DNA of 37,059 nucleotides, from assembly GCA_017629275.1 (NCBI GenBank), contig JAGBXM010000132.1, positions 1 through 37,059 on the forward strand. Direction: 5' to 3'. The notes beneath the pieces are model-generated. The model made no database searches and was not told the DNA's origin. It saw nothing but the letters and a program-made list of their open reading frames with translations. Shown here in pieces: positions 1 to 37,059 of the stretch (position 1 is the first letter of the stretch; each line of letters opens with the position of its first letter). Both the position numbers and the translations under genes were made by a program. This DNA comes from Clostridia bacterium (GTDB lineage: Bacteria; Bacillota; Clostridia; Oscillospirales; Acutalibacteraceae).

Positions 1-11
1 CGCTCATATTT

Positions 12-95
12 GCGAGTGTGCTGGAACTGGCAGACAGGCACGTTTGAGGGGCGTGTGTCCACGACGTACGGGTTCAAGTCCCGTCACTCGCACCA
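12..95 (+). tRNA. tRNA-Leu (anticodon GAG), CCA encoded
   Basis: This is an 84-nt tRNA of the long variable-arm class. The acceptor arm GCGAGTG (12-18) pairs with CACTCGC (85-91), followed by discriminator A92 and an encoded CCA (93-95). The anticodon stem CACGT (39-43) pairs with GCGTG (51-55), and the 7-nt loop TTGAGGG places GAG at 46-48, which reads CUC and CUU leucine codons. The D-arm segment TGGAACTGGCAGAC and the T loop GTTCAAG are typical of bacterial tRNA-Leu. A terminator follows directly, so this is the last or only gene of its transcript. Its 3' end is duplicated at 288-332. Confidence 0.96.
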
Positions 96-96
96 A

Positions 97-136
97 AATC
101 CGAAACGGACTTTTGTCCGTTTTGGATTTTTTTTGA
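97..136 (+). terminator. Rho-independent terminator of tRNA-Leu
   Basis: The stem AATCCGAAACGGAC / GTCCGTTTTGGATT has a TTTT loop and one G-T wobble, and runs into a T tract. It begins immediately after the tRNA CCA end. Confidence 0.93.
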
Positions 137-287
137 TTATTTGTGACGGGACTTGAAGCCTAAGAGGGCAGACGACGTTAAGAAAAACAGTCCTGTGGAC
201 TGTTTTTTAGTTGGCTGTCGCGAAGACGGGTACCACGAGCATTGCGGAGTGGTCGTCGAGCGGGGAAGATTTGCGAAGCAAAGATTC
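137..287 (+). repeat. Intergenic tract of short hairpins, one resembling an inverted T-arm
   Basis: No gene is supported here. Positions 143-157 are the exact reverse complement of tRNA bases 73-87 (part of the T-arm). Then come AAAAACAGTCC-TGT-GGACTGTTTTT (183-207, an 11-bp perfect stem followed by one more T), a GTC-GCGAA-GAC loop, an ACCAC/GTGGT pair and a TTTGC-GAA-GCAAA hairpin (270-282). The pattern suggests a repeated intergenic element rather than coding sequence. Other copies elsewhere in the genome would be needed to prove that. Confidence 0.55.
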
Positions 288-345
288 GTCCCGTCACTCG
301 CACCAAAATCCGAAACGGACTTTTGTCCGTTTCGGATTTTTCTTT
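288..345 (+). repeat. Second partial copy of tRNA-Leu 3' end plus terminator
   Basis: Positions 288-332 repeat 78-122 exactly (45 bp). The copy covers the T-arm 3' strand, the acceptor 3' strand with CCA and most of the terminator. After one mismatch at 333 (C instead of T at 123) the match continues through the T tract. There is no upstream tRNA body: the DNA before 288 does not make a D or anticodon arm. The shape is that of an attachment-site duplication or a decayed tandem tRNA. No integrase lies nearby. Confidence 0.85.
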
Positions 346-365
346 TAATAATTATGCTTAGGTCA

Positions 366-394
366 TTGAAATGACGTGTTTGGTTTGGTATAAT
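366..394 (+). promoter_or_regulatory. Sigma-A type promoter upstream of the hairpin array
   Basis: TTGAAA (366-371) and TATAAT (389-394) are separated by exactly 17 bp. A transcript starting near 401 would carry the whole hairpin array 399-609 as a 5' leader of about 250 nt before the oxidoreductase start at 652. Confidence 0.7.
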
Positions 395-398
395 ACAT

Positions 399-609
399 TT
401 ATAATGATTATAGAACGTGGAAACGCTTTGCGCTTCCACAAAAGCTGATTTATCAGCTTTTAAACAATCAAATTTTAAGAAATTTGATTGTTTTCTACAT
501 CATTGCAATGGTCGTTGTCAAATTTTCTTTGATAATTTGTTACCAAATCTTTGATTTGGTGTTGAAATTGCACTTTTAGTACAATTTCAACTTTCAATTA
601 CCATTATAA
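399..609 (+). repeat. Array of six abutting hairpins closed by imperfect terminal inverted repeats
   Basis: Successive stems occupy 417-439 (TTT loop, one mismatch), 440-461 (9 bp), 462-493 (14 bp perfect, TAAG loop), 519-539 (TTT loop), 542-560 (8 bp perfect, TTT loop) and 561-591 (10 bp plus 2). They adjoin with almost no unpaired bases except 494-518, which holds the palindrome CATTGCAATG. The outer 18-mers 399-416 and 592-609 are imperfect inverted repeats (14 of 18). The right end recurs exactly (17 bp) at 4659-4675. It could be a structured leader RNA or a MITE-like element. It does not code for protein. Confidence 0.7.
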
Positions 610-651
610 TTACTTTTGAAAGGTTCGGCGCGTTAGTGCTGATTTGAATTT

Positions 652-2208
652 ATGAAAAAAGTATTGATTATTGGCGCAGGGCCTTCGGGTCTTACGGCGG
701 CTTATGAGCTTCTTAACAAGTCTCGCGATTTTGAAGTTGTAGTTTTTGAAGAAGGGAACTGCTTCGGTGGTATTTCCAGGACGGTGAATTACAAGGGTAA
801 CCGTATGGATATGGGCGGTCACCGTTTCTTTTCTAAGGTCCCCGAAGTCAACGAATGGTGGGAGAAAATGCTTCCAACTCAAGGTTCGATGCCGTATGAT
901 GATATAGCTTTGGGCAGAACATCAACCGTTTTAAAAGGTGGCCCCGACCCCGAAAAGACAGATCGTGTTATGCTTCGCAGAAATCGTTTGTCGCGTATTT
1001 TCTTTGATTCGAAATTCTTTGATTATCCTATTTCACTCAAATTTGAAACCATTAAGAATATGGGATTCGGAACAACGGTCGTTGTCGGATTCAGTTATTT
1101 GAAGAGCTTGATTTTTAAGCGCAAAGAAAATTCGCTGGAAGATTTTTATATAAATAGATTTGGTAAAAAGCTTTATACTATGTTCTTTGAAAACTACACC
1201 GAGAATCTGTGGGGCAGACACCCTAGTGAAATTTCTCCCGAATGGGGCGCTCAAAGGGTCAAAGGCCTTTCTGTTAAGGCGGTTTTAAAGGATGTTTTCG
1301 GTAAGATATTCAATAAGAAGAACCGTAAGGTTGAAACCTCTTTAATTGAAGAGTTTGCTTATCCAAAATTTGGTCCAGGTCAGCTTTGGGATATTACGGC
1401 CTCAGAGTTTGAGTGTCTCGGCGGAAAAATCATTAAGAACGCCAAGGTTATTAAAGTCTTAAAATCTGGCGACAGCAATGTTAAAGGATTGGTTTATGTA
1501 AAAGATGGGGAAGAGACCTTTATTGAGGGAGATTATATTATTTCATCAATGCCTGTGAAAGACCTCGTCTTGGGAATGAACGACGTTCCCGAAGAAATTT
1601 TGGAAATTGCCGAAGGACTGCCGTACCGTGATTATATGACGGTCGGTGTGTTGGTAAAAAAACTTAAAATTCACAATAAAACCAAGACAAAAACTATTGG
1701 AAATATTGTTCCCGATAATTGGGTATACGTTCACGACCGTAACGTTAAAATGGGACGCTTTCAGATTTATAATAACTGGTCTCCGTATATGGTCAAGGAT
1801 ATCGAGCATAATGTTTGGCTGGGTCTTGAATATTTCTGTGATGAAGGCGACTCAATGTGGTCTAAAACTGATGAAGAGTTTGCACAGATGGCGGTTAAGG
1901 AAATGGTTACAATGGGACTGATAAGCCAAGAAGATGACGTTTTAGATTCGCACGTTGAACGTGTGAAAAAGGCTTATCCGGCATATTTCGACACCTATGA
2001 ACACATAGATGTTCTACGGAAGTATCTTGATACCATACCGAATCTTTTCTGTGTTGGACGTAACGGACAGCACCGTTATAATAATATCGACCACAGTATG
2101 TGCACAGCATTTGAAACGGTTAAAAATATACTGTCGGGTGATACACGTAAGGATAATATCTGGAATGTTAATACCGAAAAAGAGTATCACGAGGAAAAGC
2201 AGAACTAG
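652..2208 (+). CDS. NAD(P)/FAD-dependent oxidoreductase, amine-oxidase / UDP-galactopyranose-mutase-like
   Basis: This is a 518-residue flavoprotein. The N-terminus is a Rossmann dinucleotide-binding fold with GAGPSG at residues 8-13 and an acidic end of the second strand (VVFEEG), followed by GGISRTV and GGHRFFSK, segments common to the HemY/amine-oxidase superfamily. The C-terminal [13 protein letters not shown] resembles the second FAD contact region of this group. Relatives often sit in cell-surface glycan clusters, but no glycosyltransferase is adjacent, so the substrate is unknown. The ATG at 652 follows an in-frame TGA at 640. No clear Shine-Dalgarno lies within 15 bp of it; the nearest purine run is GAAAGG, about 30 bp upstream. 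A terminator at 2271-2304 ends the unit. Confidence 0.88.
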
Positions 2209-2270
2209 TTTTTGCAGTTTATTTAACTGTAGCACCATAAGATGCAATAGTTTAAAATCGTTATATATTT

Positions 2271-2304
2271 AAAAAGAGATTGCACTCCGTTGCAATCTCT
2301 TTTT
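2271..2304. terminator. Bidirectional terminator
   Basis: A 14-bp perfect stem AAAAAGAGATTGCA / TGCAATCTCTTTTT with a 6-nt loop lies between the convergent oxidoreductase and histidine phosphatase genes. T tracts exist on both strands. Confidence 0.92.
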
Positions 2305-2309
2305 ACTTT

Positions 2310-2951
2310 TTAAACGTTGGCAGGGAAGCTTGTTTTTAAATCAGATAGAAAATCGTCTATACTGTAATCTATAACGCTAAACTTTCCGTTATCAAATTCA
2401 GCTATTGATACCGAGGCATTGGTTGCCCATCTGAGATTTTTCATACTGTCGGCACTATTTCCGTAAGCGTAGTTAAAGAATGATCGAATAACCGTTGCGT
2501 GTGTGAATATTGCCACACTTTTTCCGTCGTTTTCTTCGGCAATTTTAGTAATACATTTTATAACTCGTTGAGTTAGATCTTTTACAGGTTCACCGTCATT
2601 TGGATGTGCGTTACCTATATCGTTGAGCCATACAGAGTATGTATCGTTAAAAACAGTTTGTAATGTGTCAAAGGTGTTATTTTCCCAACTGCCTGCAAAT
2701 ATTTCACGAAGGTTTTGGTCTTTAATAGCGGTTTTGTTACTTAGTTTTAAATATTCGCTACAAGTGTTGTATGCTCTTAAAAGATCGCTTGAGTAAACAG
2801 TATCTATTTTTCGCTGTATCAAAAATTTTGCTGTGCATTCCGCCTGACGGTATCCAAGTTCGGAAAGATCCAGGTCAGTATGGCCCAGGAATGCTTTGGC
2901 AACGTTACCTAAACTTTGTCCATGACGAATTAAATATAAGGTGCAACTCAT
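2310..2951 (-). CDS. Histidine phosphatase family protein (phosphoglycerate-mutase-like)
   Basis: This is a 213-residue cytosolic phosphatase-fold protein. LIRHGQS places the phospho-accepting histidine at residue 10; ELGYRQAE and FTHATVIRS (second catalytic His) complete the signature. The family includes cofactor-dependent phosphoglycerate mutases, alpha-ribazole phosphatases (CobC) and broad-specificity phosphatases, and the sequence does not settle which. The ATG at 2951 is chosen because GGAGGT sits about 8 bp upstream and a strong promoter (2974-3002) would start transcription near 2967, which excludes the longer open frame. It is divergent from spo0A and shares an intergenic region containing a 0A box. 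Confidence 0.87.
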   Translation of the reverse strand: MSCTLYLIRHGQSLGNVAKAFLGHTDLDLSELGYRQAECTAKFLIQRKIDTVYSSDLLRAYNTCSEYLKLSNKTAIKDQNLREIFAGSWENNTFDTLQTVFNDTYSVWLNDIGNAHPNDGEPVKDLTQRVIKCITKIAEENDGKSVAIFTHATVIRSFFNYAYGNSADSMKNLRWATNASVSIAEFDNGKFSVIDYSIDDFLSDLKTSFPANV

Positions 2952-2973
2952 TTTCAAGACCTCCATTTGTTGT

Positions 2974-3002
2974 ATTATACATATATTTAAGTTCAGAGTC
3001 AA
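2974..3002 (-). promoter_or_regulatory. Sigma-A promoter of the histidine phosphatase gene
   Basis: On the minus strand TTGACT (3002-2997) and TATAAT (2979-2974) are 17 bp apart. The predicted start near 2967 fits the ATG at 2951 and its GGAGGT site. Confidence 0.75.
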
Positions 3003-3037
3003 CCGATGTAACATTGTTTTGTTGATTTTAGGTGCAA

Positions 3038-3046
3038 TTCGACAAA
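3038..3046 (-). promoter_or_regulatory. Spo0A-binding 0A box
   Basis: TTCGACAAA on the plus strand is the reverse complement of TTTGTCGAA, containing the full TGTCGAA core. It lies about 28 bp upstream of the spo0A -35 box and about 35 bp upstream of the divergent phosphatase -35 box. The position suggests autoregulation of spo0A, as known in Bacillus. Confidence 0.72.
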
Positions 3047-3074
3047 ATATTACATTTTTTCACTATTTTCACTC

Positions 3075-3103
3075 TTGCATTTTGTGGTAATAAATGGTAA
3101 AAT
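3075..3103 (+). promoter_or_regulatory. Promoter of spo0A
   Basis: TTGCAT (3075-3080) and TAAAAT (3098-3103) have 17-bp spacing. The expected start is near 3110, just before the AGGAGG ribosome site at 3127-3132. Confidence 0.65.
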
Positions 3104-3140
3104 ATGGCACAGAGTCCAACAAAAACAGGAGGAATGACAA

Positions 3141-3920
3141 TTGGAAAAGAAAATCAGTGTATTAATTGCAGATGATAGCACAGAATTTGGTCAAAATTGT
3201 GCGAGTGTTATCAATTCTTACGGAATGGAGGCATCGGTGTGCCCAAAAGACGGGCGTATATTACTTGAATGTGCCGAAAGAGTGCGCCCTGATGTTATAC
3301 TTTCGGATATATTCTTACCTAACATTGATGCAGTTGGTATTATGAAAAAGTTATTCAGCGACAATAATGGTGTTGATCCGTTGTATTTTGTTATATCGAG
3401 CTACGGTAGTCCAAGATTGGAGTCGGAGGCTTTATCGGCAGGTGCGGCATACTTCTTTATTAAGCCGTTTGATTACTCTGTGCTTGCTGAACGTATTTTA
3501 CAGATGTGTGGAAGAATACAAAAACCTGAGATGTTTATAAACAATAACGCTCCCTTGACCGATTCAGATCTTGAAATGATGATTACCGAAATAATACATC
3601 AAATTGGTGTACCTGCACATATCAAAGGTTATCATTATCTTCGTGATGCAATTTTGTTATCGGTCAAGGATACTGAGTATATAAATTCTGTTACCAAACT
3701 TTTATATCCGACGGTAGCTAAGAAACACAATACAACCTCTTCAAGGGTTGAACGTGCCATACGACATGCTATTGAAGTTGCGTGGGACAGGGGAGATATC
3801 GACGTTCTTAATTTGTATTTCGGTTATACAGTGCATACTAATCGCGGGAAACCGACCAATTCGGAATTTATTGCCATGATAAGCGATAAATTGAGATTGA
3901 GACTTAAATTGGCATCTTAA
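3141..3920 (+). CDS. spo0A: Sporulation transcription factor Spo0A
   Basis: This is a 259-residue response regulator and master switch for sporulation entry. The receiver domain (about 1-125) has the acidic pocket D11-D12, phospho-acceptor D56 (ILSDIFLPN) and K108 (FIKPFD). The C-terminal Spo0A DNA-binding domain (about 145-258) contains the recognition-helix region [16 protein letters not shown], which contacts 0A boxes. The start is TTG at 3141, placed by AGGAGG at 3127-3132; the ATG at 3134 is out of frame. Activation is expected through a phosphorelay or orphan kinases, none of which are in this window. Its stop overlaps that of the convergent DUF421 gene. Confidence 0.97.
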
Positions 3921-4588
3921 TCGGTCTTTTTGATTACGTTAAATGCGCCGGTTTGCTCATAAGTCATTATAAATACGTCTTTTATCTCAATTCTTTTATT
4001 TTTAAGTTCATTAGAAATAATCTTGCTTGTAAGTCCGATGTCTTTTATCGTGTGTTTCAGTAGTTTTCCGTCACTGATTATAAGATACGGTAATGTTGCA
4101 GGGGTTGTTATACCTTTTAGGTCGTTGACACAAGCGTTTTGGTATTCTTGTTTTAACAGTACACTTAATTGGCCGTTGGTTTCTAAGATAGCATAGGCTA
4201 CTTGTTTCAGATCAAATATTTCTTGATTTCTTAATACTTCGATCAGATCAGGACCTGTGATTCTTAAACGACGAAGCATTTTTTGATCAATAACACCGTT
4301 GTTGATTATTACAGCAGAAGTTCCGTATATCAGTTTTCGTATGTTGATATATTTCATTGCTATAAACGATGTGAATATCTCAAGAAGCACTAAAGTTAAA
4401 GTGGCTATGATTCCAAGATGGAGTGGCATTGAAGTGTTTTGTATCGGCATTGCGGCTATTTCGGATATTAGAATAGTTATGACTAATTCAGAGGGTTGTA
4501 AATCTCCTATCTGACGTTTGCCCATAAGGCGTATTGAGAATATTACTATAGCATAAACTATAATGGTACGAATAATAATTGACAACAT
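3917..4588 (-). CDS. DUF421 (YetF-like) membrane protein
   Basis: This is a 223-residue protein with a hydrophobic N-terminal third of about three membrane helices (residues ~1-85), including the family-typical [18 protein letters not shown] segment. A soluble alpha/beta C-terminal domain follows (about 85-223). Bacillus relatives (YetF, YdfS, YkjA) are membrane proteins, several sporulation-associated, of unsettled biochemistry. I place the start at ATG 4588, preceded by AAAGGTG. A longer reading from TTG 4663 would add 25 non-hydrophobic residues encoded by a repeat-like sequence. The stop codon overlaps that of spo0A: one TTAA at 3917-3920 serves both genes. Confidence 0.87.
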
Positions 4589-4616
4589 TTGATACACCTT
4601 TTGTCCTTTTTTTCTA

Positions 4617-4675
4617 TTAAAATGATTGTAGAATGAGGGAAGGTTTTGCTTTTTAACGTTCAATTACCATTATAA
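4617..4675. repeat. Short relative of the 399-609 element
   Basis: The right end 4659-4675 is identical (17 bp) to 593-609. The left end 4617-4634 matches 399-416 at 15 of 18 positions. The middle 25 bp resembles only the first hairpin of the long copy (about 16 of 25). It looks like the same element with five hairpins deleted, and sits just upstream of the DUF421 gene. Confidence 0.5.
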
Positions 4676-4681
4676 CCTGAA

Positions 4682-4727
4682 AACATAAAAATAACTGCCG
4701 TATAGCTTTAAAAGTTATACGGCAGTA
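4682..4727 (-). terminator. Terminator of the acnA-icd-rex operon
   Basis: An 11-bp perfect stem ACTGCCGTATA (4694-4704) / TATACGGCAGT (4716-4726) with an 11-nt loop is followed on the minus strand by TTATTTTTATG. It lies directly after the rex stop. Confidence 0.88.
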
Positions 4728-4731
4728 TATT

Positions 4732-5370
4732 TTAGTTATCTATTCTGTTAATGTTGTAGCATAGGGTCATCAAACTGTCACTCAAGTGGACATTTTCAAC
4801 GCAAATGCCGGGGAAGTCAACCGAAAGGTCATAGTGGGTAAAGTTCCAGAACCCCTTGATGCCAAGTTTGACTAAAGTGTCGGCAACATCGTGTGCGGCG
4901 CTGCGCGGTATACAAAGAATAGCCATATCGGGCTTGTTTTCACGGCAGAATTCGTCAAGACGCTCCATACTGTGTATCGGAAGATCACGAACAGTCTGAC
5001 CGCAAAGAGAAGGTTTCACGTCGAAAATGCCGATAAGGTCGAAGCCTTTAGACGTCATATCAAAGTGCATGGCAAGTGCCTTGCCCATGTGACCCGCTCC
5101 AATCAGAATGGCTCGTTTAGGACTGTTGAGACCTAAAATCTTGCCAATCTCTTCCTGCAAAAGTTCAATGTTATAACCGTAACCCTGCTGTCCGAACTCG
5201 CCGAAGCAGTTAAGGTCCTGTCTTATCTGACTGGCTGTAAGTCCCATACGTTCCGAGAGTTCTTTGGAAGATATTCTATACATACCTTTTGAGCGCAGAT
5301 CGCCTAAAAAGCGGTGATATCGCGGTAAACGTTTAATTACCGAACTCGAAACACTTCTGCTCTTATTCAT
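4732..5370 (-). CDS. rex: Redox-sensing transcriptional repressor Rex
   Basis: This 212-residue homodimeric repressor binds DNA when NADH/NAD+ is low and releases it when NADH binds. The N-terminal winged helix (about 1-80) contains RISSKELSERMGLTASQIRQD and the conserved CFGEFGQQGYGYN linker. The Rossmann domain follows with GAGHMG at 91-96, and the C-terminal swap helix ends at LCYNINRIDN. The ATG at 5370 follows AAGGAG. It is the last gene of acnA-icd-rex, 35 bp after icd. A matching operator overlaps the operon promoter, so it probably regulates itself together with the two metabolic genes. Confidence 0.97.
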   Translation of the reverse strand: MNKSRSVSSSVIKRLPRYHRFLGDLRSKGMYRISSKELSERMGLTASQIRQDLNCFGEFGQQGYGYNIELLQEEIGKILGLNSPKRAILIGAGHMGKALAMHFDMTSKGFDLIGIFDVKPSLCGQTVRDLPIHSMERLDEFCRENKPDMAILCIPRSAAHDVADTLVKLGIKGFWNFTHYDLSVDFPGICVENVHLSDSLMTLCYNINRIDN

Positions 5371-5405
5371 TTTTTTGAACTCCTTATCTATTGATTTTGT
5401 AAGGG

Positions 5406-6575
5406 TTATTCAGCCAACTTTTTAACGGTTTCCATTACATAGTCGCCAAATTCGGTGCAGGTGCAACCGGTATCACGGCCTGTGATGGACATCTTCTTCT
5501 CGGTGTACATACAGATGTCAAGAGCCTTTTCTAAAAGGTCAGCCTCAGCCTGCTTACCAATGTGCGAAAGCAGCATAACTGCGGCACGGAGCATCGAGCA
5601 AGGATCAGCAAACTTGTCGCGGCCTTCAAGCACCATTCTCGGCGCAGAGCCATGGATAGCCTCGAACATTGCGTACTTCTTACCGATATTGGCACTGCCT
5701 GCGGTACCAACACCGCCCTGGAATTCAGCAGCCTCGTCGGTGATGATATCGCCGTAAAGGTTGGGGAGAACGAACACCTTAAAGTCTCTGCGACGCTTCT
5801 CGTCGATGAGCTTTGCGGTAGTAATATCAATGTACCAGTCGTCGGTGATGATCTCGGGATATTCTTCGCCTATTTTTTGTGCGATCTTTAGGAATTTACC
5901 GTCGGTAGTTTTGATAACGTTGGCCTTGGTGATAATGGAAACACGTTCCTTCTTGTTCTTTCTTGCGTACTCATAAGCAAGACGAGCGATTCTCTCGCAG
6001 CCTTCGGTAGTCGCAACAACAAAGTCAATTGCCAGGTCGTCGGTTACGTGCAAGCCTTGAGAGCCAACTGCATAACCGCCCTCGGTGTTCTCTCTGAAGA
6101 AGGTCCAGTCAATGCCCTGCTCGGGAACGCGAACGGGACGAAGGTTAGCAAAAAGGTCAAGCTCTTTACGCATTGCAACGTTGGCGCTTTCAATATTGGG
6201 CCACGGATCACCTGCTCGGGGAGTGGTGGTAGGGCCTTTAAGAATGACGTGGCACTTTTTAAGCTCGGCCAAAACGTCATCGGGGATAGCCTTGCCGACT
6301 GCAGCACGATTTTCGATAGTGAGTCCGTCGATTTCGTTGAAAACGATCTTACCGGCTGCAACATCGTCAGCCAAAAGGAAACGGAGTACACGCTCTGCTT
6401 CGTGAGTGATAACGGGACCGATGCCGTCACCGCCGCAAACACCGATAATAAGCTTATCGAGTGCGTCGTAGTCCACAAAATCCTTGTCCTGCTTGATTCT
6501 TTCGGCTCTTTCCTGCTGAGCAATAAGAAGTTTCTCAAATGAAGCAACAGCTTCGTTGATTTTTGTCATATCCAT
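5406..6575 (-). CDS. icd: Isocitrate dehydrogenase (isocitrate/isopropylmalate family)
   Basis: This 389-residue beta-decarboxylating dehydrogenase oxidises isocitrate to 2-oxoglutarate and CO2. Visible family features are GDGIGP near the N-terminus, the phosphate/substrate loop NIESANVAMRKELDLFANLRPV (the S-x-N-x-x-x-R pattern of isocitrate enzymes), and the metal-binding region VLPNLYGDIITDEAAEFQGG with EAIHGSAP before the cofactor loop. After GSAP the residues are R-M, neither the usual NADP pair (K-Y) nor the usual NAD type (D-I), so cofactor choice is open. The ATG at 6575 has GAGGT upstream. It lies 19 bp from acnA and 35 bp from rex. Confidence 0.9.
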   Translation of the reverse strand: MDMTKINEAVASFEKLLIAQQERAERIKQDKDFVDYDALDKLIIGVCGGDGIGPVITHEAERVLRFLLADDVAAGKIVFNEIDGLTIENRAAVGKAIPDDVLAELKKCHVILKGPTTTPRAGDPWPNIESANVAMRKELDLFANLRPVRVPEQGIDWTFFRENTEGGYAVGSQGLHVTDDLAIDFVVATTEGCERIARLAYEYARKNKKERVSIITKANVIKTTDGKFLKIAQKIGEEYPEIITDDWYIDITTAKLIDEKRRRDFKVFVLPNLYGDIITDEAAEFQGGVGTAGSANIGKKYAMFEAIHGSAPRMVLEGRDKFADPCSMLRAAVMLLSHIGKQAEADLLEKALDICMYTEKKMSITGRDTGCTCTEFGDYVMETVKKLAE

Positions 6576-6594
6576 TGTATTTACCTCGCTTTAA

Positions 6595-8532
6595 TTATTT
6601 TGAAGATTCTTTAGTGTAACCTAGCAGACCGCCTGCAAGAATAATGTCTCTCGAACGACCAGAAAGTTGGGGGATGACCTCATATTCTTCGTTAGTGGTC
6701 TTATTCTTAAGAATAACCGTCTTTTCATTGGCGATGCGATCTCTGATTTCGGGTAATTCCAACTCGTCGAACTGAGTAATTTTATCATAGTCTTCGGCGT
6801 TCTTGAAGGTTAAGGGAAGAATGCCTGCATTGATAAGGTTTGCAGCGTGAATACGTGCAAATGACTTGGAAACGACGGCTTTTATTCCGAGATAAAGGGG
6901 AACAAGGGCGGCATGCTCACGGGATGAACCCTGTCCGTAGTTTTCACCGCCGATGATGATTCCTTTACCTTCTTTTTTGCAGTTCTCGGGGAATTGTTCA
7001 TCGCAACGGGTGAAGCAGAAGTTTGAGAGGTAAGGAATATTGGAACGGTAGGGGAGGATCTTTGCGCCTGCAGGCATAATGTGGTCGGTGGTGATGTTGT
7101 CACCAACCTTGAGTATCGCCTTGGCTTCGATATTCTCCCACAACGGCTCGGTTTTAGGGAAAGGTTTGATGTTGGGTCCGCGGAGGATTTCAACCGAAGC
7201 GGCTTCCTCAACCGAGGCAGGTGCATCAACCATATTGTCGTTGATAAGGAACTTATCGGGCAATGTAATGCTTTCGATATCTGCATCGAGGGTTCTGGGA
7301 TCGGTGAGATATCCGGTCAGTGCGGCCGCAGCGGCGGTTTCGGGGCTGACAAGGTAAACACCTGCATCGGCAGTACCTGAACGACCCTCAAAGTTACGGT
7401 TGAAGGTTCTCAAAGAGATACCCTTGGAGTTGGGTGATTGACCCATACCGATACAAGGTCCGCAAGCACATTCCAAAATACGGGCACCTGCGGCAATGAG
7501 CTTGGATAAAGCACCGCAATCTGCCAACATATTAAATACCTGCTTACTTCCCGGTGCGATACCGACCGAAACGGAAGGATCGACCGTTTTTCCGTCCAAA
7601 ATAGCAGCAACTTTCAGCATATCGTAAAGTGAAGAGTTGGTACAGCTACCGATAAGCACCTGATCAACCTTCATTTTGCCGATCTCTGTGATACTCTTAA
7701 CGTTATCGGGCATATGGGGCATTGCTGCCAAAGGCTCGAGTGATGACAGGTCTATAGAAATTTCCTTATCGTAAACTGCATCTGCGTCGCTTGACAGTTC
7801 AGTAAAGTCGTCCTCACGGTTCTGTGCCTTGAGGAAAGCCTTTGTGATTTCATCAGAAGGGAAGATCGAGGTTGTAGCACCCAATTCTGCACCCATATTG
7901 GTGATGGTTGCACGTTCGGGAACCGACAAGGTCTTAACACCTTCGCCGGCGTATTCAACTATGTAGCCAACGCCACCCTTAACAGTGAGGATGCGAAGAA
8001 CCTCTAAGATAACGTCTTTTGCAGAAACAAAAGGTGAAAGTTTACCGGTAAGGTTTACTCTGATCATTTTGGGCATCGGGATGTAGTATGCGCCGCCGCC
8101 CATTGCAACGGCAACGTCCATACCGCCTGCGCCGATTGCAAGCATACCGATACCGCCGCCTGTCGGAGTATGTGAGTCAGAACCGATAAGTGTTTTACCG
8201 GGTTTGCCGAAACGCTCAAGGTGAACCTGATGGCAGATACCGTTACCGGGACGGGAATAGTAAATGCCGTGCTTTTTGGCAATAGACTGAATAAATCTGT
8301 GGTCATCGGCGTTTTCAAAGCCGGTTTGCAGAGTGTTGTGGTCGATATAAGCAACCGAACGCTCTGTCTTGACACGGTCAACGCCCATAGCCTCAAATTC
8401 GAGGTAAGCCATTGTGCCGGTAGCGTCCTGGGTCAGGGTCTGGTCGATTTTAAGACCGACGTCAGAACCGGGGATCATTTCGCCATCGACAAGGTGAGCT
8501 TTAATGATTTTTTGTGCAATAGTAAGTCCCAT
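6595..8532 (-). CDS. acnA: Aconitate hydratase
   Basis: This 645-residue [4Fe-4S] hydro-lyase interconverts citrate and isocitrate. The cluster cysteines lie in IGSCTNSS and CACGPCIGMG; GSDSHTPTGGG and GENYGQGSSREHAAL (swivel-domain substrate loop) are conserved. The length and the domain order (catalytic domains first, swivel last at about 480-640) fit the short monomeric bacterial/mitochondrial-like aconitases, not AcnB. The ATG at 8532 follows AGGAG. It is the first gene of the acnA-icd-rex operon. No citrate synthase is adjacent, so the unit supplies only the citrate-to-2-oxoglutarate branch, probably for glutamate synthesis. Confidence 0.96.
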   Translation of the reverse strand: MGLTIAQKIIKAHLVDGEMIPGSDVGLKIDQTLTQDATGTMAYLEFEAMGVDRVKTERSVAYIDHNTLQTGFENADDHRFIQSIAKKHGIYYSRPGNGICHQVHLERFGKPGKTLIGSDSHTPTGGGIGMLAIGAGGMDVAVAMGGGAYYIPMPKMIRVNLTGKLSPFVSAKDVILEVLRILTVKGGVGYIVEYAGEGVKTLSVPERATITNMGAELGATTSIFPSDEITKAFLKAQNREDDFTELSSDADAVYDKEISIDLSSLEPLAAMPHMPDNVKSITEIGKMKVDQVLIGSCTNSSLYDMLKVAAILDGKTVDPSVSVGIAPGSKQVFNMLADCGALSKLIAAGARILECACGPCIGMGQSPNSKGISLRTFNRNFEGRSGTADAGVYLVSPETAAAAALTGYLTDPRTLDADIESITLPDKFLINDNMVDAPASVEEAASVEILRGPNIKPFPKTEPLWENIEAKAILKVGDNITTDHIMPAGAKILPYRSNIPYLSNFCFTRCDEQFPENCKKEGKGIIIGGENYGQGSSREHAALVPLYLGIKAVVSKSFARIHAANLINAGILPLTFKNAEDYDKITQFDELELPEIRDRIANEKTVILKNKTTNEEYEVIPQLSGRSRDIILAGGLLGYTKESSK

Positions 8533-8562
8533 GAGTTCATCTCCTAAAAAACATATAGCTTT

Positions 8563-8591
8563 ATTATCCTACAAAATTATCAGTTTGTCAA
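8563..8591 (-). promoter_or_regulatory. Promoter of acnA-icd-rex
   Basis: On the minus strand a consensus TTGACA (8591-8586) and GATAAT (8568-8563) are separated by 17 bp, about 30 bp before the acnA start. Confidence 0.8.
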
Positions 8592-8602
8592 TATTTTAAC
8601 AT
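8585..8602. promoter_or_regulatory. Rex operator overlapping the acnA -35 box
   Basis: TTGTCAA-tatt-TTAACAT matches the Rex consensus TTGTTAA-N4-TTAACAA at 12 of 14 fixed positions with the right spacer. It covers the whole -35 hexamer (8586-8591), the expected position for repression. A second, weaker candidate TTATTAA-N5-TTAACAA at 8619-8637 has a spacer one base too long. Confidence 0.72.
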
Positions 8603-8671
8603 AATAAAAATGCAAAACTTATTAAAAAAATTAACAAAGTTTGATATTTTTACTCACATTTGAAATTCTGC

Positions 8672-8700
8672 TTGTTTTTGTGGTGATATTGAAGTAATAT
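8672..8700 (+). promoter_or_regulatory. Probable promoter of the sugar isomerase gene
   Basis: TTGTTT (8672-8677) and TAATAT (8695-8700) have 17-bp spacing, with the coding start at 8731. Both hexamers are moderate matches. Confidence 0.45.
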
Positions 8701-8730
8701 GTAATTGTATTTTGAATGGAGGTATAAAGT

Positions 8731-9633
8731 ATGCTTCTTGGTATTAACACGCACTGTATCGAAGAAAAGTTCGGTCTTATAAAAACGATAGATATTTATG
8801 CCGAGGCAGGATTTGATGCTATCGATCTGACTCTGTGCAAGTCTGTCAAAGAAGAAAACGGTTATTTTATTGGCGATGATTATTTAAAAAAAGCCAAGGA
8901 AATAAAGGAATATGTTGATTCTAAGGGATTGGTTATCAATCAGGCTCACGCATATTATCCCACATCCTATGACAGTACCGAAGAAACAGCAGAAGCCTTT
9001 AAGCTTATTGTTAAAGGTATGGAAATTGCCGCAACGGTTGAGGCAAAGGCTATCGTTGTGCATCCCAACCTTCACATCAATTATAACGACTATGGTGCAC
9101 CCGAAAAGCTGAAAGAGTTAAATTATAATTTTTATAAGTTACTCATTCCTTATGCTGAAAAGTTTGGTATAAAGATAGCAATCGAAAACCTGTTCCAATG
9201 GAAATTTGCCGTCGGACCCGTTCTGGGTCATTGTGTACCGAGTGTTTGTTCAAGACCTGAGGAACATATTGAGTATTTAGATTCTCTGAACAGTGATTAT
9301 ATTGTTGCCTGCGTTGATGTGGGTCACACAAACCTTGTTGGTCAGTCGCCGGCAGGTGTTTTAAAGGCATTAGGACACCGTGTAAAATGTCTGCACATCC
9401 ATGATAATGATACCCGACTTGATACCCATATGATTCCCGAAACGCCTAATATCGGTACAATTAATTGGGACAGTGTCTGTAAAGCGTTGGCCGAGATGGG
9501 CTATGACGGTGATTTTACTTTTGAAACTGACGGTAGCTATTTGAAATGCAATGAGCAAACTGTCAGGTCTTTGGTAAAATACAATCACGATGTCGGTCGA
9601 TATTTAATCAAAAAAATAGAGTCGTATAAATAA
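8731..9633 (+). CDS. Sugar phosphate isomerase/epimerase (xylose-isomerase-like TIM barrel)
   Basis: This is a 300-residue protein of the AP-endonuclease family 2 / xylose-isomerase-like TIM-barrel group. Likely metal ligands sit at barrel-strand ends: Glu in IAIENLFQW, Asp and His in CVDVGHTN, His in LHIHDND and Glu in FTFETDGSY. The family includes epimerases, inosose dehydratases and myo-inositol enzymes, and the substrate cannot be read from sequence. The ATG at 8731 has GGAGG 8-12 bp upstream. It is a monocistronic unit between a divergent acnA promoter and a strong terminator at its stop codon. Confidence 0.87.
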   Translation: MLLGINTHCIEEKFGLIKTIDIYAEAGFDAIDLTLCKSVKEENGYFIGDDYLKKAKEIKEYVDSKGLVINQAHAYYPTSYDSTEETAEAFKLIVKGMEIAATVEAKAIVVHPNLHINYNDYGAPEKLKELNYNFYKLLIPYAEKFGIKIAIENLFQWKFAVGPVLGHCVPSVCSRPEEHIEYLDSLNSDYIVACVDVGHTNLVGQSPAGVLKALGHRVKCLHIHDNDTRLDTHMIPETPNIGTINWDSVCKALAEMGYDGDFTFETDGSYLKCNEQTVRSLVKYNHDVGRYLIKKIESYK

Positions 9634-9679
9634 TTTTAAAGCACTTCAATCACGGGGTTGAAGTGCTTTAAAATTTTGC
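9632..9679. terminator. Bidirectional terminator after the isomerase gene
   Basis: An 18-bp perfect stem (9632-9649 with 9658-9675), with core AAAGCACTTCAA / TTGAAGTGCTTT and an 8-nt loop, starts inside the isomerase stop codon and serves both convergent genes. Confidence 0.93.
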
Positions 9680-10501
9680 TTAAATATTGATTTTATGTGG
9701 CTTTCTTTTTTTATAGTAGTAAACACCATCAAAACCGATTTCCTTCAAAACTTTTACGGCTTTATCAAAGTTTATGGATGCTCTCTCAATGATATGAGCG
9801 TCTGAGCCCAAAGTTATCAATCGGCCGCCTTTATCGTAATACATTTTGATAATATTGGTGGTAGGCATAAAATCATTAAATAAATCGAATGAGGATGTGT
9901 TGACCTCAAGCGCGATGTTTCTGTCAATAATAACATCAAGAATTTTATGGATTTTTGGGATGAAACGTGATATATCAACTTCGCGGTGATAATGTCCGAT
10001 AATATATCTCAAAGGGCAGGTGAGGTGCGCCAGAATATCAAAATCCATAAAATCTAACATTGTCAGCACATCGTCAAAATACAAATCAAGCAACTCATTT
10101 AATACTGCCTGAGACGGTTTCGAAAAATCAAAACCGCTGTACGCACCCGTGTAGTATTTACTTCTTAAGCAATGCACCGAGCCGATAATCACATCAAAAT
10201 CAAGGTAATACTTGATTTTTTCATAAATATCAGGATGCCAAAAGGCCTCACTTATCTCTATTCCTGCAAGAAGCTGACATTCGCCGTGGTGTAGTTTATT
10301 GAGTTGCGCCACAGTATCATAGGCCTTTTTTATGGGCGTGAAAATGTCATAATCGTTATAACAATATGAATCAAAATGGTCGGTTACGGCAAAGATATTG
10401 GTGCCTTTTTCGATTTGTGAACGCATCATATCCTCAATTTTGCATTTTGAATCGTGAGAGTACTCCGAATGTGTGTGCATATCGGGGATTGACAAAACCA
10501 A
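9680..10501 (-). CDS. PHP-domain phosphatase (histidinol-phosphatase HisK-like)
   Basis: This 273-residue metal-dependent phosphoesterase belongs to the PHP superfamily. The motifs are DMHTHSEYSHD (first HxH), AVTDHFD, an internal Glu in LAGIEISEA, IIGSVHCL, and a C-terminal SDAH. Family members include histidinol-phosphatases and other small phosphatases. No his gene is nearby, so the histidinol-phosphate assignment is tentative. The start is TTG at 10501, with GGTGAT about 5 bp upstream; an ATG seven codons in (10480) is the alternative but would lie inside the first metal motif strand. It is transcribed alone and ends at the shared terminator. Confidence 0.83.
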   Translation of the reverse strand: MVLSIPDMHTHSEYSHDSKCKIEDMMRSQIEKGTNIFAVTDHFDSYCYNDYDIFTPIKKAYDTVAQLNKLHHGECQLLAGIEISEAFWHPDIYEKIKYYLDFDVIIGSVHCLRSKYYTGAYSGFDFSKPSQAVLNELLDLYFDDVLTMLDFMDFDILAHLTCPLRYIIGHYHREVDISRFIPKIHKILDVIIDRNIALEVNTSSFDLFNDFMPTTNIIKMYYDKGGRLITLGSDAHIIERASINFDKAVKVLKEIGFDGVYYYKKRKPHKINI

Positions 10502-10541
10502 TTAAATCACCGCCTGAAACTTAATGTTGAGAACGGTAATT

Positions 10542-10570
10542 ATTATTGCACAAACTAATTCGGTTGTCAA
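10542..10570 (-). promoter_or_regulatory. Promoter of the PHP phosphatase gene
   Basis: On the minus strand TTGACA (10570-10565) and AATAAT (10547-10542) have a 17-bp spacer. Confidence 0.6.
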
Positions 10571-10614
10571 TCTAAACCATCGGTTGAATCAATTGTTTAA
10601 TATGTTATCGTCAA

Positions 10615-10631
10615 GGTCAGAGAAAGTCAAA
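10615..10631 (+). promoter_or_regulatory. CtsR-binding site upstream of hrcA
   Basis: GGTCAGA-gaa-AGTCAAA matches the CtsR heptad direct repeat RGTCAAA-N3-RGTCAAA at 13 of 14 positions. It lies 30 bp upstream of the hrcA -35 box, and its half-sites and spacer closely match the box at the ctsR promoter. Confidence 0.7.
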
Positions 10632-10660
10632 GAAATTTTAAAATAATTTTGCAAAAACTA

Positions 10661-10688
10661 TTGACAAACTTAAAAATTGTGATAATAT
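10661..10688 (+). promoter_or_regulatory. Promoter of hrcA-grpE-dnaK-dnaJ
   Basis: A consensus TTGACA (10661-10666) is followed after 16 bp by TAATAT (10683-10688), with the CIRCE element starting 7 bp later. Confidence 0.72.
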
Positions 10689-10695
10689 ATAGTTG

Positions 10696-10722
10696 TTGGC
10701 ACTCGAAGTGTCAGAGTGCTAA
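10696..10722. promoter_or_regulatory. CIRCE element (HrcA operator)
   Basis: TTGGCACTC-N9-GAGTGCTAA matches the consensus TTAGCACTC-N9-GAGTGCTAA at 17 of 18 positions. It sits at the transcription start and in the hrcA leader. Confidence 0.96.
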
Positions 10723-10744
10723 ATTGATAACAAGAGGTGAGAGG

Positions 10745-11779
10745 ATGGAATTAAGTGACCGTAAAAAGATAATACTTGGTTCGTTGATCAAATATTATAT
10801 TAAGACGGGTGAGCCTGTTGGTTCAAAGTCTTTGTTGGAACTTACGGGTCTCGGCGTTTCTCCTGCAACTCTTCGTAACGAGATGAGTGAACTTTGCGAT
10901 CTCGGTTACCTTTGTCAACCGCATACTTCGGCAGGACGTCAACCGACAAGCTTCGGTTATAGTTTTTATTTTGAAAAGTTGATGAACCGAAGGGAAGTTC
11001 CTTACGATCTTCAGCTGATTATCGATAATATGTTGAACGATGCGGCGAAAGACCCTGAGAATCTTGCTTCGGTTGCAGGTCAGTTATTATCTGACCTTAC
11101 CGGTTTTCCTACTTTAATGGCTACTGTCACAAAAGAGGAGACGTTTGTTAAAAGAGTAAACGTTTTATCGATGGGTCGCAGAACGGTCTTACTGTTGTTG
11201 ATAACTTCTGACGGAATTGCGCGAAGCAGAATATGCAGAAGTGCATTTAATCTCGCTCCAGACGCGCTGTCTCACTTTGAAAAGCTGGTCTCGTATTATA
11301 TTGTCGGTACTGAGCTAATTAAGTTTTCTCCTGTTTTTTTACAGGCCTTGGTTTCGCGAACGGGCGATCTGTCATTGTTTTTGATGCCTTTACTTTCAAG
11401 CGTATTTGAAATGGTCGAAGAACTTCAATCAAAGAGCGTTCACGTTAAAGGTGAATCAAATGTACTCAAATGTTACGGCAATGATTATGATTCACGGTCT
11501 CTGTTAACACTTTTGACGCAACAGGATAAGTTGTTTCCGTTATTGACTAATACCCGTGATGATATTGAAATAGTATTTGGTGATCAGACCGATATTGAGG
11601 CACTTCGGCACTCGAGCCTTGTAGTTGCTAAATATCGCTTAGGCGATAAGGATATTGGTCGTATCGGTGTGATAGGTCCTGTCAGAATGGCGTATGAGCA
11701 GTTGGTGCCAAGTGTTGAGTATTTTGCTTTAAAACTTGGCAGTGTTATGACTCAGGCTATGAGAGATTTAGAGGAATAA
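10745..11779 (+). CDS. hrcA: Heat-inducible transcriptional repressor HrcA
   Basis: This 344-residue repressor of class I heat-shock genes binds CIRCE and depends on GroEL for folding. The N-terminal winged helix (about 1-85) has SDRKKIILGSLIKYYI, TGEPVGSKSL and the recognition segment SPATLRNEMSEL, followed by the conserved HTSAGRQPT. A GAF-like/IDD core follows, and the C-terminus carries GRIGVIGPVRMAYEQL. The ATG at 10745 is preceded by AAGAGGTGAGAGG; the frame is open further upstream but crosses the CIRCE element, so that extension is rejected. It is the first gene of the hrcA-grpE-dnaK-dnaJ operon, with CIRCE and CtsR sites upstream. Confidence 0.97.
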   Translation: MELSDRKKIILGSLIKYYIKTGEPVGSKSLLELTGLGVSPATLRNEMSELCDLGYLCQPHTSAGRQPTSFGYSFYFEKLMNRREVPYDLQLIIDNMLNDAAKDPENLASVAGQLLSDLTGFPTLMATVTKEETFVKRVNVLSMGRRTVLLLLITSDGIARSRICRSAFNLAPDALSHFEKLVSYYIVGTELIKFSPVFLQALVSRTGDLSLFLMPLLSSVFEMVEELQSKSVHVKGESNVLKCYGNDYDSRSLLTLLTQQDKLFPLLTNTRDDIEIVFGDQTDIEALRHSSLVVAKYRLGDKDIGRIGVIGPVRMAYEQLVPSVEYFALKLGSVMTQAMRDLEE

Positions 11780-11829
11780 TTTGTTTTATACCGTTTTACG
11801 GTTAAGTATAAATGGAAGGAATGAATTTT

Positions 11830-12354
11830 TTGGCTGAGAAGAAAACTAAATCAACCGAGGGTAAGACACCTGAAGTTGAGGAAAAAGCAAAAAAGTCGAA
11901 AAAGGATTCGACCGCTGACGAAATAGCTTCGTTACGTGCCGAAATTGAACAACAGAAAGATCTTTTATTACGTACTGCCGCGGAGTTTGATAACTTTAAA
12001 CGTCGCACTGAGAAAGAGAGACTTTCTGCTGCTGAATTCACGTCTGCTAATCTATTAAAGAAATTGTTGCCGGTATTTGATAACGTTGACCGAGCCAATG
12101 CCGCCGACAGAGACAGTGCCGACTATGCCAAAGGCGTTGAGATGATTGTCAAAATGCTGACTGACGCTGTTAAAGAACTCGGATTAAAAGAGATTGGAGC
12201 TGTTGGCGAGACATTTGACCCGAAGTTCCATGAGGCAGTAATGCACGTCGAAGATGAGAACTTTGGTGAGAATACCATTTGCAACGTTTTGCAAAAAGGA
12301 TATATGTTCGGTGAAACCGTTATTCGACCTGCTATGGTTCAGGTTGCAAACTAA
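11830..12354 (+). CDS. grpE: Nucleotide exchange factor GrpE
   Basis: This 174-residue co-chaperone releases ADP from DnaK. A charged, disordered Lys/Glu-rich N-terminus (about 1-35) leads into a long coiled coil with RTAAEFDNFKRRTEKE, then the beta-wing domain with GETFDPKFHEAVMHVED and KGYMFGETVIRPAMVQV at the end. I choose TTG at 11830 because GGAAGGA at 11814-11820 is 9 bp upstream. ATG 11821 is too close to that site, and ATG 11812 lies before it. It sits between hrcA and dnaK in the standard Firmicutes order. Confidence 0.95.
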   Translation: MAEKKTKSTEGKTPEVEEKAKKSKKDSTADEIASLRAEIEQQKDLLLRTAAEFDNFKRRTEKERLSAAEFTSANLLKKLLPVFDNVDRANAADRDSADYAKGVEMIVKMLTDAVKELGLKEIGAVGETFDPKFHEAVMHVEDENFGENTICNVLQKGYMFGETVIRPAMVQVAN

Positions 12355-12414
12355 TGTATTAAGGCTTTTGTCTTGATTATAAATTGTATTTAAACTTATT
12401 TGGAGGTTTTTATT

Positions 12415-14262
12415 ATGGGAAAAATTATAGGTATCGACCTTGGTACTACTAACTCTTGTGTTGCAGTTATGGAAGGCGGCGAAGCCGTTGTAATTCCTAA
12501 CGCAGAAGGTGCCAGAACTACTCCGTCGGTTGTTGCTTTCTCCAAGACCGGTGAGAGAATGGTAGGTCAGGTTGCAAAGCGTCAGGCTATTACCAACCCC
12601 GACAGAACCGTTATTTCTATTAAGAGAGAGATGGGTGCTTCTTATAACGTAAATATTGACGGTAAGAACTATACTCCTCAGGAAATTTCTGCTATTATTC
12701 TTCAGAAACTCAAGGCCGATGCAGAAGCTTATCTCGGTGCTCCCGTGACCGAGGCTGTCATTACTGTACCTGCTTACTTTACCGATGCACAGCGTCAGGC
12801 AACTAAGGACGCAGGTAAAATTGCAGGTCTTGACGTTAAGAGAATTATCAATGAGCCTACTGCTGCTGCTTTGGCTTTTGGCGTTGACAAGGAAGACGAT
12901 CAGAAGATTATGGTCTACGACCTTGGCGGCGGTACCTTCGACGTTTCGATTATCGAAATGGGCGACGGTGTTCAGGAGGTTCTTGCTACCGCAGGCAACA
13001 ACCGTCTCGGCGGTGATGATTTTGACCAGCGTGTAATGGATTGGATTGTTGCTGATTTCAAGGCGCAGAACGGTATTGATCTGTCGGGCGATAAGATGGC
13101 TATGCAGCGTATTAAAGAGGCTGCCGAAAAAGCTAAGATCGACCTTTCGGGTATGACTACTGCCGATATCAATCTTCCCTTTATTACCGTTGATGCAACC
13201 GGCCCTAAGCACTATGAAGGTACTTTGACCAGAGCAAAATTTAATGAAATTACTGCTGATCTTGTTGAGGCTACTATGGGCCCCGTTCGCCAGGCTTTGT
13301 CCGATTCGGGTCTTTCTACCTCTGAGATCAATAAGGTTTTGATGGTTGGCGGTTCCAGCCGTATTCCTGCTGTCCAGGAAGCTGTTAAGAAGTTTATCGG
13401 CCGTGAGCCGTTCAAGGGTATCAATCCCGATGAGTGCGTAGCTTTGGGTGCTGCGCTTCAGGGCGGTGTTCTCGGTGGTGATGTTAAGGGTCTGTTGCTT
13501 CTTGACGTTACTCCGCTGTCTCTTGGTATTGAGACTATGGGTCACGTTTGCACCAAAGTCATCGACCGTAACACTACTATTCCGACCAAGAAGAGTCAGG
13601 TTTTCTCGACCGCTGCTGACGGTCAGACTTCGGTTGAGATTCACGTTCTTCAAGGTGAGCGTGAGTTCGCCCAGGACAACAAAACGCTCGGCGTATTCCA
13701 TCTTGACGGAATTGCTCCTGCGCCCCGCGGAATTCCTCAGATCGAGGTCTCTTTTGATATCGATGCTAACGGTATAGTAAACGTTTCTGCTAAGGATCTC
13801 GGCACCGGTAAAGAGCAGTCTATTACCATTACTTCTTCGACCAATATGTCCAAGGAAGATATTGATAAGGCTGTTAAAGAAGCTGAACAGTATGCTGCAG
13901 AGGATAAGAAGCGCCGTGAGGAGGCTGATCTCAGAAATAATGCCGACCAGTTGGTATATACTGCCGAAAAGACTATTGCCGATTTCGGTGATAAGTTGAC
14001 CGATGCCGAAAAGACCGACATCCAGGGCGCTTGCGACGCACTTAAAGAGGCACTCAAAGGTACCGATAACGAGGCTATTAAGGTTAAGCAGGAGGATCTT
14101 CAGAAAAAGGTATATGCCGTTTCTGAAAAGGTTTATAAGGCTGCTCAGGATGCCGCAGGTCAGAATGCAGGTGCAGGTGCTCCCGGAGATATGGGCGGTA
14201 ACGGTGATCCTAACAACGTTTATGATGCCGACTTTACCGATGTTGACGATACTAAGAAATAA
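12415..14262 (+). CDS. dnaK: Molecular chaperone DnaK (Hsp70)
   Basis: This is a 615-residue Hsp70. The nucleotide-binding domain (about 1-360) has [40 protein letters not shown] and [13 protein letters not shown]. The linker [15 protein letters not shown] leads to the substrate-binding domain, and the C-terminal lid ends in a Gly/Ala-rich tail and DADFTDVDD. It lacks the insertion in the nucleotide domain typical of Gram-negative DnaK, as expected for Firmicutes. The ATG at 12415 follows TGGAGG. Codon use is more optimised than in neighbours, which also produces a long spurious antisense frame. Transcribed from the CIRCE promoter. Confidence 0.98.
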
Positions 14263-14278
14263 TTGATACTGTAATGCG

Positions 14279-14355
14279 GTTTACGGGTGTTTTGGCATCC
14301 GTAAACTGTATTCTTACATAGTGCGAGGGAGTTCGTGTTTGATGTTTCCTCGCAT
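14279..14355 (+). other. Two stem-loops between dnaK and dnaJ
   Basis: Stem 1 is GTTTACGGGTG (14279-14289) / CATCCGTAAAC (14296-14306), 11 bp with one wobble. Stem 2 is TGCGAGG (14322-14328) / CCTCGCA (14348-14354). Neither is followed by a T tract, so they are more likely RNA processing or stability elements than terminators. Confidence 0.55.
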
Positions 14356-14376
14356 TTAACTGAGGAGTTGTAACTT

Positions 14377-15534
14377 TTGGCAGACAAAAGAGATTATTAC
14401 GAAGTGCTTGGTATTGACAAGAGCGCGAGTGAAGACGAAATTAAGAAAGCCTATCGTAAGATGGCTAAAAAGTATCATCCCGATCTTCATCCCGGTGATG
14501 CTGAAGCTGAGCAGAAATTCAAGGAAATAAACGAGGCTAATGAGGTTTTGTCCGACCCTGAAAAGAAGTCACGATACGATCAGTTCGGTCACGCAGGTGT
14601 TGACCCCAACTACGGTGCCGGCGGCGGTGGCTTCGGTGGCGGATTTAATGGTGGTTTTGGCGATTTCGGTGACCTTGGAGACATATTCGGCAGTTTCTTT
14701 GGCGGTGGTTTCGGCGGTGGAAGAAGAGCTAATCCTAATGCTCCTCGCAAGGGTGCCGATACATCTACGTCGGTTATTTTGACCTTTGAAGAGGCGGCTA
14801 AAGGATGTAACAAGAAGATCAAGGTTACTCGGATTGAGAACTGCGCCGAATGTGGCGGTAACGGATGCGAAAAAGGCCATACTGCTTCGACCTGCCCGAC
14901 CTGTAACGGTACGGGTCAGATTTACGTTAATCAGCGTACACCTTTTGGTACGATGCAGACTACACGTGCTTGTGATTCGTGTCGCGGTACGGGTAAAAAG
15001 ATTGATCATCCTTGTAAGGTTTGTAACGGTAAAGGACGTGTTCGCAGAACTACCGAGCGTGAGATCAATATTCCTGCAGGTGTAGATGACGGACAGTATA
15101 TTAATCTTCGCGGCGGCGGTGATATGGGGGTAAACGGTGGTCCTGCTGGTGACCTTCATGTTAATATTTCGGTTCGTCCGCATCCTATTTTCATTCGTGA
15201 CGGATTTGATATTTTTTGTGAAATACCTGTCTCATTCACACAGGCTGCTTTAGGTGCCGACATTGTTGTTCCTACTCTTGACGGCAAGGTTAAATTTACC
15301 ATTCACGAGGGAACACAACCCGGCGACGAGTTTAAACTTAAAGGTAAAGGTGTTCAAAGACTTAATTATTCGGGTCGTGGTGACCAGTACGTTAAGATTA
15401 TTGTTGAAATTCCTCGAAACCTTAACAATTCGCAAAAAGACCTTCTTAAAAAATTTGAAGAATCAGCCGGAGATTCTTGCTATAAAAAACGCAAGAGCTT
15501 CTTTGATAAAGTTAAAGAATTCTTTAAAGACTGA
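14377..15534 (+). CDS. dnaJ: Co-chaperone DnaJ (Hsp40)
   Basis: This is a 385-residue type I Hsp40. The J domain (about 1-70) contains the DnaK-activating HPD in YHPDLHPG. A Gly/Phe-rich linker follows (about 75-120). The zinc domain has four CxxCxGxG-type repeats: [24 protein letters not shown] and CKVCNGKG. The C-terminal substrate-binding domains have [16 protein letters not shown] and [15 protein letters not shown]. The start is TTG at 14377 (protein begins [12 protein letters not shown]), with GAGGAG about 9 bp upstream and no better ATG. Last gene of the hrcA operon; the terminator is at 15539-15569. Confidence 0.97.
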
Positions 15535-15538
15535 TTTT

Positions 15539-15569
15539 AAACCCTTCGGATTGATTTCCGAAGGGTTTT
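15539..15569 (+). terminator. Terminator of hrcA-grpE-dnaK-dnaJ
   Basis: A 12-bp perfect stem AAACCCTTCGGA / TCCGAAGGGTTT with a TTGATT loop ends in TTTTG, 4 bp after the dnaJ stop. Confidence 0.85.
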
Positions 15570-15596
15570 GTGTTAGTATGTTCTTGAGGTGTATGC

Positions 15597-16235
15597 ATGT
15601 TTGATGTTTTATTATTTGATCTTGACGGTACTTTGACCGACCCGAGCGAAGGAATAACCAATTCGGTTGTTTATGCTTTGAATAAATTTGGTATAGAAGT
15701 TGAAGACAAACGAACTCTTTTAAAGTTTATAGGTCCTCCTTTGGTCAAGGGCTTCGCTGAATTCTACTGTTTTTCTCACGAAGACAGCCTTAGGGCGACT
15801 GAATTTTACAGAGAAACGTTCAGAGTTAAGGGTTTATTTGAAAATGAGGTTTATGATGGCGTTTATGATATGTTGCAAACTCTAAAAGATGCAGAAAAAA
15901 CTTTAGTTATTGCAACGTCTAAACCCGAGGAGTTTACTTTAAAAATATTAAAACATTTTGATCTTTTAAAGTATTTTGATTTTGTTGCCGCTGCAACATT
16001 TGATGAAACAAGAAACACTAAAGATAAGGTTATTGCTTATGCGCTTGAACATCTTAACATATTGGATAAATCAAAAATTGTAATGATAGGTGACCGATAT
16101 CACGATATTGAAGGAGCCAAAGCAAACGGTATTGCATCGGTTGGTGTTCTTTATGGATTCGGCTCCAAAGAAGAATTAAAAAATGCAGGCGCAGACTATC
16201 TGGTTAATAATTTGCGTGAAATAGTTGAATTTTAA
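15597..16235 (+). CDS. HAD family hydrolase, phosphoglycolate-phosphatase-like
   Basis: This is a 212-residue haloacid-dehalogenase-fold phosphatase of the Gph/PgmB type. Motif I is LLFDLDGTLTDPSEG, with nucleophile D8 and acid D10. A helical cap follows (about 15-85). Motif II is the Thr/Ser in VIATSKP, motif III is a Lys near KDKV, and motif IV is MIGDRYHDIEGAKANG. The substrate cannot be assigned; relatives act on phosphoglycolate, nucleotides or pyrophosphate. The ATG at 15597 follows GAGGTG. It lies just after the dnaJ terminator, so it needs its own promoter or read-through; no clear promoter is visible. Confidence 0.88.
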   Translation: MFDVLLFDLDGTLTDPSEGITNSVVYALNKFGIEVEDKRTLLKFIGPPLVKGFAEFYCFSHEDSLRATEFYRETFRVKGLFENEVYDGVYDMLQTLKDAEKTLVIATSKPEEFTLKILKHFDLLKYFDFVAAATFDETRNTKDKVIAYALEHLNILDKSKIVMIGDRYHDIEGAKANGIASVGVLYGFGSKEELKNAGADYLVNNLREIVEF

Positions 16236-16277
16236 ACCAAAAGCTCCCGACGATACGTCGGGAGCTTTTGGTTTAAA
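16231..16277. terminator. Strong bidirectional terminator
   Basis: A 22-bp perfect stem (16231-16252 with 16256-16277) has an ATA loop and core AAAAGCTCCCGACG / CGTCGGGAGCTTTT. It begins at the HAD stop codon and separates it from the convergent lacZ. Confidence 0.95.
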
Positions 16278-16281
16278 AAAC

Positions 16282-20588
<4,307 letters not shown>

Positions 20589-20604
20589 TATTCGCCTCTT
20601 GTCT

Positions 20605-20619
20605 GACCGAAATTCGGTC
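20605..20619. promoter_or_regulatory. Palindrome in the alr leader
   Basis: GACCGAAATTCGGTC is a perfect 7+1+7 dyad between a TATAAT-like hexamer (20645-20640 on the minus strand) and the alr start. It could be an operator or a short RNA hairpin. No convincing -35 box accompanies the hexamer. Confidence 0.4.
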
Positions 20620-20752
20620 TAATTTGTTTATCTTCAAACATTATACAACATTGCGACAAAATATTCTACTTATATTTTATATAATATTTAATATGTGTTT
20701 TAAGTCAATATAACGATATTGATTTCAGTATAAAAATATTGACAACAATAAA

Positions 20753-20778
20753 AACGGCCGACCGAAAGGCCGACCGTT
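20753..20778 (-). terminator. Terminator of the small Cys-rich peptide gene
   Basis: On the minus strand AACGGTCGGCC-TTTC-GGTCGGCCGTT forms an 11-bp stem with two wobbles, followed by TTTTTATTG. It ends 13 bp after the peptide stop codon. Confidence 0.85.
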
Positions 20779-20791
20779 AAGACGGGGAGAA

Positions 20792-20908
20792 TTAGCAGCA
20801 ACCGTTGTTGTTGCAACCGCATCCATCGTTGCCACCGCAGCAGCTAAAAACGATGATGAGGAGAATGATAATCCAGCAGCAGTTGCCGGAGCCGAAGCCG
20901 TTACACAT
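20792..20908 (-). CDS. 38-residue cysteine-rich single-helix membrane peptide
   Basis: I do not recognise a named family. The protein begins MCNGFGSGNCCW, has one hydrophobic helix IIILLIIVF (about 13-21) and ends in a Cys/Gly/Asn-rich tail closing with NNNGCC. Nine of the 38 residues are cysteine. A textbook AAAGGAGG lies 10-17 bp before ATG 20908, and a dedicated terminator follows. Its size and shape recall YjcZ-type small sporulation/membrane proteins (Gly-rich start plus one helix), but these have far fewer cysteines, so that link is only a suggestion. It is too short for ordinary gene callers. Confidence 0.75.
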   Translation of the reverse strand: MCNGFGSGNCCWIIILLIIVFSCCGGNDGCGCNNNGCC

Positions 20909-20994
20909 GTGTCAGTTCCTCCTTTCGTGTCTTCTAATGCATAATATGTTCTTTTAGAAAATTGGTGAATGTAAATAATTTGTTAATTTTAAAA

Positions 20995-21017
20995 TTTGAC
21001 TTTGACTTTCTTTGACC
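20995..21017 (-). promoter_or_regulatory. CtsR-binding site at the ctsR promoter
   Basis: Plus-strand TTTGACT-ttc-TTTGACC (21001-21017) is an exact inverse of the CtsR repeat GGTCAAA-N3-AGTCAAA. An extra TTTGAC half-site at 20995-21000 directly adjoins it. The site covers the -35 hexamer, consistent with autorepression. Confidence 0.9.
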
Positions 21018-21030
21018 TATGTGTTATAAT
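21002..21030 (+). promoter_or_regulatory. Promoter of ctsR-mcsA-mcsB-clpC
   Basis: TTGACT (21002-21007) and TATAAT (21025-21030) are 17 bp apart; the -35 box lies within the CtsR operator. Confidence 0.85.
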
Positions 21031-21061
21031 CAAGACAAACAAAATGAAGAGAGGTATATTT

Positions 21062-21514
21062 ATGAGGTTAAGCGATATTATAGCGGCAGAAATTAACCGT
21101 ATGCTTGATGAGTCGTCAAACAATACCGCAGAGATACAGAGAAATGATTTTGCATCGCGTATCGGTTGTGTGCCGAGTCAGATTAACTATGTTTTGTCTT
21201 CCAGGTTTATTCCTGAACATGGATATATGGTTGAGAGCCGTCGCGGCGGTGGTGGATTTATTAAAATAACGCGTGTGAGGTTGGATGGCTCGTCGGCTAT
21301 TATGCATCTCGTCAACGTTATAGGCAATGAAATTGATGATAATACAGTAAGGGTAATTCTTGATAATTGCTGCGATAGCGGCCTTTTAGAGGCAAGTATT
21401 GTTAAAATGATGTATTCTGCTGTTTCGGCACCGGTAATGCGGGAAATTCCCGTTGTTTTGCGTGACTGCGTAAGAGCCGCAATAATAAAACAGATGTTGT
21501 TGTCGCAAGTGTAG
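21062..21514 (+). CDS. ctsR: Transcriptional repressor CtsR
   Basis: This 150-residue repressor controls Clp protease and chaperone genes. The N-terminal winged helix (about 1-75) has LSDIIAAEINRML, NDFASRIGCVPSQINYVL, the conserved arm RFIPEHGYMVESRRGGGGFIKI (tip Gly run involved in thermosensing), then a four-helix dimerisation domain. McsB phosphorylates CtsR arginines in this domain in Bacillus. The ATG at 21062 follows GAGAGG. The longer open frame from 20996 would start inside the operator and is rejected. First of four genes: ctsR-mcsA-mcsB-clpC. Confidence 0.97.
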   Translation: MRLSDIIAAEINRMLDESSNNTAEIQRNDFASRIGCVPSQINYVLSSRFIPEHGYMVESRRGGGGFIKITRVRLDGSSAIMHLVNVIGNEIDDNTVRVILDNCCDSGLLEASIVKMMYSAVSAPVMREIPVVLRDCVRAAIIKQMLLSQV

Positions 21515-21522
21515 GTGATTTA

Positions 21523-22017
21523 ATGATTTGTGAAAAATGTAAGAAAAATAACGCTACAGCTCATTTGCATTCTGTTTCTAACGGAATAGTAAAGGATGCG
21601 TATTTGTGTTCTGAGTGTGCTAATGCGTATAAAGTCGCCAAATTTGATAACGGTGATTTGTTTGATATTATGCAGTCGTTTCTCAACGACACGGCGAGGG
21701 TTAAAAATAATATAAAATGTGACAGTTGCGGCATAACCTTTCAAGAGGTAAAGGCTAATGGAAGACTTGGATGTGCAAACTGTTATTCTGCGTTTGAGAA
21801 TCAACTTTCTGATACAATTCTTAAACTTCACGGCAGCACGGTTCACAAGGGCAAAAGACCTTATAACGATGCAAAAAATTATGATGTTACTTCAGAATCA
21901 GATGATAAGTATGATTTAATAAGTGATTTAAAACAAAAATTGAAGATGGCGGTTGAGAATGAGCAGTATGAACAGGCGGCTGTTCTCAGGGATGAGATCA
22001 AGCGTCTTGAGGAGTAA
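21523..22017 (+). CDS. mcsA: McsA, activator of protein arginine kinase
   Basis: This 164-residue zinc protein activates McsB and modulates CtsR. It has four CxxC-type pairs: CEKC and CSEC in the first 30 residues, then CDSC and CANC near residues 65-90. The C-terminal UVR motif is LISDLKQKLKMAVENEQYEQAAVLRDEIKRLEE-like (about 128-163), the segment that interacts with ClpC/McsB. It starts 8 bp after the ctsR stop, with TAGGTG as the ribosome site. Its last codons, GAGGAG, form the mcsB ribosome site. Confidence 0.95.
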   Translation: MICEKCKKNNATAHLHSVSNGIVKDAYLCSECANAYKVAKFDNGDLFDIMQSFLNDTARVKNNIKCDSCGITFQEVKANGRLGCANCYSAFENQLSDTILKLHGSTVHKGKRPYNDAKNYDVTSESDDKYDLISDLKQKLKMAVENEQYEQAAVLRDEIKRLEE

Positions 22018-22020
22018 ATT

Positions 22021-23034
22021 ATGCTTTGGTATGAATATAATAACAAAAGCGTTGCTGTAAGCACCAGGGTACGGTTGGCGAGAAATCTTGCTGATGTTCC
22101 TTTTCCTTCGAAATTAAAAAGAGAAGAATATATCGCGACAAATATAATGATTGCTGAACAAATTCTTTCCTGCAACCTTGACGGCATAAAGTTACGAAGA
22201 ATCGATATGACATCTTTGGGGTCGGTTGAAACCTATGCTATGGTTGAGCGTCATTGTATAAGTCCGAAATTTGCCGCAGATAAGGACGGTCGCATTCTGC
22301 TGATGTCGGATGACGAGTCGGTAAGCATTATGATAGGTGAAGAAGACCATTTACGTATTCAGGTTTTAAAGGTCGGAGAAAATCTTGAAGAAGCCTATTC
22401 GATCTGTGATATGATCGACAGTGCAATAGGTAAAAAACTAAAATTTGCGTTTGATGAAAGACTTGGCTATCTGACAGAATGTCCTACTAATCTGGGTACG
22501 GGAATGAGAGCTTCTTTGATGTTGCATTTGCCTGTGTTAAAGGCTTCGGGTGAGTTAAGCGGAATTTCAAGAAGTTGTTCAAGATTCGGCTTGACTTTCA
22601 GAGGATTTTACGGTGAAGGAAGCAAATCTAAAGCTGACATTTATCAGTTGTCAAACCAGGTTACGCTCGGTGTGAGTGAAAAAGAATGCATAAGCAACTT
22701 AAAAAACGTTGCGTCCCAGATAATTTCACGTGAAAACAGTGCGCTGGCTAATATTGACCGTGACCGACTTGAGGATAAGGTGTGTCGCGCGTTTGGCATT
22801 TTAAAATATTCACGAAGATTAACTACTGAAGAAATGATGCAACACGTGACATCGTTGTTATTGGGGGTTCGTTCCGAAGTGATAATGCTGCCCGAAAGCA
22901 TTTCGCCAATGAATATTTTTATTACTATGCAACCTGCCATGATCAACAGAATTAAAGGTGAGATATCGCCGAATGAGAGGGACTCTTTCAGGGCAGACTC
23001 AATCAGGAAACTGTTGTCGACGGTAGAGATTTAA
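22021..23034 (+). CDS. mcsB: Protein arginine kinase McsB
   Basis: This 337-residue kinase has the guanido-kinase fold but phosphorylates protein arginines, marking proteins for ClpCP. Visible parts are STRVRLARNLADVPFP (nucleotide-binding arginines), the negatively charged loop MIGEEDHLRIQ and the catalytic cysteine C154 in ECPTNLGTGMRASL, followed by SRFGLTFRGFYGEG. It lacks the N-terminal creatine-kinase domain, as usual for McsB. The ATG at 22021 is 3 bp after the mcsA stop and follows GAGGAG. It is co-transcribed with its activator and its protease partner ClpC. Confidence 0.97.
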   Translation: MLWYEYNNKSVAVSTRVRLARNLADVPFPSKLKREEYIATNIMIAEQILSCNLDGIKLRRIDMTSLGSVETYAMVERHCISPKFAADKDGRILLMSDDESVSIMIGEEDHLRIQVLKVGENLEEAYSICDMIDSAIGKKLKFAFDERLGYLTECPTNLGTGMRASLMLHLPVLKASGELSGISRSCSRFGLTFRGFYGEGSKSKADIYQLSNQVTLGVSEKECISNLKNVASQIISRENSALANIDRDRLEDKVCRAFGILKYSRRLTTEEMMQHVTSLLLGVRSEVIMLPESISPMNIFITMQPAMINRIKGEISPNERDSFRADSIRKLLSTVEI

Positions 23035-23054
23035 TTTGTAAAGGAGAAATTTTG

Positions 23055-25529
23055 ATGAGATATAATTTCGGTGGGTTTACAGCAAAAGCAAATGCTGCTT
23101 TGAACTATGCAATAATTGGTGCCGAACAGTTCGGCCATACTTATATCGGTAGCGAACATTTGCTTTTTGGTTTGCTTTCGGTCGAGGACAGTGTTGCGGC
23201 CCATATTCTTAACAAATATAACGTTAATAAAGACAATTTAAGTGAATTGATAAGAAGTAATATCGGCGTGGGCGAAACAACAAAACTTTCACCTGAGCAT
23301 CTTACACCCAGAGCTAAAAGGGTTGTTGAAACTGCAGCTGTTAAAACAAGAGACGCAGGTGGCACATACGTCGGAACCGAACACGTTTTGCTGGGTATCT
23401 TAAGCGAAGGCGATAATTATGCCATAAGATTTTTAAATGCATTGAATGTTGACGTCGCTTTTTTGACCGCAAATGTTTTGGAGTCGTGCGGAATAGAAGT
23501 AGGTGACCAAGAAGATCCCAAGAATAACTATTCTGATAATCGTAACAACCGTCACGGTAAGTCTTCCGGTAAGGCCAATCATAAGACTCCGACGCTTGAT
23601 AAGTTTGGCAGAAATCTTACTGAAATGGCTACCGAAGGCAAAATTGACCCCGTTATCGGCAGGTCTGAGGAGATTGAAAGGGTCATACAAATACTCTGCC
23701 GAAGAACCAAAAATAATCCTTGTCTCATCGGTGAACCCGGTGTCGGCAAAACGGCGGTTGCTGAAGGACTTGCCTTAAAAATAGCAGAGGGTAATGCACC
23801 TGAATTGCTTAAAGGAAAAAGGTTGATTGCTTTAGATCTGACAGGTATGGTTGCAGGTACAAAATACCGTGGTGATTTTGAAGAACGTATTAAAAACGCT
23901 ATTGATGAAGTAATTGCTTCCGATGACGTTATACTGTTTATTGATGAGATCCATACAATAGTCGGTGCCGGTGCATCAGCCGACGGTTCAATGGATGCCG
24001 CCAATATCCTGAAACCTTCGTTGGCCCGCGGAGAACTGCAGGTTATCGGCGCAACAACGCTTGACGAATACCGTAAAAACATCGAAAAAGATGCCGCGTT
24101 AGAAAGACGTTTTCAACCTGTGACCGTCGGTGAACCAAACGAAGATGACGCCGTTATGATTCTTAAAGGTCTTCGTGATAAATATGAAGCACACCATAAG
24201 GTTCGCATTACCGATCAGGCAATAGAGGCTGCTGTCAAGCTGTCTGCAAGATATATTTCTGACCGCTTTTTACCCGATAAAGCCATTGATCTTATCGACG
24301 AGGCTGCTTCACGTGTAAGACTTAATGCTTCTGCTACTCCCGATGAAGTAAAGGAGTTGGAAACCGAGTTGAAGTCGACCGAAGAAGAAAAAAACCGCGC
24401 TATCGGTTCCCAGGATTTTGAGAGAGCTGCATCTCTTCGTGATAAAGAGAAAGAATTGCAGGAAAAACTTCGTCTGTTGAAATCTGAACTGTCGAACAGT
24501 GCAGAAAGATACTCAGCCGAAGTAACAGCTGAAAATATTGCTGAGTTAATCTCTTTGAATACTGGTATTCCTGTAAATCAACTTACCGAGGAAGAAAGCG
24601 AACGACTGCTTAAATTAGAAAGTGTGCTTCATGAGCGTATAGTCGGACAGTCCGAAGCTGTAACGGCGGTTGCTAAGGCAATCAGAAGGGGAAGGGTAGG
24701 ACTTAAAGACCCCAAACGACCTATCGGTTCGTTTATATTCTTGGGCCCCACAGGAGTTGGTAAAACCGAACTGTGCAAAGCATTGGCAGAAGCAATGTTC
24801 GGCAGTGAGAGTGCCATTGTCAGACTTGATATGTCAGAGTATATGGAAAAGCATACAGTATCACGTCTGATCGGTTCTCCTCCGGGATACGTTGGTTTTG
24901 ATGAGGGCGGACAGTTGACCGAAAAAATACGCCGTGCACCTTATTCTGTGGTGTTGTTTGATGAAATAGAAAAGGCACATCCTGACGTTTTTAACATTCT
25001 TTTACAGATTTTGGAGGACGGACGTCTCACCGACTCTCAGGGCAGAACCGTTAATTTTAAAAATACGGTTATAATTATGACATCCAATATCGGTGCTCGC
25101 CATTTAACCGAAAAGAAGCTTTCTTTAGGTTTCGGTGAAGAATCGGCAGGGGATATGTCTGATGTTAAGGATAAGGTTCTTAATGAACTTAAATCTGCAT
25201 TTAAACCGGAATTCTTAAACCGTGTTGACGATATAATCGTATTTAACAAACTCAACAAAGATGAAATATGCGAGATTGCCGAAAAGATGTTTGCTCAATT
25301 AAAATTGAGATTAAAGGATCTTAATATTGAAATTATATTTGATGGTTCGGCAGTACAAGAAATTGCCAATGTTGGTTTTGATCCTGTATACGGAGCCCGT
25401 CCGTTGCGCCGTGCTATACAAAGTCGCGTCGAGGACGCGTTGAGTGAGAAAATCCTTGACGGTTCAATTAAGAACAGTGACAAGGTAAAGTGTAGTTTTG
25501 CAGAAGGGAAATTTGTATTTATAAACTAA
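23055..25529 (+). CDS. clpC: ATP-dependent Clp protease ATP-binding subunit ClpC
   Basis: This 824-residue AAA+ unfoldase delivers arginine-phosphorylated substrates to ClpP. The N-domain has two Clp-N repeats (about 5-140), starting with FTAKANAALNYAI and SEHLLFGLL. D1 has Walker A GEPGVGKT (about 226-233) and LFIDEIHTIVGAG. The middle domain has a UVR-like segment SQDFERAASLRDKEKELQ (about 455), typical of ClpC. D2 has Walker A GPTGVGKT (about 564-571) and VVLFDEIEKAHPDVF. The ATG at 23055 follows AAGGAG; the adjacent TTG at 23052 is a possible alternative. No ClpP is directly downstream, although a ClpP-fold protein is encoded at 26237. Confidence 0.96.
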   Translation: MRYNFGGFTAKANAALNYAIIGAEQFGHTYIGSEHLLFGLLSVEDSVAAHILNKYNVNKDNLSELIRSNIGVGETTKLSPEHLTPRAKRVVETAAVKTRDAGGTYVGTEHVLLGILSEGDNYAIRFLNALNVDVAFLTANVLESCGIEVGDQEDPKNNYSDNRNNRHGKSSGKANHKTPTLDKFGRNLTEMATEGKIDPVIGRSEEIERVIQILCRRTKNNPCLIGEPGVGKTAVAEGLALKIAEGNAPELLKGKRLIALDLTGMVAGTKYRGDFEERIKNAIDEVIASDDVILFIDEIHTIVGAGASADGSMDAANILKPSLARGELQVIGATTLDEYRKNIEKDAALERRFQPVTVGEPNEDDAVMILKGLRDKYEAHHKVRITDQAIEAAVKLSARYISDRFLPDKAIDLIDEAASRVRLNASATPDEVKELETELKSTEEEKNRAIGSQDFERAASLRDKEKELQEKLRLLKSELSNSAERYSAEVTAENIAELISLNTGIPVNQLTEEESERLLKLESVLHERIVGQSEAVTAVAKAIRRGRVGLKDPKRPIGSFIFLGPTGVGKTELCKALAEAMFGSESAIVRLDMSEYMEKHTVSRLIGSPPGYVGFDEGGQLTEKIRRAPYSVVLFDEIEKAHPDVFNILLQILEDGRLTDSQGRTVNFKNTVIIMTSNIGARHLTEKKLSLGFGEESAGDMSDVKDKVLNELKSAFKPEFLNRVDDIIVFNKLNKDEICEIAEKMFAQLKLRLKDLNIEIIFDGSAVQEIANVGFDPVYGARPLRRAIQSRVEDALSEKILDGSIKNSDKVKCSFAEGKFVFIN

Positions 25530-25585
25530 CTGATTTTATAGGACAAACAAGATACCGCTTTCATACTATGTATGGAGGTGGTATT

Positions 25586-26119
25586 TTGATTTCGGTGTTG
25601 ATACTTGACGGATTTTCGGATTCGTCGTTATGTTCAAATAATAGCATAATGAGCGACTTGAGTGATATTTATATTCCTCTTCTTGTGGGTATTCTTCGAT
25701 TTAACGGAGTGACGTGCTCTGTGGTTAACCCGTCAGGGCTGCAATATGAATATAGTTTAAAGGGACAAACGGATAAAAATCTTATATACGTTCCGGCTTT
25801 CACCTGTGCCGGTGACAGTAAGGTTGACTTATCGTTTATTTATTCGGATTCTACGGAAATAGGGAGTACATCATTCAGACTTGCTTCAAAAATACGTAAA
25901 ATGAGGGAAGATAGGTTTAAAAGAGTGGTTTTTGTAAATCAACTTCATGAAAATGACACTTTGAAAAACTATTCACCTGTCGTTGTCGATAACATTAGGT
26001 TCTCAATTGAAAATCATAAGTGTGATAACACTAAAGACCTATATAATTTAGCTTTAACAACGGCTGTTTCGATATGTGAGCATTACGGGGTTGTTTACAG
26101 GAATATTGTTGATCAATAA
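25586..26119 (+). CDS. Uncharacterised protein, possible amidase_3-like fold without zinc ligands
   Basis: This 177-residue protein is not recognised with confidence. By eye its segment order resembles N-acetylmuramoyl-L-alanine amidases (amidase_3): an initial strand SVLILDG, a long helix ending in a Gly turn (RFNGVTCSVV), NLIYVPAFTCAG where the metal-binding SIHAN normally sits, STSFRLASKIRK, then VVVDNIRFSIEN and LALTTAVSICEHYGV as in the terminal strand and helix. The usual His/Glu/His metal ligands are absent at these places, so it would be non-catalytic. There is no signal peptide. The start is TTG at 25586, with GGAGGTGG 5 bp upstream; ATG 25568 precedes that site. It lies 56 bp after clpC. 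Confidence 0.55.
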   Translation: MISVLILDGFSDSSLCSNNSIMSDLSDIYIPLLVGILRFNGVTCSVVNPSGLQYEYSLKGQTDKNLIYVPAFTCAGDSKVDLSFIYSDSTEIGSTSFRLASKIRKMREDRFKRVVFVNQLHENDTLKNYSPVVVDNIRFSIENHKCDNTKDLYNLALTTAVSICEHYGVVYRNIVDQ

Positions 26120-26124
26120 AAGGT

Positions 26125-26143
26125 AATATTTATAAATATTTTT
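26125..26143 (+). terminator. Possible weak terminator after the amidase-like gene
   Basis: AATATTTATAAATATT is a perfect AT-only palindrome followed by TTTC. The stem is weak, so termination is uncertain. Confidence 0.3.
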
Positions 26144-26144
26144 C

Positions 26145-26173
26145 TTGAATTGTGTAACAACAGGTGGTATAAT
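26145..26173 (+). promoter_or_regulatory. Promoter of the ClpP-like/ftsK/ygiQ run
   Basis: TTGAAT (26145-26150) and TATAAT (26168-26173) have exact 17-bp spacing, 64 bp before the chosen start. Confidence 0.75.
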
Positions 26174-26236
26174 GTATGTGTATAATTATGCTTATATAGT
26201 AGAAAATATCATTATCACTTAATGGGGGTAATGATA

Positions 26237-26971
26237 TTGAGCGATAGCGAGTTTAATTTACAGAGCATCACTGAAAAATCCGTTGATGAAAATGATAATT
26301 CGGATAAACCTGATAGTTCTGAAAACGAAGTTTGGCAACAGATAGAAAAAAGCGGATCGATAACTTCGAATGGCGGTAAGCATTGTATTCATTGCTTGAC
26401 CATAATCGGGCAAATTGAAGGTCACGGTGTATTGCCTGAAGATGCAAAAACGACGAAGTACGAACACGTTATACCGCAACTTGTAGCAGTTCAGCAAGAT
26501 CCCGAAATTGAAGGTATGATGATCATTTTGAACACTGTGGGCGGTGACGTTGAAGCGGGTCTCGCAATTGCTGAAATGATTGCGGGTATGAGTAAACCCA
26601 CCGTGTCGCTTGTTCTCGGTGGCGGTCATTCGATCGGTGTACCGTTGGCAGTTTCTGCTAAATGTTCGTTTATAGTGCCGTCTGCTACAATGACGGTTCA
26701 TCCTGTCAGGACTACGGGTCTTGTACTTGGTGTTGAACAGACGTTGAACTATTTTGAACGAATGCAAAAAAGAATTACCGATTTTGTCGTGAAAAATTCC
26801 AATATTAGTGAACAGCATTTTTCTCGTTTGATGTTGAATACCGACGAGCTTGCTACCGATATAGGTTCGGTTCTTGACGGTAAAATGGCGGTTGAATGCG
26901 GTCTTATCGACCGTATCGGAAGTTTGTCCGATGTTATAAACCAGCTTTATGAAATGATTGAACAGGCGTGA
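26237..26971 (+). CDS. tepA: ClpP-fold serine protease, TepA (translocation-enhancing protein) family
   Basis: This 244-residue cytosolic protein has the ClpP/crotonase fold. A variable acidic N-terminus (about 1-50) precedes the core: [18 protein letters not shown]-like segment ([12 protein letters not shown]), nucleophile S132 in [11 protein letters not shown] and H155 in TMTVHPVR, a Ser-His spacing of 23, close to ClpP. Bacillus TepA (YmfB) relatives sit next to the SpoIIIE gene, as here, and degrade small acid-soluble spore proteins. I prefer TTG 26237 because GGGGGT ends 7 bp upstream; ATG 26222 and ATG 26231 are alternatives with poor spacing. Followed by ftsK after a hairpin at 26965-26985. 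Confidence 0.85.
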
Positions 26972-26985
26972 CCTTATATCACGCC
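26965..26985 (+). other. Hairpin spanning the tepA stop codon
   Basis: GGCGTGA-CCTTATA-TCACGCC is a 7-bp GC-rich stem containing the stop codon, with no T tract after it. It may affect mRNA stability between tepA and ftsK. Confidence 0.45.
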
Positions 26986-27018
26986 GTTACATAAATACGA
27001 GGGATAAGGAGTTACATA

Positions 27019-29496
27019 ATGCCTAAGAAAAAGTCTACTAAAAAAACTAATAACAACGCGCCTAAAACCAGCGGTTCTTCAAGTGCCAAAAAGCAGATTG
27101 CCTCGGTACTTTTATTTGCTGTTGCACTACTGTTTTTTATAGCCGCCATTGTGCCCGGTAACGGAGGATGGCTTGCAATACATAACTTTGTGCTTGGATT
27201 GTTTGGTTTTTTCGGATACCTTGCTCCGATAATTTTAGGTGTAATTTCGGTTTACCTTGCTCTTGACCGCTTGCACGGTAAGGTTTTATTCCGAATAATC
27301 AGTTTGTCTCTGTTTGTTTTCCTTATTTCGTCATTCGTGCATATTCTCTCAATTGCGCCTGACGCTAAAACTTACGGTGAGGCATTTTCTGTCGCTTGGG
27401 GAAAAGGTTTTAAATCGACAGGTGTTTTCGGTACCTTGTTAGGATTTCCCATGTTTAAATTACTTGGCAATCCGGGTGCTTGGATCGCTTGTTTGATTTT
27501 GATTTTCGTAGCCTTTATGCTTATGACGGGTACTTCGCTTATCACCTTCTTTAAGGCAGTTTCTGTTCCTGTAAAGAAAATTGAAGAGGCGGCTGAGACG
27601 GCAATTGAGCAGCGTAATTCCCGTCGCGGCGAAGTTAACGTTGATATACCGTTGGACGATGAGAATCCACAGGATGTTGACGACGATTTGTCTATTGAGC
27701 AACAGCAGCAAAATGTTGTCAAAAAGTACCGTGATCTTGACAAAGAGGATATGACCGTTGATATTCGTTCGAGTTCTAAAAACGGTAAAACTGCTTCGGT
27801 AGCGGCGGCTAAGCCTGATATCAATACAACCATTACTGCGGTTTCCAAAAGAGCTGATGAAGAGATGCCCGATGATGTTGATACAAATAAAGGCGACAAA
27901 AAGCCGACGGGTGGAATTGACGATATTATTGATAAGGTTAACAGCGATGCGGATGCAAAGTCTAATGGTATCGAATTTAAAGTACCCGACGGAAGTGCGA
28001 TTACGTTTGATACAGGTTCAAACGAATATAAGTATCCTCCCGTATCACTGCTCTCTGAACCTACCCCTGAAAATAATAAGAACATCACCGCAGAACTTGA
28101 ATCTACAGCCACCTTGTTGGTTGATACTTTGCGTAGTTTCGGCGTAGAGTCAAGAATTATCAATATTAGTCGCGGTCCTTCGGTTACCCGTTATGAATTG
28201 CAACCTGCCGCAGGTGTTAAGATCAGTAAGATTACCAATCTTGCAGATGATATTGCGTTGAATCTTGCAACTGCAGGTGTCAGAATTGAAGCTCCCATTC
28301 CTAATAAACCTGCTGTTGGTATTGAGGTGCCGAACAAGAATACAAGTATTGTAAAAATTCGAGAGATCATCGATTCGCAGGTATTTTCTGCTTCTAAGTC
28401 GAAACTGTCGGTTGCACTCGGTAAAGATATTTCGGGAGAACAGAGAGTTGCAGATATTTCTAAAATGCCTCACGGTCTTATTGCGGGTGCAACAGGTTCG
28501 GGTAAATCAGTATGTATCAACTCAATAATTATGAGTATTCTTTATAAGGCAACTCCCGAAGAGGTAAAATTGTTACTTATCGACCCGAAGGTTGTTGAGC
28601 TTGGTATTTATAACGGTATTCCGCACTTGTATACTCCTGTTGTTACCGACCCCAGAAAGGCTGCAGGCGCTTTGGGTTGGGCTGTTCAGGAAATGGAAAA
28701 AAGATATAAGCTTTTTGCCGAAAATGATGTGCGTAATCTTGCAGGTTTTAATGAACTCGCAGAGAAAAGAGACGATCTTGTTAAAATGCCGCATATCGTC
28801 ATTATCATTGATGAGTTGGCCGACCTTATGATGACATCACCAGGTGAGGTTGAAGATTCTATTTGTCGAATTGCTCAGAAGGCCCGTGCCGCAGGTATGC
28901 ACTTGATCGTTGCTACACAGCGTCCGTCGGTTGACGTTGTTACAGGTCTTATCAAGGCTAACATTCCCACCCGTGTTGCTTTTGCGGTTTCTTCGCAGGT
29001 CGACAGCCGAACCATTATTGATATCGGCGGTGCCGAAAAACTTATGGGTCGCGGAGATATGTTGTTCTTCCCGACGGGAGCTATTAAACCTGAACGTATT
29101 CAGGGTTGCTTTGTTTCCGACGCCGAGGTCGAAAAGGTTGTCTCTTATCTTAAGAGTGACCATAAGAGTGAATATGACGAGGAGATTATTGCCGAAATCG
29201 AGCGTCTTGCTGCCAAGGAAAAAGCTGCTAAGAGCGGTCTGCCCGAGGACAAGGTCGATGATGACGGCGATCCGATGCTTGACGAAGCCATTGAGTGCGT
29301 TGTTGAGGCGGGACAAGCTTCTACTTCGCTTTTGCAGCGTCGCTTGAGACTTGGTTATGCCCGTGCCGCCCGTATCATTGATATGATGGAGGAACGCGGG
29401 GTTGTCGGACCTTATGAAGGCTCAAAACCCCGTAAGGTTTTGATTACTAAAGAACAGCTTTTAGAACGGAAAGCAGGTAGCTCTGACGATGAATAA
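27019..29496 (+). CDS. ftsK: DNA translocase FtsK/SpoIIIE
   Basis: This 825-residue membrane-anchored DNA pump clears chromosomes from the septum and, in sporulating cells, moves DNA into the forespore. A Lys-rich start (1-26) is followed by four membrane helices (about 27-45, 58-82, 90-108, 152-174), an acidic linker (about 200-330), the alpha/beta motor with Walker A GATGSGKS (489-496) and Walker B VIIIDELADLM (about 593-603), and the winged-helix gamma domain IECVVEAGQAST...RAARIIDMMEERG at the end. The ATG at 27019 follows AAGGAG. Its stop lies 8 bp inside the next gene, so the radical SAM gene is translationally coupled. Confidence 0.96.
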   Translation: MPKKKSTKKTNNNAPKTSGSSSAKKQIASVLLFAVALLFFIAAIVPGNGGWLAIHNFVLGLFGFFGYLAPIILGVISVYLALDRLHGKVLFRIISLSLFVFLISSFVHILSIAPDAKTYGEAFSVAWGKGFKSTGVFGTLLGFPMFKLLGNPGAWIACLILIFVAFMLMTGTSLITFFKAVSVPVKKIEEAAETAIEQRNSRRGEVNVDIPLDDENPQDVDDDLSIEQQQQNVVKKYRDLDKEDMTVDIRSSSKNGKTASVAAAKPDINTTITAVSKRADEEMPDDVDTNKGDKKPTGGIDDIIDKVNSDADAKSNGIEFKVPDGSAITFDTGSNEYKYPPVSLLSEPTPENNKNITAELESTATLLVDTLRSFGVESRIINISRGPSVTRYELQPAAGVKISKITNLADDIALNLATAGVRIEAPIPNKPAVGIEVPNKNTSIVKIREIIDSQVFSASKSKLSVALGKDISGEQRVADISKMPHGLIAGATGSGKSVCINSIIMSILYKATPEEVKLLLIDPKVVELGIYNGIPHLYTPVVTDPRKAAGALGWAVQEMEKRYKLFAENDVRNLAGFNELAEKRDDLVKMPHIVIIIDELADLMMTSPGEVEDSICRIAQKARAAGMHLIVATQRPSVDVVTGLIKANIPTRVAFAVSSQVDSRTIIDIGGAEKLMGRGDMLFFPTGAIKPERIQGCFVSDAEVEKVVSYLKSDHKSEYDEEIIAEIERLAAKEKAAKSGLPEDKVDDDGDPMLDEAIECVVEAGQASTSLLQRRLRLGYARAARIIDMMEERGVVGPYEGSKPRKVLITKEQLLERKAGSSDDE

Positions 29497-31390
29497 CGGT
29501 TTTCTTCCCGTTAATAAAAGTGATATGTTAAAAAGAGGGTGGACAGAGGTTGACTTCGTTATCGTTACGGGCGATGCTTACGTTGACCACCCCTCTTTTG
29601 GTACTGCCATTATTTCAAGAGTTCTTGAAAACGGCGGATATAAGGTCGGTATTATTGCACAACCTGATTGGAAAAACGAGGATAGTATTACTGAATTTGG
29701 CCGCCCGAGATTTGGGTTTATGGTCAATTCGGGTAATATTGACTCAATGGTTGCACACTATACTGCGGCCAAGAAACCCAGAAGTGAGGATATGTATTCT
29801 CCCGGCGCTAAGGCGGGCTTGCGTCCCGACCGTGCAGTTACTGTTTATTCGAAGCTCATCAGAAAAGTTTATGGGAATATTCCGCTTATTATTGGCGGCG
29901 TAGAGGCATCTCTGCGCCGTTTTGCACATTATGACTATTGGTCGGACAGTGTGTTGCCGTCGGTTATAATTGATTCTGATGCCGATCTTTTGAGCTTTGG
30001 TATGGGTGAACTTCAGACTCGCGAGATTGCCGACAGATTGGCTTCGGGTGAGCCGATTTCATCTTTGACCGATATTGATGGTACTGTTTTCAAAACCGCC
30101 TCTGCAGTTGGTATAAACGCTTTGACAGTGCCATCCTTTGAAGAATGTAAATCTTCTAAAAGACAGTATGCGATAGCTTGCAGAGCCGAATATGACGAAC
30201 AGGATGCGGTCAGAGGTAAAAGAATTCTGCAAAAACACGGAGATGTTTACGTTGTTCAGAATAAACCTATGCGTGTTTTGACCACCGAAGAACTTGATGA
30301 AGTTTATGCTTTGCCGTATATGAGATACTACCATCCTATGTATGAAACAATGGGTGGTGTTCCTGCAATCAAAGAGGTTGAGTTTTCGGTAACTCATAAC
30401 CGCGGATGCTTTGGTGCTTGTAATTTTTGCTCGATTGCTTATCACCAGGGCCGTCAGATCGCAACAAGAAGTGAGGTATCTGTACTGTCAGAGGTTGAAC
30501 AGTTGGTTAAAAACCCTCATTTTAAGGGATATATTCACGACGTTGGCGGTCCGACCGCTAACTTCAGACACGTTTCTTGTCAAAAACAGTTGGAATTGGG
30601 ACTTTGTAAAGGAAAAAAATGTCTTGCTCCGACTCCGTGTAAAAATTTGGAGTGCGATCATACTGAGTATTTAGAAATGCTGCGGAAAATTCGTGCAGTT
30701 AAAGGTGTTAAAAAAGTATTTATTCGTTCCGGCATTCGATTTGATTATTTATTGGAAGATAAAAATGATGAATTTTTCCGCGAACTTGTCGAGCATCACG
30801 TCAGCGGCCAGTTAAAGGTTGCGCCTGAGCATTGTTCCGACGTTGTTCTTGACAAAATGGGTAAACCGCATATTGAAACCTACAGACGGTTTGTAAAAAA
30901 GTTTTACAGTATAACAAAACAGATTGGCAAGGAACAGTACCTTGTACCGTACCTTATGTCAAGTCACCCGGGTTGCAGAATGCACGACGCTATTGAACTT
31001 GCACTGTTTTTAAAACAAAATAAAATGCGTCCCGAACAAGTGCAGGATTTTTATCCGACCCCGGGTACAATTTCAACGTGTATGTATTATACTGAACTTG
31101 ATCCTTATACTTTGGAGCACGTTTTTGTTCCGAAAACGCCCTCTCAAAAAGCCGAGCAGAGAGCCTTGTTACAGTATTTTAAGCCTGAAAATAAGGCAAT
31201 CGTTTTAAAAGCGTTAAAGGACTGCGGAAGAACCGATCTTATCGGTTCGGGTCCTAATTGTCTTATAAATGCCCCCGGTTATTCTAAATTACAAAATCCT
31301 AAAATGGCACAAAAAGGCAAGGGTAGGGGTAAATCCTCTCAAAAACCGAAAGCTTTTAAGGCCAAGGGCAGATGGGACCCTAAAAATTAA
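29489..31390 (+). CDS. YgiQ family radical SAM protein
   Basis: This 633-residue iron-sulphur protein belongs to the YgiQ family (UPF0313). The N-terminal cobalamin-binding-like region has GDAYVDHPSFGTAII and LIIGGVEASLRRFAHYDYW. The radical-SAM cluster motif CxxxCxxC is in RGCFGACNFCSIAYHQGR (about 310-327). A second cysteine group, CKGKKCLAPTPCKNLEC, may bind another cluster. The C-terminus is a Lys/Gly-rich tail. The substrate of this widespread family is not established. The start ATG at 29489 overlaps the end of ftsK by 8 bp. It ends at a clear terminator. Confidence 0.93.
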   Translation: MNNGFLPVNKSDMLKRGWTEVDFVIVTGDAYVDHPSFGTAIISRVLENGGYKVGIIAQPDWKNEDSITEFGRPRFGFMVNSGNIDSMVAHYTAAKKPRSEDMYSPGAKAGLRPDRAVTVYSKLIRKVYGNIPLIIGGVEASLRRFAHYDYWSDSVLPSVIIDSDADLLSFGMGELQTREIADRLASGEPISSLTDIDGTVFKTASAVGINALTVPSFEECKSSKRQYAIACRAEYDEQDAVRGKRILQKHGDVYVVQNKPMRVLTTEELDEVYALPYMRYYHPMYETMGGVPAIKEVEFSVTHNRGCFGACNFCSIAYHQGRQIATRSEVSVLSEVEQLVKNPHFKGYIHDVGGPTANFRHVSCQKQLELGLCKGKKCLAPTPCKNLECDHTEYLEMLRKIRAVKGVKKVFIRSGIRFDYLLEDKNDEFFRELVEHHVSGQLKVAPEHCSDVVLDKMGKPHIETYRRFVKKFYSITKQIGKEQYLVPYLMSSHPGCRMHDAIELALFLKQNKMRPEQVQDFYPTPGTISTCMYYTELDPYTLEHVFVPKTPSQKAEQRALLQYFKPENKAIVLKALKDCGRTDLIGSGPNCLINAPGYSKLQNPKMAQKGKGRGKSSQKPKAFKAKGRWDPKN

Positions 31391-31422
31391 GAGCAGCAAA
31401 TATTACTGCTCTTAATTTTGGT
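31383..31422. terminator. Terminator after the radical SAM gene, bidirectional
   Basis: A 14-bp stem AAAATTAAGAGCAG / CTGCTCTTAATTTT with a 9-nt loop begins within the last codons of the radical SAM gene and faces the convergent DUF378 gene. Confidence 0.9.
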
Positions 31423-31435
31423 TATTGATATTCGG

Positions 31436-31678
31436 TTAGTGGGAGCCGCTTGTCATCGGCATATCGAAATCGTTGCTGTCGCCGGCCTCGGTGTGGTCTC
31501 TGAATAAAAGAGAAATGCACCAAACACCTGCTAAAGCGACCAAGGTGTAGACGATTCGACTGAGCAGTGCATCCTGACCGCCGAAAATCCAGGCAACGAG
31601 GTCGAATTGGAAAAGACCGATACTACCCCAGTTAAGTCCGCCGATTATCAATAGGGAAAGACAGATTTTATCTAACAT
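31436..31678 (-). CDS. DUF378 small membrane protein
   Basis: This 80-residue protein has two membrane helices. The DUF378 hallmark is LLIIGGLNWGSIGLFQFDLVAWIFGG in the first half (helix plus re-entrant Asn-Trp-Gly turn), then RIVYTLVALAGVWCISLLF, and a short hydrophilic tail with Asp, Ser and His. Members are widespread in Firmicutes and have no established function. The ATG at 31678 follows AAAGGAGTG. It is a single-gene unit divergent from the RlmD-type gene. An AT palindrome, TATTTTTAAAAATA (31713-31726), lies between them. Confidence 0.9.
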   Translation of the reverse strand: MLDKICLSLLIIGGLNWGSIGLFQFDLVAWIFGGQDALLSRIVYTLVALAGVWCISLLFRDHTEAGDSNDFDMPMTSGSH

Positions 31679-31741
31679 TTTATCACTCCTTTTCCTTTAC
31701 TAGTTTTATCAGTATTTTTAAAAATATACGAAGGTTTTATT

Positions 31742-33094
31742 ATGAAGAAAAATGATTTGATTAATTTAGAAATTATTGACACAACGCTTAACGGTGCAGG
31801 TGTTGGCCGCTATGACGGATTAACAGTTTTTGTTGATGCGGCCGTTACGGGAGACGTTGTCCTTGCTCACATTTTAAAGGTTAAATCGAATTGTGCTTTT
31901 GCAAAAGTAAAAGAAATCATTACACCTTCATTGAATCGTGTTGATGCTGAATGCGGCTCATATCCACGTTGTGGCGGTTGCAGTTTCAGACATATTGATT
32001 ATAAAACCGAACTTGAAATTAAAGAAAATAACGTAAAAAATAATTTAAAAAGAATTGGTGGAGTTGAACCGGAATTTGAACCAATAGTAGGTTTATCCGA
32101 CGTGGGGTATCGCAATAAGGCACAGTATCCTGTAAGTATGGAAAAAGGTGGATTGAAGGTTGGTTTCTTTTCGGGACACAGTCATAGGGTTATTGATTGC
32201 CCGGAGTGTCAACTTCAACCTACCGAATTTTCAAAAGCAGTATCAGTTTTTAAGGAATTTTTATCAGAGAATAATATTTCCGTTTATAATGAAGAGTTGC
32301 ATAAGGGCCTTGTAAGGCATATTTATTTCAGAAAAGCTGTTGTCACCAATGAAATTATGGTCTGTATTATTTTAAACGGTGATAATTTGCCTTATTTGGA
32401 TAACTTTATCGAAAAAATGAAATCGGTTTTCGGTGACTGTCTGAAATCTGTTGTAATAAATATAAACAGGGATAAGACTAACGTTATTATGGGTAAAAAT
32501 TGTATTACGGTTTACGGCGAGGACCATATAACCGACGTTTTGTGCGGTGTAAGGGTAAGGATCAGCCCATTGTCGTTTTATCAGGTCAATCATAACGTTG
32601 CCGAAAAGCTGTATGAAAAAGCGGCCGAATATGCCGAACCCGATGGAAAAACGGTGCTTGACCTTTATTGCGGCGCGGGAACTATCGGTCTTTCAATGGC
32701 CGAAAAGGCAAAGAAAATCATTGGTGTTGAGATAATTCCCGAAGCGGTGACCGATGCAAAATTCAATGCACAACAAAATGGATTTAAAAATACCGAATTT
32801 TTCTGCGGCGATGCTGCAAAGGCCGCCGAAAAACTTAAAAATGATGGCATTAAGCCCGATGTTATTATTGTCGATCCACCAAGAAAGGGTTGTGAAGCTG
32901 AACTTGTAAAGATAATAACAGAGGATTTTGCTCCCGAAAAGGTTGTTTATGTTTCGTGTGACCCTGCAACATTGGCAAGGGACTGTAAATTATTTAAAGA
33001 ACAAGGATATAATACTGTAAAGGCCGCAACCTTTGATATGTTCCCGAGAACGGGCCATGTAGAATCTGTCGTAAAATTGATGAGGTTAAAATGA
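31742..33094 (+). CDS. rlmD: 23S rRNA (uracil-5-)-methyltransferase RlmD/RumA family, with TRAM domain
   Basis: This 450-residue SAM-dependent enzyme forms 5-methyluridine in 23S rRNA. An N-terminal TRAM RNA-binding domain (about 1-58, LEIIDTTLNGAGVGRYDG) precedes four [4Fe-4S] cysteines: CGSYPRCGGC near 71-80 and one in CPECQLQ near 155. The SAM fold has VLDLYCGAGTIGLSMA and VDPPRKG, and the catalytic cysteine is in VSCDPATLARD (about 405). The ATG at 31742 has a modest AAGG site. The next gene is a paralogue that begins within its stop codon (ATGA). Whether it modifies U1939 or U747 cannot be read here. Confidence 0.92.
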   Translation: MKKNDLINLEIIDTTLNGAGVGRYDGLTVFVDAAVTGDVVLAHILKVKSNCAFAKVKEIITPSLNRVDAECGSYPRCGGCSFRHIDYKTELEIKENNVKNNLKRIGGVEPEFEPIVGLSDVGYRNKAQYPVSMEKGGLKVGFFSGHSHRVIDCPECQLQPTEFSKAVSVFKEFLSENNISVYNEELHKGLVRHIYFRKAVVTNEIMVCIILNGDNLPYLDNFIEKMKSVFGDCLKSVVININRDKTNVIMGKNCITVYGEDHITDVLCGVRVRISPLSFYQVNHNVAEKLYEKAAEYAEPDGKTVLDLYCGAGTIGLSMAEKAKKIIGVEIIPEAVTDAKFNAQQNGFKNTEFFCGDAAKAAEKLKNDGIKPDVIIVDPPRKGCEAELVKIITEDFAPEKVVYVSCDPATLARDCKLFKEQGYNTVKAATFDMFPRTGHVESVVKLMRLK

Positions 33095-34239
33095 ATATAA
33101 CTGAATTTAAGTGTCCTCACCGTAAAAAATGCGGTGGGTGTCAGATACAAAATCTTACATACGAAAAGCAGTTAAGCTTTAAGCAGGTCAAGGTTATTAA
33201 ACTGCTTGGTAAATATCATCATGTTAATGAGATAATCGGTATGGAGCATCCATATCATTACCGTAATAAGGTGCAGGCGGCATTTGGGGAACGTAAGGGT
33301 GAAATAATTTCGGGTGTGTATCAGTCCTCGACACACACCATCGTTCCTGTTGACAGTTGCTTGATTGAAGACCAAAAGGCCGACGAAATAATAGTAACTA
33401 TAAGAAAACTGTTGAAAAGCTTTAAACTTCGCGCATTTAATGATGTTACGATGAAAGGCTTTTTACGTCACGTTCTGGTTAAAAGAAGCTTTACGACCAA
33501 TGAAATTATGGTCGTGCTTGTCACTTCTTGCCTTGAGTTTCCGAAGGAGACACAATTTATTAATGCGATACGGTCACGCCATCCCGAAGTAACAACTGTC
33601 GTGCAGAACGTCAACAACAAAAGGACGAGTCTTGTTTTAGGCGAGCAATCCAGAGTCCTTTTTGGCAACGGATATATTGAAGATATTTTGTGTGGTTTCA
33701 AGTTCAGAATATCACCTAAATCGTTTTATCAGGTCAATCCCTTACAGACCGAGGTACTTTATAAAAAGGCGATTGAATTTGCTGATCTTACGGGAAAAGA
33801 AAGAGTACTTGATGCGTATTGCGGTACGGGAACTATTGGTATTATTGCTTCACAAAAAGCAGGCGAGGTTGTCGGTGTCGAACTTAACCCCGATGCTGTA
33901 AAGAATGCAGTGGTCAATGCGGAATTAAATTGCGTTAAGAATATATCTTTTTTTGAAGATGATGCCGGTAAGTTTATGGTTAAATCTGCAAGAAATGACG
34001 AAAGGTTTGACGTTGTCATTATGGATCCGCCGAGAGCCGGTGCAAGTTTGGAATTTTTGCGTTGCCTCGTTGAGTTGGGACCCGATAAAGTGGTTTACGT
34101 ATCCTGCAATCCCGAAACGTTGGCGCGTGACCTCTCGTTTTTGACACGAAAAGGGTATAGAGTTAAAAAAATTCAGCCTGTTGATATGTTCCCACATACT
34201 GAACACGTTGAAACTATTGTTTGTCTTAATAAATATTAG
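33091..34239 (+). CDS. Second RlmD/RlmC-type rRNA (uracil-5-)-methyltransferase, lacking TRAM
   Basis: This 382-residue paralogue of the preceding gene lacks the TRAM domain; it begins directly with the iron-sulphur cysteines CPHRKKCGGC (residues 8-17), with a fourth Cys in VDSCLIED. The shared core has RISPKSFYQVNPLQTE, VLDAYCGTGTIG, MDPPRAG and the catalytic Cys in VSCNPETLARD (about 339). Its TRAM-less form resembles E. coli RlmC (RumB, m5U747). The ATG at 33091 overlaps the upstream stop by 4 bp, so the pair is coupled. Possibly the two enzymes split the 747 and 1939 sites. Confidence 0.9.
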   Translation: MNITEFKCPHRKKCGGCQIQNLTYEKQLSFKQVKVIKLLGKYHHVNEIIGMEHPYHYRNKVQAAFGERKGEIISGVYQSSTHTIVPVDSCLIEDQKADEIIVTIRKLLKSFKLRAFNDVTMKGFLRHVLVKRSFTTNEIMVVLVTSCLEFPKETQFINAIRSRHPEVTTVVQNVNNKRTSLVLGEQSRVLFGNGYIEDILCGFKFRISPKSFYQVNPLQTEVLYKKAIEFADLTGKERVLDAYCGTGTIGIIASQKAGEVVGVELNPDAVKNAVVNAELNCVKNISFFEDDAGKFMVKSARNDERFDVVIMDPPRAGASLEFLRCLVELGPDKVVYVSCNPETLARDLSFLTRKGYRVKKIQPVDMFPHTEHVETIVCLNKY

Positions 34240-34254
34240 TTCAAAGGAGTAAGG

Positions 34255-34920
34255 ATGAAGTTATTTATTAACGCATTAACAAAATATATGACCGGTCTTG
34301 TTTTGGTTGGTGCATTATTGTTTCTTCCAGCGGGGACATTTAATTATCACGGTGCTTGGTTATTTATCTCATTATTGTTTTCCCCGATGTTATTAATGGG
34401 AGTCGTTCTCTTTTTAAAAGCTCCGGCTTTACTTGAAAAGCGGCTGAACAATAAAGAAAAAGAAAAAACACAAAAGGGTGTTATTGCTCTTTCGGGCTTG
34501 ATATTTCCCACATGTTTTGTTTTGTCTGCTTTTGATTTTCGTTTTGGTTGGTCAAATGTTTCGTTTTGGGTGACCGTTATTGCTTCTGTACTGTTTTTGA
34601 CAGGTTACGGAATGTATGCTGAAGTAATGCGTGAAAATTCTTATCTTTCACGCACGATTGAGGTGCAGGAAGATCAAAAAGTTATTAGTTCGGGTCTTTA
34701 TGGTTTGGTACGTCATCCGATGTATTCGGCGACCTTGTTGATGTTTTTACCTTTGCCGTTGATTCTTGGTTCTTTTTGGGGGATGATTCCTTTTGCGTTT
34801 TATCCCATTGTAATTGTTATACGAATTTTAAACGAAGAAAAGGTTTTGACCGATTCACTTGAAGGTTATTCAGAATATAAAATCAAAGTCAAATACCGTC
34901 TGATTCCGTTTGTTTGGTAA
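34255..34920 (+). CDS. Isoprenylcysteine carboxyl methyltransferase (ICMT)-family membrane protein
   Basis: This 221-residue integral membrane protein has about five hydrophobic helices (from residues 13, 35, 75, 100 and 160). The C-terminal half carries the family motif GLYGLVRHPMYSATLLMF and the closing EEKVLTDSLEGYSEYKIKVKYRLIPF, typical of ICMT/PEMT-like methyltransferases that bind SAM at the membrane interface. Bacteria lack prenylated cysteine proteins, so the physiological substrate is unknown. The ATG at 34255 follows AAAGGAG. It lies 15 bp after the second rRNA methyltransferase and 20 bp before the lipoprotein gene. Confidence 0.85.
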   Translation: MKLFINALTKYMTGLVLVGALLFLPAGTFNYHGAWLFISLLFSPMLLMGVVLFLKAPALLEKRLNNKEKEKTQKGVIALSGLIFPTCFVLSAFDFRFGWSNVSFWVTVIASVLFLTGYGMYAEVMRENSYLSRTIEVQEDQKVISSGLYGLVRHPMYSATLLMFLPLPLILGSFWGMIPFAFYPIVIVIRILNEEKVLTDSLEGYSEYKIKVKYRLIPFVW

Positions 34921-34940
34921 TGTTTTTAGAGGTGTGTTTA

Positions 34941-36257
34941 ATGAATACTCTTAAAAAGTTGATCTGCATTATTCTTGGTTCGCTTCTACTTGGCTTGTGC
35001 GCTTGTGATTCGGGTAGTCCGGATGGTTATTCAAGGCCGCAGTTTGGTTTTAACAGTTCAAATAGTGGTTCGGGAGATTCTTTGACTATACAGAATACGC
35101 TGTCGGCATTGTCGGTTGGTTGTTATACTTTTTCGAATGCTTCAGATTTTAAATTCTTGTCTTTTTCGGACCGACAGTTAAAGCTGAGCAGTAATGCTAC
35201 TGCTTGGAAGCTCAAGAAGGCTACCAACGGCTTTTATGTTTACTCTGCAGATGATGAACTCTTGCTTGATATAAATAACGCGTTTATAGCAGTTGGTACC
35301 ACCGTTAAACTGTGGGAAAATACCGGTTATAATACTCAAATCTGGACTATAAAGGCTAATAATAACGGGACATATTCATTTTTAAGTGCCGTTGATGAAA
35401 GCTATTGCCTTGGATTTTCTAACGGTAATGCCGTTTTACAGTTGAGAAAAGAGGGCGATAAGTCGCAGGAGTGGTATGCAGTTGCCACCGTTGATAACTC
35501 ACCGAAGAATTATCTGAAGTACACAAGTCAAGGTGGTATTATTGAGTTGCGATTGCCTTTGGATATTACTAAAGTTATTACTGATGCAAGACTGCAGCAA
35601 TGGGCTAATGACCTTGAAAAGGCTTATTATACCTATGAGGAACTTACAGGTTACAGACCGTATGAGTCGATTATAGTTAAGGCTTATGAGCCTATTACGC
35701 AGTACGAAAACGTGTTGGCGTACGTCTTTGACAATAACAATATTATCTACGTTGACAGTAATTTTTTGCCGACCGACCTTGCTAAAATGAGCAAGCGTGT
35801 CAACGATTGGAACTTCTGCCTTTTGCACGAAATGGGACACATGTTTGATAACGGGCGGCCTTGGAATTTTGAGGCTGAGGTTATGACCGATATCAAATTG
35901 CCTTATGTTTTGGAGAAAAACGGCGCAGGTGCCGAACTTTCGGAGTTCGGTGAAGGCTCGGTCCGTTACGGCAAGGATATTATGCTGTCGTACAAGGCTA
36001 TGGGTGGCGATTTGTCTAAGGAATATAATGTTTTTGCCTTAGCGTATAAATTTATGCAAATTAAAGAAATAATTGGTTGGGAAGCCTTTAAATCGACCTA
36101 TCACAAACTCCAGACCGATGCTTCGCAGTATTATAATTATACAAAGCAACAGAAATTTGAACTTTTTGTCAACACTTTGTCGAGTTTTAGCGGACAAAAT
36201 GTTAAAGGTTATTTCACTGCTGCTGAATGGAATACGATTATATCTTATTTAAAATGA
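34941..36257 (+). CDS. Secreted lipoprotein with ricin-type domain and M60-like metallopeptidase motif
   Basis: This is a 438-residue exported lipoprotein. A signal peptide (about 1-21) ends in a lipobox LCA-C with the lipidated cysteine at 22. A Ser/Asn/Gly-rich spacer follows (25-50), then a ricin-type beta-trefoil (about 55-190) with QIWTI and QEWYA repeats. The C-terminal half has the gluzincin motif HEMGH (H296, E297, H300) with a downstream Glu (E311 or E313) as probable third zinc ligand, resembling M60/enhancin-like peptidases that cut glycoproteins. The ATG at 34941 follows GAGGTG; the longer frame from 34914 adds residues before the signal peptide. Family assignment of the peptidase is by motif only. 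Confidence 0.78.
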   Translation: MNTLKKLICIILGSLLLGLCACDSGSPDGYSRPQFGFNSSNSGSGDSLTIQNTLSALSVGCYTFSNASDFKFLSFSDRQLKLSSNATAWKLKKATNGFYVYSADDELLLDINNAFIAVGTTVKLWENTGYNTQIWTIKANNNGTYSFLSAVDESYCLGFSNGNAVLQLRKEGDKSQEWYAVATVDNSPKNYLKYTSQGGIIELRLPLDITKVITDARLQQWANDLEKAYYTYEELTGYRPYESIIVKAYEPITQYENVLAYVFDNNNIIYVDSNFLPTDLAKMSKRVNDWNFCLLHEMGHMFDNGRPWNFEAEVMTDIKLPYVLEKNGAGAELSEFGEGSVRYGKDIMLSYKAMGGDLSKEYNVFALAYKFMQIKEIIGWEAFKSTYHKLQTDASQYYNYTKQQKFELFVNTLSSFSGQNVKGYFTAAEWNTIISYLK

Positions 36258-36270
36258 TCAGAGGTGCAAG

Positions 36271-37053
36271 TTGAAAAAAGTTAAGATCGATAAAATCGTG
36301 GGCGTTCCGAAGGAATTTGATGTGTTTTTAAAGGGCGCTGAGATTTTTGACAGCTCTTGTTCACCCGAGGCCAGAGTGTATTACATAAAGAGTGCTGACG
36401 GACTGTACCTCAAAACCGCCGCCAAAGGAACCTTACAGCGTGAGGCTCTGATGACCGATTATTTTCATAAAAAAGGTTTGGGCGCTGAAGTTATAGACTT
36501 TAAATCCTTAGATAACGATTGGTTTTTGACCACTGCCGTAAAAGGTGAGGATTGCGTTAACGAAATTTATCTTAGTGACCCAAAGCGACTTTGTGATACG
36601 TTGGCAGTTACTTTAAGGGCTTTACACGAAATCGATTTTTCGGATTGTCCTATTAAGGACCGTGTGTCTGAGTATCTGACCCTTGCAGAAGAAAATTTTG
36701 AAACAGGGAACTATGATAAATCCCATTTTCCCGACAGCTTTGGCTACCGTTCGGCCAAGGAGGCATACAAGGTATTGCAAGAGGGTAAAGGTGCTTTAAA
36801 AAATGAGGTGCTGATTCACGGTGACTACTGTCTGCCCAACATTATGCTTGATGATTGGAAATTTTCTGATTTTATTGACGTTGGTAACGGTGGCGTGGGT
36901 GACCGTCATATAGACCTGTTTTGGGGCACTTGGACCTTGTGGTTCAATCTGAACACCAATGATTATTACAACCGTTTTCTTGATGCTTACGGCCGTGATA
37001 AAGTTGATACCGAAATTTTAAAAACCGTTGCCGCTGCAGAGGTTTTTGGATGA
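36271..37053 (+). CDS. APH(3')-like aminoglycoside phosphotransferase family kinase
   Basis: This is a 260-residue protein with the aminoglycoside/choline kinase-like fold. The catalytic loop is HGDYCLPN (H183, D185, N190) and the metal-binding segment is FIDVGNGGVGDRHIDL (D203), a form close to the APH(3') type. The N-lobe lysine is probably in LYLKTAAKG. The length fits the family (about 260-270). Resistance cannot be inferred: many chromosomal relatives phosphorylate other small molecules. The start is TTG at 36271, with GAGGTG 4 bp upstream. It is complete, ending 6 bp before the window edge, and follows the lipoprotein gene by 13 bp. Confidence 0.85.
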   Translation: MKKVKIDKIVGVPKEFDVFLKGAEIFDSSCSPEARVYYIKSADGLYLKTAAKGTLQREALMTDYFHKKGLGAEVIDFKSLDNDWFLTTAVKGEDCVNEIYLSDPKRLCDTLAVTLRALHEIDFSDCPIKDRVSEYLTLAEENFETGNYDKSHFPDSFGYRSAKEAYKVLQEGKGALKNEVLIHGDYCLPNIMLDDWKFSDFIDVGNGGVGDRHIDLFWGTWTLWFNLNTNDYYNRFLDAYGRDKVDTEILKTVAAAEVFG

Positions 37054-37059
37054 TAAAGA

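Follow-up and report, generated by a model that had tools for sequence, protein, structure and literature searches.

RUP and Correia-type IS630 MITEs are short, A+T-rich elements with inverted ends, which occupy a 2-bp target, TA, and depend on an IS630 enzyme. The element described here, a copy of which lies at 401-607 of the window (the whole 37,059-nucleotide stretch of Clostridia DNA that was analysed), is likewise short and A+T-rich, with inverted ends and a 2-bp target, but this target is better read as AT, and an IS630 transposase was found in 0/28 genomes. In behaviour, REPINs are the nearest known system: like the element they are short, intergenic, hairpin-forming and non-autonomous, and compensatory changes are common in their hairpins according to the excerpted text of PMC3116915. 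However, REPINs consist of an inverted pair of one short REP near a RAYT gene, whereas the element is made of two different ~100-bp three-hairpin modules (M1 and M2) with AT borders and no RAYT link; M1 and M2 are not inverted copies of one REP, and the GTAG that marks a REP foot is here located in an outer stem.

BOX elements of Streptococcus pneumoniae are also modular and strongly folded, and for both BOX and RUP the extracted parts of PMC3049150 describe inverted ends and target duplication. By description BOX elements can be set apart, as they follow a boxA-(boxB)n-boxC plan with a variable number of boxB units, whereas the element has an M1-M2 plan with four-way junctions and occurs in another host group. 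The ends of IS200/IS605 elements carry subterminal DNA hairpins, as the element does, and theirs are recognised by the transposase (PMC6006769, in extract), but these elements insert beside a specific tetranucleotide, in contrast to the ~24-bp inverted ends and symmetric AT seen here. We found no description of the element among the open-access papers listed, and nothing like it appears in the excerpts of PMC10969869, a 2024 review on MITEs of prokaryotes, or of PMC2267715, a survey of stem-loop families, so that the family, small mobile elements that occur in the DNA of gut bacteria, is apparently undescribed.

The features of the locus are as follows.

366-394, plus strand: promoter-like site (TTGAAA, 17 bp, TATAAT) that belongs to the host locus and not to the element; taken as local context
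401-607: MITE-like element copy, 207 bp, with the layout AT-[AATG..M1..CATT]-GC-[AATG..M2..CATT]-AT
401-402: left border dinucleotide AT (target AT); A in 100% and T in 98% of 96 copies, and a single AT in two reconstructed pre-insertion sites
401-424, plus strand: left terminal inverted repeat, 0 mismatches to the family end ATAATGRYTRTRGWHNGTSGAAAC (by eye); 401-425 also has 0 mismatches to a near pattern
403-504: module M1, an outer stem and three hairpins (four-way junction), from folds and paired changes in helices 1-4
403-413: M1 outer stem, 5' arm, pairing with 495-504; helix 1, 91.3% of cells paired, both-sided change in 5/10 pairs
417-439: hairpin 1; helix 2, 92.0% paired, both-sided change in 8/10 pairs
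440-461: hairpin 2; helix 3, 95.9% paired, both-sided change in 5/8 pairs
462-493: hairpin 3; helix 4, 97.2% paired, both-sided change in 10/12 pairs
495-504: M1 outer stem, 3' arm, pairing with 403-413; helix 1
505-506: two-base GC linker between the modules (CATT-GC-AATG) in alignment A2; differs in other subfamilies, for example that of genome G204
507-605: module M2, an outer stem and three hairpins (four-way junction), from folds and paired changes in helices 5-8
507-517: M2 outer stem, 5' arm, pairing with 595-605; helix 5, 86.5% paired, both-sided change in 8/11 pairs
519-539: hairpin 4; helix 6, 97.2% paired, both-sided change in 4/9 pairs
542-560: hairpin 5; helix 7, 96.5% paired, both-sided change in 4/7 pairs
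561-591: hairpin 6; helix 8, 95.5% paired, both-sided change in 7/10 pairs
584-607, minus strand: right terminal inverted repeat, 4/24 mismatches to the family end (by eye)
595-605: M2 outer stem, 3' arm, pairing with 507-517; helix 5
606-607: right border dinucleotide AT; A in 100% and T in 100% of 96 copies, with one shared by neighbours in tandem copies
652-2208, plus strand: FAD/NAD(P) amine-oxidase-like gene, outside the element; open reading frame with a Pfam Amino_oxidase match (5.5e-15) on its first 330 aa

All six stems that the initial annotation had placed within 399-609 were found where it put them, in the sequence and in the folds, and the folding check that it had proposed gave energies far better than those of dinucleotide-shuffled sequence on both strands. 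Folded as RNA, 399-609 reached -68.3 kcal/mol on the plus strand (shuffles -32.3, sd 4.1; z -8.8) and -79.3 kcal/mol on the minus strand (shuffles -31.6, sd 3.8; z -12.6), with 0/200 shuffles as good in either case, and 401-607 folded with DNA parameters gave z -12.1 (60 shuffles). Three details of the annotated layout had to be revised. The flanking 18-mers are indeed imperfect inverted repeats (14/18 matches by eye), but the true borders are the AT at 401-402 and the AT at 606-607; in place of a single closed multi-branch junction, the minimum-energy fold shows two back-to-back four-way junctions, as do the paired changes among 74 copies; and the TTT triloop, read as a sign of repeated addition of a unit, is just one of many loop sequences found there in other copies.

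The element is repeated in its own genome and in others. BLAST of 395-615 against its own genome returned 23 match rows, which we merged by hand to 13 distinct places (two of them at contig ends and possibly halves of one copy), and the end pattern, allowing up to 3 mismatches, occurred there at 17 sites, compared to 1 for the reversed control. The same BLAST query matched in 6/40 genomes, its own included. In public species genomes the end pattern was present in at least 112 stretches, whose record titles name Clostridia, Oscillospiraceae or Ruminococcaceae in 109/112 cases and in many cases a ruminant gut source. Two pattern matches, in Muribaculaceae (L147) and in Actinomycetota (L160), look by eye like chance in coding DNA and were set aside. 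A covariance model made from 74 copies detected the element in at least 11/295 genomes of its order, probably Oscillospirales (9/149 genera, 8 families), while in a phylum sample of 398 genomes its own genome (G000) was the sole match (0/397 others), both counts being lower bounds with few candidates scored per genome. Searches of plasmids, phages and viral contigs, with one query sequence each, returned no match to the element.

Most copies are of one size, 195-214 bp in 80/97, with others at 53-182 bp and a 252-bp form in one subfamily (that of G204), and ~24-bp terminal inverted repeats occur at both borders of family copies. In the ORF lists that were checked, only one ORF of at least 70 aa contained a copy (103 aa, L109). 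Genome G204 has the element at 20 places, where 8 copies are full length at 93-100% identity and the other 12 are partial, several of these lying at contig ends; among the 10 genomes of its genus one congener carries one copy and 8/10 gave no match. A DNA search for empty sites with insertion flanks in congeners of the same genus gave no match, and the genus of G034 consists of a single genome. The MITE-like element that the initial annotation had offered as one of its two readings is supported by the number of copies, their inverted ends and insertion at AT, and by an uneven distribution with a burst in one genome.

Copies showed little preference for orientation: in 87 orientation-corrected copies the two orientations numbered 12/11 between plus-strand genes, 15/13 between minus-strand genes, 18/13 in divergent and 2/3 in convergent gaps. 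Element-bearing gaps were co-directional in 42 cases, divergent in 22 and convergent in 7, as against 93, 33 and 29 among other gaps 60 bp or longer. We do not claim a promoter-directed insertion preference, for which an uncontrolled count (convergent 5/87) had looked stronger than the controlled gaps. The promoter-like site at 366-394 is present as annotated (by eye); since a -35-like hexamer (5/6 matches) upstream of element ends was only weakly enriched over a control offset (14/191 compared to 5/191), we took this site as local context.

Further upstream, a tRNA-Leu(GAG) gene occupies 12-95, and its 3' end with the terminator (78-134) is repeated at 288-344 (96.5% over 57 bp); many rows of the repeat comparison that listed this match reflect one nested artefact (L019). 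The segment 164-356 also matches the first part of contig C33 from its own genome (94.8% over 193 bp). The 12-344 region is possibly the remnant of a tRNA-targeting insertion.

The borders of the element are strict. Across 96 copies ATAATG and CATTAT are nearly invariant, with no longer target duplication seen, and outside them the element is preceded by TT (67% and 75%) and followed by AA (83% and 78%). Two insertions allowed the pre-insertion site to be reconstructed. In L155 the element (1369-1577) interrupts a RAYT-type transposase gene, so that a hairpin element has landed in a gene belonging to a different hairpin-repeat system, and leaving one AT restored an ungapped match, with a conserved motif in frame, to 4/4 distinct loci (L222 and L230 being one locus), compared to 0/2 with no AT and 0/3 with two; one locus, L128, aligned to this site slightly better with two ATs, in a gapped match (56.3 vs 55.4 bits). 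In L154 the element lies within the loop of hairpin 3 of a second copy, and 69/102 distinct contexts were ungapped with one AT, as against 1/83 with no AT and 18/89 with two. Three other candidate empty sites were of less help: that of L107 fitted better with no AT, in a gapped match (81.5 vs 73.4 bits), that of L123 did not differ between AT counts, and that of L161 fitted AT and TA equally. Tandem copies in G012, G045 and G201 have one AT common to neighbours. Judged by sequence comparison, the two clean empty sites show that insertion turned AT into AT-element-AT, either by a 2-bp duplication or by an inserted unit that carries one AT, both of which fit. The empty sites alone would fit a shared TATA frame with AT or TA as the target, but AT fits better, since the TA reading needs the next outside A and T to be invariant as well.

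The modular plan is also visible in shorter and rearranged forms. The 12/97 copies of 53-64 bp keep, in those shown, the ends and one hairpin; a 160-bp copy in L019 is without hairpins 4 and 5; M1 occurs alone in L281 and M2 alone in L279 and L017, with AT borders on each; and in L025 an extra M1 stands behind a full copy. Such size derivatives would be explained by slippage among the AATG and CATT arms, which recur within the element. A 252-bp copy of the G204/G261 subfamily (L250, 1509-1760) has a longer arm of ~65 bases in place of hairpin 5, the remaining layout being intact. A ~65-bp hairpin with family ends and an unrelated interior (L191, ~3067-3135, G002:C2) matched the model weakly, at 17.1 bits.

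To follow the shape through the family we used an alignment (A2) of 74 copies, the 80 full copies minus 6 near-identical ones removed by eye. The eight-helix structure pairs 93.8% of its 5586 cells, compared to 86.0% in shuffled columns, with both-sided change in 51/77 pairs (26.9 in shuffles) and a covariation score of 0.237 (0.102 in shuffles), none of these three values being reached by any of 500 shuffles, which keep the shared ancestry of the copies, so that related sequences may exceed them without selection on structure. When partners were slid by 1-3 columns, pairing dropped to 35-46%. RNAalifold, left unguided, found 56 pairs with both-sided change in 37, and paired the outer six bases of the element with each other in place of the two outer stems. 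The search for other copies and the covariance test that the initial annotation had called for thus yielded many copies and compensating change in two thirds (51/77) of pairs; other copies, covariation and an energy unlike that of shuffles, whose absence it had named as evidence against its proposal, were all found.

The same shape recurs where the letters differ. Copies from G045, G150, G204, G261 and G299, as well as sister copies from G003, G034 and the element's own genome (L181, L183, L187, L185), differ in most of their letters and score 110-159 bits against the model. Folded individually, subfamily copies in L185, L243, L250, L204 and L209 gave six hairpins in a 3+3 layout; a G045 copy, folded together with a piece of the tandem copy beside it, gave six hairpins with a different outer pairing, and the G132 copy gave four hairpins. 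Copying of one arm onto the other in replication could yield the same paired changes. In a count directed at palindrome flipping, 399 loop pairs included 15 exact reverse complements, 12 complements and 4 reversals.

That 401-607 is a mobile element is, in our judgement, highly probable. The best explanation of the whole pattern, which we consider somewhat probable, is a non-autonomous MITE-like copy on which a trans-acting enzyme recognises folded DNA and acts at the terminal AT; that the enzyme reads the fold and not just the end sequence, as a separate claim, falls slightly short of an even call. Copies are too short to hold a transposase gene, and by this model the enzyme would be supplied in trans, would recognise the DNA as a folded single strand in replication or as an extruded cruciform, and would act at the terminal AT and join the element to another AT, preferably TT-AT-AA; the requirement for a fold would keep the shape while the letters drift. 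A further reading, possible but doubtful, holds that shape is itself the required feature, in that two four-way junctions are kept between bacterial families, as their sequence turns over, and are read in trans by a recombinase that joins at a palindromic AT and belongs to a class so far not linked to such elements.

An autonomous partner was sought among 42 end-like sites (40 stretches), part of a longer list, and, judged by eye, none was present; these sites were full or truncated copies, single hairpins, chance matches and one sister subfamily. Enzyme families were then compared between genomes, and the negative counts below come from MAGs with gaps. Among alternatives, an ordinary MITE survives best, though we regard it as unlikely: a DDE transposase would bind the ~24-bp ends as double-stranded DNA and duplicate a 2-bp AT, and the inner hairpins would be passengers kept neat by palindrome-correcting replication errors. 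IS630/Tc1-mariner (DDE_3) enzymes are the best known kind with a 2-bp target. The ~24-bp inverted ends, the AT-element-AT structure with one AT in the empty site, and the short copies that, where shown, hold little beyond the ends all agree with such a mechanism, but DDE_3, the sole DDE family searched, was found in 0/28 genomes, 14 of which carry the element, and this account does not explain why eight helices remain paired across subfamilies with different letters.

A second alternative, to which we give little weight, is that the element is REPIN-like and mobilised by a Y1 (HUH) transposase, RAYT or IS200/IS605 in type, which would read single-stranded hairpins and cleave after TTAT. The hairpin architecture, GTAG near one end, a target duplication of at most 2 bp and the compensatory changes known for REPIN hairpins (PMC3116915, in the extract cited above) would be expected of it, as would the RAYT-like genes of carriers G000, G002, G012 and G165, which score below the NCBI cut-off, as does one in G017, where no element was found. 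Against it, Y1_Tnp matched in 10/15 carriers (all but G001, G003, G150, G261 and G290, with fragments in G001 by the RAYT profile) and also in 6/15 genomes in which no element was found; within flanks of up to 1.5 kb, none of the Y1 or RAYT genes was bracketed by element ends, one of them (L232) having a copy ~1.4 kb away; and GTAG sits in the outer stem rather than at the unpaired foot of a hairpin. As far as profile matches indicate, Y1 and RAYT genes do not track the element.

Some of these genomes carry other systems of this kind. The complete genome G132 (L212, L226) has seven IS200-type tnpA copies, six with identical scores, and one element copy found by the model. In G012 a divergent RAYT gene (L225, 1279-1956) is followed downstream by another type of hairpin repeat, and G034 has a similar-looking hairpin array (L051, ~1400-1628); these repeats may be the RAYTs' own REP partners.

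Just as improbable to us is a serine recombinase, whose exchange at a palindromic 2-bp AT core would produce strict AT borders, a circle junction CATT-AT-AATG, an AT shared by tandem copies, and both orientations. The TTATAA-like target resembles the Tn3/gamma-delta resolvase crossover site, the border AT is conserved at 98-100% compared to 67-83% for the neighbouring TT and AA, and empty sites hold one AT. However, IS607, the only serine family searched, gave a transposase above cut-off in 0/30 genomes; sub-cut-off matches, many in long frames, occurred in 25/30, with none in carriers G034, G201 and G261, and the paired changes are left without explanation.

The remaining alternative places the constraint on RNA, either transcribed from the M1-to-M2 strand of the mobile element or serving as the leader of the downstream gene. 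The strand of a shape that served an RNA would put up with G-U pairs and shun A-C ones. Mismatched cells over all stems were G-T in 130 and A-C in 98 of 5586, few G-T cells for a structured RNA. Within the hairpins alone the counts were 88 and 72, and of the individual sequences 27 tended in one direction, 22 in the opposite one and 24 in neither; the low G-T share and even orientation make the pairing look DNA-level. By column pair, G-T exceeded A-C in 30, A-C exceeded G-T in 14 and the two were equal in 33 (sign test, p 0.023), a modest tilt in favour of a constraint that acts on the M1-to-M2 strand as RNA. Within A2, M2 (columns 119-223) has 78 G-T and 36 A-C cells and M1 52 and 62. Despite this lean in 30/44 unequal column pairs, the strong RNA fold and the promoter-like site just upstream of this copy, we hold an RNA role to be very improbable, given the scarcity of G-T cells and the stronger folding z on the minus strand of this copy. 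Its leader form, the structured leader for the oxidoreductase of the initial annotation, can be all but dismissed: 149 neighbouring ORFs matched 191 families, none in more than 6 ORFs (and no transposase among the 25 families listed of the 191), copy orientation is near-even, and Rfam gave no match at gathering score (best otherwise E 0.21).

Our preferred reading, a trans-acting enzyme that would recognise folded DNA, bears on how such repeats are understood. The small repeats of bacteria are generally classed as MITEs whose interiors are passive. In this family the interior keeps its shape better than its sequence, and so it can be tested whether mobilising enzymes read folded DNA. Clean empty sites, size derivatives and a recent burst in one genus are available, so that a comparison of genomes with and without the element can be used to look for its enzyme. 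In annotation, repeats of the element often lie at contig ends and could pass for regulatory RNAs.
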